Shown piece by piece: positions 1 through 64,000 of a DNA stretch of 64,000 bases (its first letter is position 1; each line of letters begins with the position of its first letter). The translations under genes and the position numbers were made by a program. The stretch is from the NCBI RefSeq assembly GCF_004138165.1, contig NZ_RYFF01000011.1:62001-126000 (forward strand), written 5' to 3'. The notes beneath the pieces are model-generated. The model searched no databases. It worked only from the letters and a program-made list of their open reading frames with translations, and had not been told where the DNA came from. This DNA comes from Candidatus Chloroploca sp. Khr17 (GTDB lineage Bacteria; Chloroflexota; Chloroflexia; Chloroflexales; Chloroflexaceae).

Positions 1-244
1 GTTCGGGCCAATGCGCACAACACCTGCTGTCGCGTGTGTTGTATGCATAACAGAACCTTTCACCATGAAAACAATCCCATGACATTTCATATCATGATAG
101 CCCGCGAGAAGTCTACCACGCAGGCTCGTGTCAAAGGGTAATGATCGCTCAACACTACGTAAGGTTTTCTTCTCTGATCAGGATGCGCCAGGATGCTACC
201 ATGAGATAATGTGAGCGTCATAGTTGACGAGATAGGGACTGCGT
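1..244. other. Upstream region of the hox operon
   Basis: No gene is seen here. A short dyad (ACAACAC at 17-23 and GTGTTGT at 36-42, 12-nt spacer) could be an operator or the end of an upstream transcript. An AGGGA-like ribosome binding site lies about 9 nt before the hoxE ATG. I found no convincing -35/-10 pair and no Rex-type TTGTG-N8-CACAA site. Confidence 0.35.
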
Positions 245-754
245 ATGGCTACTGCCTCTCCCCGCGAGGTACCCACCGACCAGGCGAATGACAAACGCCT
301 CAAGATCCTTGAGGCGACGATGAAACGCCACCAGTACCGCGCTGATGCGCTGATCGAGGTCTTGCATAAAGCGCAAGAATTGTATGGGCATCTGACCGAA
401 GATCGGTTACTGGCGATTGCCCATAGCCTGCACCTTCCTCCGAGTCGCGTCTATGGGGTGGCGACGTTTTATCATTTCTTTAGCCTGACCCCTCAAGGCG
501 AGCACAGTTGTACCGTCTGCCTTGGAACGGCATGTTATGTCAAAGGGGCGATGGAACTGCTCGCGGCCCTCGAAGCCGAGAGTGGCCTGCGGGCGGGGTC
601 AACTTCTGCCGATCGCAAGCTTTCGCTATTGACCGCTCGCTGCCTCGGGGCGTGCGGCATTGCGCCTGCGGTAATCGTGGATGGCAATGTGACCGGCCAT
701 GCCGATCCCGAAGTGATGCGGGCACGAGTGCGTGCGTTGCTTGATGAGGAGTGA
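245..754 (+). CDS. hoxE: HoxE, [2Fe-2S] subunit of bidirectional NAD-linked hydrogenase
   Basis: HoxE is the 24-kDa NuoE-like subunit of the diaphorase half of the bidirectional [NiFe] hydrogenase. It links the NADH module to further electron carriers. The 169-residue protein has the NuoE helical N-terminus (YRADALIEVLHKAQELYG), then the thioredoxin-like fold with four cluster cysteines: CTVCLGTAC supplies two and ARCLGACG two. Length is normal for HoxE. It is the first gene of a same-strand run of five; hoxF starts 9 nt after its stop. NuoE is the paralogue, but the hoxF, hoxU, hoxY and hoxH neighbours settle the call. Confidence 0.93.
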   Translation: MATASPREVPTDQANDKRLKILEATMKRHQYRADALIEVLHKAQELYGHLTEDRLLAIAHSLHLPPSRVYGVATFYHFFSLTPQGEHSCTVCLGTACYVKGAMELLAALEAESGLRAGSTSADRKLSLLTARCLGACGIAPAVIVDGNVTGHADPEVMRARVRALLDEE

Positions 755-763
755 GGGGGTGTG

Positions 764-2380
764 ATGGAATTTCAAGATCTTCAGATCATGGCCGAGCAGG
801 AACGAACCCGCCGGAAGGCGATTCGGATCCACTGCTGTACCTCCTCGGGATGCCAGGCTTCGGGTGCGCTTGAGCTCTTTCATCAGTTGCAAGCGGCGGT
901 TGAGGCGGCAGGACAGAACGAGCGGGTTGACATTATTGGCGTCGGGTGTATGGGCTTTTGCGGCCAGGGGCCGATGGTGAGTGTCGAAGCTGACGGGGTG
1001 CTCTTTGAACATGTGCGCCCTGAACAGGCCCCCGAAATTATTGCTTCACTTGATGGCGGCCCGTGCAACGTCAAACAGGGCGACCACGCCCATCCGTTTT
1101 TTGCCCGTCAAATGCATATTGTGCGGCGCAATGGCGGCGTGATCGATCCCGAACGGATCGAGGAGTATATTGCGGTCGGTGGCTATCAGGCACTCTATCA
1201 TGTGCTCCACGAGATGAGTCCGGCTGAGGTGATTGATGCGATCACCCGCAGTGGTCTGCGCGGACGAGGCGGGGCCGGCTATCCGACAGGCCTGAAATGG
1301 GCGACGGTCGCCAAGAGTCCCGGTGAACGCAAATTTGTCATCTGCAATGGCGATGAGGGCGATCCCGGGGCTTTTATGGATCGCAGTATTCTCGAAAGCG
1401 ATCCGCATCTCATCCTTGAAGGGATGAGCATTGCAGCCTATGCGGTCGGGGCCGATCAGGGCTACCTCTATGTGCGCGGTGAGTATCCGCTCGCGATTGC
1501 GCGCCTGCAGAAGGCTATTGCCCAGGCCAGAAAACATGATCTGCTCGGGAGCCAAATCTTTGATACGAGTTTCAACTTCCGGGTTGATATTCGGGTCGGG
1601 GCCGGTGCGTTTGTCTGTGGCGAAGAGACGGCCCTGATCGCGAGTATCGAAGGCCGCCGCGGCCAACCCCGGCCCCGGCCTCCGTATCCCGCTGAACACG
1701 GCCTCTGGGGCTATCCCACGCTGATCAATAATGTCGAGACCTTTGGCAATATTGCCCCGATTATCACCAATGGCGCCGACTGGTACGCCGGCATTGGCAC
1801 CGAACGCAGCAAGGGCACCAAGGTCTTTGCGCTGACCGGCAAGGTACGCAATACCGGCTTGATCGAGGTACCTATGGGCATGACCATCCGCGAGATTGTC
1901 GAAGAACTCGGCGGCGGTACCCCCGATGGAACCCCAGTCAAAGGGGTGCAGACCGGCGGCCCCTCTGGGGGCTGCATTCCCGAGGCTCTCTTTGATACGC
2001 CCGTTGATTACGAGTCGCTTGCCGAGGTTGGCTCGATTATGGGTTCGGGGGGCATGGTCGTGATGGATGCCACCACCAACATGGTGGAAATTGCCCGTTT
2101 TTACATGGAATTTTGCATGGACGAGTCATGCGGCAAGTGCATTCCATGTCGCACGGGTACCGTGCAAATGTATCGCCTGCTGAGCAAGATCAGTGCTGGG
2201 CAAGCAACGGCAGCCGATCTGGCGACCCTGGAACAACTCTGCCACCTGCTGCGTGAGACGAGTCTCTGTGGCCTAGGCCAGTCGGCACCCAATCCCGTGC
2301 AGAGTACGCTGCGTTATTTTCGTGAGGAGTATGAACGGTTGCTCCGCAAACGGGTGACGATCAATCTGACCAGTCGCTGA
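764..2380 (+). CDS. hoxF: HoxF, NADH/FMN-binding diaphorase subunit
   Basis: HoxF is the NuoF-like flavoprotein that exchanges electrons between NAD(H) and the Fe-S chain of the hydrogenase. The N-terminal 110 residues form a thioredoxin-like [2Fe-2S] domain (IHCCTSSGC and [11 protein letters not shown]). The NuoF core follows with the NADH/FMN motifs [13 protein letters not shown] and [13 protein letters not shown], and the N3 [4Fe-4S] motif [12 protein letters not shown]. The ATG at 764 follows a GAGGAGTGAGGGGG stretch and is preferred over the GTG at 761. The stop codon abuts a MITE-like palindrome that separates this gene from hoxU by 218 nt, a break in an otherwise compact operon. Confidence 0.93.
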
Positions 2381-2382
2381 GT

Positions 2383-2511
2383 AGTGTGTAACAAAAGTTT
2401 CCCGGTAGCACCGCCGACCACGAATATGGGCGTTGCGGTGCGGTATTCGTTTCTTCGTGCCCCTATTCGTGGACGGCGAACGACCCCAGAAAACTTACGT
2501 TACACACCACT
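2383..2511. mobile_element. MITE-like palindromic element, copy A
   Basis: About 129 bp with imperfect terminal inverted repeats: AGTGTGTAACAAAAGTTT at the left, and the reverse complement of AAAACTTACGTTACACACCACT at the right. An inner inverted repeat is built on CCGACCACGAAT. It codes for no recognisable protein. GAGT at 2379-2382 is repeated at 2512-2515, a candidate 4-bp target duplication that includes the GA of the hoxF stop codon. A second copy lies at 28441-28585. Confidence 0.75.
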
Positions 2512-2598
2512 GAGTGGTCGGGGAGCTAAATTTTCTGATGTTTCTGCACCCTGGGTGCGCGAACGATCACCCGCCGCCTAGCGCCAAAGGAAGATGGC

Positions 2599-3306
2599 AT
2601 GGCCGCAAGAACCTTGACGATTAATGGAACGCTGATCAGTGCCCGCTCGAATGAGACGGTGCTGGAAGCAGCACGTGAGGCCGGAATCAGCATCCCGACG
2701 CTTTGCCACCTGGATGGGCTCTCTGAAGTGGGTGCCTGTCGGCTCTGTCTGGTTGAGATCGCTGGCTCGCCCAAACTGCAACCCGCCTGTCATACCACCG
2801 TCACCGAGGGGATGGAGGTGCAGACAGATACGCCCCGCCTCAAGGCTCACCGCCGGGCGATCGTTGAACTGCTCTTTGCTGAACGCAACCATATCTGTGC
2901 CGTCTGTGTCGCCTCAGGACACTGTGAATTGCAACAACTGGCCGTCGAAGTTGGGATGAGCCATGTGCGCTACGAGTATCTCTCGCCAGATTGCAGCGTT
3001 GATATCAGCCACGCCCGCTTTGGCATTGACCATAATCGCTGTGTGCTCTGTACCCGCTGTGTGCGCGCCTGCGACGAGGTCGAAGGCGTGCATACCTGGG
3101 ATATTGCGGGACGCGGAACAAATGCGCGGCTGATTACTGATCTCAATGTGCCATGGGGCGAGGCGACGAGTTGTACCTCATGTGGCAAGTGCCTCCTCGC
3201 ATGTCCGACCGGGGCCATCTTTAGTCGTGGGAGCACCGTGGCTGAGCTTGAACGCGATGCCAGTCGTATTGCTACGATTGTGGCGGCCCGCAATGAACGC
3301 TGGTGA
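2599..3306 (+). CDS. hoxU: HoxU, ferredoxin-like Fe-S subunit
   Basis: HoxU is the NuoG N-terminal-like subunit that carries electrons from HoxF to the hydrogenase dimer. The 235 residues hold, in order, a plant-type [2Fe-2S] ferredoxin domain ([20 protein letters not shown], then PACHT), a His-Cys [4Fe-4S] segment ([18 protein letters not shown]), and two 4Fe-4S ferredoxin motifs ([11 protein letters not shown] and [16 protein letters not shown]). AAGGAAG stands about 7 nt before the ATG. The gene has the normal HoxU length. The repeat upstream may reduce its transcription relative to hoxEF or supply a processing site. Confidence 0.93.
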
Positions 3307-3326
3307 CGCCGAAATGGAGAGACTAT

Positions 3327-3860
3327 ATGAACCGTCTGAAGCTTGCAACTGTCTGGTTAGGAGGATGCTCGGGTTGCCATATGTCGCTCCTCGATCTTGA
3401 TGAATGGCTGATCGATCTTGCCGCCCACGTCGAACTGGTCTATAGCCCGATTGCTGATCAGAAGACCTTTCCCGAAGGTGTCGATCTGACCCTGGTCGAA
3501 GGCGCGATTGCCAATGATGAGCATCTCGAATTGATTCAGGATGTCCGTGAGCGGAGCCGCATGGTTGTCGCGCTCGGTGATTGCGCGGTGACCGGCAATG
3601 TGACCGCGTTGCGCAACCCGCTCGGCGAGGCGCGCAGCATCCTGCAGCAGGTCTATATTGAACACGGCGACCCACGTGGGGTTCTGCCGAGTACGCCAGG
3701 GATTGTCCCGATCCTGCTTGATCAGGTCATCCCGATCCATATGATCATCCCCGTTGACCTCTTCCTGGCAGGTTGTCCTCCTTCTGGCCCACGCATTCGC
3801 GCCGTGCTCGAAGCCTTGCTGGCAGGTACACCACCTGAATTGGCCGGAGGGTTCGGGTAA
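3327..3860 (+). CDS. hoxY: HoxY, small subunit of [NiFe] hydrogenase
   Basis: HoxY binds the proximal [4Fe-4S] cluster and pairs with HoxH. The signatures are [13 protein letters not shown] at the N-terminus, GDCAVTGNV in the middle and [10 protein letters not shown] near the C-terminus, which give the cluster cysteines. There is no twin-arginine signal, in line with a cytoplasmic enzyme. I choose the ATG at 3327 because a GGAGAG ribosome binding site precedes it. A GTG at 3303 would overlap hoxU and add eight residues. About 177 residues is usual for cyanobacterial-type HoxY. Confidence 0.93.
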
Positions 3861-3926
3861 GCGCGACACCCAAGCAACGCACTTGGACGCATATGGCCCT
3901 CGCCAGAGGCCTACAGAGGAAAACCT

Positions 3927-5351
3927 ATGACACAGACTATCGTGATCGATCCTGTCACCCGTATTGAGGGACACGCAAAGATCAGCATCTATCTCGACAA
4001 TGACGGGTCGGTGCGCGATGCCCAGTTTCACGTCACCGAGTTTCGTGGCTTTGAGCGCTTTTGCATCGGGCGGCCCTTCTGGGAAATGCCGGCGATTACG
4101 GCTCGCATCTGCGGTATCTGCCCAATTAGCCACATCCTGGCGTCGGCCAAAGCAGGCGACGCCTTGCTGGCCGTTGAAATTCCGCCGGCTGCTGACAAAT
4201 TGCGGCGGCTAATGAATCTCGGCCAGATTATTCAATCGCACGCGCTCAGCTTCTTTCACCTCAGCGGGCCCGATCTCTTTCTTGGCTATGAGAGTGATCC
4301 GGCGAAACGCAATATCTTTGGGCTGATTGCGGCTGAACCAGACTTTGCCCGCGGGGGCATTCGGCTCCGTCAGTTTGGTCAAGAGATCATCGAGGCGCTC
4401 GGTGGACGCAAGATCCACCCCGCCTGGGCGGTGCCCGGCGGTGTCCGTTCGGGGATGAGTGAAGAGGTGCGGGCGGCCTTTCGCCAGCGTTTGCCCGAAG
4501 CAATGGAGGTCACCCGCAAGGCGATGGCACGCTTCAAGACCGTGCTTGATACCAGTGACGAAGAAGTTGCCAGCTATGGCTTCTTCCCGAGCCTTTTTGC
4601 GGGCCTGGTGACGCCCGAAGGCAACTGGGAACATCACGGCGGCAAACTGCGCGTGCGTAATGCCGAAGGCCAGATCCTGGCCGACCAGGTCAAAGCTGAC
4701 GACTACCAGCAACTCTTTGGCGAAGCATCGGAAGCCTGGAGCTACCTGAAATTCCCGTATTATCAACCCCTCGGCTATCCCGACGGCATCTATCGGGTGG
4801 GGCCATTGGCGCGCCTGAACGTGTGCGACCAGGTGGGGACACCACTGGCCGACGCAGAACTGACCGAGATGCGCCAGCGTGCTGGGCACCGGATGGTGAC
4901 GGCAAGCTTCTATTATCACTATGCACGGCTGATCGAGATCCTCGGGGCGCTTGAATTGGTCACCCAGTTGCTCGATGATGCCGACCTGAGTTCGAGCGTG
5001 TTGCGCGCCGATGCCGGGGTCAATCATCTCGAAGCCGTCGGCTGTAGCGAAGCCCCACGGGGGAGCCTCTTTCATCATTATCAGGTCGACAAGAATGGCC
5101 TGATCACCTATCTAAACCTGATCATCGCGACAGGGCAGAACAACCTGGCAATGAACCAGACCGTCGCGCAGATCGCCCGCCGCTACCTGCGCGGGGATCG
5201 CCTCGAAGAAGGTTTGCTCAATCGGGTCGAGGCCGGCATCCGAGCATATGACCCGTGCCTGAGTTGCTCGACCCACGCGGTAGGCCAGGCGGCCTTTGCG
5301 ATCAGCCTGATCGGCCCCGATGGGCGTGTAGTGGATCACGCGGTGCGGTAG
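3927..5351 (+). CDS. hoxH: HoxH, large catalytic subunit of [NiFe] hydrogenase
   Basis: HoxH carries the NiFe active site that splits or forms H2. Both ligand motifs are present: [14 protein letters not shown] near the N-terminus and [10 protein letters not shown] near the C-terminus. The protein continues 24 residues after that histidine, and this tail should be removed by a HoxW-type endopeptidase after nickel insertion. No hoxW or hyp gene is in the window, so maturation genes must lie elsewhere. AGAGGAAAACCT before the ATG contains the ribosome binding site. This is the last gene of the hox run; a perfect hairpin follows it. Confidence 0.95.
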
Positions 5352-5379
5352 GGTGTGGGGGCCAGCGGCCCCAAGAATC

Positions 5380-5436
5380 TTCCTTGTGCTGGCGAAAACG
5401 GCCAACTTTGTTGGCCGTTTTCGCCAGCACAAGGAA
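5380..5436. repeat. Perfect 26-bp-arm hairpin after hoxH
   Basis: Two perfect 26-nt arms (5380-5405 and 5411-5436) flank a CTTTG loop. No long U tract follows, so it is not a classic terminator, although it may protect the 3' end of the hox mRNA. The core GTGCTGGCGAAAACGGCC recurs in the hairpin at 42294-42346. GGGGCC-rich flanks resemble the repeat at 29465-29548. Confidence 0.8.
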
Positions 5437-5499
5437 GGCTTTTAGGGCAACCGCCCTAACATTGGAGCCAAGTCCCCACGAAGCACTTACGCAGTTCTA

Positions 5500-5508
5500 T
5501 GCTATAAT
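5500..5508 (+). promoter_or_regulatory. Extended -10 promoter, probably for dnaN
   Basis: TGCTATAAT is a consensus extended -10 element. It lies about 140 nt upstream of the dnaN ATG. No good -35 hexamer is seen 17 nt upstream, which extended -10 promoters can do without. The same TGCTATAAT occurs on the minus strand before the PP2C cassette. Confidence 0.45.
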
Positions 5509-5649
5509 TGCGCCACACAATAAAGCTACATTGCAACGCCTGTGGTCAGGTATCGAGGAAGAAGCAAGGAGCACCTGCGCCTTCCTTGCCACGGGTTCGT
5601 TCTGTACCCGAGGAAAGCAGCTTTTCTATATTAAAGGCAAGCACGTCGT

Positions 5650-6783
5650 ATGAAGTTGACCTGTCTGCAAGATAACCTCAAACGTGGCCTCGCCACAGTC
5701 AGCCACGCGGTCGCCGGCAAAAGCACCCTGCCTGTCCTCTCTAATGTATTGCTTGCCACCGACGAAGGTCGGCTGAAACTCGCGGCAACGAATCTCGAAG
5801 TTGGTATTACGCACTGGATCGGGGCGCAAATCCAGGACGAAGGTGCCGTGACGGTGCCAGCAAAATTGCTGGCCGATGTGATTGGGAGCCTGCCCAATGA
5901 CCGGGTGACGTTGACCCTTGATGCTCGTACGCAGACACTCAAGGTCGAATGTGGCCGTTTCACAAGCAATATCAAGGGTATTGAGGCAGACGAGTTTCCA
6001 ACGATTCCCTCGATCACCGGGCAAGAGCCACTCACCTCGCTGCCCCCTGATGTGCTGCGGGAAGCGATTGACCAGGTCGTCTTCGCGGCCGCAACCGATG
6101 AGTCGCGCCCTGTGCTTGCCGGTGTGCTCGTGCGGTTGAACGATACGCGCCTCTTTTTCGCCGCTGCCGATGGCTTTCGTCTGGCAACACGAAATGTGCC
6201 CCTGCCTGAACCCGTCACGCGCCAGAGCGAATTCATTGTGCCTGCCCGCACGCTTGCCGAGTTGGCACGGATCGCTGGCGAAACTCAGGGCCAGGTGAGT
6301 ATCACCGTCGCCACCGGGGGCAGCCAGGTGCTCTTCCATACCGAAACGACTGAGCTTGTCTCGCGACTCATTGATGGACGCTTCCCCGATGTCGAGCGTA
6401 TCATTCCCCAGCAGCACATGACCCGTTCGGTGCTCGAAACGAGTGAGCTCGCTAAAGCGGTCAAACTTGCCTCGTATTTCGCTACGGCGAGTCAGAACGT
6501 TGTGAAACTAACGATGGAACCCGGCGGCGAACTTGGGCCAGGACGGGTGATCATCAGCGCGAATGCCGCCGAAGTTGGTGATAATACCGGCGAAATTGAT
6601 GGTATGATTCAGGGTGAGGGTGGGCAGATTGCCCTCAATGTCAAATATTTGACGGAATTGCTCGGGGCAATTAAGAGTGCCCAAATCACCTTGGAGACCC
6701 AATCACCCCAGAGTCCTGGGGTCTTTAAGCCTGTCGGTCAAGATGGCTATATCCATATTATTATGCCCATGAGCATTCGCTAG
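5650..6783 (+). CDS. dnaN: DNA polymerase III beta sliding clamp
   Basis: DnaN forms the ring-shaped dimer that tethers DNA polymerase III to template DNA. The 377 residues are full length with three clamp domains. The N-terminus (MKLTCLQDNLKRGLATVSHA), the motif KSTLPVLSNVLL and the C-terminal end VGQDGYIHIIMPMSIR are typical; the last part contributes to the partner-binding cleft. The gene stands alone on its transcript between the hox operon and a regulator gene. dnaA, recF and gyrB are not near it here, so it is not in the classical oriC cluster. Confidence 0.96.
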   Translation: MKLTCLQDNLKRGLATVSHAVAGKSTLPVLSNVLLATDEGRLKLAATNLEVGITHWIGAQIQDEGAVTVPAKLLADVIGSLPNDRVTLTLDARTQTLKVECGRFTSNIKGIEADEFPTIPSITGQEPLTSLPPDVLREAIDQVVFAAATDESRPVLAGVLVRLNDTRLFFAAADGFRLATRNVPLPEPVTRQSEFIVPARTLAELARIAGETQGQVSITVATGGSQVLFHTETTELVSRLIDGRFPDVERIIPQQHMTRSVLETSELAKAVKLASYFATASQNVVKLTMEPGGELGPGRVIISANAAEVGDNTGEIDGMIQGEGGQIALNVKYLTELLGAIKSAQITLETQSPQSPGVFKPVGQDGYIHIIMPMSIR

Positions 6784-6784
6784 A

Positions 6785-6813
6785 TTGTCGAAAGACGATC
6801 CATCAGCTATACT
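6785..6813 (+). promoter_or_regulatory. Sigma-70-type promoter for the NarL-type regulator
   Basis: TTGTCG (6785-6790) and TATACT (6808-6813) are separated by exactly 17 nt. The site begins directly after the dnaN stop codon and lies 100 nt upstream of the regulator start, so the regulator and lipoprotein genes probably have their own transcript. Confidence 0.5.
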
Positions 6814-6913
6814 ATTGAGTCAGTTCTGAGAAATGTAGCATCGTAACGCTAGGCATAGCTCGTCGCGATTTACGTGCTCGTGCGCACTCTGGATCAGTGC
6901 AAGGGAGCCGTTC

Positions 6914-7600
6914 TTGAGTATCACTTCGATTGTACTTGTACATGCCCATACGATTTTCCGCGAAGGGCTACGCCATCACATCATGGCCTTGCCTGATACA
7001 ATCATCGTTGGGGAAGCAGGGCATGGTCAGCAGGCGATCCAGCTTGTTGATCATAGTAACCCTGATCTGGTGTTGATGGATGTTGATCTGCCCGGGGTCA
7101 ATGGGCTTGAGGTGTCACGGGCGTTGAAACGCACGCACCCGCAAACTGGCATTATCCTCTTTAACACCTCAATGGAAGGTAGTTTGGTGGTGAAGGCAAT
7201 CCGGGCCGGGGTAGCAGCCTATGTGCCACGGAATATTGCCTGGCCCAATTTACGCGAGTTGATCCACGAGGTACGCAATGGAGGCTATCCGATCAACGAT
7301 CTGGTGCTCTCGCTGCCCGAGGTCGCCGCTCAGGTGATTGCTGCGTTTCGCCAGATGGTCGTTGATGAAGATACGCAGAGTATCTATTCGCCACTTTCGC
7401 CCCGTGAGCTTGAAGTGATCGAGTTGGTGGCCGCCGGTCGTACAAATAAAGAAATTGCGTCCAGGCTAGATATTAGCAATCAGACGGTTAAAAACCATGT
7501 CTCTTCGATCCTGCGCAAGCTTGCCGTTAATGACCGAACGCAGGCGGTCGTCTATGCGATGCGCCGCGGCTGGATCAAGGTGGTGCTTCCTGGTGATTGA
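6914..7600 (+). CDS. NarL/FixJ-family response regulator with degenerate receiver
   Basis: A 228-residue protein with an N-terminal receiver domain (1-120) and a C-terminal LuxR-type helix-turn-helix (LSPRELEVIELVAAGRTNKE, with NQTVKNHVSSILRKL as recognition helix). The phospho-acceptor Asp56 is present (LVLMDVDLPG). The acidic pair that binds Mg2+, normally DD after beta-1, is replaced by His10-Ala11 (LVHAHTIF), and the conserved lysine position holds Arg106. This receiver may therefore work without phosphorylation or with altered chemistry. The start is a TTG at 6914 preceded by AAGGGAG. The gene is followed after 3 nt by a lipoprotein gene, so the two are co-transcribed. No cognate histidine kinase is adjacent. 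Confidence 0.85.
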   Translation: MSITSIVLVHAHTIFREGLRHHIMALPDTIIVGEAGHGQQAIQLVDHSNPDLVLMDVDLPGVNGLEVSRALKRTHPQTGIILFNTSMEGSLVVKAIRAGVAAYVPRNIAWPNLRELIHEVRNGGYPINDLVLSLPEVAAQVIAAFRQMVVDEDTQSIYSPLSPRELEVIELVAAGRTNKEIASRLDISNQTVKNHVSSILRKLAVNDRTQAVVYAMRRGWIKVVLPGD

Positions 7601-7603
7601 TCA

Positions 7604-9679
7604 ATGACTCTAAACCGCTTCTCGCGCGCTCTGCTCGCGCTTCCACTGATGCTGATGTTGCTGCTCGCCAGTTGTGATTTGACCACGGCTGGGGAACGTG
7701 AAGAGATCGCTGGGATCGAGACGATCCTGGCCCTGACTCCTTCGCCAACTCCGACCGCCAGCAGTACACCCGCGCCAACCAGTACGCCGACGATCACGCC
7801 TATCCCTAGCCCAACTCAACCACCGACGCTCACGCCGTTGCCAACAAGTACGCCGTTGCCCCCAACCCCTACGCCGAATCCGGCACTCGTCGGCTTCGGC
7901 TTCTGCGATCAATCCGCTGGTGATCTGCGCGGCCTCTTTTCGGCCCGCCTCGTGTCCGTTGAAATCAGTGGCAATCCGGCCTACGAGCAGGTGGTGCTGA
8001 ATTTTGAACCCGCTCCTGGGTCCAGTCCTATCGGTGCGCTCGCCTCGTGTGTGAGTGCTAACGACAATGATCAGACACTCCATCAGCTTGAGGTCTACCT
8101 CCCCGGTTGGATCAGGGATGCTCGCTTCGAGGAGTCGGTCGCTGCGCTAACCCAAGCGGTCACCAGAACACGGACGCTTGCTGGGGTACAGCTTGTGCCT
8201 GCCAATGATGGTGAGGCCGGGGCGGTGGTGCAACTCGCCCTGAATGAGCCGCTGCCGTTTCGCCTGAACCTCAGCGGTGATCCGGCCGCCCTCACGATTG
8301 CGGTTGCCCGTACGTCGTCGCTAACCAGTGCCAATGATGCGCTGGCCCTCGGCGTTGATGCTGCCCGTGCTGAACTCGCAGCCCCCCTCTTTATGCTGCT
8401 TGATGGCGATATCTGGCGCATCGAACACGGAACTCAGGCCGCGACCGATGCGATCAGGGCCGAAAATGCTGGGGCCGTCAATCTGACTGACTCGCCCGAG
8501 ACCGAGACGCATCTGGCGGTTAGTCACGATGGCTCGCTCGTGGCGTTCTGTCGCGCGTTGCCCGGGCTTGATCCTGCCGAAACCGAGCTCCCTGTACCAA
8601 GTGTGCTCTGGTTGATGGAGACAGATGGCACGAATCAGCGCCCCATCGCCCAGATTGGCGTCAGTTGTGCCGATCCTGCTTTTAGCCTTGATGATAAGAG
8701 TATTGCCTTTGCCGTCGATGAGACCGGGGCAATGCCGATCCAACGCGCTATTTATAGTGTCCCTACCACCGCGAATACGTCCCCACGCCGCATGCACGAA
8801 GGTGTGGATGAGTGGGGTCGCTCTAGCCCCCAGTGGCTCGATAACGGTGATATGGTGATCGCGGCTACCTCACAAGATGGGCGGAGCACGCTCTTTTTGC
8901 GGCGCGCCAATGGCACGGTCGTTGATGTTGGGGCAGCTATCTTCGTACGCGATGATGGCGAGACCCCCTATAGCGCACTCGGGCAACCCCTCGTCGCCCC
9001 TGATGGCAAACGTTTTGCGGTTGAAGCATGGCGCAATGATGAGCGTGGCGCCGACTTGGTGGTTCTCGATGCCGATGGTACGATCCTTGATATGCTCGGC
9101 ACAGAAACCTTGATCGACATCGCGCCTGGGCCCAGGCTTACCCCGACCATCAGGCCCACCAGTACCGCAGTGCCAACGGTGACGCCGACCAGTCTCCCCA
9201 CCGAGCCAGTCACCACCACCACGACCGCCGAACCAACGCTCACCCCAACAGCCACGACCGAGCCAGAGCAAACGGTGACGCCTACCGCGACACCGCTACC
9301 AACGGCCACGCCGATGCTTGAACCAGTGCGGGAGGGACCTTTCTGGACAAGGGCACTTGGCTGGGATGATAACGGCCATTTGGTCTATCTCACCACGCTC
9401 TGCGCAAGTCAGGCGGTACAGGATTACCAGATCTACCGGTGGAACGGTGCGCAACGTACCGAACTGATCCTGGCCGGCCAGCGTAGAGGTGGCATTGGTC
9501 AGACAGTGATGCAAGGCGATCAACTTGCCTATGTGCTGACGGGCTCACCAGCAGGGCCACGTGTTCCAGTTGCGCTCACTCCGCGCAACCCGGTTGAACT
9601 CTGGCTCTGGGATCTTGCCGAGGGTACGCGTGGGCGGTTGCTCATCACCGAGCGTGGGATGGCTGCATTGCAGCGCTAA
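7604..9679 (+). CDS. Lipoprotein with Pro/Thr-rich linkers and predicted beta-propeller
   Basis: A 691-residue secreted protein of unknown role. The N-terminus is a lipoprotein signal: positive MTLNRFSR, a hydrophobic Leu/Met run and the lipobox LLASC. Two linkers rich in Thr-Pro (about residues 45-90 and 510-575) separate folded parts. The middle and C-terminal parts resemble TolB/WD40-like blades (for example SHDGSLVAFCRA and SLDDKSIAFAVDETG), so a beta-propeller is inferred. It follows the regulator by 3 nt and ends before a strong terminator. It may sense or bind something at the cell surface, but no function is assigned. Confidence 0.7.
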   Translation: MTLNRFSRALLALPLMLMLLLASCDLTTAGEREEIAGIETILALTPSPTPTASSTPAPTSTPTITPIPSPTQPPTLTPLPTSTPLPPTPTPNPALVGFGFCDQSAGDLRGLFSARLVSVEISGNPAYEQVVLNFEPAPGSSPIGALASCVSANDNDQTLHQLEVYLPGWIRDARFEESVAALTQAVTRTRTLAGVQLVPANDGEAGAVVQLALNEPLPFRLNLSGDPAALTIAVARTSSLTSANDALALGVDAARAELAAPLFMLLDGDIWRIEHGTQAATDAIRAENAGAVNLTDSPETETHLAVSHDGSLVAFCRALPGLDPAETELPVPSVLWLMETDGTNQRPIAQIGVSCADPAFSLDDKSIAFAVDETGAMPIQRAIYSVPTTANTSPRRMHEGVDEWGRSSPQWLDNGDMVIAATSQDGRSTLFLRRANGTVVDVGAAIFVRDDGETPYSALGQPLVAPDGKRFAVEAWRNDERGADLVVLDADGTILDMLGTETLIDIAPGPRLTPTIRPTSTAVPTVTPTSLPTEPVTTTTTAEPTLTPTATTEPEQTVTPTATPLPTATPMLEPVREGPFWTRALGWDDNGHLVYLTTLCASQAVQDYQIYRWNGAQRTELILAGQRRGGIGQTVMQGDQLAYVLTGSPAGPRVPVALTPRNPVELWLWDLAEGTRGRLLITERGMAALQR

Positions 9680-9698
9680 ACACCTGATGTTATGGTTG

Positions 9699-9739
9699 TG
9701 CATGGAAAAAAGCCAGCTACGCTGGCTTTTTTCCATGCA
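9699..9739. terminator. Bidirectional rho-independent terminator
   Basis: Arms at 9699-9717 and 9721-9739 pair perfectly around a TAC loop. The stem has a GCCAGC/GCTGGC base and A6/T6 runs on both sides. It separates the convergent lipoprotein gene and the minus-strand FHA gene, serving both strands. Confidence 0.85.
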
Positions 9740-9756
9740 TCATCAGGCGTCAATGG

Positions 9757-11283
9757 TCAGGCATGAAACGTTACGACGACTTTCCCAAACTGGACTTTGG
9801 CCTGGTCGGGGAGTGGGGTTGGGACGTTGGGGGGCAAGCGCTCGCCGTTGATCCGGGTGTGGTTGGTGCTATCAAGATCGGTCAGCATCCACTGACCGTC
9901 TTTGTGCGTGATCCGTGCATGCTTGCGGCTGACGCCACCTGTTTCACCGCCAAATGAGGTAAGGTCAATCTCGGGAAAGATACTACTCACCGGATCTTCG
10001 CGGCCGACGATAATTTCGGCCCGATCAGTGGGCAAGGTCAGCATTTGCCCACCATCAGCGATGACAAAACGCGGGCCGAGCACAGTCGGCGGCGGGGCGA
10101 CCGGGGCCGGGGGCGCAACGGGGGCCGGGGGCGCAACGGGGGCCGGGGGCGCAACGGGGGCCACCGCAACCGGGGCTGCATCTGGCGCAAGGCCGAGTTT
10201 ATGCAATTCATCCTGGGCACGGGCCAGCACCTCGCGTGCTTCGGCGAGACCAGACGAGACCGCCGCAGGGGTTGCTGCGCCAAACGTGGCCTGCATTTGC
10301 TCAAACTGACTGATGATCTGTTGCTGGCGGGACACCGTTGCCTTCAAGTCACTGACCACCGCAGGGTCAACTGTCGGTGCGGGAGGGACAAGCGCTGCCA
10401 ACGAAGCCTCGATACGAGTATAAGCCTCCCGTGCCTCGGCCAGACCAGCGACAACCGCAGCGGGCGTGTCGGCCCCAAAAGTGGCTTGCATCTGCTCAAA
10501 CTGAATGATGATTTGCGCCTGGCGGGCAAGCTCGGCCTCGAGTTCGTTGCGCTGTGCTTCGTAGGTCGCGCCATCCACTGGCGCAGACGGGGCCGGCGCA
10601 GACGGGGCCGGCGCAGCCTCGCTTACCGTTGGCGCCGCCTCGAGCACTGGTGCAGGGGCAACTGGCTCAGCCACGATGGGCGTGGGAGCCGCTAGTTCCG
10701 CCTCAGGTTCATGGGCAACCGGCACCGCTTCCATCACGGGAGTGACCGGCTCAGCCGCGACGGGCGCAGGGGCAACCGGCTCAGCCGCGACGGGCGCAGG
10801 GGCAACCGGCTCAACCGCGACGGGCGCAGGGGCAACCGGCTCAACCGCGACGGGTTCGGCCTCGGGTTCATGGACAATCGGCACCGCCTCCATCAGCGGG
10901 GCAGGGGCGACCGGCTCGGTCGGGACGGGGGCAGGAGCCACCGGCGCGGGCGGCGTTGGTGCTGCCTCAGGGACGGCTGGAACCTCAAGGGGAACCTGAG
11001 CAAGCGAAGGCGGTGGCGCTGGTTGCGCCGAAGCAGCGGCAAGTTGCTGCCAGAGCATCTGCAGATCGGCACCACAATTGTCACAAAACGCCTCACCGGG
11101 CAGCACCGAGGCACCGCAACTCGGGCAGACCGGTACCGTCGGCGGGACCGGGGCAGGGGCAGCAGTCACCGCCACGGGGGGCGGCGGCGAGGCCGGCAGA
11201 TCATTGGTCAAACGAGCGCCACACTGGTCACAAAAGCGATTGGCTGGATCATTCAGCGCACCGCACGAGGGACAGGTAATCAT
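9757..11283 (-). CDS. Zinc-ribbon, repeat-rich FHA-domain protein
   Basis: Last gene of a minus-strand cassette. Two zinc ribbons open the protein (CPSCGALNDPANRFCDQCG and CPSCGASVLPGEAFCDNCG). A long low-complexity region rich in Ala, Pro and Val follows, including ten-residue repeats of the VEPVAPAPVA type. Next is a predicted coiled-coil unit present twice (QIIxQFEQMQATFGA). The C-terminus is an FHA domain with IIVGRED, GGVSRKHARI and DLDSTNHTRING, the residues that bind phosphothreonine. The ATG at 11283 has AAGGAG five nt upstream and is preferred. It should read phospho-Thr marks set by Ser/Thr kinases and erased by the two PP2C proteins upstream. Confidence 0.82.
   Translation of the reverse strand: MITCPSCGALNDPANRFCDQCGARLTNDLPASPPPPVAVTAAPAPVPPTVPVCPSCGASVLPGEAFCDNCGADLQMLWQQLAAASAQPAPPPSLAQVPLEVPAVPEAAPTPPAPVAPAPVPTEPVAPAPLMEAVPIVHEPEAEPVAVEPVAPAPVAVEPVAPAPVAAEPVAPAPVAAEPVTPVMEAVPVAHEPEAELAAPTPIVAEPVAPAPVLEAAPTVSEAAPAPSAPAPSAPVDGATYEAQRNELEAELARQAQIIIQFEQMQATFGADTPAAVVAGLAEAREAYTRIEASLAALVPPAPTVDPAVVSDLKATVSRQQQIISQFEQMQATFGAATPAAVSSGLAEAREVLARAQDELHKLGLAPDAAPVAVAPVAPPAPVAPPAPVAPPAPVAPPPTVLGPRFVIADGGQMLTLPTDRAEIIVGREDPVSSIFPEIDLTSFGGETGGVSRKHARITHKDGQWMLTDLDSTNHTRINGERLPPNVPTPLPDQAKVQFGKVVVTFHA
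10741..10860. repeat. 30-bp tandem coding repeat in the FHA gene
   Basis: About four near-identical 30-bp units encode the ten-residue Pro/Ala/Val repeat. A shorter 18-bp repeat (about 10093-10165) encodes PAPVAP-type repeats nearer the FHA domain. Both are in frame and likely vary in number by slippage. Confidence 0.8.
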
Positions 11284-11293
11284 CATGACTCCT

Positions 11294-12547
11294 TCACACA
11301 TCTGCTTCATCCAATTTCTGGGTCAACCGGCGGGTCGCATAGCGCAACTCTTTCTGGCCTTCAGCACTCAACCCACTCCCCTGTTCAAGCTGATCGGCCT
11401 GAGCGGTCGTCTTCGCCGCAAGATCTAGTTCGCCGAGATCGAGCAGGCGCGTTGCGGCAGCACGAAGCTTCTGCGTTGCCCCAGAGAGATTGCCAAGCTC
11501 AGCCTCGGCGAGCGCCCTGGTCTGCAGCTTGAAGGCGGTGACTTTCTCGACAAGATTCATCACACGTGGGTCATAGGCAGGGGCCTCAGCCTCGGCAGTG
11601 AAGGACAACAACAGATCCTGTTTCACCACCTCAGGCGTCGTTGCACCAGGAAGAGTAGCATGCAATTCGGCCTGGGCAATACGGAAAGTACCAGCGGCAC
11701 GTACGGGAACCATCAGATCGAGCACGACACTATTGACCTGTCCATGGACGAGATCGCCGAGTTTGACCGCAACTTCGCTCTCGCCAATGGGCTGATAGCC
11801 AAGATTGGCAATAGTTGGGGTTGCACGATGCACGGCGCGGGGAACAACTTCTTTGGCGAGCCGGAGCAAGAGACGGGCATCCGTAGCGGCTGTGCCCTGG
11901 GCACTGCGTAGCGCACGCTGAAAGAAGGTTGCAATCTGTGCCGGTTCAGCGATATAGTCAGAGACCCCGCCGGTCGCGTCCGCGAGATCATCAAGCAACT
12001 TCTCATTCCACTCGGCCCCGAGGCCCAAGGCCGTCATGCGGACACCAGCCTGCCCAAGGTCATTAGCAAGGGTACGACAGAGATCCTCATCACCCCAGGT
12101 CTGCCCATCAGTGAGGAGCACGAGATAGCTGAGGCGGTCGGGGCCAAGGTATTTTTGCAACTCGATCTGGCCGGCTTGCAGACCAAGGGACATCGCAGTG
12201 CCACCAGACTCGGCAATCGTATTGACCGCCGCAAGGAGGGCCGCAGGATCAGTTGCGGGCGTCGCTGGCACAAGGGTCTGCACCGTATCATCAAAGATGA
12301 CAATTGAAACCACATCCGCCGGGGTCAACGTCTCGATGACGCGGCTTGTGGCGGCCTTCATACTCTCAAGCTTGGCACCCTGCATCGAACCCGAGCGGTC
12401 AAGCACAAAACAGAAATTGAGGGGCACGGGCACCGAGGGTTGGATCGCGGGGGTAGCCTCGACAAGCAGATAAGCTACCTGGGGCGTACCGGTCACAGGT
12501 AACGGCGCACGCCCCCATGTACATGTCAACGTGACGGCATCAGCCAT
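11294..12547 (-). CDS. VWA-domain protein of the phospho-signalling cassette
   Basis: A 417-residue protein with a von Willebrand factor A domain at about residues 42-215. The metal-ion-dependent adhesion site is intact (VLDRSGSM, then a Thr in SGGTAMS and Asp in LLTDGQTWG). The C-terminal half has beta-rich and helical parts of unknown role. There is no signal peptide, so it is taken as cytoplasmic. GGAGG stands six nt before the ATG at 12547, which overlaps the stop of the upstream PP2C gene. VWA proteins next to PP2C and FHA genes occur in Ser/Thr phospho-signalling and tellurite-type clusters. A scaffolding role is inferred. Confidence 0.82.
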   Translation of the reverse strand: MADAVTLTCTWGRAPLPVTGTPQVAYLLVEATPAIQPSVPVPLNFCFVLDRSGSMQGAKLESMKAATSRVIETLTPADVVSIVIFDDTVQTLVPATPATDPAALLAAVNTIAESGGTAMSLGLQAGQIELQKYLGPDRLSYLVLLTDGQTWGDEDLCRTLANDLGQAGVRMTALGLGAEWNEKLLDDLADATGGVSDYIAEPAQIATFFQRALRSAQGTAATDARLLLRLAKEVVPRAVHRATPTIANLGYQPIGESEVAVKLGDLVHGQVNSVVLDLMVPVRAAGTFRIAQAELHATLPGATTPEVVKQDLLLSFTAEAEAPAYDPRVMNLVEKVTAFKLQTRALAEAELGNLSGATQKLRAAATRLLDLGELDLAAKTTAQADQLEQGSGLSAEGQKELRYATRRLTQKLDEADV

Positions 12548-14106
12548 CATATGCCTCCGGGAGTATCAGCAAAACGAACCAGAATCGACGCAATATTATC
12601 TTCACCGCCGGCGCGATTGGCTGCGGCGATCAAGTGCTCACAAATCACGTAGGGATCATCATCAGCGGCCAGCAACAGTTCCATCTCGGGATCGTGGGTC
12701 ATCTCCCACTGCCCATCAGAGCAGAGGAGCAGGGCATCGCCGGCGCGGACGCGCTCGTGAAAGACATCAACTTCAACTTCACGGCGATCGCCGAGCGAAC
12801 GCAACACGGCATTGCGTTGGGGATGGGTATAGATATCTTGATCGGCAATCTGACCAAGATCAACCAAGCGTTGCACCAGCGAATGGTCTTTGCTGATGCG
12901 AATGAGACGCCCCTCGTGATAGCGATAGGTACGACTATCACCAACATTGCCGACGGTCACCCGATCACCAACAACCAGCGCCATCGTAAGGGTCGCGCCC
13001 ATATCATTGCCCTGGGCACGGGCCTCGTTGACCACCGCCTCATTCGCGGCCAGCACCGCACGGCGGACAAGTTCGCCGACTTCCACCTGGTTATAGCCGC
13101 GCTCAGGATCAAGCGCCTGGGACAGGTAGGCCTGCATCACAAGGTGCGCCGCAGCGCGCATCGCGAGACCACTGGCGAGCTCACCCGCCGCGTGGCCGCC
13201 CATGCCATCCGAGACCAGATAGAGGCCAATAGCCTGGAAAGAGCTATTATTATTCGCGGCGAGTTGCAAGGTCAAGTAACTATCTTCATTATGGTCACGC
13301 ACCATCCCAACGTGCGTTGCGGCCCCAACGATCTGGCGCAAACAAACAGGCAAGGCACGCTCAGCCCGCATCGCTTCGAGATGCGTCAGCAACGTAAGCG
13401 CATTGGGACACTCGCCGGTACGAACCTGACGCAACAACAGCGCCAAGCCCGGCTGTTCGGCCTCGGCAGCGGCGGCAGCCTCTTCACTCAAGCGACGGGT
13501 TGTACGCGGCGTGGCCGTCAACTGCTCGAGCAATTCAGCGAGGGCCATCAGATCGATCCGCACCGCCGCCGAGGCCTGGTCAGCCTCGACCCGACGCAAG
13601 CCAGCGGCATCACGGAGGCGCACCCGACCACTAGGCATCACCTCGAGATCGGTCATTGCCAGCGAGCCGAGCGCCAGCCCGTGGTCGTGCAAATAGACCA
13701 GCAGCCTGGCGAGCGTCATGCCAAGATCAAGCGCCGCAAGTTCATCAAGCGGGGCTGCGAGCGTCGTTGGCCCGTGATCGTGCAAAAGCGTCAGGACGAG
13801 ATCATCCTCGGTAACCTGGGCAACAACCTCGGGCAAGAGGAGGCGCACCTCTTCAGCATCAATCGTCGGCACAAGGGCCGGGCCAATGAGGGCATCGGGC
13901 GCGGTCAGGATGGCCCGATAGCTCCGCTCATCAAGGGCTGCGCCACAATCATTGCAAAACGCATCACCAGCCTCATTAGAGCGCGAGCCACAGGCCCAGC
14001 AGCGTTGCCAAGGCATCGTATCGACGACACTGATCGTACCAGAGCGATCGCCCTCGGGGAGCACATAGCGGTCGGCAAACAGATTGGGGGCTGACTGGTT
14101 CATCAT
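12547..14106 (-). CDS. Zinc ribbon, pseudokinase-like domain and PP2C phosphatase fusion
   Basis: A 519-residue protein with three parts. A zinc ribbon lies at residues 36-54 (CWACG and CNDCG). Residues 65-260 resemble a protein-kinase C-lobe: LHDHGLALGSLAMTDLEV sits where the catalytic loop should be, RVRLRDAAGL where DFG should be, and DLMALAELLEQLTATP matches the alpha-F region. The HRD aspartate and lysine are missing (Ser148, Ala150) and no glycine-rich loop is visible, so it would be a pseudokinase. Residues 262-519 are a PP2C domain with the metal-binding motifs RDHNEDSY, SDGMGGH, LLLCSDGQW and GGEDN. AGGAGAAG precedes the start. It is translationally coupled to the VWA gene. Confidence 0.85.
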   Translation of the reverse strand: MMNQSAPNLFADRYVLPEGDRSGTISVVDTMPWQRCWACGSRSNEAGDAFCNDCGAALDERSYRAILTAPDALIGPALVPTIDAEEVRLLLPEVVAQVTEDDLVLTLLHDHGPTTLAAPLDELAALDLGMTLARLLVYLHDHGLALGSLAMTDLEVMPSGRVRLRDAAGLRRVEADQASAAVRIDLMALAELLEQLTATPRTTRRLSEEAAAAAEAEQPGLALLLRQVRTGECPNALTLLTHLEAMRAERALPVCLRQIVGAATHVGMVRDHNEDSYLTLQLAANNNSSFQAIGLYLVSDGMGGHAAGELASGLAMRAAAHLVMQAYLSQALDPERGYNQVEVGELVRRAVLAANEAVVNEARAQGNDMGATLTMALVVGDRVTVGNVGDSRTYRYHEGRLIRISKDHSLVQRLVDLGQIADQDIYTHPQRNAVLRSLGDRREVEVDVFHERVRAGDALLLCSDGQWEMTHDPEMELLLAADDDPYVICEHLIAAANRAGGEDNIASILVRFADTPGGI

Positions 14107-14142
14107 CTTCTCCTGGGGGCCTCGCGGAACTTCACCACAAGA

Positions 14143-15396
14143 TCAGGCCACACGGGCCATCACAACCGTAATATTATCCTTGCCCCCGCCCTCGTTGGCG
14201 CGAGCGACTAGCTGCGCACACGCCTGAGCAACCGAGGAAGCATCGAGTACCATGCGAGCGAGTTCTTCATCCTCAACATGGTTGACCAGGCCATCCGAGC
14301 AGAGCAAAAGTGTATCACCGGGAGCCAACGCATGGCTACGCGTATCGACCTCCAGGGTCGGATCACCACCAAGCGAACGATAGACCACATTGCGTTGCGG
14401 ATGCGTCCGCGCCTGGGCGGGCGTGATCTGCCCGATATCAACCAGGCGGGCCACCAAGCTATGGTCAGTCGTCAGTTGCACCCAGGGCAAGGCCTCGTTG
14501 ACCACCCCAGCCGGATTGATCAGATAGGCACGGCTATCGCCGACGTGCCCAAGATGCACGCGCCGACCGACAACGAGCGCAACGGTCATAGTTGTTCCCA
14601 TGCCCTGCTGGTAGGAATGATCCTGGGCGTGCTGATAGACTATCTGATTCGCCTGCAAGACGGCCCGTTGCAACAATTCATGCCAGCCGACATCAGCGGT
14701 GGGCACCCCATGGCTCAAGGCACTGGTGAGATAGGTTTTCAGCGTTGCCGTTGCCAGGGTCGAAGCCACGTCGCCCGCCTGATGCCCACCCATCCCATCG
14801 GCGACGATCAGCAATGTGCCAATTGTATCATCAGCAGTCGTAAATTCACCAGTATAAAATGTATCTTCATTGACTGGCCGCACCTTCCCGATATCAGTAC
14901 GTGACGCGATCTGCAACTGTGGCAAGGGCGGCACACGGGGCACTGCCTGGCGATCAGGTCGCAGCGGGGTTCCGCAGGCAATGCAATACCTGGCGCTGGC
15001 GCGATTACCTCGGCCACAGACAGAGCATGGGAGTGGGAAGAGGCGCTGGGCGGGCAAACGCCCGGTCACCTGCACCGTCTCACGCCCGAGCGCGATCTGG
15101 GTCGCCAGGCCATCAAGGATCTGCGAGAGATCCTTGATGGCTGCTGCGGCTGTCGCACGAGCCACCCCATCCGTCGACGCGAGGCGTTGCCTCCAGAACG
15201 TCACCCCCGACTCAACGACAGCCAGTAGTTCACGCAAACTAAGCGTATCAGCGGCAAGGTGGAGGCGGCGTCCCCCCGACAGAGCGATCTCTTCGGGTTC
15301 ATCGCCCACAACGGCACCGCAGCGGGTGCAGTAGCGTGCCCCCGGGCTAAGGCTTGTCCCACAAACAGAACAGGATCGGGAACCCACAGCGGTCAC
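14143..15396 (-). CDS. PP2C-family Ser/Thr phosphatase with two zinc ribbons
   Basis: First gene of the minus-strand cassette. The 417-residue protein has a zinc ribbon at the N-terminus (CSVCGTSLSPGARYCTRCG), a helical segment, a second ribbon (CSVCGRGNRASARYCIACG), then a full PP2C domain. Its metal-binding motifs are VRPVNEDTF, VADGMGGHQAGD, LLLCSDGLV and GGKDNITVV. It should remove phosphate from Ser/Thr proteins with Mn2+/Mg2+. The GTG at 15396 is the apparent start; a second GTG three codons in is possible. No active Ser/Thr kinase gene is in the window, so the opposing kinase is encoded elsewhere. Confidence 0.88.
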   Translation of the reverse strand: MTAVGSRSCSVCGTSLSPGARYCTRCGAVVGDEPEEIALSGGRRLHLAADTLSLRELLAVVESGVTFWRQRLASTDGVARATAAAAIKDLSQILDGLATQIALGRETVQVTGRLPAQRLFPLPCSVCGRGNRASARYCIACGTPLRPDRQAVPRVPPLPQLQIASRTDIGKVRPVNEDTFYTGEFTTADDTIGTLLIVADGMGGHQAGDVASTLATATLKTYLTSALSHGVPTADVGWHELLQRAVLQANQIVYQHAQDHSYQQGMGTTMTVALVVGRRVHLGHVGDSRAYLINPAGVVNEALPWVQLTTDHSLVARLVDIGQITPAQARTHPQRNVVYRSLGGDPTLEVDTRSHALAPGDTLLLCSDGLVNHVEDEELARMVLDASSVAQACAQLVARANEGGGKDNITVVMARVA

Positions 15397-15478
15397 TTGT
15401 TACGCCCCTTTGAGCTTGCACATCGCACTGAGTAGGACGTTGGAAAGGGTAAAAAGGATGCAGCCTGAAGCTATGCTG

Positions 15479-15487
15479 ATTATAGCA
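15479..15487 (-). promoter_or_regulatory. Extended -10 promoter for the PP2C/VWA/FHA cassette
   Basis: Read on the minus strand, TGCTATAAT lies about 90 nt before the GTG of the first PP2C gene. It sits in a small palindrome (TATGCT and AGCATA arms). No clear -35 element is seen. Confidence 0.45.
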
Positions 15488-15645
15488 TACCCGCCAGAGT
15501 ATCTCCTGGGTATTGACTTGAAAACCAGGCGTTATTGTCTATAGTTCAAGACGACACGCACATGCCCTTTGCAAAAATGCAAGCAGAGGGCCAAAAAAAG
15601 CCATTACGATGCCAAATACATAACCAGGCAGGGGTGTGCACATCC

Positions 15646-15674
15646 TTGACAGGCCAATTTGCTTTACGTATAAT
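15646..15674 (+). promoter_or_regulatory. Consensus sigma-70 promoter of the XRE-cupin gene
   Basis: TTGACA (15646-15651), a 17-nt spacer and TATAAT (15669-15674) match the housekeeping consensus at every position. The ATG follows 86 nt downstream, leaving a leader that could hold an autoregulatory operator. Confidence 0.85.
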
Positions 15675-15759
15675 ACATGAAGGCTCTAGAAAGGTACCTA
15701 CATATAGTACCGGCCAAAGCCCTTCAAAAGCATCCAATAGCCTCGGAAGGCGGTACACA

Positions 15760-16305
15760 ATGTCGCTCGGACAAAAAATCGGTCGGCTCCGCCAGGAGCG
15801 TGGGCTGACCCTGCAGGAAGTTTCAGAAGGTTCCGGGCTGACGCCTTCATTTCTCAGTCGCCTGGAACGGGACAAAGTCAATATTTCGGTCGCTAATCTG
15901 CGTAAACTAGCGCAATTTTTCAGTGTGCAGATGACCCATTTTTTTGAAGGTGAAGATAATCAACAGGTTGGGCAAATGATGCGCACCAGCGAGCGCATCA
16001 GGCTGAGCCTCGATGAGGCACCTGTCCAGGTCTTTGCGCTACTCCCACCGAATGGTGATCTTGAGGCGCGCTTGATCGAGGCCAGACCAGGCAGTGGGCA
16101 ACAGAGTTTCTCGAGCCGTGGCAGCCAGATGGTGCTGGTGCTTGATGGAGCATTAAACTTTACGCTCGGTGATGAAGCGTACGAGCTCAATACAGGTGAT
16201 ACGCTCTTTTATCGCGACGATGTACCCAATAGCTGGGTCAATACGGGGACAACGATAGCACACGTTTTAACGATCAGTGTCCTCGGTGGACGCGAGGATC
16301 GGTAG
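15760..16305 (+). CDS. XRE-family transcriptional regulator with cupin domain
   Basis: A 181-residue regulator. Residues 1-65 form a Cro/C1-type helix-turn-helix (GQKIGRLRQERGLTLQEVSE, then SFLSRLERDKVNIS). Residues 100-175 form a small cupin barrel (ARPGSGQQSF, MVLVLDGAL, NTGDTLFYR), which in this family binds a small effector. The open frame extends 75 codons further upstream, but the ATG at 15760 is chosen: it starts the HTH in the usual place, has GGAAGG before it, and lies downstream of a perfect promoter. It precedes the AI-2E family gene by 47 nt on the same strand and may regulate it or itself. The effector cannot be told from sequence. Confidence 0.88.
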   Translation: MSLGQKIGRLRQERGLTLQEVSEGSGLTPSFLSRLERDKVNISVANLRKLAQFFSVQMTHFFEGEDNQQVGQMMRTSERIRLSLDEAPVQVFALLPPNGDLEARLIEARPGSGQQSFSSRGSQMVLVLDGALNFTLGDEAYELNTGDTLFYRDDVPNSWVNTGTTIAHVLTISVLGGREDR

Positions 16306-16352
16306 CGCAAAACCCGGCCTATCAGGCGCAGATAGCCTGCCCCAGGGATGGT

Positions 16353-17582
16353 ATGAGAACTTTTTTAGCTCGCTTTACGGCACGGGATGTTTCGCGCTGG
16401 GCGCTGGTACTGGCTGCCCTCTACATCATTGGATGGATGATTGTACAGGCGCTGTCAGCACTAATCCCCTTTATCTTTGGGGCGATCCTCGCCTATCTCT
16501 TCCTCCCTCTGGTCAATCGGTTCAACCCGCATATGCCACGTTGGGCCGCCATTTTGCTGGTCTATCTGATTGTGCTTGGCCTCGTCGCAACGTTTTTTGC
16601 CTTCCTGGTGCCACCACTAGTTGATCAGGTTGGACAACTTATTCGTGCGATTCCCGATATTCAGGTTATTCAACGCTGGGTCACGACCGTTATTGATGAG
16701 TACGAGCAGTTGCTCGCGAATCTGCCTGAAGGTATGCGTGATCAAGTGCGGAATTCGGTGACGGAGATTATTGCTCAGGCAGCTACGACGCTCCGCACCA
16801 ACTTCATTAGCTATGTTCAGGATATCGGTAATTTCTTGATCGACAGCGTCTTCTCGGTTGTCAATACCGTCTCGTTTTTGCTTGGGTTCTTCTTAATCCC
16901 CTTCTGGCTCTTTTATGTATTGATGGATCAGCGCGAGGGGCGCGATAAGCTTGATCAGTTCCTGCCCAGGTGGATCCGTACCGATTTCTGGACGGTGCTG
17001 ACGATTATTGATTATGATTTCAGTGGTTACCTGCGCGGTCAGTTGTTGCTCGGGGCAGCCGTGGGCAGTGCAGCTGGAGTTGGGCTGCTTGCCCTGAATC
17101 TCGTAGGTTTTGAGATTCCGTATGTGTTATTGCTCGCCGTGATTGCCGGTGTCACCGAACTTGTCCCGATCATCGGGCCGATTCTTGGCTCGATTCCGGC
17201 GATTTTGCTCGGTTTTCTCGATTCGCCAACGACAGGGATCGCGGTATTGATCCTCTACGTAGTCATCCAGCAACTCGAGAACAATTTCCTGGTGCCCCGT
17301 ATTGTCGGTGATAGCGTCGGGCTGCATCCGGCGGTTCTGATGATCCTGCTGGTTGTTGGGGCGCAAGTCTTTGGCATTATCGGCGCAATCTTGTCGGCAC
17401 CCGTTGGGGCAGTGGCCCGTGATATCTTCAGCTATGTCTATGGTCGGCTGCAAGAACCGCCGCGTGCGGCCGGGCTGCTTCCCAAACGAATGCACCTCGC
17501 TGGGATGCCCCTGCTGGTGATTGGGCCTCAGACCAAGAGTGTGCCTGAGCAAGAGGCTGCGGAGGATGATAAAGAGGCGTAG
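16353..17582 (+). CDS. AI-2E family (PerM-type) membrane transporter
   Basis: A 409-residue integral membrane protein with about eight hydrophobic segments. It opens with a pair of helices (about residues 12-60) followed by VYLIVLGLVATFFAFLVPP-like sequence, has an extended soluble loop around residues 95-160, and a cluster of C-terminal helices with the family-typical GVTELVPIIGPILGSIPA. Members export diverse substrates such as autoinducer-2 or act as cation antiporters; the substrate here is unknown. The C-terminal tail is acidic. A palindrome with a T/A-rich end follows the stop. Confidence 0.87.
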   Translation: MRTFLARFTARDVSRWALVLAALYIIGWMIVQALSALIPFIFGAILAYLFLPLVNRFNPHMPRWAAILLVYLIVLGLVATFFAFLVPPLVDQVGQLIRAIPDIQVIQRWVTTVIDEYEQLLANLPEGMRDQVRNSVTEIIAQAATTLRTNFISYVQDIGNFLIDSVFSVVNTVSFLLGFFLIPFWLFYVLMDQREGRDKLDQFLPRWIRTDFWTVLTIIDYDFSGYLRGQLLLGAAVGSAAGVGLLALNLVGFEIPYVLLLAVIAGVTELVPIIGPILGSIPAILLGFLDSPTTGIAVLILYVVIQQLENNFLVPRIVGDSVGLHPAVLMILLVVGAQVFGIIGAILSAPVGAVARDIFSYVYGRLQEPPRAAGLLPKRMHLAGMPLLVIGPQTKSVPEQEAAEDDKEA

Positions 17583-17583
17583 G

Positions 17584-17665
17584 TTTTAACGCAGAGGCGC
17601 AGAGGCGCAGAGGCGCAGAGGCTGGATAACTTCCATCTCTGCGTCTCTGCATCTCTGCGTTAAAA
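17584..17665. repeat. Palindrome built of GCGCAGAGG repeats
   Basis: The left arm starts TTTTAACGCAGAG and contains several 9-bp GCGCAGAGG units. The right arm ends CTCTGCGTTAAAA. The hairpin lies between the convergent AI-2E and HD-GYP genes and could act as a terminator for both. Confidence 0.7.
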
Positions 17666-17698
17666 AAGCATCCTCGGGCGAAAGCAGCACCGCAGAGG

Positions 17699-20600
17699 CT
17701 AGACTTCTTCGTGGAGGAGGCGGAAGAAGAGCTCGACGACCTGCGGATCAAAGTGCGTGTCTGAGAGGCTCGCGAGGTGTTCACGCACGCGGTCTTCAGG
17801 CCATGCCTCGCGGTAAGGACGATCCGAGCGCAGGGCATCCCAGACATCAACAATCGCAAAGAGGCGCGCCGCCAGCGGGATCGCTTCACCCTTGAGGCCC
17901 CGAGGATAGCCCGTGCCGTCCCATTTTTCGTGGTGGCAGTAGGGAATAGCGAGGGCCGGGCGCAAATAGGTAATGGGATAGAGCAACTCGTAGGCATAGG
18001 TCGGGTGGCGCTTCATAATCTCCCACTCTTCGGGGGTCAGCGGCCCAGGTTTAAGCAAGATCGCATCGGGGATACCCATTTTGCCAATATCGTGGAGCAA
18101 CGCACCCCGGCGAATATGGACAAGTTCCTCATCGCTCATCCCGACGGCACGGGCCATGAGCAGCGTCAATTCAGTGACCCGCAGCGAATGGCCTTCCGTC
18201 TCTTTATCACGTAAATCAAGGGCATACGACCAACCCTCGATCGTCTTATCGTAAGCAAGGGCAAGTTCCGTATTAGCCCGTTGCAGATTTTCAAACATCG
18301 TCGCATTATCAATGGCAATCGCCGACTGACCGGCAATCACCTCGAGGAAGTTCATCCAGTCCTGATCTTCGGGGATCGGCTTGCGGTCAAAGATCTCGAG
18401 CACGCCTTGCACCTGACCTTTGGCGATCAGCGGCAAAGCCAGATAATGCGTAAAGCCTTCCCGCTCATAGAAACGGTCACCGAGCCAGTTCCCTCCCATC
18501 TCCTCAGCACTATAGGCCCGCACAGGGCGCTGCTCGAGCGCAGCCGTGCCAGAGAGGCCTCCCCCAACCTTGACGAGCGAATGTTTGACCGCATTGGTAC
18601 GAAAACCACATCCTGCCGCAAAGCGCAATTCATGGGAATGGGGCTGGAGCAGCAAAATAGTTGCCGCGGCCACATCTTGCAGCGCCGTGACGCGGTTGAC
18701 GATCAGATCAAGGATAATCCCCAGATCCATACTCGACGTAATCGCCATGTCAATCATGCGCAGAGCCTGCTGCTGCTCGATCTTCTTGAGCGTTTCGCGG
18801 AAGAGTTCCGCATTATGCAGCGCAATTGCCGTCGTATTCGCAACCCAGGTCAACAATTCAGCATCGGCCTCGCCAAAACGATTGACCTGACGATCCTGCA
18901 GCGCCAGCACACCAACCACGGCATCCTTGACGAGCATTGGCACAAAGATGGCCGACTGGATCAGTTCAGCCCCTGTATCGGTGAGAGGGGATCTGACCCG
19001 CCTGAGCGCCTTTTGATAATGAGGAAGAATCACCGGTCGCCTGGAGTGGATCGCCTCGCTATGGGTGCCCCAACCAGGCGGCTCAAGGGCCAGAGGAGGA
19101 ACGTGCGTGAGATCTTCGGTTTGGCCATCATGGTAAATGTGCGCCGGGATGATGATGCGGCTCTCGGCATCATAGCGACTCAACAAAATAGCTTCGACAT
19201 CAGGAAAGAGCTTTTGCACCGTCGCACTGACCGTCGCATAGATCGTCGGCAGATCAAACGTACTCGAGAGATCGCGACCGAGTTGATTGATCAGCGCAAG
19301 GTGTTCGGCGCGCATCTGCGCATCCTGCTGGAGGCGCACCCGATGCAACGAATTGCCAAAAATATCGAGCAAGGTCGCAAAGAGATGGGGGCTATAAGAG
19401 CGCTCACCAGAGGCAACCGGCGTGGCAAGAATGAGTACCCCCTCGATCAGATTACTTGACTCGACCACGGCACAGATGCCCTGCCAACCGGGCGGCATCT
19501 GGTGACGCAATGAACCATCAATGCGCAGATCGGTCTGAAAATCGTCGACCAGGAGGATTTCGCCCGCATTAATCAAGGTTTCAACGACCGCCTCACCCTG
19601 TTCGAGGGGGAACAAAGGCAAATCAGCAAAATCACCTGACATTGCCATTGGGATGAGTTGATGCGCGTTGAGATCGCGCCACAAGAAGAAACTGGCCGTA
19701 AAATCCAGGATCGTGCGTGATTTTTCTAGAAAGAGATCGAGTAGCTCGCGGTAGGTAGGCACCACGCGCAGCGAACGGACAATCGCATAGACCGCTTCGA
19801 GCTCATTGAGCCGCTGGCGTGTCACCACAAGCAACCAGTCCTGCTCAATCACACCTGCAATCATCTGGTTGATCTGGATCAAGACGGCTTCATCGTCAAC
19901 GCTGAACGCACCTGAAAAAGCACGCGAGAGCATGACACAACCCAGCGGCTCGCCATTGTTGCCATGCAGCAAGGAGGCCAGCAGACCATCCCAGAGCAGG
20001 CATGGCTCGGTGCGGCTAGAGAGTTGACGCAAAGGGGAGAGCTGTTCAAGCTCGGCCTGCGTCAGACGCACCAGATGGTGATGCGACTTCAAATAGGTCA
20101 GCACAACTGAACCAAGCGCGACCTGATCAGGCCGTGGGCACTGTGCATAATCAACACCAAAGGACGGCATGAGCAGAGGATGCGTCAGGCTGCGCTGGGC
20201 AGCGAGAAACGTAAGCGCAATGTGGGCACCAATCGCCTCACGGAGACCATCCGTCAGGATCTGCAACTTTTCTTCGAGCGCCATCGGCGCAGAAATTTGC
20301 ACACTGAGGCGGGCAAGAATCTGATGACGCCGGGCATTTTCGGCAATGCGCTGCTCATCTTCTTTGCGTCTGGTAATATCCATCAAGCTCACCAGCACCG
20401 TGCCAGTGTCACTATCGAGTGAAGGAAAGACCATCGTCTGCAAGACAGAGAGGCGTTCGAGGGAAGCTGTCGAGAGCATCATTTCCGTTGCAAAGACGGT
20501 CTCGCCATTAGCAAAGGCGAGTAACTGCTGCACAAAGCCTGGCATGGTTTCAGGGATGGCAAACTTGGTCGCAATCGACTTGAGCATCTGCGATTTCGAC

Positions 20601-21439
20601 TGCGCCTTGAAGATCTTGAGGGTTGCATCATTGACATCAAGGACACGAACCTGATGCAGCGCCTCGTTGACACGGTCGGGATGCTGCGCAAAGTAGGCCT
20701 GGAAATCAGTAACCCCGGCTTGGCGCAACGCTTTGATCATCGCGATGACTGCCGTCCAATCTTCTTCCCAAATCGAAACCGGGACAAACTGAAAGATCGA
20801 CTGGTAGCGTGAGCGGATGCGCTTCTGGTCTTCGAGCAGACTGAGCAGGGTGCGCCGGGCACGTTCGGACTGTTCCAGTTCCACGCGCGCCTGATGTTCC
20901 ACTTCGAGGGAGAGTTGATGGCGTCGTTGTTCGGTGAGATCAGTGGCAATAACACAAAACAAGTGTTCGCCATCAGCGAGTTGCACCTCACTTGAGGAGA
21001 GCAACACGGGCAGCTTCACATCACCATGGCCTTCGAGCATAAACTCGCCACGCCCGCCGCCATAGAGCAGCGACTGAAAAAACTTGCGACTCGTGGGGGT
21101 AATCCAATCTTGCAGACGTGAAGCCGTCACCCGTTCGGGGATCGTCATCAGCATCTCGGCAAAACGCCGATTGCAATAGATCACAATGCCCTGTGGGCTA
21201 ATCAGGAGGGCACCCTCGCTCATTGCCTCAATGAGGATTCGGTAGGTCTGATCGGCGCTTCTGACGGTAAAGATTTGCTTACCCCAGGCACCACTCATCA
21301 CCAGGGCATCAACCTTGCGATCACGGACTGCACCGATGACCTCTTCGAGTTCAAGCAGACGAGCACGCAGATCGGCATTTTCGCGTTGTAATTGAGCAAC
21401 GGAATCGGCATCAGTGCTCGTGACGGGCTTATCTTCCAT
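17699..21439 (-). CDS. Multi-domain PAS/GAF/HD-GYP signalling protein
   Basis: A 1246-residue cytoplasmic sensor with no membrane segment. In order it has a coiled coil (about 12-45), a PAS domain (about 60-170), a second, longer PAS-like region (about 205-360), four GAF-like domains spread over about 375-1045, and a C-terminal HD-GYP domain. The HD-GYP part is intact: HSLRVTELTLLMARAVG, LLHDIGKMGIPDAIL, HHEKWDGTGYPRGL and AIVDVWDAL. It should hydrolyse cyclic di-GMP in response to ligands of the GAF/PAS domains. It lies 21 nt downstream of the PAS-KaiB gene and is probably co-transcribed with it. No GGDEF domain is present. Confidence 0.88.
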   Translation of the reverse strand: MEDKPVTSTDADSVAQLQRENADLRARLLELEEVIGAVRDRKVDALVMSGAWGKQIFTVRSADQTYRILIEAMSEGALLISPQGIVIYCNRRFAEMLMTIPERVTASRLQDWITPTSRKFFQSLLYGGGRGEFMLEGHGDVKLPVLLSSSEVQLADGEHLFCVIATDLTEQRRHQLSLEVEHQARVELEQSERARRTLLSLLEDQKRIRSRYQSIFQFVPVSIWEEDWTAVIAMIKALRQAGVTDFQAYFAQHPDRVNEALHQVRVLDVNDATLKIFKAQSKSQMLKSIATKFAIPETMPGFVQQLLAFANGETVFATEMMLSTASLERLSVLQTMVFPSLDSDTGTVLVSLMDITRRKEDEQRIAENARRHQILARLSVQISAPMALEEKLQILTDGLREAIGAHIALTFLAAQRSLTHPLLMPSFGVDYAQCPRPDQVALGSVVLTYLKSHHHLVRLTQAELEQLSPLRQLSSRTEPCLLWDGLLASLLHGNNGEPLGCVMLSRAFSGAFSVDDEAVLIQINQMIAGVIEQDWLLVVTRQRLNELEAVYAIVRSLRVVPTYRELLDLFLEKSRTILDFTASFFLWRDLNAHQLIPMAMSGDFADLPLFPLEQGEAVVETLINAGEILLVDDFQTDLRIDGSLRHQMPPGWQGICAVVESSNLIEGVLILATPVASGERSYSPHLFATLLDIFGNSLHRVRLQQDAQMRAEHLALINQLGRDLSSTFDLPTIYATVSATVQKLFPDVEAILLSRYDAESRIIIPAHIYHDGQTEDLTHVPPLALEPPGWGTHSEAIHSRRPVILPHYQKALRRVRSPLTDTGAELIQSAIFVPMLVKDAVVGVLALQDRQVNRFGEADAELLTWVANTTAIALHNAELFRETLKKIEQQQALRMIDMAITSSMDLGIILDLIVNRVTALQDVAAATILLLQPHSHELRFAAGCGFRTNAVKHSLVKVGGGLSGTAALEQRPVRAYSAEEMGGNWLGDRFYEREGFTHYLALPLIAKGQVQGVLEIFDRKPIPEDQDWMNFLEVIAGQSAIAIDNATMFENLQRANTELALAYDKTIEGWSYALDLRDKETEGHSLRVTELTLLMARAVGMSDEELVHIRRGALLHDIGKMGIPDAILLKPGPLTPEEWEIMKRHPTYAYELLYPITYLRPALAIPYCHHEKWDGTGYPRGLKGEAIPLAARLFAIVDVWDALRSDRPYREAWPEDRVREHLASLSDTHFDPQVVELFFRLLHEEV

Positions 21440-21460
21440 GATAGACTCAGATTCCGTGGG

Positions 21461-23134
21461 TTAGAGATCGAGGGCAATGAGCACACGTGCCGTATCAGAG
21501 AGATCACCAACAATGCGGCAGGCAGGCAGTGGTTGCTGACGCACCAGCGTCGGCACCGCAATGATACGCTCTTTTTCAGCAAGTTGGGGCTGCTGATAGA
21601 GATCAATAATCTCTAATTCATAGCGTCCCTTGAGGTATTCTTCACAGATCGCTGTAATATTGGTCACCGCACGGAAGGAATGGGTCGTCATCCCGGTAAT
21701 ATAGAGACAGAGGATATACCTTTCGTGCTCCTGCGCCACCACAGGGTGAAGATCGACACTTGCATAGCGTGGGGCTTTGCCGGTATCTTGCAGCAGATGG
21801 TTGATTTCACGCTTGAGAGCGATGATGCGCTCTTCATTATCGAGGGTCAACAGATGCCAGCGTTGCAACTCGGCCAACTGGGTGCGCTGTTGTTCCTCAG
21901 CCTTACGACGCTCGCTGATATCCTGGAACGCCCCATGTACCAGGATAATCGTACCATCAGCATCGCACACCGCTTCACCAATCGCACGCACCCAAACCCG
22001 GCGACCTTTGGCGGTGATGATCTGCAATTCTTCGTCGTAGGGCGTGCCATCGCGGGCGCAGGCTCCAAAGAGTTTGGCAATGCGCTCACGGTATTCGGGA
22101 GCATAATAGTTGATGCCCTGATCGAGCGAAGGTGAAATGCCGGCGGGTTCTTCGTGGATCAAGGCAACCTCATCAGACCAGATCACCCGATTGTCGTGGA
22201 GATCAACTGACCAACCGCCGAGACGCACCATGCGTCCCGCAATGTGCAAGAGGAGGTTCCGATGATAAAGATCCTCCTCAGCATGTTTGCGTTCGGTGAT
22301 ATCGCGAAAATTGATCAAGAGCGCACCAACACTCGGTTCGGCAAGAAGATTGGTAAAGGTTGTCTCGATCCAACGCCACGATCCATCACGGCGCTGAGCG
22401 CGATACTCAATGGTTGGGTGCAACTCAGGATGCTTGATCGCCTGGGTGCGCGCCTCAACAACACGCGGTAGATCATCAGGATGCGTCGCCTGGATGGGTT
22501 TGAACTCAACCGCTTCATCTTCAGCATAGCCAAACGTACGCCGAGCCGAAGGGCTGGCAAAGATCAGCGTGCTATCTTCTTTGACTAGCACAATGCCATC
22601 AACGGCGTGCTCGATCAACGCACGAAAGTACTTTTCACGCAACGCAAGCTGCAGATTAGTCGCTTCGACATAATCAAGATGTGCTTGCTGAGTCGCCTCA
22701 CGCGCCTGTTCAGCTAGGATCTGCTGGGTAATGTTTTCGTGGGCGGTAATAAGGTGACTACCATCGATAAACCGGGTCACACGCAAACGAAACCAGCGCA
22801 ACTCGATGGGTGAATGACATGCATAGATGTGGATAAACTCATCGAGCTCGCCTGTGATGACCTGGCGAATGCCTTGCGGGATCGTTTCATCGCATGTATT
22901 GTCGAGAGCGTGCAGATGCGGATCAGGCCTGGATTCGCAGATCGTAAAATAGTTTGAGCCAAGGCCATAGTTCACCGGCACTGGTGGATTTTCATCGGCG
23001 AAGGTACACCAGGCCTTATTGACGGCGACAATCTCACCATTGAGATCCAGGATCGCAATATGGGCAGAAAGACCGTCCAGAGCAGCCTGAATGAAGTCCT
23101 GGCCCTCTGTTATCACCGAAGATGTCGTGCGCAT
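21461..23134 (-). CDS. PAS-repeat protein with C-terminal KaiB domain
   Basis: A 557-residue protein with three PAS domains (about 15-135, 175-295 and 300-420; PAC-type ends such as DGSWRWIETTF and GTIILVHGAFQDISERR). A coiled coil follows, then about 100 C-terminal residues that match KaiB: YILCLYITGM, SFRAVTNITAICEEYL, LEIIDLYQQPQLAEKERIIA, VPTLVRQQPLP and RIVGDLSDTARVLIALDL. KaiB is a clock component that changes fold; SasA kinases carry a KaiB-like domain at the other end. There is no kinase or output domain here. GGGGAGG stands before the ATG at 23134. The gene probably forms an operon with the HD-GYP gene, so the KaiB part may pass a signal to it. Confidence 0.85.
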   Translation of the reverse strand: MRTTSSVITEGQDFIQAALDGLSAHIAILDLNGEIVAVNKAWCTFADENPPVPVNYGLGSNYFTICESRPDPHLHALDNTCDETIPQGIRQVITGELDEFIHIYACHSPIELRWFRLRVTRFIDGSHLITAHENITQQILAEQAREATQQAHLDYVEATNLQLALREKYFRALIEHAVDGIVLVKEDSTLIFASPSARRTFGYAEDEAVEFKPIQATHPDDLPRVVEARTQAIKHPELHPTIEYRAQRRDGSWRWIETTFTNLLAEPSVGALLINFRDITERKHAEEDLYHRNLLLHIAGRMVRLGGWSVDLHDNRVIWSDEVALIHEEPAGISPSLDQGINYYAPEYRERIAKLFGACARDGTPYDEELQIITAKGRRVWVRAIGEAVCDADGTIILVHGAFQDISERRKAEEQQRTQLAELQRWHLLTLDNEERIIALKREINHLLQDTGKAPRYASVDLHPVVAQEHERYILCLYITGMTTHSFRAVTNITAICEEYLKGRYELEIIDLYQQPQLAEKERIIAVPTLVRQQPLPACRIVGDLSDTARVLIALDL

Positions 23135-23250
23135 CTGAGCCTCCCCACCCAACGTCTATAGCTTTCTATTATACGTCAGGTAAGCAAGGGATGCTAGGGG
23201 GCATAGCTTGTGGTCAGGGCGATCGCATCTTCCGTAACCGGAGACAAAAA

Positions 23251-23295
23251 GACGCGCTACCAGGGCACCCGCCAGGGGTGCCCCTACTATGCGTC
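23251..23295. repeat. Intergenic hairpin with GGGCACCC core
   Basis: Outer arms GACGC and GCGTC and inner arms GGGCACCC and GGGTGCCC form a 45-nt palindrome between divergent genes. The core resembles the hairpin at 30963-30983, a sign of a dispersed short repeat. The rest of 23135-23380 shows no gene. Confidence 0.6.
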
Positions 23296-23380
23296 CTCCC
23301 AACATGATCTTCATCAGTTCTAAACATGAACAAGCTATGCTAACAGTATTGAAACCTAGCTTGAGATCAGTGAGGTCTAT

Positions 23381-23920
23381 ATGGAAGCAAAACGAACCCC
23401 AGTGCGTCGGACAACCATCAATCTTTTGATTGACGGGGCAATGTTTCTCGCGTTTCTGGTCGCCACAGCCCCGCATCTCTCTGGGCTTGCCATTCACGAA
23501 TGGCTCAGTCTTGCCCTCGGGGTTGCCCTTATCACCCACTTGCTTTTGCATTGGAACTGGATTGTGCAGGTAGCCCGCCGCTTTTTTGGCAAAGCATCCT
23601 GGACAGCACGGCTCAACTATCTGCTGAATAGCCTGCTCTTCATCGCCTTCAGCACGATCATTGTCACCGGCATCATGATTTCCGAGGTGGCCTTGCCCTT
23701 CATAGGAATCAGCTTTGCGCGCGATGCTTTCTGGCTCGGCCTGCATCGCATGGCAAGTGATGCAACGATCGTGATCCTCGGGTTACACATTGCCTTGCAT
23801 TGGAATTGGCTTGTCAATACAACCCGTCGGCTGTTTGCACGCAGTACGCGCAAAGCGGGAACATCCGTTGCTACGCAACCAGTTGTGGCTGCAAGCAGAT
23901 CACAGGAGAGAACCTCATGA
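23381..23920 (+). CDS. DUF4405 membrane protein (cytochrome b-like)
   Basis: A 179-residue protein with four predicted membrane helices in two similar halves. Each half holds a His-rich helix end, HLLLHWNW and HIALHWNW, with a further histidine in GLHRMASD. This pattern is that of DUF4405 proteins, thought to be haem-binding four-helix membrane proteins. It opens a five-gene run: the next gene starts within its stop codon (ATGA). Its presence before MacA/MacB-like genes suggests the exporter is tied to a redox or membrane step, but the role is unknown. Confidence 0.8.
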   Translation: MEAKRTPVRRTTINLLIDGAMFLAFLVATAPHLSGLAIHEWLSLALGVALITHLLLHWNWIVQVARRFFGKASWTARLNYLLNSLLFIAFSTIIVTGIMISEVALPFIGISFARDAFWLGLHRMASDATIVILGLHIALHWNWLVNTTRRLFARSTRKAGTSVATQPVVAASRSQERTS

Positions 23921-24321
23921 AACTTGTTACCCGTATCCTCCTTATTCTGGCGGCTGGCTTGCTTGTTGCGGCAACCCTCTTTGGGTTGAGCCAAGCGAAC
24001 ACAATCAGTCAGTTGATCGAAGCCAATGCTCATGAAGGCCATGGTGAACGTGGTGCGTTCACTGAACAGACCGTCGAAGGTTCGCATGAAGAGGGTGAAG
24101 GTAGCTTCGCCAGCCGTCCGGGGCGAGGTATGCGTGGTCGGCCCGAGGGTAGTTTCGGCGAAGGTGGAAACCATGGCAATTGGGAACCGAGTCTGGCTGG
24201 CTTCACCAATGTTGGTGTGACTCTGGTCAAAATCGGTGCCATCATTGCCATCTTTACGCTCGTCACATCGCTCTGGAATAAACGCCAACGCAAACAACCT
24301 GCAGCAGGAGGATCAGCATGA
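23917..24321 (+). CDS. Small membrane protein with Gly/Glu/His-rich loop
   Basis: A 134-residue protein of unknown function. It has a hydrophobic N-terminal helix (ILLILAAGLLVAATLFGL), a charged loop of about 65 residues rich in Gly, Glu and His (NAHEGHGERG, GSHEEGEGS), and a second helix (VGVTLVKIGAIIAIFTLV) before a basic tail. The loop could bind metal. Both ends overlap neighbours by 4 nt, so it is translationally coupled to the DUF4405 gene and to the adaptor gene. I do not recognise a family. Confidence 0.72.
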   Translation: MKLVTRILLILAAGLLVAATLFGLSQANTISQLIEANAHEGHGERGAFTEQTVEGSHEEGEGSFASRPGRGMRGRPEGSFGEGGNHGNWEPSLAGFTNVGVTLVKIGAIIAIFTLVTSLWNKRQRKQPAAGGSA

Positions 24322-26180
24322 GTGCCGCATCACCAACCCAACGTCTTGCCGGGCAGAAACTAGGCCGAAAGGCACGGCAGCGCAAACGGATCTGGTGGCT
24401 CGGTGCCATAATTGTGGTGGTCGCAGCAGGCAGCTTTGGCCTCTGGCGTTTGACCCAGAACGCGACTACCAGTACTGTTATGTCAACCGGAACCGTACAG
24501 AGAGGCACGCTGAGAATCACCGTTGCGGGAAGTGGCACCGTGGAGCCTGCGGAAAGTCGTGCGGTCGCTTTTGCGGTTTCAGGCACCATTGCCGAGGTGC
24601 TGGTAGAGAGCGGCGATACAGTGACGGCGGGGCAGGCCCTCGCACAGCTTGATACCACTGAACTGGAACTGGCAGTGCGCCAGGCCGAAGCCAACCTCGC
24701 CTCGGCACAAGCCGGCTTTGCTGCCGCCAATGGGGAGGGAGCCACCCCTGAGGAAGTCGCTGCTGCCGAAACGCAACTACGTTCGGCGCAAGCGCAGTAT
24801 GCGCAGACAAGCAATGGTGGCGTCACGGCAGCGCAGCTTGCCAGTGCCGAAGCGCAACTCGCCAGTGCACAGGCGAATCTGGCGACCCTGCTTGCCGGGC
24901 CAACCACCGAGAACCGTGCGTCGGCGCAGGCCAGTGTTGACCAGGCCCGTCTGAGCCTCGCAGCGCAACGAGCAAGCCTCGCGACTGCCAAGACCCGCGC
25001 TGAAAGCAATGTCACCACTGCCGCCAATGCGGTGCGCGATGCGCAAGAAGCCTACAGCACAATTTACTGGCAAAATCGTGAGCTTGAACAACGGCCCAGT
25101 GGGTTAGCGCAGACGAACATTGATAACGAAGCAGCGGCGTTACGCGCCGTCAGCAATGCCGAAGAGAGCCTGCGTCAGGCCCAACTCGCGTTTGAGCAGG
25201 CCGAGCAAGATGAGGCCATCGGGTTGCAGCAGGCCGAAGCAACGCTGCGCAATGCCGAGATCCAGTTCACAGCCGTTGAAGACGGGGCAACCGCAGCCGA
25301 AATCGCCTCGGCCCGCGCAAGTGTCGCCTCGGCTCAGGCCAATCTGTCTGCCCTGCGACAACCCGCAACCGCCGAGCAACTGACGATCGCCCAGGCAAGT
25401 GTTGAGCAGGCACAATTGAGTCTTGAGCAACTGAGTAGCCCCGGTTCGGCGAGCAGTCTTGCCAATGCAGCAGCCAGCCTCGCCCAGGCCGAAGTTGCGC
25501 TTGAGACCGCACAACTCAATCGAGAACGAGCGACGCTCGTTGCTCCATTTACCGGTGTGGTTGCCGACGTCACGATGAACGCTGGCGATAGTGTCAGCGC
25601 CAATGCAACCGTCACCATCATTGACCAATCAACCCTGTATGTCGATCTGAGTTTGAGTGAGAGCGATATTGCCGACGTCGCAGTCGGCCAGTCTGTAGAG
25701 CTTACGTTCGACGCGCTGAGCGATGTTGCTATCGAGGGCACGGTCGAGCGGATTGCGCCGGTGGCAACCGTAACCTCGAATGTCGCAACCTATCCGGTAC
25801 GCGTCGCTTTTGTCGCAGGGGAAGCACCGGTCAAGATCGGGATGAGTGCCAGTGGCACGATTATCATCGAAGCACGCGACGATGTGGTGCTAGTACCGAG
25901 TCGAGCAGTGCAAACTGGCGGGCGCGCCTCGTTCGTGCAGGTACAACAGGCTGAAGGGCAAGCCCCGGTGATGGTACGCGTTGAGACCGGAGCGACGAGT
26001 GGCGGACAGACTGAAATCGTGCGCTGTCTTGAGACTGGCGCGATGTGCCTGCAAGATGGCGATACCCTCCTGATGACCACGGCCACGAGTAGCAGTACAA
26101 CGACCAATGCCGACACACTCCGGCCCGGCATGCTTGATGGCGGCGGCATGGGCGGGCCGCCGCCAGGAATGGGGAGGTAA
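24318..26180 (+). CDS. HlyD/MacA-type periplasmic adaptor (membrane fusion protein)
   Basis: A 620-residue adaptor of an ABC efflux pump. One transmembrane helix (about residues 34-53) anchors it. A biotinyl-lipoyl-like half follows ([20 protein letters not shown]). A very long alpha-helical hairpin with repeated [19 protein letters not shown] units covers about 110-395, then come the second lipoyl half ([20 protein letters not shown]) and a beta-barrel. The C-terminal tail is rich in Gly and Met. The hairpin is longer than in E. coli MacA. It overlaps the upstream gene by 4 nt and the ATPase gene follows at once. Confidence 0.87.
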
Positions 26181-26182
26181 TG

Positions 26183-26950
26183 ATGCAATCGATGATCAAG
26201 GTGCGAGATCTGGCCCGCACCTACCAGATGGGCGACATCGAGATTCATGCGTTACGTGGCGTCAGCTTTGACATCCATCGTGGTGAATTTGTCGCCATCA
26301 TCGGCCCTTCGGGTTCAGGCAAGAGCACCCTGATGAACCTGATTGGCTGCCTCGACACACCCTCTGCGGGCAGTTACGAACTCGATGGGTTGCCGGTCGA
26401 TCTGCTTGACACAGAACTGCTGGCCGCCGTACGCAACCGCAAGATTGGCTTTGTGTTTCAACAATTTCACCTGCTGGCGCGGGGAACCGCGCTGGCGAAT
26501 GTTGCCTTGCCACTGGCCTACCGGGGCGGCATTTCATCACATGAACGGCTGGAACGTGCTGCGGCGGCACTCGAACGCGTTGGCCTGGGCAACCGGCTTG
26601 ATCATCGCCCGCACCAGCTTTCTGGCGGTCAGCAGCAACGCGTCGCCATCGCCCGCGCCCTGGTCAACGACCCGGCGCTCTTGCTCGCCGACGAGCCAAC
26701 CGGCGCGCTCGATACCGCCACCAGCGCCGAAATCCTGGGCCTCTTCAGCGACCTGAACCGTAGTGGCATGACTGTCGTGCTGGTAACCCACGAACCAGAT
26801 GTCGCCCGCGCCACCCGGCGGCTGCTCGAAATCCGCGATGGTCGGCTGATGCGTGACGTGCCAACAAGCGAAGCCTGGACGAGCCAGCCGGTGCCAGCAC
26901 AACGCCGACGACGGCTACCAGTGCGCCAGCAATGGAGGATAGCGCCATGA
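26183..26950 (+). CDS. MacB/LolD-type ABC transporter ATPase
   Basis: A 255-residue nucleotide-binding subunit for the exporter. Walker A is [10 protein letters not shown], the signature [15 protein letters not shown], Walker [13 protein letters not shown], followed by the H-loop LVTHEPDVA. The sequence matches the LolD/MacB/FtsE branch. The ATG at 26183 is five nt from GGGGAGG; another ATG lies three nt upstream. Its C-terminus extends about 30 basic residues past the usual end. The permease gene starts inside its stop codon. Confidence 0.9.
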
Positions 26951-28284
26951 CAGCACAAGATAGCGCAGGTGAGCTAGGCACGCTACGGGCACACGAGGCA
27001 GCGACCCTTGATGCCGCCATTGACGACCTACTTGCCGGGGGCATCAGTTGGCGTGAAACGGCGCACTTTGCGTTTGAGACGCTGCGCACCAATCCAGTGC
27101 GTACGCTGCTGACCGCCCTTGGTGTCTTGATCGGCGTTGCGGCCGTGATCGCGCTGCTCGCCATTGGGCGTGGTTCGCAAGAATCGATCACCAGCAGCAT
27201 CACTGCCAACGGGGCCAACCTGATCACGCTTCGGCCAGGTGCCTCAACGAGTGGAGGCGTACGCAGTGCTGTCGGCGAAAGCGGCAGCCTGACCCTGGAC
27301 GATGCCGAAGCGCTGGCCGATCCGATGCGCGCCCCAAACGTCGCCCTGGTCTCACCAGAATATAATGGCTCGGCCCAGCTTGTTGCGGGCAGCAACAATG
27401 CGAACGCCCGCGTCACCGGGGCCACCCCGGTCTACGCCGAGGTACACAATACTACCGTCGAAGAGGGGGGGTTCCTCACCGAGGCCCAGCATCGCAGCGC
27501 CGAGAACGTCGTCATCCTTGGGGCCAATATTGCCACGACGCTGTTCCCTGATGGCGGCGCCGTCGGTGAGCAGGTGCGGCTGAGTGGGCAAAACTTTACC
27601 GTGATTGGTGTGCTCAAGAGCAGTGGTGGCACTGGCTTTGGCTCGGTCGACGACGGCGTGATCGTGCCCCTGACCACCGCGCAGCGCAAGCTCTTTGGTG
27701 CGCGGGCGGTCGGTGGAAGCTGGAGCGTCTCGACGATTGTGGTTCAGGCAACCAGTGCAGAAACCGTGGATGCAGCTGCCGAAGAGGTCGCAACGATTCT
27801 CCGCGAAGATCACGACCTGCCCGCCGACGGCAGCGGCGACACCTTCAGCGCGATCAACCAGCAAACAATCCTAGAGACCGTAACCCAGACGACGCAACTG
27901 CTCACCCTCTTTCTTGGTGCGATCGCGGCCATCTCGCTGCTCGTTGGCGGCATTGGCATCATGAACATCATGCTCGTCTCGGTACGCGAGCGCACCCGCG
28001 AGATCGGGCTACGCAAAGCGTTGGGGGCCAAAGAGAGCGACATTCTCTTGCAATTCCTCTTCGAGTCGCTGGCCCTCAGCGGCGTGGGCGGGCTGGCAGG
28101 ACTGATCCTTGGCAGCGCGATCGCGCTCTCGGTCAACCTAACGGGCCTCGTCACCGTCAGCCTGAGTTGGGACGTGGCGCTGCTTGCCTTTGGCTTTGCG
28201 CTGGCGGTCGGCCTCTTCTTTGGCATCGCGCCGGCCCGCAGCGCAGCCAAACTCGACCCGATTGTCGCGCTACGCTACGAGTAG
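26947..28284 (+). CDS. MacB-like ABC transporter permease
   Basis: A 445-residue permease with the MacB/FtsX plan: a first helix near the N-terminus ([20 protein letters not shown]), a large extracytoplasmic domain of about 220 residues, then three C-terminal helices ([20 protein letters not shown], the [10 protein letters not shown] coupling motif, and two more). GGAGGA precedes the ATG at 26947, which overlaps the ATPase stop. With the adaptor and ATPase it forms a MacAB-type exporter lacking an outer-membrane channel gene, as expected for a cell without a typical outer membrane. The substrate is unknown. Confidence 0.9.
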
Positions 28285-28392
28285 GTGAGGCAATCGATCC
28301 TGGAGTATACTGCACACAGACACGTCAGCATGACAAGCCTGGGGGCGCGGGCGTCCCCAGGAAAGTCGGAGACCTTTGTTCCCAGACTACAA

Positions 28393-28420
28393 AGTGGTAT
28401 GTAACAGAAGTTTCCTGGTA
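28393..28420. repeat. Partial copy of the MITE-like element end
   Basis: AGTGGTATGTAACAGAAG followed by TTTCCTGGTA matches one end of the element that starts at 28441. It looks like a solo terminal repeat left by a nested insertion or deletion. A short hairpin (28338-28361, CCTGGGGG/TCCCCAGG arms) lies just upstream. Confidence 0.55.
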
Positions 28421-28440
28421 TGCTGGAGTGTCGGCTTATT

Positions 28441-28585
28441 AGTGTGTAACAAAAGTTTCCCGGTAGCACCGCCGACCACGAATACTGATCACGAAGAAAC
28501 GAATAGGGGCGGTGCGGTATTCATTTCTTCGTGGCCCCATTCGTGGTCGGCTGACGACCCCAGAAAACTTACGTTACAGACTACT
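28441..28585. mobile_element. MITE-like palindromic element, copy B
   Basis: Shares with copy A (2383-2511) the left end through GCACCGCCGACCACGAAT and the right end CGACCCCAGAAAACTTACGTTAC. The inner part is slightly longer. The inner arms CCGACCACGAAT and ATTCGTGGTCGG pair. No transposase gene for it is in the window. Confidence 0.75.
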
Positions 28586-28605
28586 TATGGTCTTCCAATA
28601 AATGA

Positions 28606-28735
28606 TCCGCTATGAACCCGATGCCGTGGGGCTGAAGCCCTCGGCTCTGGGAAGCGAAGCCCACCTTCGTGGGCTAGACCGGATTAATTTCTGGAACACC
28701 ATTAGCCGGCTGAAGCCGGCACTCCCTTCGGCAGC
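28606..28735. repeat. Relative of the GGCTGAAGCCC palindromic repeat
   Basis: GTGGGGCTGAAGCCCTCGGC at 28626 onward and the neighbouring GAAGCCCACCTTCGTGGGCT match parts of the elements at 59538-59657 and 42067-42245. Short hairpins such as GCCGGCTGAAGCCGGC are also present. The long terminal arms of the other two copies were not found, so this is a partial or diverged copy. Confidence 0.5.
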
Positions 28736-28757
28736 AGAGCAGAAAACGAAGTGGCCT

Positions 28758-29456
28758 ATGCGCGCAACAATTTTGATTATTGATGACCATCAGAGTGTGC
28801 GAACGATGGTGGCTGATTATCTGGCCGAGCAGGATTACCACGTCGTAACTGCGGCTGATGGAGAGGAAGGGCTGGTCGTTGCCAAACGCACGAAACCAGA
28901 TTTGATTTTGCTTGATATTATGATGCCAAAATTGGATGGGTTAGGCTTTCTCCAAGCTTTTCGCCGCGACAATACAGCCCCGGTGATTATGCTGACCGCA
29001 CGCGTCGAAGAGACCGACAAAGTGGTAGGGTTAGAACTGGGGGCCGACGACTACCTGACCAAACCCTTTGGCATGAAAGAATTGCTCGCACGGGTACGTG
29101 CCCATTTGCGTCGCGTCAAGCTTGCCAATCTTGGGCCATCGACCGAAGAACTCATCCGTGTCGGTGACCTGAGCCTCAACCGGGTGACGCGGGAAGTGCT
29201 GGTCGGCGACCAGCCAGCCAATCTCACGCCATCGGAGTTTGGCCTGCTTGAGGCAATGATGGCGGCACCGGGGCGGGTCTTCAGCCGTGAGCAGTTGCTT
29301 GAACTGCTGCAAGGCAACGCCTACGAAGGCGTCGAGCGCACGATTGACGTTCACATTCGCAACTTGCGACGCAAAATCGAAGCCGACCCAACCCATCCCC
29401 ACTACATCGAAACCGTCTTTGGCGCAGGGTATCGCTGCCGCCATCGCCCCACCTAG
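28758..29456 (+). CDS. OmpR/PhoB-family response regulator
   Basis: A 232-residue two-component regulator. The receiver (1-120) has the acidic pair (LIIDDHQSVR), the phospho-acceptor aspartate in LLDIMMPKLDG, the conserved Thr in LTAR and Lys in DDYLTKPFG. The C-terminus is a winged helix ending IETVFGAGYRCR. The ATG at 28758 starts the receiver at the usual place; the frame is open further upstream through repeat sequence. The histidine kinase gene lies 118 nt downstream, past a hairpin-rich repeat. Position after the MacAB-like operon suggests it controls that operon, as an inference. Confidence 0.92.
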   Translation: MRATILIIDDHQSVRTMVADYLAEQDYHVVTAADGEEGLVVAKRTKPDLILLDIMMPKLDGLGFLQAFRRDNTAPVIMLTARVEETDKVVGLELGADDYLTKPFGMKELLARVRAHLRRVKLANLGPSTEELIRVGDLSLNRVTREVLVGDQPANLTPSEFGLLEAMMAAPGRVFSREQLLELLQGNAYEGVERTIDVHIRNLRRKIEADPTHPHYIETVFGAGYRCRHRPT

Positions 29457-29464
29457 CGGGAAGG

Positions 29465-29548
29465 GGAGGGGCCTGCGGCCCCAAAGAAAGCTCTGCTTTG
29501 CCAGCAAAGCAACGGGTTTTAAGGGCGGCAAGGCGTCAGCCCTACACT
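29465..29548. repeat. Hairpin-rich repeat between regulator and kinase genes
   Basis: Contains GGGGCCTGCGGCCCC and the stem GCTTTGCCAGCAAAGC, and ends in TTTTAAGGGCGGCAAGG. The order GGGGCC-palindrome, hairpin, TTTTA-GGGC matches the sequence around 5358-5457 after hoxH, so both probably belong to one repeat family with variable stems. Confidence 0.55.
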
Positions 29549-29574
29549 CTCTCAGCCGCCCGCAGGGCATAAAC

Positions 29575-30957
29575 ATGAAATCGCTTACCACACGTCTTGT
29601 GCTCGCCTTTGCCATCACCAGCCTGGCCTCGATTGGCCTCGCGGCGATCTTTGTGCGGCAATTTGTCACGACGCAGTTTGATGCGTATGTACTTGAACAG
29701 CGCCGCGATGCGTTTCTCACACGGGTCGCCAACTACTATGCGACCCACGGAAACTGGGACGGCCTGACACCAGCGACTTTGGCCGAGAACCGCAACGGCG
29801 AACCATCAGGGCCGGGCGGATGGTCGCCTGATGGTGACCACTTTGAGCGCATCGCCTTTTTTATTGCCGATGCCGAAGGGCGCATCGTCTTGTCACCGAA
29901 TCCGCTCTGGCGGGGGCAGCCAGCGCGGGCCGATGATCTCGCCCGCGGCACGCCGATTCTGGTCAATAACGAGCAGGTTGGCACCTTTGTCCTGCTCGAA
30001 CCACCGCTCGAGCGCAACCCTGCCGAAGAAGCGTACCTGAGGCGGACTGATCTCGCACTTGGTGCCGCAGCACTCGGCGCAGTGCTTGTCGCCCTGAGCC
30101 TGGGTTTTATCCTGGCCCGCCTGATGACGCGCCCGATCCAGGATCTCACCCGAGCAACCCGTGCGCTTGCCGCTGGCGATCTCGGACAACAGGTTCCTGT
30201 TCGCTCACGCGACGAACTGGGGCTGCTCGCCACCCAGTTCAACGCGATGAGCGCCGATCTTGCCCGTGCGACCGAATTGCGTCAGCGCATGACCGCCGAC
30301 ATCGCCCACGATCTGCGCACGCCACTGACGGTGCTTTCAGGGTATCTCGAAGCCATGCGTGACGAGAGCCTGCGCCCAACCCCGGCCCGTTTTGCCGCGA
30401 TGCACGACGAGACGCGGGTGCTCATGCGCCTCGTCGAAGACCTGCACACGCTCTCGCTCGCCGACGCAGGTGAATTAATCCTCAAACGCCAACCCACCGA
30501 GCCAGGGGCGCTCCTTGAGCGTGTCGCCACGAGCTATCAGCACACGGCCAAGCAACAGGGCGTCGCGCTGATCCTCAATGTGCCCGACGGCTTGCCAACC
30601 ATCGAGGTAGACATCGAGCAGACGATCCGCGCCCTCAACAACCTCGTCGGCAACGCCCTGCACCACACCCCATCAGGTGGCGAAGTGATGCTCGCCGCCC
30701 ATCGCGAAACAGCGCATCTCGTCTTCGAGATCTCAGACACCGGAACCGGCATCGCACCCGAGCACCTGCCCAACATTTTCGAGCGCTTCTACCGCGCCGA
30801 CGCCTCGCGCCAACAAGCCACCGGCGGCTCGGGCCTCGGTCTCGCCATCGTACGCTCGATCATCGCAGCGCACGGCGGCAATGTCAGTGTCGACAGCGCC
30901 CCCGGAGAAGGGACGATCTTTAGGGTACGCGTACCGCTGTCCACTCCTCAAGCGTGA
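29575..30957 (+). CDS. Sensor histidine kinase (HAMP, HisKA, HATPase)
   Basis: A 460-residue membrane kinase. A first helix (about 8-28) and a second (about 158-180) bracket an extracytoplasmic sensor region. HAMP follows (RPIQDLTRATRALAAGDLG). The phospho-acceptor histidine lies in ADIAHDLRTPLTVLSGYLEA. The ATPase has an N box (NALHHTPSGGE), G1 (DTGTGIAPEHLPNIFERFYR) and G2 (GGSGLGLAIVRSI). The ATG at 29575 begins right at the first membrane helix. It is the partner of the OmpR-type regulator immediately upstream. Confidence 0.9.
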   Translation: MKSLTTRLVLAFAITSLASIGLAAIFVRQFVTTQFDAYVLEQRRDAFLTRVANYYATHGNWDGLTPATLAENRNGEPSGPGGWSPDGDHFERIAFFIADAEGRIVLSPNPLWRGQPARADDLARGTPILVNNEQVGTFVLLEPPLERNPAEEAYLRRTDLALGAAALGAVLVALSLGFILARLMTRPIQDLTRATRALAAGDLGQQVPVRSRDELGLLATQFNAMSADLARATELRQRMTADIAHDLRTPLTVLSGYLEAMRDESLRPTPARFAAMHDETRVLMRLVEDLHTLSLADAGELILKRQPTEPGALLERVATSYQHTAKQQGVALILNVPDGLPTIEVDIEQTIRALNNLVGNALHHTPSGGEVMLAAHRETAHLVFEISDTGTGIAPEHLPNIFERFYRADASRQQATGGSGLGLAIVRSIIAAHGGNVSVDSAPGEGTIFRVRVPLSTPQA

Positions 30958-30962
30958 CGTAC

Positions 30963-30983
30963 GGGCACGGCGGCGCCGTGCCC
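30963..30983. repeat. Short GGGCACGGC hairpin
   Basis: Arms GGGCACGGC and GCCGTGCCC flank a GGC loop between two convergent genes. It shares the flank CCCCTAC with the hairpin at 23251-23295. It may help end both transcripts, though no U run is present. Confidence 0.55.
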
Positions 30984-31205
30984 CTACTCCGCTCGTTTAC
31001 GCCCAAAGCGCAGATACGCCAGTGGGCCAACAAAGCTGACGAATGAGGCGAGTGCCCACACCCAGCGCGGGCCGTTGACCTGCTCGGGCGGGCGGAAGAA
31101 GAGATCGACCAGCGCGGTCGCTAGCAGACTCAACTGAATGCTCGTCAGCACAAGCAGGATGGTTCGTTGTTTGGGTGAGAGGTCGCTCCAGGTCATTTTT
31201 TTCAT
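30984..31205 (-). CDS. PLDc_N-type small membrane protein
   Basis: A 73-residue protein with two membrane helices (TILLVLTSIQLSLLATALVD and VWALASFVSFVGPLAYLRFG). The arrangement RPPEQVNGPRWVWAL followed by GPLAYLRFGRK matches the N-terminal domain of cardiolipin-synthase-type phospholipase D proteins, which is common as a stand-alone small protein. It overlaps the end of the P-type ATPase gene by 4 nt and is probably made from the same transcript. A role in accessory membrane function is likely but not known. Confidence 0.75.
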   Translation of the reverse strand: MKKMTWSDLSPKQRTILLVLTSIQLSLLATALVDLFFRPPEQVNGPRWVWALASFVSFVGPLAYLRFGRKRAE

Positions 31206-34027
31206 GATCGCCTCCGTTGGATCAGTTTTTCAACCTCGATCAAAACAAAGAGCAATATGCCCAGGCCCACACAGATCAGCATGTCGTTGAGCGTTAGTGG
31301 CAACAGGCCAAGAAAGAGACCCAGTGGGCTAAAGAGGGCGAGCACCTGTAACCCGACTACGAGAACAATGATACCCCACATGACGCGGTTCGAGAAGACC
31401 CCGATGGTGAGAATCGACTCAGTATTCGAGCGAGTCGCCAGGGCTTGAAAAACTTGCAAGAGCGTCAGGCTCACCACTATCATCGTCTGCCATTGCGCTA
31501 GGCCCGCCTGGTAATACCAGAAACCCACCCCCAGCGCGAGCGCGCCAATCACAATCCCAACCCACGTCACCTGCCACCCCATGCCGCCCGCAAAGATGCC
31601 CTCGGTCGAAGAGTGGGGCGGACGGTGCATCACATGCCGCTCGGCAGGCTCCATGCCCATGCTCAAGCCGAGCAGCCCGTCCGTCATCAGGTTGAGCCAG
31701 AGCAACTGCAGGGGCAAGAGCGCGACGGCGGCCTGCGTTGGCATGCCCACGACAAAAAAGAGTAACGGCCAGAGCAGCATCACCAGCACTTTGCCAATAT
31801 TGCCCGCGACCGCGAACTTCACAAAGCGGCGCAGATTATCATAGATCACCCGGCCCTCTTCGACGGCAGCAACGATGGTGGCAAAGTTGTCGTCGCGCAG
31901 CACCATCGCCGAAGCTTCTTTGGAGACATCGGTGCCGGTGATGCCCATTGCCACGCCGATATCGGCTTTTTTCAAGGCTGGCGCATCGTTGACACCGTCG
32001 CCCGTCATCGCGACAACGTGCCCCTGGCGTTGCAGTGAGGCGACGATTCTGAGCTTGTGCTCGGGGCTGACGCGGGCAAAGACGGCGGTCGAGGCCGTCG
32101 CCTGGACAAGTTGCTCATCACTCATCGCGCTCAATTCGCTGCCGGTGACGACGGCTTCGTCAGTTGCAATGCCAAGCGTCCGCGCAATATAGCTCGCGGT
32201 CAACGGATGGTCACCGGTAATCATGACGGGCCGAATGCCAGCCTCGCGACAGGTTGCGACGGCCGCACGCACCTCAGCGCGTGGTGGATCGATCATACCG
32301 AGAAGACCGAGGAAGATCAAATCGCGCTCGACCTCATCAAGGCCTTCAGTTGAAGCAAGGGGCCGAAAAGCCACCCCGAGCACCCGAATCCCATTACGCG
32401 CTAGCCGCTCATTATCGGTCAAAATCGCCTGACGCCACGTCTCGGTCAGCGGCTCGGGGCCATCTTCAGTCCAGACCTGGCTCGTCACGTCCAACAAGCC
32501 ATCGGCAGCCCCTTTGGTCACCGCAACATGGGCCATCTCAGACGCATACCCATCACGCCCCCAGATCGCAGCGAGGTGGGCATCACTAATCTTGTGGGGG
32601 CGACGATGAACGGTGGTCATCCGCTTGCGATCACTATCAAAGGGCAACTCGGCCACGCGAGGCATGGCGTGCTCAAGATCATGTTTGAGCAATTGACCAT
32701 GCGCGGCCGCCACCAGCAACGAACTCTCGGTTGGATCACCCACCAGTTCATACTGACCCGTAGCGGGATCAAGGCTCAGCGTTGCATCATTGCAGAGCGC
32801 CGCCCCGGCCAGCAAGAGTGCCGAGCCGACGGGTTTCTGGGTGCGCAGTTCCTGCATGGCCGCATCAGGTTTCAAGATCGCAACCGAGCCGTGGTGACCA
32901 TTGTTCAGTTCAACCAGCATCCCCGGTAGGACAACCATCGTTACGGTCATCCGGTTCTCGGTGAGCGTCCCGGTCTTATCCGAACAGATCGTCGTCACCG
33001 AGCCGAGCGTCTCAACCGCAGGCAACTTGCGAATCAGCGCATTGCGTTTGAGCATCCGCTGGGCACCAAGCGCCAGCGTAAACGTGACCACAGCCGGTAG
33101 ACCCTCGGGGATCACCGCGACAGCCAGCGAGACGGCGGTAAGCAGCATGATCGTCACCTGCTCACCCATCCAGAGGCCAATGCCAAAGATAAGCACCGCC
33201 ACAATCACGCCCGCAACGGCCAGTTGCTTGCCAACCATATCGAGGCGCACCTGCAGCGGCGTCGCCTCGTTGGGCACGGCCTGCAGCAGATCGGCAATCG
33301 TGCCAAGCTCGGTCTGCATGCCCGTTGCCACCACCAACGCACTCCCCCGGCCATAGGTGGCCGTCGTGCCAAGATAGGCCATATTGCGACGATCAGCGAG
33401 CGGAACCTCGGCGCGGTTCAGTGCTCCGGCAACCTTCTCAACGGGCTCTGACTCACCAGTGAGCGCCGACTCTTGAATGCGCAGGTTAATACTTTCGATA
33501 ATACGGACATCGGCGGGCACCAGATTGCCCGCTTCGAGCGCAATCACATCGCCAGGCACCAGTTCGCGTGCGGGTAGCTCAAGCAGTTTGCCATTGCGAT
33601 AGGCGCGCACACTGGGCACGGCAAGCTTCTTGAGCGCCGCAATCGCTTTCTCGGCGCGGTACTCTTGAAAAAAGCCGAGTACCGCAAAGAGCACCACAAT
33701 CGCCAGAATGGCCCCGGCCTCAAGGAATTTGCCAAGGAAGAGCGAAAGCACCGCTGCCGCAATGAGGATCAGTACCATCACATTGGTAAACTGTTCCCAC
33801 AGAATCTTGGCGGGATGCTTGCCGCCGCGTTCGATTAATTCATTGGCACCATACTGAGCCAGACGAACCTGAGCTTCGCCCTGATCCAGGCCAGTGGAGG
33901 CACTTGTCAACCGCTGCAGAGCAACCTCGGGGGGCAGCGCATACCAGGACTCTGCCTGTGGCGTCGCCGACAGCGTGCCGGTGGAAGGATTGTGTTGCTC
34001 AGGTGAAGAAGGGGGGGCAACATTCAT
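31202..34027 (-). CDS. P-type cation-transporting ATPase, Ca2+-ATPase (P2A-like) type
   Basis: A 941-residue pump with all catalytic motifs: ESALTGESEP (actuator), ICSDKTGTLTENRMT (phosphorylated Asp) and MTGDGVNDAPALKKADIG (hinge). The fourth membrane helix has VIPEGLPAVV, the Ca2+-ATPase pattern. The N-terminal cation-ATPase domain (ALQRLTSASTGLDQGEAQVR) is present and no heavy-metal CXXC domain is seen. It most likely exports Ca2+ or a similar divalent cation at the cost of ATP; Mg2+ or Na+/K+ types are less likely. A stable hairpin lies in its leader. Confidence 0.9.
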   Translation of the reverse strand: MNVAPPSSPEQHNPSTGTLSATPQAESWYALPPEVALQRLTSASTGLDQGEAQVRLAQYGANELIERGGKHPAKILWEQFTNVMVLILIAAAVLSLFLGKFLEAGAILAIVVLFAVLGFFQEYRAEKAIAALKKLAVPSVRAYRNGKLLELPARELVPGDVIALEAGNLVPADVRIIESINLRIQESALTGESEPVEKVAGALNRAEVPLADRRNMAYLGTTATYGRGSALVVATGMQTELGTIADLLQAVPNEATPLQVRLDMVGKQLAVAGVIVAVLIFGIGLWMGEQVTIMLLTAVSLAVAVIPEGLPAVVTFTLALGAQRMLKRNALIRKLPAVETLGSVTTICSDKTGTLTENRMTVTMVVLPGMLVELNNGHHGSVAILKPDAAMQELRTQKPVGSALLLAGAALCNDATLSLDPATGQYELVGDPTESSLLVAAAHGQLLKHDLEHAMPRVAELPFDSDRKRMTTVHRRPHKISDAHLAAIWGRDGYASEMAHVAVTKGAADGLLDVTSQVWTEDGPEPLTETWRQAILTDNERLARNGIRVLGVAFRPLASTEGLDEVERDLIFLGLLGMIDPPRAEVRAAVATCREAGIRPVMITGDHPLTASYIARTLGIATDEAVVTGSELSAMSDEQLVQATASTAVFARVSPEHKLRIVASLQRQGHVVAMTGDGVNDAPALKKADIGVAMGITGTDVSKEASAMVLRDDNFATIVAAVEEGRVIYDNLRRFVKFAVAGNIGKVLVMLLWPLLFFVVGMPTQAAVALLPLQLLWLNLMTDGLLGLSMGMEPAERHVMHRPPHSSTEGIFAGGMGWQVTWVGIVIGALALGVGFWYYQAGLAQWQTMIVVSLTLLQVFQALATRSNTESILTIGVFSNRVMWGIIVLVVGLQVLALFSPLGLFLGLLPLTLNDMLICVGLGILLFVLIEVEKLIQRRRS

Positions 34028-34076
34028 CGGGGAACCTCATCGCTACGGGTGATGGTTCACACAATCATGCACAAAC

Positions 34077-34106
34077 ACCACCACGATATCTTGTTATCGT
34101 GGTGGT
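34077..34106. promoter_or_regulatory. Dyad in the leader of the P-type ATPase gene
   Basis: ACCACCACGATA and TATCGTGGTGGT form perfect 12-bp arms around a six-nt loop, about 50 nt upstream of the ATPase ATG. No T run follows on either strand, so an operator or RNA element is as likely as a terminator. Nothing else is recognised between 34028 and 34287. Confidence 0.4.
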
Positions 34107-34287
34107 CTTGCCAATCGTGTTGAAACACGAATCGATTGCCGAGCGGGGGCACCGCTGTCTTGACGACAATCGAACCTGCGAGCAGGTGGCTACTCCCCAA
34201 CCAGGATCTAACAGCCCTCATACACAGTATACTTCATTGGCTCATTGTTGATCTAGAGGCGAAGATCTTCACCATACGTTATGGAAT

Positions 34288-34334
34288 CTTCTCTGTGGGT
34301 GACGCCAACTGCGTTGGCGTCACCCGCAGAGAAG
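34288..34334. terminator. Strong hairpin terminator
   Basis: Two 22-nt arms pair with one mismatch around a TGC loop (GGTGACGCCAAC and GTTGGCGTCACC within). It lies 18 nt after the stop of the minus-strand HRDC-like gene and is best read as its terminator. On the plus strand a TTTTT run follows a few nt later. Confidence 0.7.
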
Positions 34335-34351
34335 ACCGTCTTTTTGCGGGC

Positions 34352-34600
34352 TCAGGCGATCAGGCGGAGCGAGCTTTCAGGGCGCACATGTTTGCGTGCG
34401 CCCGAGAAGGTTGCGGCGAGTTCGGGTGACATATGGTGGCGGGCAATCTCGTGCAGGGTAGCATCATCAACCAGCATTTGGTCGGGGCAACCCCGGCGTG
34501 CCGCACGTTGATGACGCCAGACACAGAGATGGGCATAAATGGTCTGTTCGAGAACGACGGATGGCGAAGCAGTGGGCATCTGATGGGTAGCGACAGACAT
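34352..34600 (-). CDS. Small HRDC-like protein
   Basis: An 82-residue protein. Its C-terminal half (CPDQMLVDDATLHEIARHHM, then SPELAATF) resembles the HRDC domain of RecQ helicases and RNase D, a small helical nucleic-acid-binding unit. The ATG at 34600 has GGGAG upstream; the frame is open 27 codons further but without similarity. The hairpin right after its stop supports a real gene. No helicase gene is adjacent. It may be a stand-alone HRDC protein or the remnant of a helicase. Confidence 0.55.
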   Translation of the reverse strand: MSVATHQMPTASPSVVLEQTIYAHLCVWRHQRAARRGCPDQMLVDDATLHEIARHHMSPELAATFSGARKHVRPESSLRLIA

Positions 34601-34809
34601 AACAACTCCCTGGCCCTGTGAACGCCAGCACCCGATGCAGCTATCAAGGGCTGTGATTTCACAGAGCATCCACCAAGACAAAGTTTACAGTGAGTGAACC
34701 GTACCAACTCGCCAAAAGTTACGGGGCACCCAACGGACAGTTACTTCACCCCTCCTGTGTTTGTGGTACCATTCTTGATACACCGTTGCCAAGCAGAAAC
34801 GAGGAGACG

Positions 34810-35325
34810 ATGGGACACCAGGAACATGAAGCCCAGGCACAGCGTGAAGCCCCGCTGACAATTCGGTGTGGGGTGCTGACGATTAGCGATACGCGCACAC
34901 CTGAAAATGACACCAGTGGCAGCACCATTCGTGCGGCACTCACTCAGGCAGGGCATGATGTGGTAAGATATAGCGTAGTTCCCGATGAACCTGACCAGAT
35001 CATCACACTGGTACGCAGCTATGCCGCTGACGGTTGCAAGCTGATCATCACCAACGGTGGCACAGGCATTGCCCGTCGCGATAGCACGGTTGACGCCATT
35101 GACACGCTGCTCGAGAAACGTCTGCCTGGGTTTGGCGAGTTGTTTCGCATGCTTTCGTACGACGATATCGGCCCGGCGGCAATGCTCTCACGGGCCATCG
35201 CGGGTGTCTATGGTGGGGCGCTGATCTTCTGTCTCCCTGGCTCAACTGCAGCCGTCAAGCTCGCGCTTGATAAGCTGATCATTCCACAGACAGCCCATCT
35301 GATCTGGGAGACAGTACGCCAGTGA
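34810..35325 (+). CDS. moaB: MoaB/MogA-type molybdopterin adenylyltransferase family protein
   Basis: A 171-residue member of the MoaB/MogA family, which binds molybdopterin during molybdenum cofactor synthesis and, in active members, adenylates it. The signatures are GVLTISDTRTPENDTSG near the N-terminus, LIITNGGTGIARRDST as the substrate loop, and GPAAMLSRAIAGVYGG with FCLPGS toward the end. GAGGAGACG precedes the ATG at 34810. No other Mo-cofactor gene is near. The next gene follows after 21 nt on the same strand. Confidence 0.88.
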   Translation: MGHQEHEAQAQREAPLTIRCGVLTISDTRTPENDTSGSTIRAALTQAGHDVVRYSVVPDEPDQIITLVRSYAADGCKLIITNGGTGIARRDSTVDAIDTLLEKRLPGFGELFRMLSYDDIGPAAMLSRAIAGVYGGALIFCLPGSTAAVKLALDKLIIPQTAHLIWETVRQ

Positions 35326-35346
35326 TGCGAAGGAGCACGCACGCCA

Positions 35347-35982
35347 ATGACCTCTGTAGATGCTTTTCGTAATCTGCATTATCCTAATCGCATCGGTCGT
35401 CTCTGCTTTCTGTCATTGGAAGAGGTGATGGGCGAAAACGGGGTCAAGGCGTTGCTGCGCCTCGCTGATCTCCATCAATATATTGATGCGTATCCGCCCA
35501 ATGACTTGAAACGCGAGTTCCCCTTCGAGGCTATTGCGGCCTATTCGGTGGCGCTTGGCACTATGTATGGGCCGCGTGGCGCACGTGGCCTAGAGTTACG
35601 GGCCGGGCGGGTCGCGTTTTCGTTGGGCCTCAAAGAGTTTGGGCCGTTGCTCGGGATGGCTGATCTAGCGCTCAAGTTGATGCCGGTCACTATGAAGTTG
35701 AAGATTGTGCTCAATGCCACGGCCCAGACGTTTGACCGCTTCAGTGACCAATCCAGCCATGTCGAAGAAGAGCGCGGCCAGTTTAGCTACCATATCACCC
35801 GCTGCTCGAATTGTCTTGACCGCCCCGAACCGGGGCCGGTCTTCTATATTGCCCGTGGCATCATTGAAGAGGCGACGTTCTGGGTCTCGGGTGGGCGTCA
35901 TTTTGCGGTGGAGCAGTGTAGTTGCATCGCTCAGGGCGCTTCATCGTGTCGTTTTACCATTAGCAAGGAGCCGCTTGAATAA
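35347..35982 (+). CDS. V4R-domain protein (BchJ-like)
   Basis: A 211-residue protein whose C-terminal part is a V4R (4-vinyl reductase) domain: residues 95-205 end in [20 protein letters not shown] and RF, with the conserved cysteines, plus CSNCLD before it. V4R domains bind small hydrophobic molecules and include BchJ, which helps bacteriochlorophyll synthesis, as well as sensors of aromatic compounds. The N-terminal half is unassigned. In a phototrophic Chloroflexales genome a link to pigment synthesis is plausible. The spacing suggests a run with moaB and yidD. Confidence 0.75.
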
Positions 35983-35983
35983 T

Positions 35984-36196
35984 ATGTTCCGCTGGTTATT
36001 GCTTAAATTGATTCGTTTTTATCAGCTTGCTATTTCACCATGGCTCCCTCCAAGTTGCATCTATCATCCAACCTGCTCGCAGTATGGTCTCGAGGCGATC
36101 AGCAAGTATGGTGCCGTACGTGGGGGCTGGATGGCAATCAAACGCATTTCACGCTGCCACCCCTGGGGGCCAGGTGGGCACGATCCTGTCCCATAA
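35984..36196 (+). CDS. yidD: YidD, membrane protein insertion efficiency factor
   Basis: A 70-residue protein with the full YidD pattern: an amphipathic N-terminal helix ([17 protein letters not shown]), then [28 protein letters not shown] and GPGGHDPVP, with the three conserved cysteines. YidD helps YidC insert proteins into the membrane. The ATG at 35984 starts one nt after the V4R stop codon. It is unusual in not lying beside rnpA and yidC, which are not in the window. Confidence 0.88.
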
Positions 36197-36372
36197 CCAG
36201 CATAGACTGCAACTTTTGACCCAGGTCGTACGTCCTACTTTGTGACGGGAAACCTCCAACCAAAGTTGAGGCCCGCACTCTGTCGCATGAGCGATGCCCG
36301 TTGGCTGTAGTTGTGCGATACTCTTTCTAGCACAATCAGCGACGGCGCATACGCGCCAGGGAAAGGTGTACG

Positions 36373-37044
36373 GTGGCTGAACCATCTCGTGAGTTGATTG
36401 CACAGGCCCAGCAGGGCGACCCGCAAGCCTTGACACAACTGGTGCTGAGTCAGCAACATTATGTCTACAGCATTGCGATGAGTGTCCTGAAACATCCCGA
36501 GGATGCGGCAGATCTCACGCAAGAGTCCTTTATCCGGCTGTTTCGGGCGCTGCCACAATATAATGGTGAGAGCAGGTTTACCACCTGGCTCTACCGGCTT
36601 GTCGTTAACCTGGGCCGCGATGAGTTGCGACGGCGCGGGCGGCAGGTGCCTCTGACCCCGCCCACGCTCGAAGAGGACGAAGCCGATCGGTTGGCGAGTG
36701 TGGCCGATGAGGATCGTTGGACGAGTCCCGAGCAGTCCCTTGATTCGCAAGAGGTGCGTAGCCAGGTACGGCGTGCGCTTGAGCAACTTGAAGAACACTA
36801 TCGCCTGGTCTTAACGCTCTACTATTTCGATGATCTGAAGTATGCTGATATTTCCGAGATCCTCGATATTCCGCTCAACACCGTCAAGAGCCATATTCGC
36901 CGGGGTAAGGATCGTCTGGCCGCCATCCTGGAAGCAGAAGAACAACCTCCTCCTGCCCAGGCCGTGCCGCGCCAGCCGCGCCATGATGCCGATGGCCCCC
37001 GAACGGGTGCGGTGCCAGTGCGTTTGATGTTTGGCGGTGCATAG
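36373..37044 (+). CDS. ECF-type RNA polymerase sigma factor
   Basis: A 223-residue sigma-70 family protein with regions 2 and 4 only. Region 2 is QHYVYSIAMSVLKHPEDAAD, LTQESFIRLFRALPQY and RFTTWLYRLVVNLGRDELRR. Region 4 is YRLVLTLYYFDDLKYADISE and IPLNTVKSHIRRGKDRL. A Pro-rich tail of about 35 residues follows. The start is GTG at 36373. The downstream gene codes for a membrane protein and is probably its anti-sigma partner. A dyad (TTGTGC at 36311-36316, GCACAA at 36330-36335) stands in the 176-nt leader. Confidence 0.9.
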   Translation: MAEPSRELIAQAQQGDPQALTQLVLSQQHYVYSIAMSVLKHPEDAADLTQESFIRLFRALPQYNGESRFTTWLYRLVVNLGRDELRRRGRQVPLTPPTLEEDEADRLASVADEDRWTSPEQSLDSQEVRSQVRRALEQLEEHYRLVLTLYYFDDLKYADISEILDIPLNTVKSHIRRGKDRLAAILEAEEQPPPAQAVPRQPRHDADGPRTGAVPVRLMFGGA

Positions 37045-37054
37045 AGGTGAACAG

Positions 37055-37528
37055 ATGAACGATCTGATGAAAACTCCTTCCCGTGACCCTGACGACCGCC
37101 TCGATGCGGTGTTACGTCAAGAGTTGCACTGGGAAACTCCTCCCGAGGTCTCAGCACGCCTGCTGGCTCTGGTGCCTGGCAACCAGGTACCCGCTCGAGC
37201 TGTGCCAGCACCAGCACCACCACGTCCACAGTCGTGGTACAGCATGCTCGTGCTGGTGTTGACGGCAGCGGCGGTTGGCCTGTCACTGGGGATTGCCTGG
37301 CAGTTTTATGGTACGGTTGGGGCTGAACTCGGGCTGGTCGCGATGTTTGAACAATTGCGCTACGCGCCGCTGATCGGGCTGCAACGGCTCTACGATGCGT
37401 TGCCTGCCTCACGTCAGGTGGTAGCGATCCTGCTGGTGATCCGTGACCAGATCCATTGGCTCCTCCTGGCGATTATGCTCTGGCTCGCTTTTGACCAGCA
37501 ACCCCAACGCCAGACGGTACGGAATTGA
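37055..37528 (+). CDS. Putative anti-sigma factor / membrane partner of the ECF sigma factor
   Basis: A 157-residue protein. The N-terminal part (DDRLDAVLRQELHWETPPEVSA) is helical and acidic, a Pro/Ala linker follows, then two membrane helices (LVLVLTAAAVGLSLGIAWQF and IHWLLLAIMLWLAF). It lacks a clear HxxxCxxC zinc motif. The placement 10 nt after the sigma gene and the soluble-plus-membrane plan suggest an anti-sigma factor. The ATG at 37055 follows GAGGTG. A strong terminator ends the pair. Confidence 0.6.
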   Translation: MNDLMKTPSRDPDDRLDAVLRQELHWETPPEVSARLLALVPGNQVPARAVPAPAPPRPQSWYSMLVLVLTAAAVGLSLGIAWQFYGTVGAELGLVAMFEQLRYAPLIGLQRLYDALPASRQVVAILLVIRDQIHWLLLAIMLWLAFDQQPQRQTVRN

Positions 37529-37532
37529 GTGT

Positions 37533-37581
37533 TGGCTCAACGAAAAGGCCGCCCCAGTGGGGCGGCCTTTTCGTTGAGCCA
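37533..37581. terminator. Bidirectional terminator between convergent genes
   Basis: Perfect 23-nt arms (37533-37555 and 37559-37581) flank an AGT loop. The GC-rich inner stem is bordered by AAAA and TTTT, so both strands can terminate. It serves the sigma/anti-sigma pair and the minus-strand decarboxylase gene. Confidence 0.85.
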
Positions 37582-37599
37582 TCTGGATGCAAAAGGGCG

Positions 37600-39123
37600 C
37601 TATTCCAGCTGGGCACTCGCACGACCCAGCCGTGGCGGACGTTGCGCCATGCGCCGCCGCGCCATGACGGGAACCGGGGTGCGACGCTCGATCTCCAGCG
37701 GAACCGAGAAGCGCTGAGGTTGATAGCCGAGCAACTCCATGATTGACGCCTGATCCTGCTGCGGGACATAGCGGGTCTGCAAGCGCCCATCAAGCTCACT
37801 GATAATGACCCGCCCCGGTTCGGGGCTGAGGCAGTGATGCGCCCCGCCACGCCCCGCGATCATCTGCTGATAGGCACCGACACCACAAATGGCAAGCACC
37901 AGGCCCGCCCCAGTGTCAGGTAACATCAACGGGGAAGCGTCGGGTCGCGGGTAGACATCGTCGCTATCGCAGGTACGCCGCCCAGCCAGGCGCACCGGGC
38001 GCACCGGGCGATCCCAATCGGTCAAGGGAAAGACGACAAACTCCTGACCTTCGACCAGCAATGCATCGGGCAAGGTCACCATCATGCTTCCGTTGATCAG
38101 GTACCAGTCAGGCTCATCCGGCTGACCGGCTTTGACGGCCCCAACTTCGAGCAGGTAGACACTGTGGGTTGCCACGGTGTAGCGACCAAATTCACCAATC
38201 AGATCGGGGGGCGGAACATCGTAGGCGGCACAGGTCGCCTTGATTTCGTGCATCAAACGCATGAGAAAACCGGCATAATCAAACGCAAAATCGAGACGAT
38301 AGCCAGCGGTTGGGATCCCGCCACCGAAATTGAAATAGCGCAGACTCGGCACCCGACGGCGCAGCCGGCAATAGCCGGCCACCGACTCGCGCAGCGTCGC
38401 CAAGAAATGCCCCTCGTCCTCGATCTGGCTCCCTACCATCGCATGGTAGAGCACAAGATCGTGGTGGCTTTTGGTGATCCGAGCAGCGGCGACGTCGATC
38501 TCCGCACTCGTCAAGCCAAAGCGGTCATTGCCAGGATGGCGTCCATCGCGATTACCGGCGGCCCGCTCACGCACGCCAAAGCGGAGTGGGGCGGACGTGT
38601 CGAGCAGCACCTCTAGTTCGGCAAGATCATCGAGTACCGGGATCACATTGGTGCAGCCATCAAGACGCAGACCACGGATAGCCTCAAGATAGTTTGGTTC
38701 TTTCGAGCCATTGCAGCAGATCAAGCGATCAGTTGGCAGCAAACCCTGACGGTAGAGACTGCGCGCAATGGTCACATCGGCAGCCGCCGATGTCTCATAG
38801 TGAACGCCGGCCCGCAACGCCGTCTCGACGGCCTCGGCAGCAAAATTGGCCTTGGTCGCATAGGCGTACAGAAACCGACCGGGATAGGCACTGTTTGCCC
38901 GTGCCTGGGCCGCCCATGCTTGCATCCGGGAAACCTGAGTCGTAATCTGGGGCGTATAGACGACCTCTAAGGGAGCGCCATACTGCTGCGCCAGCACATT
39001 CAAATTGACCCGCCCACCCAGCATAAGCTCGCCACGTTGACGTGTCATAAAACTAGTCAACGCACCATCACCATCAAGATCGAACTGCTTCTGAAGATAG
39101 GTGGTATATGTCTGCTGCTTCAA
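37600..39123 (-). CDS. Orn/DAP/Arg decarboxylase family-2 protein, arginine-decarboxylase-like
   Basis: A PLP-dependent alpha-decarboxylase of fold type III, about 507 residues. The PLP lysine lies in YAYATKANFA. Other family motifs are HAMVGSQIEDEGHF (as in SpeA-type arginine decarboxylase), YFNFGGGIP (phosphate-binding glycines), GEFGRYTVATHS and the catalytic cysteine in RRTCDSDDVYP. The product would be agmatine if the substrate is arginine; a role in polyamine synthesis is inferred. It is shorter than E. coli SpeA (about 650). The start is uncertain: TTG at 39123 lies 12 nt after AAGGAGG, and no good ATG fits. Confidence 0.78.
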   Translation of the reverse strand: MKQQTYTTYLQKQFDLDGDGALTSFMTRQRGELMLGGRVNLNVLAQQYGAPLEVVYTPQITTQVSRMQAWAAQARANSAYPGRFLYAYATKANFAAEAVETALRAGVHYETSAAADVTIARSLYRQGLLPTDRLICCNGSKEPNYLEAIRGLRLDGCTNVIPVLDDLAELEVLLDTSAPLRFGVRERAAGNRDGRHPGNDRFGLTSAEIDVAAARITKSHHDLVLYHAMVGSQIEDEGHFLATLRESVAGYCRLRRRVPSLRYFNFGGGIPTAGYRLDFAFDYAGFLMRLMHEIKATCAAYDVPPPDLIGEFGRYTVATHSVYLLEVGAVKAGQPDEPDWYLINGSMMVTLPDALLVEGQEFVVFPLTDWDRPVRPVRLAGRRTCDSDDVYPRPDASPLMLPDTGAGLVLAICGVGAYQQMIAGRGGAHHCLSPEPGRVIISELDGRLQTRYVPQQDQASIMELLGYQPQRFSVPLEIERRTPVPVMARRRMAQRPPRLGRASAQLE

Positions 39124-39640
39124 TTGTACCAGAACCCTCCTTACGGGATAAAGATCAAGACGCAACAAGCCAGGCCATGGGGGATGAACCCTCACGGCTT
39201 GCGAACAAGCATGGAAAGCGACACCATGGGAAGGCACAAAAAAACCCCTGCGCCGATGGCAGGAGTTGTTGGGGGAAGAGGCGTTCGTCACGACGCCTCA
39301 GAAGTGCGTTATGACATTACCAGGGTAGGCGAAGAAGCCAGCCCCCAGCGATCTGCAGATCGGTACGATCAACTTTTTTGTGCCGCACATTGGTGCGTAC
39401 ATTGTCACTACCGTCCATAGACCCTCACCATAGCCCGCTCGGCACCCTGGAAACAGAAGCGGCAACCGACACTGGTTACGCTTCTCAGAGCGACATCCGT
39501 TTCGTGTTCGATGTTGCGTGTTGCGCAGTGCCGGGTGCCTTCCCGGAACGCGAAACCCGTCACCAAAACGTAACGAGGGGCGCGAATAAACTGGCTGCTT
39601 GGCTCAGCCTTGTGGATTATACACCCATCAGTACCCTATG
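39124..39640. other. Gene-free interval upstream of the decarboxylase
   Basis: 517 nt without a supported gene. It contains a likely minus-strand terminator at 39237-39264 (CCTGC/GCAGG stem followed by GGTTTTTTT), which would end the polysaccharide transcript. Several short inverted repeats are present, but none matches an RNA family I recognise. Confidence 0.5.
39237..39264 (-). terminator. Rho-independent terminator
   Basis: On the minus strand a short CCTGC...GCAGG stem is followed by seven T residues. It lies about 375 nt after the stop of the sugar transferase gene and about 110 nt before the decarboxylase start. Confidence 0.55.
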
Positions 39641-41077
39641 TCAATACGCGTTTTCCTGCTTGCCAGTGAGGAAATTCGCGCTTGTGCGCAGAATAATTTT
39701 GAGATCAAAGAGGAGCGACCAGTTCTCGATATAGTAGAGGTCATAGCGCGTGCGTTCTTTAATGCTGGTATCGCCGCGCAGGCCATTGACCTGGGCCCAT
39801 CCGGTGAGGCCGGCCTTCTCTTTATGGCGTCGCATATAGCGCGGGATCTCCTGGCTAAACTGTTCAACCCAACGCGGCTGTTCAGGGCGGGGGCCAACGA
39901 TGCTCATTTCGCCAATCAGCACATTGATCAACTGGGGCAATTCATCAAGGCTCGTACGGCGCAGAAAGCGGCCCACGCGGGTGACGCGGGGATCATTTTC
40001 GGTAGTCCAGGTACCCAACAACTCGGCATCAGGGCGCATCGTACGGAACTTGATCATCCAGAAGGGCTGTTTATCCATCCCGACCCGCTCCTGGAGAAAA
40101 AAGACCGGACCTGGCGACTCGAGGCGGATCGCGAGCGCAATAAGCATGAAGATCGGTGCGCCAAAGAGGAGGAGCAGCGACGCCACGACCAGATCAAGGG
40201 TGCGTTTCAAGATCCGGTTCCACGGGTTATCGAGGGCGGCATTTTTGACGCTGACGAGGGGGAGGGCACTGAGATCGCCAATCGAGAGTTCGTTATTGGT
40301 AATCAACTGAAACGTATCGGGATAGACCTTGATCGTGACCGCCTCATCCTCTGCCAGCGCAATAATTTCCAACAGATCCTGGGTCGAGCGAGCGGAAAGC
40401 GCAATAATGACCTCGTCGGCACGGGTTGCCCGCACAACCCGCCCAAGCTGAGAGGTACGGCCGAGCACGGGCAGATCGAGCACCAGACCCCCAATCGGTA
40501 CAGTATCCGAGACAAACCCTTGCACACGGTAGCCAAGTTCGGGGCGCTGCCGAATAATATTCCAGACCAGTTGACCGGGATCACGGGCACCAACAATCAA
40601 AACACGCCGGATATCAATGCCATGTTGGCGTAGCCAGATGACAACCGAGCGATGGATCGCTCGCACCAACACGCATGCCGCAATCGCCGTCGTCCAACTC
40701 CAGGCGAGCACCTCGCGAGTCAAAGGCAACTCATCAGCGCCAATCTGGGGCAAGAGCGTATTGATCACAATCGCACCGATAGCGACCAGTGAGATAGCAG
40801 TAAAGACCTTGAACGCCTCATCTACCCGTGACGCCCCACGGCGCATCTCGTAGAGACCATTGAAAGTAAAGACCGCGAGCGCCATCAGATTAAAAAAGAG
40901 CAAGAAGCGGGCAACGACAACCGGATCAGAGGGCATAATCGCCCCTGACGCCTCGATCATGGGCGCAAAGAAACGATAGGTGCCAATCAACGCACCATTC
41001 AGAGCAAGCAGATCGCCAGCGATCAACATGAAAAGCAGCAACGCCCGCCAGGTGCGTGGGCGCAAGTGTGGACGCAC
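39641..41077 (-). CDS. Polyprenyl-phosphate sugar-1-phosphate transferase
   Basis: An exopolysaccharide-type polyprenyl glycosylphosphotransferase, which starts a polysaccharide repeat by moving sugar-phosphate to undecaprenyl phosphate. The N-terminal half has four or five membrane helices and a CoA-binding-like domain (RVLIVGARDPGQLVWNII). The C-terminal catalytic part has LVVASLLLLFGAPIFML, FWMIKFRTMRPDAE, RTSLDELPQLINVL, MSIVGPRPEQP and GLTGWAQVNGLRG. The start is uncertain: GTG at 41077 directly follows the glycosyltransferase stop, while the frame stays open to a TTG at 41161. It lies downstream of the glycosyltransferase gene in the same transcript. Confidence 0.88.
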   Translation of the reverse strand: MRPHLRPRTWRALLLFMLIAGDLLALNGALIGTYRFFAPMIEASGAIMPSDPVVVARFLLFFNLMALAVFTFNGLYEMRRGASRVDEAFKVFTAISLVAIGAIVINTLLPQIGADELPLTREVLAWSWTTAIAACVLVRAIHRSVVIWLRQHGIDIRRVLIVGARDPGQLVWNIIRQRPELGYRVQGFVSDTVPIGGLVLDLPVLGRTSQLGRVVRATRADEVIIALSARSTQDLLEIIALAEDEAVTIKVYPDTFQLITNNELSIGDLSALPLVSVKNAALDNPWNRILKRTLDLVVASLLLLFGAPIFMLIALAIRLESPGPVFFLQERVGMDKQPFWMIKFRTMRPDAELLGTWTTENDPRVTRVGRFLRRTSLDELPQLINVLIGEMSIVGPRPEQPRWVEQFSQEIPRYMRRHKEKAGLTGWAQVNGLRGDTSIKERTRYDLYYIENWSLLFDLKIILRTSANFLTGKQENAY

Positions 41078-41078
41078 C

Positions 41079-41975
41079 TTAGGCGACGCGACGTGCGGCT
41101 GGGGGGAGGAGGAGATTGCGGCCAAGTGCCATGAACTCCTTGAAACTAATGCCAACTTCAATCAAGAGATTGAGTGGCGCAGCGGTCGTAGCCGCGTAAT
41201 GTTTGCGATGAAAAATGCGCATCGCAGCATAAAAAGCATGGATCGACGGGATGGCGCGGCGGGTACTCGAAGCCCGCTTATAGTGATGAACGATCACCTG
41301 CGGATAATAGACAACGCGCCAACCATACGCTTTGATGCGATAACACCAGTCAAGATCCTCACCATACATAAAAAATTGTTCGTCAAGCAACCCGACCTCA
41401 TTAATCACCGCGGCCCGCAAGAGCATGCACGCCCCGACAACCGCATCAACCTCGGTTTCACAGGCCGGGTCAAGATAGGTGAGATTGTAGCGCCCAAAAC
41501 GCCGACTCTGCGGAAAGAGCGCCGCCAGCCCTGACATGCGATAAAAGGAGATCTCGGGACTGGGAAAGCTGCGCCGACAGGCCAGATCAAGGCTGCCATC
41601 GGGCAAAAGCAAGCGCGGCCCGACAACCGCCACCGCAGGATTGGCAACAAGATAATCGACCAGACCATCGAGGGCACCTGCCGGTACAAGCGTATCATTG
41701 TTGAGCAGCAACACATAATCAGCCGACTGCTCGGCACTGATCGCCCGTAAGGCTAGGTTATTGCCATATGAGAAGCCGCCATTGATTGGGCTGACGATCA
41801 GGCGGGCCTGAGGAAAGCGTTCGCGAACGATCGTGACGCTCGCATCACTAGAAGCATTATCAACCACCCAGACCGTCAGGTCGCACCGGGTGGGAGCAGC
41901 ATAGAGCGAAGCTAAGCAATCAGCCAGCAAGTCAGCCCGATTATAATTCAGAATGACAACCGCCAAGCGCGACAT
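41079..41975 (-). CDS. Family-2 glycosyltransferase (rhamnosyltransferase-like)
   Basis: A 298-residue GT-A fold glycosyltransferase. The N-terminus is VVILNYNRADLLADCLASL, then VWVVDNASSDASV, NGGFSYGNNLALR and LLLNNDTLVPAGAL with the DxD-like site. FMYGEDLDWCYRIKAYGWRV carries the ED catalytic residues. Such enzymes add rhamnose or related sugars to cell-surface glycans. The ATG at 41975 has GGAG upstream. Together with the next gene it forms a small envelope-polysaccharide unit. Confidence 0.9.
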   Translation of the reverse strand: MSRLAVVILNYNRADLLADCLASLYAAPTRCDLTVWVVDNASSDASVTIVRERFPQARLIVSPINGGFSYGNNLALRAISAEQSADYVLLLNNDTLVPAGALDGLVDYLVANPAVAVVGPRLLLPDGSLDLACRRSFPSPEISFYRMSGLAALFPQSRRFGRYNLTYLDPACETEVDAVVGACMLLRAAVINEVGLLDEQFFMYGEDLDWCYRIKAYGWRVVYYPQVIVHHYKRASSTRRAIPSIHAFYAAMRIFHRKHYAATTAAPLNLLIEVGISFKEFMALGRNLLLPPAARRVA

Positions 41976-42066
41976 AGCTTGCTCCAAGGCAACAGGGCCA
42001 GCCATCGAAAAGCGGGTATAGTATACCATACTGGCTTTGCTCGCAACAAAGCCAGAGAGGTTGCCT

Positions 42067-42245
42067 CCCAGGGCTGAGGCAACGTCAACTCTCCGGGGTC
42101 GCCGTCGCCGTCAATGGCTCGGCTCTTGCGTGCCAAGCCCGCCCGCGCGGGCTGGATGAGGCCGCGCAGGCGGCCTTCGCGACCCATAGCCGCGGGCTTC
42201 AGCCCCACGGTGCTCCGGTCAGGCGGACGTTGCATCAGCCCTGGG
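42067..42245. repeat. Palindromic GGCTGAAGCCC-family element
   Basis: The ends pair with one mismatch: CCCAGGGCTGAGGCAACGT at the left and ACGTTGCATCAGCCCTGGG at the right. The inner part, read on the minus strand, has GTGGGGCTGAAGCCCGCGGC and GCGAAGGCCGCCTGCGCGGC. It shares ends and core with the 120-bp element inside cydD (59538-59657). No gene is present between 41976 and 42374. Confidence 0.75.
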
Positions 42246-42293
42246 TTGCCTCCGGCGGTGCGGTTTGGGGGGCCTGCGGCCACCAGGGATCGC

Positions 42294-42346
42294 GCTTGTG
42301 CTGGCGAAAACGGCCAGCTTCGCTGGCCGTTTTCGCCAGCACAAGC
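42294..42346. repeat. Perfect 25-bp-arm hairpin
   Basis: Arms 42294-42318 and 42322-42346 pair perfectly around a TTC loop. The core GTGCTGGCGAAAACGGCC equals that of the hairpin after hoxH. It lies about 30 nt upstream of the ATG of the next gene, so it will be in that mRNA leader if transcription starts upstream. Confidence 0.8.
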
Positions 42347-42374
42347 ATGGGTTTTGGCTGAAAGAAGAAGGTAT

Positions 42375-42917
42375 ATGCATTCATCGCTTGCCCGTTTGAT
42401 TGTCTATGCGTGCCCGTTGGGGCCACTGGCCGAGCAGATCGCGGCGTTTTACGATGCCAGTCGTGCCCAGTTTGGGCCAAACAAGGCCCATGCTTACCCG
42501 CCACATATAACGCTGACAGGCTTTTTTCAGGATGAAGCGGCAGCGATACCCGTGTATGCCAGCGCCCTCGCGGCGGCCTGGACAACAGCCATGGTGCAAC
42601 GGCCCGATCCGCCGGTCATCGTCACGGAACTGGCCTGCACTGAAGCCTTTCACGGCCTTTTGATCGTTTCACCATGGCTCGAGAGCCTGACCGCCGACTT
42701 TGCGGCGCGGGCAGTCTCGCCCACCAGACACGAGGCCATCCGCCTCAAAAGCCAGTTGCATCTGAGTCTGGCCTATGGCTTCAACGCCACCGATGGCCCA
42801 GCACTTGGGGCCATGGCTCAGGCCATGGTCGATCCAGCAGCACCAGTGCAATGGGAGGTGCAGCTGTACGAACAAGGTGAGGCGTGGAAGATGCACGGAC
42901 TGGCCCACGGCTTATAA
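42375..42917 (+). CDS. 2H phosphoesterase-like protein
   Basis: A 180-residue protein with two H-x-[ST]-x motifs, HITLTGFF (about residue 41) and HLSLAYGF (about residue 127). These are the hallmark of the 2H phosphoesterase fold, found in 2'-5' RNA ligases and cyclic phosphodiesterases. The start ATG at 42375 is followed by LARLIVYACPLGPLAEQIAA. The substrate is unknown; a nucleotide or sugar cyclic phosphate is possible. A long hairpin stands just upstream. It is probably monocistronic. Confidence 0.7.
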   Translation: MHSSLARLIVYACPLGPLAEQIAAFYDASRAQFGPNKAHAYPPHITLTGFFQDEAAAIPVYASALAAAWTTAMVQRPDPPVIVTELACTEAFHGLLIVSPWLESLTADFAARAVSPTRHEAIRLKSQLHLSLAYGFNATDGPALGAMAQAMVDPAAPVQWEVQLYEQGEAWKMHGLAHGL

Positions 42918-43033
42918 TACGATGCACGTGGTATCAACGAAACTGAGGCCTGTATAATAGGGATGGATAGGCTTGTTTTATGAGCCGTCCCGTTGACAAC
43001 CATTTTCATTGCACCCTCCTCAGTGAGCAGGTT

Positions 43034-44599
43034 ATGAGCAGACAGTTCCAGATGTACCTTGGTGACTGGCTTGGACGGCGAGCGCAACTCTCGCCCGAAC
43101 GTACGGCACTCTACGACGCTCAGAGTGATATGCGCCAGATCAGTTACGGTGAGTGGAATGCGACCGCGACGCGCACGGCAGCTTTGCTGCGCTCGCTCGG
43201 GGTCGAACGGGGCGATCGCGTGGCCGTGCTGGCCCACAACAGTCTCGCGTTTCTCGATCTCTGGTTTGCCTGTGGCAAGCTTGGGGCGATTATGCAACCG
43301 TTGAACTGGCGCTTGACCCCGGCTGAATTGGCTGGTCTCATTGACGATGCAAGCCCTTGCATTTTTGCCTATGGGCCAGAATTTGCGGCTACAACGCTCA
43401 CGCTACGTACCACGGCTACGTCGGTGCGCCATTGGATCGCAATAGAGGCACCGACTGTGGCGCATGCCGCTGATGTGCCTTTGACAGCCCGCGATGAGCA
43501 CCACGAACCCGTTCCGCCAATCGAGCTTGGGTTTGATGATCCGTGGGTGATCTGCTATACCGGCGGTACCACCGGGCTGCCCAAAGGGGCTATTTTGACC
43601 CACGGCAATCTGACCTTCAATGCGGTCAATACCGTGATGAACTGGGGGCTCAATGCCGATGATACGACGATCCTGAATATGCCCCTCTTTCATACAGGCG
43701 GCCTCAATGTCTTTACGGCACCCCTGGTCATGGTAGGCGGGGCTTCGATTGTCTGCAAGAGTGTTGATGTCAATCAAATCTTTGACTTGATCGCGAATCG
43801 GCTCGTCAGCATCTTCTTTAGTGTGCCGACGATCTTTCTCGCGCTGCAACAACACGAGCGCTGGAACCAGGTTGATTTTAGCCCCTTGAAACTCGTGATC
43901 AGTGGCGGCGCACCTTGCCCGCAGCCCGTGTTTGAAGAGTTCTGGCGGCGTGAGGTTGATTTCAAGACGGGTTATGGCCTCACCGAGGCTGGCCCCAATA
44001 CGTTCTGGCTCCCCCCCGAAGACGTACGTCGCAAGCCGGGTTCCGTCGGTTTTCCGCTCTTTTTCATTGATGTACGCATTACCAACGAACAAGGGAGCGC
44101 ATGTGAACCCGATGAGGTCGGTGAACTCTGGATACGCGGTCCTCATGTCTGCCGTGGGTACTGGGGCCGACCTGAAGAGACCGCCCGGGCCATTACGCCC
44201 GATGGGTGGCTACGGACAGGGGATCTCGCCCGCCGCGATGCCGAAGGGTACTATACCATCGTCGGGCGGCTGAAAGAGGTGATTATTTCAGGGGGCGAGA
44301 ATATTTATCCTGCCGAGGTCGAGAGCGTGCTTGCAGCCCATCCGGCGGTCGCCGAGACAGCCCTGGTGGCTGTGCCCGATCCGCACTGGGGCGAAGTCGG
44401 TTGGGCGGTGGCCGTGCCCCGGAAAGGTTGCCATTTGCAGGGTCCTGACTTGCTGGACTTTGCCGGAACACGTCTCGCCCGCTACAAATTGCCCCGTCAT
44501 GTGATTATCCAGGCTGAACCGTTGCCCAAAACGGCGGCAGGCAAAGTTGATAAGCATGCGCTGCTCCGCACGTATCTGCACAATGATGCGCATCAGTAA
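43034..44599 (+). CDS. AMP-binding acyl-CoA synthetase (fatty-acid-CoA ligase-like)
   Basis: An adenylate-forming enzyme of about 521 residues that would activate a carboxylic acid and join it to CoA. Motifs in order: CYTGGTTGLPKGAILTHGN (phosphate loop), GYGLTEAGPNTF, GWLRTGDLARRDAEGYY, GRLKEVIISGGENIYPAEVE (hinge and A8) and the catalytic lysine in LPKTAAGKVDK. The acid substrate cannot be told from sequence. I prefer ATG at 43034 (MSRQFQMYLGDW), where family similarity begins; an ATG at 42980 would add 18 residues. The alpha/beta hydrolase gene follows on the same strand after 127 nt. Confidence 0.88.
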   Translation: MSRQFQMYLGDWLGRRAQLSPERTALYDAQSDMRQISYGEWNATATRTAALLRSLGVERGDRVAVLAHNSLAFLDLWFACGKLGAIMQPLNWRLTPAELAGLIDDASPCIFAYGPEFAATTLTLRTTATSVRHWIAIEAPTVAHAADVPLTARDEHHEPVPPIELGFDDPWVICYTGGTTGLPKGAILTHGNLTFNAVNTVMNWGLNADDTTILNMPLFHTGGLNVFTAPLVMVGGASIVCKSVDVNQIFDLIANRLVSIFFSVPTIFLALQQHERWNQVDFSPLKLVISGGAPCPQPVFEEFWRREVDFKTGYGLTEAGPNTFWLPPEDVRRKPGSVGFPLFFIDVRITNEQGSACEPDEVGELWIRGPHVCRGYWGRPEETARAITPDGWLRTGDLARRDAEGYYTIVGRLKEVIISGGENIYPAEVESVLAAHPAVAETALVAVPDPHWGEVGWAVAVPRKGCHLQGPDLLDFAGTRLARYKLPRHVIIQAEPLPKTAAGKVDKHALLRTYLHNDAHQ

Positions 44600-44726
44600 G
44601 GTGATACCCGGTTTGGGTGTGTGTGTCGGCAATGGTTGCGTCACCAGGATGTAGCCCCTTGTTGACGTGTTCACTACGCACGCAGATGCCGGATTGAATA
44701 GGAACCATATCTGGAAAGGTTGTCCG

Positions 44727-45794
44727 ATGATCAATCTCCCCACTATGCCTGGCATAACAACGCAGCAGGTCACCACCAGTCGGCTGCTCCAACACGTCCG
44801 CCTGAGCGGCCCTGAGTCCGGCGAGCCGGTGATCTTCATTCATGGCAATGTGTCCTCCGGCACATTCTGGGAAGAGACAATGCTGGCCTTGCCCGAGGGT
44901 TTTCGCGGGATCGCCCCCGATTTGCGAGGGTACGGCGAGAGCGAATTCAAGCCCGTCGACGCGACCCGTGGCCTCGGTGATTTTGCTGATGATGTCCTGG
45001 CCCTTGCTGATGCGCTGGGGTATGATCGCTTCCATGTTGTTGGTCATTCGATGGGTGGCTCGGTCGTCTTCCAGTTGTTGGCGACGGCACCTGAACGCCT
45101 GCAGACGATCACGCTCGCCGCGCCTGGCTCACCCTATGGGTTTGGGGGCACCAAGGATCTCGATGGAACACCATGCTGGCCTGATTTTGCCGGCTCGGGG
45201 GGTGGTCTGGTGAGCCCTGAATTTGCTGGCCTCCTGGCAGCGCAAAACCGTGGCATTGACAATCCCCGCGCCTCGCCCCGCCTGGTGCTGAATAGTTTCT
45301 ATTGGAAGGTGCCGTTCCGCCCTGCCCGCGAAGAGGTGCTGCTGTCGAGCATGTTCACGATTCGCGTGAAGGAAGATCACTATCCCGGCGATATGGTCAA
45401 ATCAGCCAATTGGCCCGGGGTCGGGCCAGGTGTCATCGGCCCGAATAATGCGTTGTCACCCAAGTATGTGGGCGATATGGTCGAACGCATTCTCGCCGCT
45501 GACCAGAAACCGCCGATCCTCTGGATTCACGGGGCCGACGATCAGATCGTCAGCGATATGAGCTTCTTTGATCTCGGGACGCTCGGCAAGATCCAGGCTG
45601 TGCCTGACTGGCCCGGCGAAGAGGCCTTTCCGCCCCAACCAATGAAGGGGCAGACACGCCATGTCTTGCAACGTTATATCGAAGCCGGTGGCTATTTCCA
45701 CGAGATCGAATTGGCCGATTGCGGGCATAGCCCCTACCTCGAAAAGCCCAAGGCGTTTAATAGCGCATTCCACACGCTCTTGCACAAGAAGTGA
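44727..45794 (+). CDS. Alpha/beta-fold hydrolase
   Basis: A 355-residue serine hydrolase. The oxyanion motif is FIHGNVSSGTFWEE, the nucleophile elbow GHSMGGS, the acid in WIHGADDQIVSD and the histidine in DCGHSPYLEKP, so a full triad is present. The cap region is larger than in small lipolytic hydrolases. The ATG at 44727 follows GGAAAGG. The nearby acyl-CoA synthetase suggests action on an ester or acyl compound, but the substrate is unknown. Confidence 0.87.
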   Translation: MINLPTMPGITTQQVTTSRLLQHVRLSGPESGEPVIFIHGNVSSGTFWEETMLALPEGFRGIAPDLRGYGESEFKPVDATRGLGDFADDVLALADALGYDRFHVVGHSMGGSVVFQLLATAPERLQTITLAAPGSPYGFGGTKDLDGTPCWPDFAGSGGGLVSPEFAGLLAAQNRGIDNPRASPRLVLNSFYWKVPFRPAREEVLLSSMFTIRVKEDHYPGDMVKSANWPGVGPGVIGPNNALSPKYVGDMVERILAADQKPPILWIHGADDQIVSDMSFFDLGTLGKIQAVPDWPGEEAFPPQPMKGQTRHVLQRYIEAGGYFHEIELADCGHSPYLEKPKAFNSAFHTLLHKK

Positions 45795-45822
45795 TCTGTT
45801 TGCTTGCCTCTGTCGTCCCAAC

Positions 45823-45939
45823 AGGTAACTGTTCACCCTCCTCCTGGGAGCGCGGGCGGCCCGCCCGCAAGCGCACGCAGACCGGCGGGCCGCCCGCGCT
45901 CCCAGCGGCAAAGCTCACCCCAGATGTGAACAGTTACCT
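45823..45939. repeat. Nested palindromic repeat
   Basis: Outer arms AGGTAACTGTTCA and TGAACAGTTACCT are perfect. Inner arms CTGGGAGCGCGGGCGGCC and GGCCGCCCGCGCTCCCAG are also perfect. The inner GGGCGGCC unit with CCGCAAGCGC is typical of dispersed repeats. It lies between the convergent hydrolase and phnM genes. No gene is seen in 45795-46002. Confidence 0.75.
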
Positions 45940-46002
45940 CAACAGCCAGCATTGCTGTCTGGTGGGACGGCAGAGGCAAGCTGAAGTTTAGGACTGACGC
46001 CC

Positions 46003-47181
46003 TCACCCCCGGCTTGCTCGCTCCCACATCACGTTATCCCAGTAAATCGGCGTGCCATTGCGGATCGTCCCGCGCATGCGCGGCAAGCGACCATCTTCGA
46101 CCAGGCAAAGATCGGCACGCAGGCCGGGGGCAATGCGTCCGTGTTCGGCCATGTTGAGGGCGGCAGCAGGCCCGGCGGTCACCATGCCAATGCTTGTGGG
46201 GAGATCGGTGATGCCCTCGCGGGCAAGACCAAAGGCCGCATGGAGGAGCGTGCCGGGGTGATAGTCGGTCGCCAGACAGTCCACAAGACCCGCTGCGACG
46301 GCTTCACGGGCACTCAGATTTCCCGAGTGGGAGACGCCACGCAGCGCATTGGGGCCGCCCATCACGATCGACATGCCACGGAGGCGGGCCTCCTGGGCCG
46401 CCTCGAGCGTCACGGGAAACTCGGCGATGGTCGCCCCGAGGGTGGCGACGAGGTCAACTTTCGCCGACGTATCGTCGTCGTGCGAGGCAATGGGCAGGCC
46501 CATTTCTGTGGCCAGCACCGCAATGTCACGCGCCAGCGCCCAGCGTTCTTCCAGGCTTCCCGCCTGCGCAAGACGTTGGTCTAATTCCTCTTCGACATGA
46601 TCACGCGGAATGCGCCGCCATCGCGACATCGAGGTGACATAGCGCTCGATGTTACGGTACTGCCCCTGCCCCGGCGTATGATCCATCAGCGAGAGCAATT
46701 CGATCTGTCCGGTCTCAAGCAGATCGCCAAGCATCGGCGAAACAACTGGCGTTGAGACTTCAAAACGCGCATGCACCCGTAGATCGATCAACAATTGTGA
46801 TCGCAACTGGTGAATATGCTCGGTCATCAGGCGCACGGTATCGAGGCGGCGGGTATTATCGTGGCTATCATGATCCCAGAATGAGAGCGCCGCATAGGCG
46901 GTGGTAATGCCTGTCGCAGCAAGGCGCTTGTCCAGTTCAAAGATTGCCATATCAATCGGAAAATCGGCCCCGAGGCGCGGTTCGATCTCGCGTTCGAGCA
47001 TGTCGCCGTGGAGGTCGATCATGCCAGGGATGAGCGTCAGCCCGCGCCCCTCAATAAGTGGCATAGCACCAACAATGGCGTCACCTTCATCAAACGCCGC
47101 GATGTGCTCGCCCTCAATGCGAAGCCAGCCACGCTCAATGACCATCGTAGGGAGGACGATACGAACATTTGCGATCAACAT
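46003..47181 (-). CDS. phnM: PhnM, ribose 1-methylphosphonate 5-triphosphate diphosphatase
   Basis: PhnM removes pyrophosphate from alpha-D-ribose 1-methylphosphonate 5-triphosphate before C-P cleavage. The 392-residue protein is an amidohydrolase-fold enzyme with PGMIDLHGDMLEREIEPR as the metal motif near the N-terminus, LMDHTPGQGQYR, SHDDDTSAK and LATDYHPGTLL as further metal or catalytic segments. Length is normal. It is the last phn gene of the run, 129 nt after phnL, with a hairpin in between. Confidence 0.93.
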   Translation of the reverse strand: MLIANVRIVLPTMVIERGWLRIEGEHIAAFDEGDAIVGAMPLIEGRGLTLIPGMIDLHGDMLEREIEPRLGADFPIDMAIFELDKRLAATGITTAYAALSFWDHDSHDNTRRLDTVRLMTEHIHQLRSQLLIDLRVHARFEVSTPVVSPMLGDLLETGQIELLSLMDHTPGQGQYRNIERYVTSMSRWRRIPRDHVEEELDQRLAQAGSLEERWALARDIAVLATEMGLPIASHDDDTSAKVDLVATLGATIAEFPVTLEAAQEARLRGMSIVMGGPNALRGVSHSGNLSAREAVAAGLVDCLATDYHPGTLLHAAFGLAREGITDLPTSIGMVTAGPAAALNMAEHGRIAPGLRADLCLVEDGRLPRMRGTIRNGTPIYWDNVMWERASRG

Positions 47182-47218
47182 AGATAGATTGCTCCTCTAG
47201 ACCCAATACTTTCAAAGA

Positions 47219-47276
47219 AGACCTCACAGGTCTGCTCGTCCGCATTGGGACGCCATCATCAAGACCTGTGAGATCT
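47219..47276. repeat. Inverted repeat between phnL and phnM
   Basis: AGACCTCACAGGTCT (47219-47233) and AGACCTGTGAGATCT (47262-47276) pair with one mismatch. It may lower readthrough from phnL into phnM or act as an RNA processing site. Confidence 0.55.
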
Positions 47277-47310
47277 CTAATTGGCACGAGACCAATTCAA
47301 ACTGGATCGA

Positions 47311-47985
47311 TCATGCGACATGAAATTCTGCATCAATCAATCCTGCGATATCTTCGGGGTGATGAAAGACACCGATCATCGCAACGCCGGCTGCCTTGAG
47401 CACGCTGATCCGCGAGCAGAGTGCAGCGCGGGCGTCGGGATCAAGGGCTGCCGTTGGCTCGTCGAGTAGCAGCAGGCGCCGCGGGGCGATCATCGCACGC
47501 GCCAGGTTGATCTTCTGTTGCTCACCCCCCGAGAAAGTGCTCGGATAGGCCTGCCAGATCGCGGCCTTGAGCCCAAGCGACCCAAGCCAATCAGCCGCTG
47601 CCTCACGCGCTTCGGCGAGGCTGTGCCCGGCCACAAGCAATGGCTCAGCGACAAGGTCAAGCGCCGTCACCCGTGGACGTGGGCGCAGGAACTGGGTGAC
47701 ATGGCCGATTTCGGTTCGACGCAAGAGGGCAATGTCGACATCAGCGGCCGAGGCGAGATCAATCATTCCGTCAGTCGTGGCATAAATCGCCCGCCCGCGA
47801 TCAGGGAGATAGGTGCGGTAGAGGCAACGCAAAAGTGACGATTTGCCTGCCCCATTTGGGCCACGGATCAGCAACAGACTGCCCGCTTCAAGCGCAAAGC
47901 TAACGCCTTGAAAGGCTGGAATAGTGCGGCCCAGGGCGTGAATGACAAAGTTCTTGCTCAGATCTTCGACGTGAAGAAGCGGCAT
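47311..47985 (-). CDS. phnL: PhnL, ATP-binding protein of the C-P lyase system
   Basis: PhnL is an ABC-type ATPase that joins the C-P lyase core complex; it is not part of a membrane transporter. The 224 residues have GPNGAGKSSLLRCLY (Walker A), FSGGEQQKINLARAM (signature) and LLLLDEPTAALD (Walker B). The N-terminus LLHVEDLSKNFVIHALG is typical of PhnL. It is 89 nt downstream of phnK. Confidence 0.92.
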   Translation of the reverse strand: MPLLHVEDLSKNFVIHALGRTIPAFQGVSFALEAGSLLLIRGPNGAGKSSLLRCLYRTYLPDRGRAIYATTDGMIDLASAADVDIALLRRTEIGHVTQFLRPRPRVTALDLVAEPLLVAGHSLAEAREAAADWLGSLGLKAAIWQAYPSTFSGGEQQKINLARAMIAPRRLLLLDEPTAALDPDARAALCSRISVLKAAGVAMIGVFHHPEDIAGLIDAEFHVA

Positions 47986-48074
47986 ACGTTCAGCCTCCGG
48001 CTGGGAGTGTGAGACCTACGGCCTCTATGAAAAAGGTTGCGTGCAGCATGGGCGTGTAGGACGACAGCCCTCCA

Positions 48075-48929
48075 TCAGAGACGGGCCGAGACGAGTTGCT
48101 GGGTGTAGGGATGTTGAGGATCATCAAGAATCTGATCGGTCAGGCCGCCTTCGACAACTGCACCATGGCGCATGACGAGTACCCGGTCGGCCAGGGTGCG
48201 AATGACCCCCAGGTCGTGCGAGACGATGAGTGTGGTGATCTGGCGCTCACGCCGCAGGCGCAGCAGAGTGTCAAGGACGAGGGCTTGAATCGAGACATCA
48301 AGGCCGGTTGTTGGCTCGTCAAGCAGCAGCAAGGCCGGTCGCAGCGCAATGGCTTTGGCGAGTTGCACCCGTTGTTGCATCCCGCCCGAAAGCATCGCTG
48401 GCGGGTCGTCAATGCGATCAGCCGGAAATTCGGAACTTGCCAACGCTTCGCTTGCCGCCCGCCGCAGCGTCGCAAAACGACGCTCGCCCGCCATGATGAG
48501 CCGTTCGGCCACATTGCCGCCACTAGTCGCCTGCATCCGCAGGCCCATATGCGGCTGCTGGTAGACAATGCCAATCTGCTGGATGCGGAGTTGCCGCTGA
48601 TGAAAACGATCGAGCGCAAAGAGGTTCTGCCCCGTAAACCCTGGCACGGCCAAATGGTAGGTGCCTGTGTCGGTTGCCTCTTCTAGGTTGAGCAGCCGGA
48701 GGACGGTCGATTTGCCCGAGCCTGATTCACCCACAATGCCCACTGTTTCACCAGGGTAGAGCTCGAGGTTCACGCCCTGCACCGCAACAATGCGCCCATA
48801 GCGCTTGCTCAGGCCGCGTAGTTCCAGCAGGGGTGCCTGTCGAACCAAACGCGGCGGCAGCAACCGACGCTGGTGTGGCTGCGGCTGAGGCGTCACAGGC
48901 TCGCCGTTCATACCTAGCTTACTCTTCAC
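48075..48929 (-). CDS. phnK: PhnK, ATP-binding protein of the C-P lyase system
   Basis: PhnK is the ABC-type ATPase that binds the PhnGHIJ core and is needed for C-P bond cleavage in vivo. The 284-residue protein has GESGSGKSTVLRLLN, the PhnK-typical YQQPHMGLRMQATSGGNVAE, LSGGMQQRVQLAKAI and LLLLDEPTTGLD. About 25 extra residues at the N-terminus precede the domain. Its start overlaps the end of phnJ by 11 nt. It resembles oligopeptide-transport ATPases, but the HMGLRMQ segment and context support PhnK. Confidence 0.92.
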   Translation of the reverse strand: MKSKLGMNGEPVTPQPQPHQRRLLPPRLVRQAPLLELRGLSKRYGRIVAVQGVNLELYPGETVGIVGESGSGKSTVLRLLNLEEATDTGTYHLAVPGFTGQNLFALDRFHQRQLRIQQIGIVYQQPHMGLRMQATSGGNVAERLIMAGERRFATLRRAASEALASSEFPADRIDDPPAMLSGGMQQRVQLAKAIALRPALLLLDEPTTGLDVSIQALVLDTLLRLRRERQITTLIVSHDLGVIRTLADRVLVMRHGAVVEGGLTDQILDDPQHPYTQQLVSARL

Positions 48930-49857
48930 GGATCACCCCTGGCTGATAAAAATGGCCCTCATCATCAAAATAGGTTGCGCCAAGAGTGGCTGCGTCGCCG
49001 CGTGCGCGACGTAGCAATTTGGCGGCATAACCAGTGTCGGAAAGGCGGAACTGTGAACCACCTTCAGCAACTGGCAGTTCATCCATAAATTTGTTGCGTG
49101 CTCCGGTAAGCATGCAGATCCGTCCAGCCATGTTCTCGACCTGAAAAAAGACATCTTCAAATTCAATCGGGCGCACGTCGGTATACGGTGGCACCGCATA
49201 GAGCCGCTTTTCACGCCCTGCCGAGAGCAGCGTGAGATGGGCGGCCTGGTGCAACGCGGGCGTGTCCCAGCGGGGAATGGGGCTGGGACTCATCAAGTAA
49301 CGCCCGTGGACAAGCACGGGATAGCTGGCACCCTGCATAAACCGTCCGAAGCGCACCAGTTGTTCATAGAGCGTCAGCCACATCTGGGCATAGTCGGCAT
49401 CGGCGTGCATCTCACGGGCACGTGAACTATCGGGTTGCACCTGGCGCAGAGGTTCTGGATCGGGCACCTGCAAGACGAGCACCTGCCCCTCGCGCAAACG
49501 TTCCTCGGGCACGCGATGGCGACTCTGGATCACTGTGGCGTCAAGGGTATCGGTGGTGGTAGCGACACCCGTCATACGGGCAATGAAACGACGCAGGTTA
49601 GCCGCGTTGACCGAGTCGTCGGCACCCTGGTCGATCACCTTGAGCGTATCAACCGGGCTCACGATGCTCAGCGTCACCTGGAGGCCACCGGTGCCCCACC
49701 CACGGGCAATCGGCAGCTCACGGCTGGCATAGGGCACCTGGAAACCAGGAATGGCAATTGCTTTGAGCATGCGCCGCCGCAATTCACGTTTTGCGAACGC
49801 ATCCAGGAAACCGTAGCTGAAATCCTGGCGGGGATGGGCAAGCGAGGCAAGACTCAT
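48919..49857 (-). CDS. phnJ: PhnJ-family protein lacking three of four catalytic cysteines
   Basis: PhnJ is the radical-SAM lyase that breaks the C-P bond of ribose 1-methylphosphonate 5-phosphate. This 312-residue protein aligns with it over its length: IAIPGFQVPYASRELPIARG, GWGTGGLQVTLSIV, VIDQGADDSVNA, SRHRVPEE, PSPIPRWDTP and GREKRLYAVPPYTDV. In E. coli PhnJ a CX2CX21CX5C motif holds the [4Fe-4S] cluster and the catalytic thiol. Here only Cys248 remains; the others are Thr251, Leu272 and Ala278 (RLSDTGYA), and no other cysteine exists in the protein. The reading frame is open and overlaps phnI by 4 nt, so this does not look like a decaying gene. Its chemistry is uncertain. Confidence 0.9.
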   Translation of the reverse strand: MSLASLAHPRQDFSYGFLDAFAKRELRRRMLKAIAIPGFQVPYASRELPIARGWGTGGLQVTLSIVSPVDTLKVIDQGADDSVNAANLRRFIARMTGVATTTDTLDATVIQSRHRVPEERLREGQVLVLQVPDPEPLRQVQPDSSRAREMHADADYAQMWLTLYEQLVRFGRFMQGASYPVLVHGRYLMSPSPIPRWDTPALHQAAHLTLLSAGREKRLYAVPPYTDVRPIEFEDVFFQVENMAGRICMLTGARNKFMDELPVAEGGSQFRLSDTGYAAKLLRRARGDAATLGATYFDDEGHFYQPGVIREE

Positions 49858-50963
49858 TGCGCGTCTCCTGGCTCTGTGGGGGTATCGGCGGCCGTTGCGC
49901 GGGCGTCACGGAGGGCATCGAGGCCACTTTGAAACGTGACATAGTGAGGAAGTTTGTAGTGGATGCAGAAACCGGACGCTTCGACGGGTTCAGTATGATA
50001 GAGCACAAACTCTTCGCTATGGGCCGGATGGGGTTGCGGGGCATCCATCTCGAGATCGAGCATCGCCCCGGCGATGCATTTGACCTCATTCCAACCCAGG
50101 GTTGCCGTGTAGCCGAGGCGCAATTCGGTGGCCTGCGTATCGACGACCTCGCACTGACTGACCCGCACCCGCCCGATGCTAAAGGCTTCGCCGGTGACGG
50201 GATGGCGCAGGCGCACATCGGCATAGGCCAGACGCAACTCGTTGACAGTCGGGTGGGCAAGGCCATAGCCACGCATACTGGCATAGCCAAGGGCCAGCAC
50301 GCCCCCCGTATCGGCGCGTGCCAGGGCTTGCAGACGATGGGCACGCGGGGCCGGAAAATCGGCTGGCTCGCGGGTCAGATCAGGTAAGGAGGCCGGATCG
50401 GTAAGCGGAACTTCAGGCACCGCCGCAAGCAAACCCTCGCTACGCTGCCAGTCAGCAACCGCCAGCGGTGATGGATCGTACGAGGGAGGCACCTCGTCCA
50501 CCGGGGCATCAGATGACACGGTAGCCGCAGGAGGAGCAGATGCACTGTGAGCCTGATTGTCCTGATCGAGCAGATCAAGCCGCAGCAAGCGATGGCTGTA
50601 ATCAAGACTCGGCCCGAGGATCTGACCGCCCGGAATATCCTTGAATGAGGCCGAAATGCGGCGCACCGTCAGCAACTCGGTCTGCGTCACCGGCTCGGCA
50701 TAGGCAAGGCGGGGTTGGGTCGAACGGTAAGCCCGCAAGAGCAACACCGCCTCGTAGAGATCGCCGCCCGTCTGGGCGAGCGCAAGCGCGGCCAATTCAG
50801 GCGCATAGAGGGAACCTTCGCCCATCACGCGATCAACAAGATAGGGCAGGCTCGCTTCGATCATCCGCACCGTCGCGAGGCTCAACGGAGCGTTGAGCAA
50901 CTGATGCAACTGCTCGGATTGAAGGATCGCCGCCTCGCCACCGCGTGCTGCCACATAGGCCAT
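49854..50963 (-). CDS. phnI: PhnI, nucleosidase component of the C-P lyase core
   Basis: PhnI acts with PhnG, PhnH and PhnL to join methylphosphonate to the ribose of ATP, releasing adenine. The 369-residue protein matches the family: VDRVMGEGSLYAPELAALAL, ISASFKDIPGGQILGP, DYSHRLLRLDLL, LALGYASMRGYG and the C-terminal HYKLPHYVTFQSGLDAL, with the two histidines of the metal site at the PhnI-PhnJ interface. A Pro/Ala/Ser-rich insert lies around residues 135-165. The gene overlaps phnH by 1 nt and phnJ by 4 nt. Confidence 0.93.
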   Translation of the reverse strand: MAYVAARGGEAAILQSEQLHQLLNAPLSLATVRMIEASLPYLVDRVMGEGSLYAPELAALALAQTGGDLYEAVLLLRAYRSTQPRLAYAEPVTQTELLTVRRISASFKDIPGGQILGPSLDYSHRLLRLDLLDQDNQAHSASAPPAATVSSDAPVDEVPPSYDPSPLAVADWQRSEGLLAAVPEVPLTDPASLPDLTREPADFPAPRAHRLQALARADTGGVLALGYASMRGYGLAHPTVNELRLAYADVRLRHPVTGEAFSIGRVRVSQCEVVDTQATELRLGYTATLGWNEVKCIAGAMLDLEMDAPQPHPAHSEEFVLYHTEPVEASGFCIHYKLPHYVTFQSGLDALRDARATAADTPTEPGDAQ

Positions 50964-51514
50964 CAGCCCACCTCCACCCTGGTCGTCCGTGGCAGGCCAA
51001 TGACCTGATCGCCATCCACGAGATAGAGATCCCAGCCGAGCGGATAGGAAGCCACGGTAGCACGGGCACGCCAGAGTTCATCAGGCAAACGAGCAACCGT
51101 GATCGTCAGTGGTTGGGCAAGGCCAGGGCCACTGAGGTGCAGCGGTGTTCCTTGCGCAAACCCACACCCGAGCACCAGGGTTGCCCCACGATCCGGCTCG
51201 GCGTACGTGCCAAGCGGGGCCGTCACGAGCAGATCAAGCTCGGCGAGGGTGAGTTGAGGATAAAATTGGTAGGGTGCGTCGCCTGGCGGGAGTGAACGGC
51301 CGCCGGTTGCGGCGAGGGCAGGTGCGAGATCGTGATGCGGCGTAAAAAAACCGGTTTCGAGATCAAGCAACGTCTCACCGATAGCAACAAAGGCGGCCAG
51401 GCCAGCAGCGGGGAGGCGCTGAGGGCGTCCAGGGTAACTGAACGCCCACATCAACGCCGTAAAAGTCGCGTGCTGACGCAATTCGGCGGGAGTCATGCGC
51501 GGCATAGACATCAA
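50963..51514 (-). CDS. phnH: PhnH, C-P lyase core subunit
   Basis: PhnH is a small subunit of the PhnGHIJ core with a PLP-transferase-like fold but no PLP site. The 183 residues match: TFTALMWAFSYPGRPQRLPA, LLDLETGFFTP, GTYAEPDRGATLVL, LSGPGLAQPLTITVA and YPLGWDLYLVDGDQVIGLPR. Its start overlaps the phnG stop (ATGA). The N-terminus has several possible ATG codons (51514 or 51505). Confidence 0.92.
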   Translation of the reverse strand: MMSMPRMTPAELRQHATFTALMWAFSYPGRPQRLPAAGLAAFVAIGETLLDLETGFFTPHHDLAPALAATGGRSLPPGDAPYQFYPQLTLAELDLLVTAPLGTYAEPDRGATLVLGCGFAQGTPLHLSGPGLAQPLTITVARLPDELWRARATVASYPLGWDLYLVDGDQVIGLPRTTRVEVG

Positions 51515-51930
51515 AACGTCTCCAGATCAACCCTCGTTTGCCCAACCGCGCGCATCAAGGCTTCATCGGTCTCCGCCAGATCAGCAGCCTGGGTGCGGGC
51601 AAAATCGGCGATAGCGGGGCCAGCGATCCCGGCGCGATGGGCGGCATCGATCAGCGCGAGGGCGAGCGCCTGCTCAAGATCGCGCCCCAGACAGGCTGCA
51701 TACCCTTCAACCCCAGCGACACGGACATGAGCCTCGGCCAACAAAATCTCGCCCAGGTAAAACGTGCTCGCCTGGGCCGTTTCACGAAATGGCAACATCG
51801 CCAATCCTGTTCGGTTGCGCAACACCTCTACCGGCTCAAGGCGCGGCAGCAGATCCTCCGCAAAGCGCTTGACCGCATCCGCAGGGGCACGGGTCAAGAT
51901 ATCCAATAGCTCGTGTGCTTGCATCAGCAT
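51511..51930 (-). CDS. phnG: PhnG, C-P lyase core subunit
   Basis: PhnG is the smallest core subunit and forms the central dimer with PhnI. The 139 residues carry FYLGEILLAEAHVRV, GVEGYAACLGRDLEQALALA, ALIDAAHRAG and a C-terminal VGQTRVDLETF, all typical. It is the first phn gene of the transcript. The ATG at 51930 is followed by another two codons later. A 70-nt gap separates it from the TIM-barrel gene upstream. Confidence 0.92.
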   Translation of the reverse strand: MLMQAHELLDILTRAPADAVKRFAEDLLPRLEPVEVLRNRTGLAMLPFRETAQASTFYLGEILLAEAHVRVAGVEGYAACLGRDLEQALALALIDAAHRAGIAGPAIADFARTQAADLAETDEALMRAVGQTRVDLETF

Positions 51931-52000
51931 AGCCTACTGCATTGAGATTAAGCCGACGTTAACGAAACGAAAAGATTAGGTAAAAGAAGCCCGGACAGGT

Positions 52001-52825
52001 TCAACACGCAAAACCGCACCTTGTCAGATAGGCCATCCCACGGGGGATGTGCGCATGATCTTCGAGTTCAAGCAACAGACGTGGCTGATGCGCCAAGGTT
52101 TGCAGGGCGGTAAAAAAGGCATACCAGTTGATTGCGCCATCACCAGGGGCCCAATGACGGTCAAGGTGTCCATCGGTATCCTGAAGATGCACATGCGCAA
52201 GCAGATCGCCGGCTTCGCGCACCCACTGATCAGGCGTAGGGCCACCGATTTGCTGCATCATACGCACGTGGCCTACATCAATGCTGAGCCGTACGAGAGG
52301 GGTATCGAACGAACGCACGAGATCAAGGAGGGGGGCCACACTGCCATCAGCAATCGTCTCGATCACCAGCATGCAATCAAGTGCCTCGGCCTGGGGCAGC
52401 AGAGGCTCGATGACCGCCCGAGCCGCCTTGATTGTTCCCTCACGCCGAGCAAACGGGGTAAAGACGTGAGCCGGGGTGCCAAAGCAGAGAAAGGGGCTAT
52501 GCAGCACCATATGGGTCGCGCCAACCGCCTCGGCAAACGCGAGGCCCTGGCGCAGGCGTTCGATGACCAGTTGACGCACCTTTGCATCGTAGGGGGCCAG
52601 ATCGAGGCCAAGAAACGGCCCGTGGATGCCCAGGCGCCCGGTATAGCCACGAAGCATCTCGCGAGCATGGCGAGCGGCGGTGCGCCAATCACCATCAAGC
52701 ACTTCGGGGGCAATCGGATCCTGGATTTCAAGATCACGCGGCCCATCGAGCAACCAATCGCGATAGACTTCAAGGTCTTTGATCTCTAAGGCCGCCCCCA
52801 TCAGCGGCACCGTTTGCTGGGTCAT
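52001..52825 (-). CDS. Xylose-isomerase-like TIM-barrel protein (AP endonuclease 2 family)
   Basis: A 274-residue TIM barrel of the sugar-phosphate isomerase/epimerase and endonuclease IV superfamily. The metal ligands expected for this fold can be seen: Glu in LVIETIADG, Asp and His in LSIDVGHVRM, His in LAHVHLQDTDGH and Glu in LLLELEDHAH. GRLGIHGPFLGLDLAP gives the N-terminal active-site strand. AAGGAG lies six nt before the ATG at 52825. It follows the PLP enzyme gene directly and precedes phnG by 70 nt on the same strand, so it may process a sugar or sugar phosphate linked to phosphonate use. Substrate unknown. Confidence 0.78.
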   Translation of the reverse strand: MTQQTVPLMGAALEIKDLEVYRDWLLDGPRDLEIQDPIAPEVLDGDWRTAARHAREMLRGYTGRLGIHGPFLGLDLAPYDAKVRQLVIERLRQGLAFAEAVGATHMVLHSPFLCFGTPAHVFTPFARREGTIKAARAVIEPLLPQAEALDCMLVIETIADGSVAPLLDLVRSFDTPLVRLSIDVGHVRMMQQIGGPTPDQWVREAGDLLAHVHLQDTDGHLDRHWAPGDGAINWYAFFTALQTLAHQPRLLLELEDHAHIPRGMAYLTRCGFAC

Positions 52826-52828
52826 CAT

Positions 52829-54025
52829 TTACTCCTTTGCAGCAGCGGCAAACCCACGGGCGAGATCGGCCTGAATATCAACCGCATCCTCAATGCCAAC
52901 CGAGAGGCGCAGCAAACCATCGCCAATACCAAGGGCATGGCGGCGCTCAACCGAGAGTGAGCGATGGGAAGAGCAGGCCGGATAGAGGATCTGACTGGCG
53001 ACACCGCCGAGCGTCGTGACGGGCAAGATCATCTGGAGGGCATCGAGGAAGCGGAGCACAGCGGCTTCGTTGGCCTGCACCAGATCAAACGCAACCATCC
53101 CGCCTGCGCCAGTTGGCAACAGTTGGCGTGTCAGGTGATGCTGGGGATGTGACGGCAAGCCGGGATAGTAGACCTGCGCCACGCCGGGTTGCTCGACGAG
53201 CCAGTTGGCAACCTCGACGGCATTACGGCAATGCTCACGCATGCGCAGGGGCAGCGTGCGCAGGCCACGCAACGCAAGATAGGCAGCATGCGGATCGAGC
53301 AGGCCGCCAGTCAGGATCGTCAGATTGCGCAACTCGGTGGCATACGACTCGCCGGCCAACACAATGCCACCAAGCACATCATCGTGACCGGCAAGATACT
53401 TGGTCAAACTATGCAACACAATATCGGCCCCCAGTTCGAGTGGCCGCAACAGATACGGCGTCGCAAAGGTCGCATCAACAACCAATTGCACATCATGTTC
53501 ATGACAGAGCCGGGCCGCTGCCGAAACATCACAGAGGCGCAGCAACGGATTCGAGATCGGCTCGAGGATCAGCGCCCGGGGACGATGTTCGGCCAGCGCC
53601 GCCGCGAGGGTGGCGCGGTTCGTTGCGTCGACAAAAACCGGACAGACCCCCATGCGACGCATGACCGTATCAACCAGGGCAAACGTCGCACCATACGAGT
53701 CCTGGGCCACCAGCAACGTATCACCAGACTGCAAACCGGTGAGCAACAGGGCGAGATGGACGGCAGCCATACCCGAAGCACATGCACGCGCCACCGCGGC
53801 CCCTTCCATCTGACAGAGAGCCATTTCGAGCGCAGCATTGGTCGGGTTACCATAACGCGAATACGAAAAGCCTGGCACGTCGCCCCCAAGCATCGCGTGG
53901 AGGGTCGCCGCATCAGCGGCATGGTAACTCACCGCCAGGTCAATACCGGGAACAGACGGAATCGAAGGATTGCCTTCATCGGGACGGCCAGCGTGGACAG
54001 CGATGGTAAAGAGACTCTCAGACAT
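52829..54025 (-). CDS. Cys/Met metabolism PLP-dependent enzyme (cystathionine gamma-synthase/lyase family)
   Basis: A 398-residue fold-type I PLP enzyme. The N-terminus has TIAVHAGRPDEGN, then YSRYGNPTNAALEMALCQME, ASGMAAVHLALLL (phosphate loop), DATFATPYLLRPLELGADIV and the PLP lysine in HSLTKYLAGHDDVLGG. The C-terminus has LGGVASQILYPACSSHRSL and LRLSVGIEDAVDI, as in cystathionine gamma-synthase, lyase and methionine gamma-lyase. Substrate cannot be assigned. The ATG at 54025 follows AGGAG. The TIM-barrel gene starts directly after its stop, so it probably heads the phn transcript. Confidence 0.87.
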   Translation of the reverse strand: MSESLFTIAVHAGRPDEGNPSIPSVPGIDLAVSYHAADAATLHAMLGGDVPGFSYSRYGNPTNAALEMALCQMEGAAVARACASGMAAVHLALLLTGLQSGDTLLVAQDSYGATFALVDTVMRRMGVCPVFVDATNRATLAAALAEHRPRALILEPISNPLLRLCDVSAAARLCHEHDVQLVVDATFATPYLLRPLELGADIVLHSLTKYLAGHDDVLGGIVLAGESYATELRNLTILTGGLLDPHAAYLALRGLRTLPLRMREHCRNAVEVANWLVEQPGVAQVYYPGLPSHPQHHLTRQLLPTGAGGMVAFDLVQANEAAVLRFLDALQMILPVTTLGGVASQILYPACSSHRSLSVERRHALGIGDGLLRLSVGIEDAVDIQADLARGFAAAAKE

Positions 54026-54072
54026 AACAGGCTCCTGGAGGCTACAACACGGCTGCTGCCCGCAAAACCAAG

Positions 54073-54099
54073 GCTTGTGCTGGTGGAAACAGCACAAGC
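54073..54099. repeat. Short hairpin in the leader of the PLP-enzyme gene
   Basis: GCTTGTGCTG (54073-54082) and CAGCACAAGC (54090-54099) flank a GTGGAAA loop, about 50 nt upstream of the ATG. The arms share GCTTGTGCTG with the outer part of the hairpin at 42294-42346. Confidence 0.5.
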
Positions 54100-54135
54100 G
54101 AGCTTCAGAGAAGCGTATCGGATCCGTGGCAGCGA

Positions 54136-54597
54136 TCAATCAAAAAGATGGATATCGAGCTGAACATGCGCACTCTGCGTTGGATCAAGCGAACCGAAGA
54201 TGACCTCGGCCAGCAACGTAGGGTGAGGTGCCGTAGCAAGCGCAAAGAGATGGGTCGAGCAGGGGCTATCACTGGCACCAAACCCCGGCACAGGCATTGT
54301 AACACCAGAAACGGACGCAAGCGCACGACACCAGGCTTGCTCCATCCGCCCGGTGCCACTCAACGTCCAGGCGGCACGGAGGTGTGCTTGTGCCCGGAGA
54401 TAATCAATATGCCAGTGCAGACGAGGTTTGCGGGGGTTGGCGTGATGCTTGAGGCGCGCCGCCAACCCACCCGAACCAAAGGCACTGCCCACATAGAGGT
54501 AAAACCCCGAGGCAAACGCAAACGAACCCAGACGCCCAATCTGAAGGTGAGTGAGCGTCTGGTCAAGTTGGAGTACCAGGATATAGGTACCCTTCAT
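54136..54597 (-). CDS. DUF123 / GIY-YIG-like protein
   Basis: A 153-residue protein. GTYILVLQLDQTLTHLQIGR and GFYLYVGSAFGSGGLAARLK give the GIY-YIG-like core, followed by RKPRLHWHIDYLRAQAHL and EQAWCRAL, the pattern of DUF123 proteins fused to endonuclease III in archaea or found alone in bacteria. It may act as a small nuclease. The ATG at 54597 is the natural start; the frame is open further upstream into the VKOR gene without similarity. It lies 28 nt downstream of that gene. Confidence 0.75.
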   Translation of the reverse strand: MKGTYILVLQLDQTLTHLQIGRLGSFAFASGFYLYVGSAFGSGGLAARLKHHANPRKPRLHWHIDYLRAQAHLRAAWTLSGTGRMEQAWCRALASVSGVTMPVPGFGASDSPCSTHLFALATAPHPTLLAEVIFGSLDPTQSAHVQLDIHLFD

Positions 54598-54625
54598 TGG
54601 CGAGGGACGAAGCTGTGGAGCATTG

Positions 54626-55708
54626 CTAGCGATTAGCTGCCACAGGGCGACGATTGACTTTGCCCCGCCCCCGTTGCACAGGCGCTGCCCCACGGGGAGT
54701 CGTCACCCAGAGCAGAGCCGTCATAATTGCAGCCGAGGCAATGCACCACATGCAGGTTGCACCGATGACAAAAGGTTCGAGGAAGGTCAGGTAGATCGAA
54801 AAGAGCGTCCCGCCGAAGGCCATGAGTGGCATCGCGAGCCTAGCATAGTGGGCGGCCGAACCTGCGCCAAAACGATACACAAGCCACGCAACCAGGAAGA
54901 AGGCATACCCAGCAACCCCCAGCACCCCAACCGGAATGCCAAGGAGCGTCGCATAGACACTCTGCTGAACCGCATTGCAATCGCCAACCGGCCCACAGAC
55001 CGCCTCGGCACCACTCACTTCGACGAACGCAAGATAGGCCGAGACGATGATGCCAGCGACGGCAAGGATTGGCACCGCCAGATTGCGCCACCCGAGCAGT
55101 GGGCGATCAAAAGGCGGGCGGGTCGTAATCGCGACCACAAAGACCGACACAGCCATCAACAAAAGCATCAAGAGCGCGATGCTATTGCCCAGCGGATCGC
55201 GCTGAAACGGGCTCACCGCCGATGCCGTGGGGGGCACCACCGCAACCTCGCCCGCGTCAGTCGTGACCACCTGGGCCGCAATGACCGGTTCGATCCCCGG
55301 AATAGTGGGCCAAGCATTGCCGCCAGCGGCAAGCGCCTGTTCGATCAAACCAGGCAACATCGCCGGGATCTCGCCACTGCCAACCATCACCGTCTCGCCA
55401 AAGACCATGGTAGGCACACCGAGGCGATCATCGGGAATATTGAAGGCCGTAATCGCCGCCTGATACAGTGCCTGACCAGCAGGCTGGCTAACGTCAATCT
55501 GCACAATCTGGAGCTGTGAACCATAGCGCGCCTGAAGCGGCGGCAAGACCTCGTCCATGACAGTATGGCAATGGGGGCAGGTCGGCGAAAAGAAAAAGAC
55601 GGCGCGGGCGGCTGGATCAGCCGCCGCAACGCGCCCGGCAAACACGAACATCAGCAAAAGCGTCGCCACCCCAAGGAGCGACCAGCGTGAAACATTTCTC
55701 TGTAGCAT
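54626..55708 (-). CDS. Thioredoxin-like domain fused to vitamin K epoxide reductase (VKOR)
   Basis: A 360-residue membrane protein that should form disulfide bonds in exported proteins. An N-terminal signal or anchor (LLGVATLLLMFVFAGRVAAA) leads to a thioredoxin-like domain with the CxxC site FFSPTCPHCHTVMDEVL. A linker and then a VKOR domain of four to five helices follow: CGPVGDCNAVQQS holds the loop cysteines and IGATCMWCIASA the CxxC next to the quinone. This order is the reverse of the cyanobacterial VKOR-Trx fusion. The ATG at 55708 has AGGAG seven nt upstream. Confidence 0.87.
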   Translation of the reverse strand: MLQRNVSRWSLLGVATLLLMFVFAGRVAAADPAARAVFFFSPTCPHCHTVMDEVLPPLQARYGSQLQIVQIDVSQPAGQALYQAAITAFNIPDDRLGVPTMVFGETVMVGSGEIPAMLPGLIEQALAAGGNAWPTIPGIEPVIAAQVVTTDAGEVAVVPPTASAVSPFQRDPLGNSIALLMLLLMAVSVFVVAITTRPPFDRPLLGWRNLAVPILAVAGIIVSAYLAFVEVSGAEAVCGPVGDCNAVQQSVYATLLGIPVGVLGVAGYAFFLVAWLVYRFGAGSAAHYARLAMPLMAFGGTLFSIYLTFLEPFVIGATCMWCIASAAIMTALLWVTTPRGAAPVQRGRGKVNRRPVAANR

Positions 55709-55803
55709 CAACGTACTCCTTCGTTCGAACCCTCGCGGGAAGGCCGGCACAGAGCGCCAGCATAACAGCAATGCATATCCAGGAACGGCACCCCCATCAA
55801 TCG

Positions 55804-55855
55804 TTGCTTCGCTGGCACAACCGCCAGCAAAGCTGACGGTTGTGCCAGCGAAACA
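55804..55855. repeat. Long imperfect hairpin upstream of cydA
   Basis: CGCTGGCACAACCGCCAGC and GCTGACGGTTGTGCCAGCG pair with one mismatch; the flanks TTGCTT and AAACAA nearly pair too. It lies between the divergent VKOR and cydA genes. The CGCTGGC and GCCAGCG units recall the other hairpins in the window. Confidence 0.65.
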
Positions 55856-56001
55856 ATACCCCTATTGTACCCAACCAGAGCAGACAACAAAATTGCATTG
55901 CCTGAAAACCGGGTTATCAGCCGACAACCCACACCACACGTATCAAGCCTTCATTGCCAGTTATACGATCATAACCGCGCTCAGAGAAACATCTGATACG
56001 A

Positions 56002-56019
56002 TTGTGTATATTGGCACAA
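56002..56019. promoter_or_regulatory. Rex-type operator before cydA
   Basis: TTGTG-N8-CACAA (TTGTGTATATTGGCACAA) fits the half-sites and spacing of the Rex consensus TTGTGAA-N4-TTCACAA, although the inner AA/TT is not kept. Rex is an NADH/NAD+ sensing repressor that controls cydABCD in Gram-positive bacteria. The site is 41 nt from the cydA ATG and overlaps a possible -10 (TATATT). No rex gene is in the window. Confidence 0.55.
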
Positions 56020-56059
56020 TCTCTTGATGCCGAGGCTTTGACTTGGCTCGGAGGCAATG

Positions 56060-57454
56060 ATGGACGTCACCATTCTCGCACGTTGGCAGTTCGCTATTAC
56101 GACGGTCTACCACTTCTTTTTTGTTCCCCTCTCGATTGGCCTGTCGCTCCTTGTCGCCATTATGCAGACGGTCTACTTCCGTAGTGGCAATGAAACCTAC
56201 AAACGCATGACGAAATTCTGGGGCAAGTTGCTCTTGATCAATTTTGCGATCGGGGTAGCTACCGGAATTGTGCAAGAATTTCAATTTGGCATGAACTGGG
56301 CTGAGTATTCACGGTTTGTGGGGGATATCTTTGGGGCTCCGCTGGCGATCGAGGCGTTGATGGCCTTCTTTCTCGAGTCGACCTTCCTCGGTCTCTGGCT
56401 CTTTGGCTGGAACAAGCTGCCCAAGGGCGTTCACCTCGCCTGTATCTGGATGGTTGCCATTGGGACAACGATCTCGTCGTTCTGGATCCTGGTGGCGAAT
56501 TCGTTTATGCATCAGCCAGTTGGCTATGTGATCCGCAATGGCCGTGCCGAGATGGAGAGCTTTGGGGCGCTGATTGCCAATGGGCATGTCTGGGTGCAGT
56601 GGCCGCACACGATGATGGCGGCAATCTGCACGGCGGCCTTCTTTGTGCTCGGCATCAGTGCCTATCATCTGCGTCGCCCACTCGGCGAGGCCGGGCACGA
56701 GATGTTTCGCCGCTCGTTCCAGATTGGGGCCATCGCTGCCTTTATTGGGGTGATCGGCGTGATCCTGGCTGGACACGCCCAGGCGCAGTATATGATACAG
56801 GTGCAGCCGATGAAGATGGCAGCCGCCGAGGCCCTCTGGGAGACCGAGGATCCTGCGCCGATGTCGCTCTTTACTGTGGCAAGCACACCGCAGCAACGCG
56901 ATCTCTTTGTGATCAAGGTACCTGGCCTGTTGAGTTTCCTGGCCTACAATCGGTTCGAGGGCGCGGTGCCAGGCATCAAGGATCTGCAAGCCGAAGCCGA
57001 GGCGACCTATGGGCCTGGCAACTATACACCCAGTGTGTTTCTCGCCTACTGGACCTTCCGGGCCATGGTTGGCGCAGGCTTTGCGATGCTTGGCCTGGCT
57101 GTAGTGGCCCTCTACTTTGTCTTGCGCAATCGCATTACGAGTAGTCCAGCTTTTCTCTGGTTGCTGATCCCTGCGATCGGCCTGCCCTACCTGGCAAATG
57201 CGACCGGCTGGATCTTTACCGAGATGGGCCGCCAGCCCTGGATCGTCTATGGCGTGATGTTGACTAATGAAGGCGTCTCGGCGACGGTTGGCGTCGGGTA
57301 TGTCTTGCTGAGTTTGATTGGCTTCACCCTAGTCTATCTGGGCTTGATCGCCGCGACGGTCTTTTTGATGCTGAAATATGCCCGTCAGGTACCCGGCGAA
57401 GAGCCTCAGTCTAGCAAACAACCTTCGCTGCGCCCTGCTCCGGCTGGCGACTGA
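56060..57454 (+). CDS. cydA: Cytochrome bd oxidase subunit I
   Basis: CydA binds haems b558, b595 and d and oxidises quinol, reducing O2. The 464-residue protein has the haem ligand region RWQFAITTVYHFFFVPLSIG, then EFQFGMNWAEYSRFVGDIFG, FFLESTFLGLWLFGWNKLP, NSFMHQPVGY and the GRQPWIVYGV segment. It has a short quinol loop and is smaller than E. coli CydA (522). ATG at 56060 is five nt after GGAGG; another ATG lies at 56057. It is the first gene of cydABDC. Confidence 0.94.
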   Translation: MDVTILARWQFAITTVYHFFFVPLSIGLSLLVAIMQTVYFRSGNETYKRMTKFWGKLLLINFAIGVATGIVQEFQFGMNWAEYSRFVGDIFGAPLAIEALMAFFLESTFLGLWLFGWNKLPKGVHLACIWMVAIGTTISSFWILVANSFMHQPVGYVIRNGRAEMESFGALIANGHVWVQWPHTMMAAICTAAFFVLGISAYHLRRPLGEAGHEMFRRSFQIGAIAAFIGVIGVILAGHAQAQYMIQVQPMKMAAAEALWETEDPAPMSLFTVASTPQQRDLFVIKVPGLLSFLAYNRFEGAVPGIKDLQAEAEATYGPGNYTPSVFLAYWTFRAMVGAGFAMLGLAVVALYFVLRNRITSSPAFLWLLIPAIGLPYLANATGWIFTEMGRQPWIVYGVMLTNEGVSATVGVGYVLLSLIGFTLVYLGLIAATVFLMLKYARQVPGEEPQSSKQPSLRPAPAGD

Positions 57455-57468
57455 AAGGATACCCTGCA

Positions 57469-58482
57469 ATGGATCTCAATATCCTCTGGTTTATACTCGT
57501 CGCCGTGCTCTTTATCGGTTTCTTCGTGCTCGAAGGCTTTGATTATGGGGTGGGCATGCTCTTGCCAATTATGGGCAAGACCGATACCGAACGGCGGGTG
57601 ATTATCAATACGGTCGGCCCGGTCTGGGATGGCAATGAGGTCTGGGTGCTCACGGCCGGCGGCGCAATCTTTGCGGCCTTTCCACACTGGTATGCGACGC
57701 TCTTTAGTGGCTTCTATCTTGCGCTCTTTTTGATGCTGGTCGCGTTGATCATCCGAGCCGTCGCCTTTGAGTACCGCAGCAAGGCCGAAGATCCAAAATG
57801 GCGCGCCTGGTGGGATCGGGGCATTGTCTTTGGCAGTCTGATCCCCGCGATCCTTTGGGGGGTCGCGCTCGGCAATATGCTGCGCGGGGTGCCTATTGAT
57901 GCCGATATGCACTACGTCGGCACCTTCTTTGACCTGCTGAACCCGTATGCGATCATCGGCGGGTTGACGTCGCTCTCGATGTTTCTCCTGCACGGGGCGA
58001 TCTTCTTGAACCTGAAGACAAGCGGTGAACTGAGCGAGCGTGCCCTCCACCTGACCCGGCGCATTGGCCCGGTGACAACGGTGATGGTCGCGATCTTCAT
58101 TGTGTCAACGTATCTGATGACCGATTCGTTCAGCCGCCTCGGCGTCAATCCTGGCCCGGTTCCCATCGCCTCGCTTGGCGCACTCTTTGCCGCCGCCTAT
58201 TTTGTGCATATTGGGCGCCTTGGCTGGGCCTTTTTGATGACCAGTGTCAATATTGGCCTCTCGGTCATCACGATTTTTATGGCGCTCTTCCCCCGCGTGA
58301 TGGTCTCAAGCCTCGATCCCGCCTGGAGTCTGACGATCTACAATGCGTCGTCAAGCCCAAAAACTCTGACGATTATGAGCATCGTCGCCCTCATCTTTAT
58401 TCCGATCGTACTGGCGTATCAGACCTGGACCTACTGGGTCTTTCGGCACCGTATAAGCATTGAGAGTGAGTTGACGTATTAG
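57469..58482 (+). CDS. cydB: Cytochrome bd oxidase subunit II
   Basis: CydB pairs with CydA and stabilises the haem groups. The 337-residue protein has about eight membrane helices. Family motifs are FFVLEGFDYGVGMLLPI, TVGPVWDGNEVWVLTAGGA and FPHWYATLFSGFYLALFLML near the N-terminus. It starts 14 nt after the cydA stop and its stop codon abuts a perfect palindrome, beyond which cydD begins. Confidence 0.94.
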   Translation: MDLNILWFILVAVLFIGFFVLEGFDYGVGMLLPIMGKTDTERRVIINTVGPVWDGNEVWVLTAGGAIFAAFPHWYATLFSGFYLALFLMLVALIIRAVAFEYRSKAEDPKWRAWWDRGIVFGSLIPAILWGVALGNMLRGVPIDADMHYVGTFFDLLNPYAIIGGLTSLSMFLLHGAIFLNLKTSGELSERALHLTRRIGPVTTVMVAIFIVSTYLMTDSFSRLGVNPGPVPIASLGALFAAAYFVHIGRLGWAFLMTSVNIGLSVITIFMALFPRVMVSSLDPAWSLTIYNASSSPKTLTIMSIVALIFIPIVLAYQTWTYWVFRHRISIESELTY

Positions 58483-58521
58483 CATCGCAGGGGCGGGACT
58501 GTCGTCCCGCCCCTGCGATGC
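58482..58521. repeat. Perfect palindrome between cydB and cydD
   Basis: Arms GCATCGCAGGGGCGGGAC and GTCCCGCCCCTGCGATGC are 18 nt each and perfect, with a four-nt loop. No T run follows. It may act as an mRNA stabiliser that keeps cydAB message above cydDC message. Confidence 0.75.
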
Positions 58522-58574
58522 TTGGGAATATGGCCCGGTTTGGGAATATGACCCGGTCAAGACGATCAAACCTG

Positions 58575-60377
58575 ATGACAACGCAGCGCCCCTGGTTATG
58601 GGTGACCATTGCGCTGGGGGCGTTGACGGCGGTGGTGGCCGTTGGTCAGGCGTTGCTCTTGAGCCGGGGGATTGCGCAGGTCTTTCTGGGTGGGGCCGAT
58701 CTGGCCGATGTGCAGGCGCTGCTGCTTGGCCTGGTCGCCCTGGCACTGCTGCGCGCAGCGCTGAGTTGGGCCGGCGAGATGACGGGGCAACGGCTCGCTA
58801 GTCTCGTCAAGCAGGCGCTCCGTGAGCGGGTGCTGGCGCATCTCATTGCCCTCGGGCCGACGTTTGTCCGTGGCGAGCGCAGTGGCGAACTGGCCAATAC
58901 AACGCTCGGGGGCGTTGAGGCACTTGATGAGTATCTAAGTCAGTATTTGCCCCAGGTGACGCTGGCAGCGCTGATGCCGTTGATCGTGCTGGTCTTTGTG
59001 CTACCGCTCGATCCCCTCTCCGGGCTGGTCTTGATCCTGACAGCCCCGCTTATTCCGCTCTTTCTCTGGTTGATTGGCTCGCTCGCCAAAGAACTGACGG
59101 CACGCCAATGGGCCGATATGAGCCGGATGAGTGCCCATTTTCTCGATACGCTCCAGGGCTTGACGACGCTCAAGCTCTTTGGACGCAGCCGCGAGCGCCT
59201 GCAAGAGGTGGCGGCGATCAGTGCGCAGTTTGGCGATGTGACGATGCAGGTGCTGCGCATTGCGTTTCTTTCGGCCTTTGCCCTCGAATTGATTGCGAGC
59301 CTCAGTACGGCGATCATTGCGGTCGAGATCGGGTTGCGGTTGCTCTATGGGCGCATGGCCTTCGAGCCAGCCCTGACGATCCTGATCCTCGCCCCAGAAT
59401 TCTACCTGCCGCTGCGGTTGCTCGGCCAGCGCCACCACGCTGGCATGGCGGGCAAAGAGGCGCTCGGGCGGATCGAGGCGATCCTGGCAACCCCGGTGCT
59501 GCTTCCACCCGTGCGCACGTCCCGCGCTGTGCCTTGCGTAGGGCTGTTGCAACGTCCACCTGACCGGAGCCCCGTCGGGCTGAAGCCCTCGGCTAGGGGG
59601 CGCGAAGGCCGCCTGCACGGCCTCATGCCCGGAGATCTGACGTTGCAACAGCCCTACCCTTGCGGCGGTGACCTTGAGCTGAACGGGATCTCGTTCGCCT
59701 ACGACAATGGCGCACGTCCGGTCTTGCACCAGTTTGACCTGCGCCTTCCGGCGGGGCAGACGGTTGCACTGGTTGGACCAAGTGGGGCCGGTAAGAGCAG
59801 TGTGGCGGCGCTGTTGATGGGCTTTGTGCAGCCCGATGCAGGCAGCATTTTGGTTGGCGGCGTATCGCTGACCGAGCTAGATCTGGTGGCGTGGCGACAG
59901 CAGGTGGCCTGGGTCAGCCAGCATCCGGCGCTCTTTTATGGCAGTGTCGCCGAGAATCTGCGCCTGGCCCGCCCCGACGCTTCCGATGAGGCGCTGGAAG
60001 TGGCCGCACGCGCTGCCAAGGCGCACGCTTTCATCGCGGCGCTGCCGCAAGGGTACGCCACTCCCATCGGCGAAGGCGGTACACGGCTTTCGGGCGGGCA
60101 ACGCCAGCGGCTCGCGCTCGCCCGCGCTCTGCTCAAAGATGCGCCTTTTGTGATCCTTGATGAGCCGACCTCGCACCTCGACCCGGTCAGCGAGTTGGAA
60201 GTGCGTACAGCGTTGCGTGAGTTGCTGCGAGGTCGAACAGCCCTGATCATCACGCATAGCGCGACGCTCATAGAAGAGGTCGATCACGTGGTCTACCTTG
60301 AACCGCTACTCGGCAGCAACGAGGCGATGACAGCACAAGACCGGGCATCACCCACGCTCGGGGAGGCTGCGCGATGA
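58575..60377 (+). CDS. cydD: CydD, ABC exporter subunit for cytochrome bd assembly
   Basis: CydD with CydC forms the membrane ABC transporter needed for haem handling and thiol export in cytochrome bd assembly. About 600 residues: a six-helix membrane domain (MTGQRLASLVKQALRERVLA, the ALDEYLSQYLPQVTLAALMP region, LIPLFLWLIGSLAKELTARQ), then an ATPase with GPSGAGKSSVAALL, LSGGQRQRLALARAL and FVILDEPTSHLD. Between the two domains, 40 codons come from a palindromic repeat (59538-59657), read in frame. The start is uncertain; ATG at 58575 is preferred because earlier ATGs at 58518 and 58530 lie in or next to the hairpin. Confidence 0.9.
   Translation: MTTQRPWLWVTIALGALTAVVAVGQALLLSRGIAQVFLGGADLADVQALLLGLVALALLRAALSWAGEMTGQRLASLVKQALRERVLAHLIALGPTFVRGERSGELANTTLGGVEALDEYLSQYLPQVTLAALMPLIVLVFVLPLDPLSGLVLILTAPLIPLFLWLIGSLAKELTARQWADMSRMSAHFLDTLQGLTTLKLFGRSRERLQEVAAISAQFGDVTMQVLRIAFLSAFALELIASLSTAIIAVEIGLRLLYGRMAFEPALTILILAPEFYLPLRLLGQRHHAGMAGKEALGRIEAILATPVLLPPVRTSRAVPCVGLLQRPPDRSPVGLKPSARGREGRLHGLMPGDLTLQQPYPCGGDLELNGISFAYDNGARPVLHQFDLRLPAGQTVALVGPSGAGKSSVAALLMGFVQPDAGSILVGGVSLTELDLVAWRQQVAWVSQHPALFYGSVAENLRLARPDASDEALEVAARAAKAHAFIAALPQGYATPIGEGGTRLSGGQRQRLALARALLKDAPFVILDEPTSHLDPVSELEVRTALRELLRGRTALIITHSATLIEEVDHVVYLEPLLGSNEAMTAQDRASPTLGEAAR
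59538..59657. repeat. 120-bp palindromic element inserted in frame in cydD
   Basis: Perfect 18-nt terminal arms (59538-59555, GTAGGGCTGTTGCAACGT; 59640-59657, its reverse complement) bound exactly 120 bp, or 40 codons. The insert has no stop codon in the cydD frame and encodes CVGLLQRPPDRSPVGLKPSA and more. Related sequence occurs at 42067-42245 and partly at 28606-28735. Confidence 0.85.
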
Positions 60378-62071
60378 GCACGCCACGCCTGTTCTTACGC
60401 CTGCTCGTGCTGATCGCGCCGTATCGAGGCTGGTTCGCGCTTGCGGTCTTGCTCGGCTTTGCGACGGTGGGCAGCAGCATCGGCCTGATTGCAACGTCAT
60501 CCTACCTGATCGCCAGTGCCGCCCTGATGCCCTCGATTGCCGTCTTGAGTCTGCCGATCGTCGGTGTCCGCTTCTTTGGCATTGCGCGGGCGCTCTTGCG
60601 GTATACCGAGCGTTATACGGCGCATACGGCTACCTTCCGGCTGCTCGCAGGGATGCGAGGCTGGTTTTATGAGGCGGTCGAACCGCTGGCCCCTGCCGGT
60701 CTAGTTGACCAGCGCGGGGGCGACCTGCTCGCACGAGCCGTCGGTGATGTGGAAACGCTCGAACAATTCTACCTGCGCGTGCTCGCGCCACCCCTCGTCG
60801 CGCTGCTCGCCGGCCTGCTCGCCTGCGGACTGATGCTCGCCTTTGACCTGCGGCTGGCGCTCGCCCTGTTGTTGCTGCTTGCCCTGGCAGGCCTCGCCGT
60901 GCCGCTGCTCGTCCGCGCTCTGAGTCGGCGCCCTGCCGGGGCAAGCATCGCCTACCGCGCCAAGCTCTCGACCAACCTGGTCGAAGGCTTGCAGGCGCTT
61001 GACGACCTGCTGGCGCTCGGGCGCGAGGATCTGCTCTTGGCACGGGTGCGCGAAGATAGCCACCGCCTGACGCAGGCCCAAGAACGTCTGGCGGCGGTGC
61101 GCGGCCTCGGCAACGGTCTCGTGCTTTTGCTGAGCCACCTCGCTGCGGTTGCTATGCTCCTCATCGCCATCCCCTTAGTGCACAACGGCGAGCTCGACGG
61201 GGTCTACCTGGCCTTGCTTGCGCTGACCGCCCTGGCCTCATTTGAAGCCGTGACCCCACTCGCGGTCGCGTTGCAGAGCCTCGAAACGAGTCTGGCGGCG
61301 GCACGCCGGATCTTTGCCCTCACCGACACCCCAGCGCAGATCAGCCACGAACCGGTCACTTCACCAGAACCGCAAGATAACAGTCTCGAACTGCGCAACG
61401 TCAGCTTCAGCTATCCCGGCCAGTCCCAGAACGTCCTGGAGAACCTGAGTTTGCGCATCGAGCCGGGGCAGCAACTGGCCCTAATCGGCCCAAGCGGGGT
61501 AGGCAAAAGCACCCTGGTGCAGTTGATTTTGCGCTTCTGGGAAGGATGGAGCGGCGAGATCCTACTTGGCGGTGTTCCGCTCCAGGCGTATCGCGCCGAA
61601 GACGTACGGCAGATGATCGGCGTGGTTGCCCAGCACACACACCTCTTCAACGGCACCATCGCCGACAACCTGCGCATCGCCCGCCCAATGGCAAGCCAGG
61701 CCGAACTGGACGAAGCGTGTCGGCGCGCCCACCTGAGCGACCTGATCAACCGGCTACCAAACGGCTACGACACCTGGATCGGCGAACAGGGCATGAAACT
61801 CAGCGGCGGCGAACGTCAGCGACTCGCCATCGCCCGCGCCCTGCTGAAAGACGCCCCGATTCTCATCCTGGACGAACCAACGGCTCATCTCGACCAGGCC
61901 ACCGCCAGCGACGTCGTCGCCGCACTCGAAGAACTACGCCAGGGGCGCACCACGCTCACAATCACCCACCGCCACGAACACCTTGCCAGCGTTGAGCGGA
62001 TTGTGGAGCTATATCAAGCCCGCTGCGGAAACGATGCGGATCATCCCACGACGAAAGGCGCCGAGTCATAA
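60374..62071 (+). CDS. cydC: CydC, ABC exporter subunit for cytochrome bd assembly
   Basis: CydC is the partner of CydD. The 565-residue protein has the CydC-type membrane-domain motif LSLPIVGVRFFGIARALLRY followed by ERYTAHTATFRLLAGMR. Its ATPase has GPSGVGKSTLVQLIL, LSGGERQRLAIARAL and ILILDEPTAHLD. It overlaps cydD by 4 nt. The linker between domains is short and lacks the repeat found in CydD, giving a direct comparison for the insertion. Confidence 0.92.
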   Translation: MSTPRLFLRLLVLIAPYRGWFALAVLLGFATVGSSIGLIATSSYLIASAALMPSIAVLSLPIVGVRFFGIARALLRYTERYTAHTATFRLLAGMRGWFYEAVEPLAPAGLVDQRGGDLLARAVGDVETLEQFYLRVLAPPLVALLAGLLACGLMLAFDLRLALALLLLLALAGLAVPLLVRALSRRPAGASIAYRAKLSTNLVEGLQALDDLLALGREDLLLARVREDSHRLTQAQERLAAVRGLGNGLVLLLSHLAAVAMLLIAIPLVHNGELDGVYLALLALTALASFEAVTPLAVALQSLETSLAAARRIFALTDTPAQISHEPVTSPEPQDNSLELRNVSFSYPGQSQNVLENLSLRIEPGQQLALIGPSGVGKSTLVQLILRFWEGWSGEILLGGVPLQAYRAEDVRQMIGVVAQHTHLFNGTIADNLRIARPMASQAELDEACRRAHLSDLINRLPNGYDTWIGEQGMKLSGGERQRLAIARALLKDAPILILDEPTAHLDQATASDVVAALEELRQGRTTLTITHRHEHLASVERIVELYQARCGNDADHPTTKGAES

Positions 62072-62187
62072 GCGAACCGCATCTATAGCTGCCAGCCGCT
62101 AATCCGGCTGCACCGCCGTATCCGCTATGCCCTGTGATACAATAACGATGTCTGTGAATGCTGCGCATGGAAGGAGCGACTGACGTC

Positions 62188-62628
62188 ATGCGGGTCTATC
62201 TTGACAATTGTAGCCTCCAGCGGCCACTTGACGATAAATCCCAGGTGCGGATTGCCTTGGAAGCGGAGGCGATGCTTGGGATTATGGCGTTACATCAACA
62301 AGGAGTACTCGAAATCGTCCATTCAGATGCGTTACGCTTTGAAATAGATCGGACACCAGACCTGCAACGGAAAGTATTCGCCGCAGAACTTCTGAAGGAC
62401 GCAGCGGCGTATGTTGCCTTTTCTCCGCAGATTGTGGCACGAGCGAAGGAACTTGAGCAAGAAGGAATTAAGCCGTTAGACGCGTTGCATGTCGCTTGTG
62501 CTGAACACGGAAATGTGTACTGTTTTTGTACCTGTGATGACCGACTCATGAAGCGCTTGAAGGTGATTGCATCAATAACCATAGCGATCGTAACGCCGTT
62601 GGAGTTGATTCAGGAGGTGCTCCCGTGA
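62188..62628 (+). CDS. PIN-domain protein, possible toxin
   Basis: A 146-residue PIN-fold protein. Acidic residues expected in the nuclease site are found in RVYLDNCSLQRPLDD, LDALHVACAEHG and CTCDDRLMKRL. VapC-type toxins cut RNA with this fold. The ATG at 62188 begins at the first strand, about 11 nt after AAGGAG; upstream ATGs at 62158 and 62167 are possible. The next gene starts within its stop codon (GTGA), a tight pair as in toxin-antitoxin modules, though here the PIN gene is first. Confidence 0.75.
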   Translation: MRVYLDNCSLQRPLDDKSQVRIALEAEAMLGIMALHQQGVLEIVHSDALRFEIDRTPDLQRKVFAAELLKDAAAYVAFSPQIVARAKELEQEGIKPLDALHVACAEHGNVYCFCTCDDRLMKRLKVIASITIAIVTPLELIQEVLP

Positions 62629-62852
62629 GCAGCATACAACCGTTACCGCTGGCTGAGTTGAATACGTGGGCACTACGCGTGCTTATTCAAGAAATGGGTG
62701 TGGTAAACACGGCGCGTTTCATTCATCAATATACGCACGGCTTTGGGGACTATACCCAAGAGCGAGAACAGCTTTTCACCGATCTTACCATTGATGATAT
62801 TGTTGCCGCCGTAGAGCGCGACACGAAGAGTGGCGACGATAAAAAAGAATGA
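62625..62852 (+). CDS. Small partner of the PIN gene, possible antitoxin
   Basis: A 75-residue acidic protein of unknown family, coupled by a 4-nt overlap to the PIN gene. It is mostly helical (LNTWALRVLIQEMGVVNTAR, FHQYTHGFGDY-like turn, LTIDDIVAAVERDT) with a charged C-terminal tail. It has no recognised DNA-binding fold. The antitoxin role rests only on size, charge and position. Confidence 0.6.
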   Translation: MSSIQPLPLAELNTWALRVLIQEMGVVNTARFIHQYTHGFGDYTQEREQLFTDLTIDDIVAAVERDTKSGDDKKE

Positions 62853-62941
62853 AAACTGATCGATATGGTAACCAGAGTAGTGTATGCATAAAAGATACTA
62901 TATTTAGAAGCTTTCTTGGCGCTGATCTGTCTGTACTGTGA

Positions 62942-63373
62942 AATGCTACGGCCCAACAGCGCCTTACACACAGACGCCGCTGGCGCGGCCCTGAGCTGGA
63001 CGCGACTTTTGAAGGCGGTACTATCATATCAGCCGGAACTGGAACTGGTGGGGCAAGCCTGGAACTCATCAAGCGTAGCCTAAACGAGACGAAGGATTAC
63101 CTCGGTATCAACCCTGACATCCCATGGACTGGAAAACTATATCAGATCGCCAATCGGCTCGCTCATCTCTACTTGGTTCGCAAATTGAACCAACGAGATG
63201 CGTACCTGGTTTTTCTGTATTTTACGGGTGACTCAGATGTTGATGGTCCTCAAACCATAGATGAGTGGAAAGCTGCCCTGACGGTTGCAAAGGGCGTACT
63301 TGGATTGCCGAAGCGTCATCGTTTGGCTAGGTATGTTGCAGATGTGTTCATTGACGTCTCTGAACTAACATGA
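62942..63373 (+). pseudogene. 5'-truncated remnant of a hypothetical gene
   Basis: An open frame of 143 codons runs from the TGA at 62939-62941 to the stop at 63371-63373, yet no ATG or plausible GTG start with a ribosome binding site occurs near its beginning. The translated sequence looks like a normal folded protein (PWTGKLYQIANRLAHLYLVR, DAYLVFLYFTGD, GPQTIDEWKAALTVAKGVLG, YVADVFIDVSEL). The 5' part is probably lost. A short piece starting at the TTG at 63173 could still be translated. Confidence 0.5.
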
Positions 63374-63379
63374 CATGAC

Positions 63380-63484
63380 GCGGCCCAACCTGTACCTGAA
63401 ACGAACTGCTTCCTGTTCACGCCTTTTGTCGCTGGCAAAAGGCGTGAACAGGAAGCAGTTTGCTGAGGTGCGGCGTTGGGCCGC
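63380..63484. repeat. Nested perfect palindrome
   Basis: Outer arms GCGGCCCAAC (63380-63389) and GTTGGGCCGC (63475-63484) enclose perfect 24-nt inner arms (63404-63427 and 63437-63460) with a nine-nt loop. CGGCCCAACAGCGCC at about 62950 resembles the outer arm, so a piece of a second copy may mark where the upstream gene remnant was cut. Confidence 0.75.
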
Positions 63485-63512
63485 CTAGCAAAAAATCATT
63501 TGATAAAAGCCC

Positions 63513-63753
63513 TTGACATTAACACGAAATAGGATGAAATATGATTCAGCATGTATGTTTCGCTTGTTCTGGCAGTACTGCTGTGCTACCATTACCAAAG
63601 TACAGAACTGTCAGGCATTAACTCGAGGTTCAACTTTGTTGCGAAACATTGCGAGCCAATCTTGCCCGAGAAAATCTGTCTACTGAAGTGATTGAAGACG
63701 ATATTCGTACTGTTGACATTGCCTTGTTCATTATTGTACAGTATATGTGTACA
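63513..63753 (+). promoter_or_regulatory. yefM promoter and YefM-type operator
   Basis: TTGACA at 63713-63718 and TACAGT at 63737-63742 have an 18-nt spacer. Two TGTACA hexamers (63735-63740 and 63748-63753), 13 nt apart, lie on and after the -10. TGTACA is the core of the E. coli yefM-yoeB operator repeats. A further TTGACA at 63513-63518 lacks a good -10. The interval 63485-63785 holds no supported gene. Confidence 0.55.
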
Positions 63754-63785
63754 TATAAATATAAACGCGAGCTCGGAGGTCTGGT

Positions 63786-64000
63786 ATGACTATCCAAACC
63801 ACCTATACCCAAGCACGAGCGCAACTTGCCGCGCTGCTTGACCAGGTAACGCAAGACCGTGAGATTGTCATTATCCAACGTCGTGGAAGCGACGACGTTG
63901 CCCTTATCGCCGCAGATGAACTCGTAGGCTTACTCGAAACGGTACAGTTGCTGCGCTCGCCTGCCAATGCCGAACGCCTCCTCACTACCTTAAACCGCGT
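63786..64000 (+). CDS. yefM: YefM/Phd-family antitoxin, partial (runs off the window)
   Basis: The first 71 codons of a prevent-host-death family antitoxin. MTIQTTYTQARAQLAALLDQ, VTQDREIVIIQRRG, DDVALIAADELVGLLETVQL and LLRSPANAERLLTTL follow the YefM pattern, with the N-terminal DNA-binding part and the start of the toxin-binding tail. GGAGG lies about seven nt before the ATG. The window ends before the stop; the gene normally has 80-95 codons. A YoeB-type endoribonuclease toxin gene is expected just beyond the edge. Confidence 0.88.
   Translation, partial: MTIQTTYTQARAQLAALLDQVTQDREIVIIQRRGSDDVALIAADELVGLLETVQLLRSPANAERLLTTLNR

Follow-up and report, generated by a model that had tools for sequence, protein, structure and literature searches.

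The phn module of Candidatus Chloroploca sp. Khr17 raises the question of what a C-P-lyase-type complex may do once its PhnJ subunit has lost most of the cysteines of the radical-SAM type. The window analyzed here, a stretch of 64,000 nucleotides, carries this module on its minus strand in the order phnG-H-I-J-K-L-M, from position 51930 down to 46003 (Table 1). From phnG to phnK, consecutive genes overlap by 4, 1, 4 and 11 bases, phnJ sharing 4 with phnI and 11 with phnK, and phnL and phnM are separated from the gene before them by 89 and 129 bases, respectively. The initial annotation had described phnJ as a full-length gene that overlaps its neighbors and sits with phnG, H, I, K, L and M. 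The protein has 312 residues, and all six companions match their profiles, the TIGR scores of phnG, phnK and phnL lying below cut-off.

Table 1. Features of the phn module and its surroundings in the window (group: the 50 Cys-less PhnJ proteins defined in the text).
Feature	Position	Strand	Details
2H phosphoesterase-like protein	42114..42917	+	PF13563 25.2 bits, under cut-off 27
phnM, 5-triphosphate diphosphatase	46003..47181	-	TIGR02318 392.5 bits, cut-off 390.55
phnL, ABC ATPase	47311..47985	-	TIGR02324 230 bits, top family, under cut-off 256
phnK, ABC ATPase	48075..48929	-	TIGR02323 226 bits, top family, under cut-off 303
phnJ, Cys-less type	48919..49857	-	312 aa, ATG start; PF06007 410 bits, cut-off 25
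Ala278 codon (E. coli Cys272, proposed thiyl residue)	49024..49026	-	group: mostly G, A, V, M, I
Leu272 codon (E. coli Cys266)	49042..49044	-	group: L 22, V 14, I 12, M 1, T 1, n=50
Thr251 codon (E. coli Cys244)	49105..49107	-	group: T 25, S 25, n=50
Cys248 codon (E. coli Cys241)	49114..49116	-	group: C 48, D 2, n=50
Arg113-His114 codons (E. coli Arg107-His108, cyclic ribose phosphate contacts)	49516..49521	-	50/50 and 83/83
Gly38 codon (E. coli Gly32, proposed glycyl radical)	49744..49746	-	invariant: 50/50 Cys-less, 83/83 canonical
phnI	49854..50963	-	369 aa; PF05861 380 bits
PhnI Cys333 (gained; E. coli 326), His335 and His340 (zinc His328 and His333)	49944..49967	-	both His 53/53, 82/82
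phnH	50963..51514	-	PF05845 102 bits; TIGR03292 98.2 bits, cut-off 91.5
phnG	51511..51930	-	PF06754 74 bits; TIGR03293 86.3 bits, slightly under cut-off 89
AP_endonuc_2 TIM-barrel protein	52001..52828	-	PF01261 94 bits; 70 bases upstream of phnG

Alignment with E. coli PhnJ (entry 4xb6) places Cys241, Cys244, Cys266 and Cys272 opposite Cys248, Thr251, Leu272 and Ala278 of the window protein, exactly as first annotated. The corresponding codons are TGC, ACC, CTT and GCC, and the protein contains no cysteine besides Cys248. The four-cysteine set that serves the [4Fe-4S] cluster and the thiyl radical in PhnJ of the E. coli type is thus reduced to one member, and the CX3CX2C motif of classical radical SAM proteins is absent. 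Sequencing error or pseudogene formation was considered and rejected, given an open reading frame, aligned flanking residues, the same residues in two congeners and a dN/dS of 0.02; a sequencing error behind the loss of the cysteines is very unlikely. The congeners, the two other searched genomes of the genus (G014 and G015), are identical to the window at the cysteine positions and differ from it in phnJ by 54 and 63 synonymous and by 4 and 5 non-synonymous changes.

The same loss is found well beyond this genus. PhnJ proteins were compared from the window, E. coli, genomes of the window's family, loci of a contig search, further genomes and plasmid records; the contig search provided 80 loci out of 589 relatives, and family sizes are lower bounds. 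The set comprises 133 distinct proteins. In 83 of them, referred to here as canonical, all four cysteines are present, and 50 lack Cys244, Cys266 and Cys272, none of which is kept in any member (0/50); the latter are called Cys-less below. No intermediate between the two states was seen among the 133, save for two Cys-less proteins (L030 and L032) in which Cys241 is replaced by Asp and which are devoid of cysteine from the protein core onwards, and 25 of the 50 have a single cysteine. Being common to 50 distinct proteins of three phyla, the loss does not result from chance. Over 15 chosen pairs within the group, dN/dS for the full gene ranges from 0.02 to 0.18, reaching 0.41 for the C-terminal stretch of one pair and being saturated there in another, a substitution pattern which indicates that Cys-less PhnJ is under purifying selection.

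The 50 proteins comprise 23 of the Chloroflexota type, 25 from Alphaproteobacteria, including Paracoccus, Devosia, Neorhizobium, Mesorhizobium and Haematobacter, and two encoded by plasmids of Thermus thermophilus, one of which is pVV8 of strain HB8. The Chloroflexota type includes the rows from Chloroflexota genomes together with L031 and L033, both of which branch among them. L031 is labelled Bacteroidetes, perhaps through misbinning, and L033 is labelled only bacterium. In the window's family, PhnJ occurs in 27 of 41 genomes, 17 with the Cys-less form, 10 with the canonical form and none with both. A sample of 400 Chloroflexota genomes contained 36 with PhnJ, of which 11, from three families, have the Cys-less form. 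A survey of 387 alphaproteobacterial genomes with a C-terminal profile, in which at most 16 candidates per genome were scored and some members may have been missed, returned at least two strong matches, one of them in the centre genome, and one weak match of 23.5 bits. Across 46 Cys-less loci, several of which end at contig edges, the GHIJKLM set is largely conserved (phnG 45, phnH 45, phnI 46, phnM 41).

In a PhnJ tree computed without the C-terminal domain, the 50 Cys-less proteins form one group, consistent with one change, with an SH-aLRT support of 91, which is below the 95 mark and comes from a quick method with a long-branch warning for canonical Chloroflexota and three proteobacterial rows. 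Inside this group, PhnJ of pVV8 and SNM1-1 split from the other 48 members. The PhnI proteins of Cys-less loci likewise form one group (53 versus 82 rows, 47 of the 53 being distinct) with an SH-aLRT of 100, again by a quick method and with a long-branch warning that includes Thermus. PhnI and PhnJ, which group in the same way, have thus diverged together. As judged from these trees and alignments, the Cys-less PhnJ proteins make up a clade that is old and transferable and has a PhnI that diverged along with it; they are no peculiarity of a single organism. The canonical form is also found in the window's family, in genera g4 and g18, where PhnJ has four cysteines in 10/10 genomes and branches outside the Cys-less group; three loci (L162-L164) encode phnC/E-like transporters followed by phnI-J-K-L-M. 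PhnJ of pVV8 is Cys-less in the same manner as the window protein (C, T, V and M at the four positions) and belongs to a phnC-D-E-GHIJKLM cluster, the arrangement in Thermus; unlike in most of the group, the PhnI of this cluster lacks Cys326, Gln252 and Glu318.

The Cys-less sequence is compatible with the PhnJ fold. An AlphaFold model of the window protein, built on an alignment of 68 proteins, has a pLDDT of 87.1 and superimposes on E. coli PhnJ (7z18_D) with a Z score of 35.7 and an rmsd of 1.8 over 270 residues; the match spans model residues 11-285 and includes the central insertion and the C-terminal domain. The 68-protein alignment held canonical sequences, on which the C-terminal domain of the model leans; with just 29 Cys-less sequences as input, model quality was low (pLDDT 50.8). 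The 68-protein model shows that the window sequence fits the PhnJ fold and is no proof that the C-terminal domain folds metal-free.

The first possibility to weigh is that the Cys-less protein is a copy in decay, or that it assists a canonical PhnJ of its host cell or acts as a decoy for it. In agreement with a helper, a canonical PhnJ accompanies the Cys-less form in 19 of 22 alphaproteobacterial genomes and is split by a contig break in one of them; the 28 genomes behind the contig-search loci, among the matches listed, comprise these 22 and 6 of the Chloroflexota type. However, the Cys-less form is the sole PhnJ in the remaining 3 of the 22, and no other PhnJ was found in 25/25 genomes of the Chloroflexota type with this form, most of which are drafts (17 from the window's family, 6 from the contig-search loci and 2 more Chloroflexota). 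PF06007 matches once in the genome of the window itself, an assembly of 6,376,501 bases in 171 contigs with a completeness of 100 and a contamination of 1.3. Reliance on a second PhnJ elsewhere in the genome, an option left by the initial annotation, is therefore excluded for this organism, and the 24 other genomes of the Chloroflexota type also have one match each. With no other PhnJ at hand, the Cys-less module is autonomous in these bacteria, which contradicts the helper for Chloroflexota. The Cys-less genes form a separate module whose PhnI falls in its own group, and the low dN/dS values speak against decay, making this explanation extremely unlikely overall. Where both types co-occur, the Cys-less one is an addition and not a replacement.

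What the clade has kept is as informative as what it has lost. In E. coli, Arg107, Gln124, His108 and the loop 47-50 of PhnJ hold the product-like 5-phosphoribosyl 1,2-cyclic phosphate, and zinc is bound by His328 and His333 of PhnI, with His219 as a further ligand in the open state, according to the available text of PMC9947105. The seven PhnJ contacts (Gly47, Trp48, Gly49, Thr50, Arg107, His108 and Gln124) are unchanged in 50/50 Cys-less proteins, and the three PhnI histidines are kept in 53/53 rows. The complex resembles E. coli PhnGHIJ with PhnK and PhnL (PDB 4xb6, 7z15-7z19) in its GHIJKLM order, PhnJ fold, zinc and ligand residues and Gly32, and differs from it in the absence of three of the four Fe-S/thiyl cysteines and in a set of substitutions in the partner subunits. 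PhnI position 326, two residues ahead of His328, is Cys in 51/53 Cys-less rows, Ala in both Thermus rows and Val, Ile or Leu in canonical proteins, none of which has a cysteine there (0/82). Glu252 and Asp318, each present in 82/82 canonical PhnI, are replaced by Gln in 47/53 and by Glu in 51/53 Cys-less rows, respectively. In PhnG, the pair 43/69 is charge-swapped, Arg/Glu in 38/46 Cys-less versus Glu/Arg in 34/35 canonical proteins, and Phe142 has become Glu in 46/46; in the pocket loop 37-49 of PhnJ, Phe37 is Tyr in 48/50 Cys-less versus 3/83 canonical proteins. From the alternation of residues along the strand, Cys326 of PhnI probably faces the zinc. The Thermus pair, which lacks both Cys326 and Gln252, shows that Cys326 cannot be essential throughout the clade.

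Such conservation bears on the idea that PhnJ has become a scaffold in a complex which breaks no phosphorus bond, its product being a conjugate of phosphoribose with a phosphorus compound, made for storage, detoxification or biosynthesis. A fold retained after the loss of the cluster ligands would be expected of a scaffold, yet the invariance of all seven contacts to the cyclic ligand, His108 included, and the presence of PhnN in three alphaproteobacteria with only Cys-less PhnJ are not, and we regard this idea as quite improbable. Continued radical chemistry was also envisaged, with a cluster held by Cys241 and other ligands or by a partner subunit, or with a separate radical SAM activase. 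The invariance of Gly32 in the Cys-less group could mean that some radical chemistry persists, and Cys241 is indeed present in 48/50 proteins. Nevertheless, the two proteins with Asp241 have no cysteine to offer, the many single-cysteine members have but one, and PhnI 326 is the sole gained conserved cysteine among PhnG, H, I, K, L and M. A radical SAM partner encoded near the clusters was rejected as a general feature, as the CX3CX2C motif occurs in just 4 of 1227 ORFs of at least 200 aa from the 46 loci; L206, the only one of the four scanned against Pfam, is a radical SAM/SPASM protein. Persistence of radical chemistry is on this evidence a decidedly remote prospect.

In the accepted scheme for the canonical enzyme, a radical step puts a cysteine thiolate in place of the alkyl group, and this thiolate is then displaced by the 2'-OH of the ribose. 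We propose, at somewhat short of even confidence, that the Cys-less module is a complete C-P-lyase-type machine that has lost the radical half of this scheme and kept the polar half, performing a zinc-assisted, non-radical transesterification on a substrate with its own leaving group. First, PhnI together with PhnG, PhnH and PhnL would couple a phosphorus compound brought into the cell to C1 of the ATP ribose, with release of adenine. Second, PhnM would take off pyrophosphate. Finally, at the zinc where PhnI and PhnJ meet, and with the participation of PhnJ His108, the ribose 2'-OH would attack the phosphorus and expel its substituent, yielding 5-phosphoribosyl 1,2-cyclic phosphate. As the thiolate-forming cysteine is missing, either the substrate would carry its own leaving group, which could be an alcohol, an amine, a thiol or a stabilized carbanion, or the gained PhnI cysteine near the zinc would help. 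The module would then be a seven-protein enzyme in which an ATP-derived ribose serves as internal nucleophile, through an RNase-like 2'-OH attack at zinc, without radical or iron-sulfur cluster, a description that we put forward tentatively. If this is true, canonical C-P lyase is such a machine with a radical front end added, or such a machine is the canonical enzyme minus its front end.

Among the three options initially suggested for this locus, another reaction on a ribosyl-phosphonate or phosphate is the one best backed, because the site for zinc and the cyclic ribose phosphate is intact and the cluster ligands are gone; the dependence on a second PhnJ falls, and a different mode of C-P cleavage is still conceivable. 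The latter would amount to a non-radical C-P lyase, either one restricted to ribosyl phosphonates with a stabilized carbanion, such as those with a beta-carbonyl, or one in which PhnI Cys326 provides the nucleophile at the zinc. The unaltered ligand site and the gained cysteine two residues before the zinc ligand His328 are in line with it, as are the phosphonate-type transporter genes and phnF beside many clusters. On the other hand, simpler hydrolases, namely PhnX, PhnA and PalA, exist for phosphonates with a beta-carbonyl, and position 326 is alanine in both Thermus rows; we hold this alternative to be rather unlikely. The proposed transesterification faces its own difficulty, in that phosphate monoesters can be exploited at lower cost with phosphatases, and spending ATP on them needs a reason.

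Transporter genes stand beside many Cys-less clusters. Many clusters of the Chloroflexota type consist of phnC-E-D, then GHIJKLM, then a gene for a hexapeptide protein, and many alphaproteobacterial ones of phnF-GHIJKLM with phnC-D-E-E; such adjoining phnC/D/E genes also count in favor of the transesterification. No transporter gene adjoins the cluster of the window; the genome carries a hexapeptide-phnD-C-E-E set on a different contig. The three hexapeptide proteins scanned score 270, 274 and 183 bits with TIGR03308, the last value, that of the Thermus protein, being below the cut-off of 202. The PhnF regulators and hexapeptide proteins found near Cys-less clusters are of kinds that also occur beside canonical phnJ, which would fit ordinary phosphonates as substrates.

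Enzymes able to process a cyclic ribose phosphate are a further point of interest. The 2H-like, DUF1045, YmdB-like or TIGR00282 and TIM-barrel neighbors of Cys-less clusters may be cyclic phosphodiesterases of unrelated kinds. The 2H-like protein recurs near Cys-less clusters of Chloroflexota; in a single-linkage clustering that mixed real genes with shadow ORFs, its relatives occur in 6/46 loci, that of the window included, and its membership of the phn system is uncertain. DUF1045 and phnN follow phnM in L048 and L141, and a YmdB-like or TIGR00282 protein lies beside both Thermus clusters. The TIM-barrel protein upstream of phnG is a candidate phosphodiesterase and may substitute for PhnP; the CbiR phosphodiesterase profile matches 3/4 such proteins weakly (28.8 bits for that of the window, 35.6 and 66.7, with a cut-off of 105) and does not match the Thermus one. 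An AP_endonuc_2 protein was discarded as a marker of the Cys-less type, as such a protein also accompanies a four-cysteine PhnJ in two haloarchaeal phn operons.

In E. coli, PhnN acts once the cyclic phosphate has been opened. PhnN exceeds its cut-off in 3/3 alphaproteobacteria with only Cys-less PhnJ and in 0/30 genomes of the Chloroflexota type (23 Cys-less, 7 canonical); confined to these three of 33 genomes, it is uninformative for Chloroflexota. PhnP exceeds its cut-off in 0/33 genomes, which, like the result for PhnN in the 30, weighs against the proposed transesterification. Below the cut-off, PhnP-like matches in the window's family reach 98-117 bits in 16/17 Cys-less genomes and 74 in the 17th, and 86-89 bits in 4/7 canonical genomes. 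PhnN and the candidate phosphodiesterases fit a cyclic ribose phosphate as product, without proving it.

These proteins also bear on canonical C-P lyase. How PhnJ cleaves the C-P bond is unsettled in the available text of PMC9947105 and PMC7916636, where the cluster site is placed about 30 Angstrom from Gly32 and the zinc site elsewhere. The natural removal of three cluster ligands, with the rest of the protein kept, separates the roles of the parts of PhnJ, and one of the bacteria concerned is a thermophile used in the laboratory. The zinc/His108 site must serve a function independent of cluster-based radical formation, and the constancy of Gly32 where the cluster ligands are missing means that conservation of this residue does not in itself point to a glycyl radical. 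No description of a PhnJ without these cysteines was found in the accessible part of the PMC literature, including the text available of PMC7916636, PMC12413358, PMC9381506, PMC9426474, PMC5529391, PMC9947105 and PMC11978286, and subscription papers may hold one. In its available portion, PMC11978286 distinguishes two major PhnJ clades and confirms the four conserved cysteines in its own proteins. From phnJ or a phn operon alone, the release of methane from methylphosphonate cannot be deduced for a genome or metagenome. In six plasmid records, Cys-less genes are annotated as 'C-P-lyase PhnJ'.

The PhnJ form that lacks Cys244, Cys266 and Cys272 (E. coli numbering; hereafter Cys-less PhnJ) appears, from its sequence, to have moved recently from genus to genus, since its core is identical in Paracoccus shanxieyensis (locus L034) and on a plasmid of Haematobacter massiliensis (L138), and almost identical to these in Aureimonas altamirensis (L043). 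Canonical PhnJ, which retains all four cysteines, is also identical between this Paracoccus and this Aureimonas genome (see also loci L108 and L109), and one of the two may therefore be contaminated. In two further Cys-less loci, L030 and L032, Cys241 has been lost as well and is replaced by Asp, leaving PhnJ devoid of cysteines from the core onwards.

Several PhnJ can be found in a single genome. The Chloroflexota genome G325 carries two phn clusters about 12 kb apart, each encoding a four-cysteine PhnJ. In the Rhodobacteraceae genome G068, a four-cysteine PhnJ and a Cys-less PhnJ lie about 9 kb apart on contig C24, and a further canonical PhnJ is encoded on contig C22.

Positions of phn loci and neighbouring genes
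Feature	Location	Position	Strand or placement
PLP enzyme of Cys/Met metabolism and DUF123 protein	window	52829-54693	strand of the TIM-barrel gene, directly upstream of it
Two phn clusters	G325, contig C2	183351; 196174	
Four-cysteine and Cys-less PhnJ	G068, contig C24	28375; 37708	
phnC-like and phnE-like genes, second PhnM-like amidohydrolase, TIM-barrel protein	L049	11637-15900	minus, adjoining the Cys-less cluster
TIM-barrel gene	L035	about 11.6-13.8 kb	plus, 3' of phnM
PhnM-like gene	L035	within the same stretch of about 11.6-13.8 kb	minus
phn operon	L210	4778-12142	

The TIM-barrel protein encoded beside the Cys-less cluster L049 shares 42% identity with that of the window, and a similar protein is encoded at L035. 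A relative of the PLP enzyme encoded next to the window's TIM-barrel gene also lies close to the G031 cluster (L159).

Haloarchaeal phn operons on Natrinema and Haloarcula plasmids (L210 and L211), both with canonical PhnJ, carry an AP_endonuc_2-type TIM-barrel gene directly after GHIJKLM, followed in Natrinema by a HAD hydrolase gene. In a profile scan, the Natrinema TIM-barrel protein was CbiR-like at 66.7 bits, below the cut-off. The haloarchaeal TIM-barrel protein and HAD hydrolase are candidate substitutes for PhnP and PhnN.
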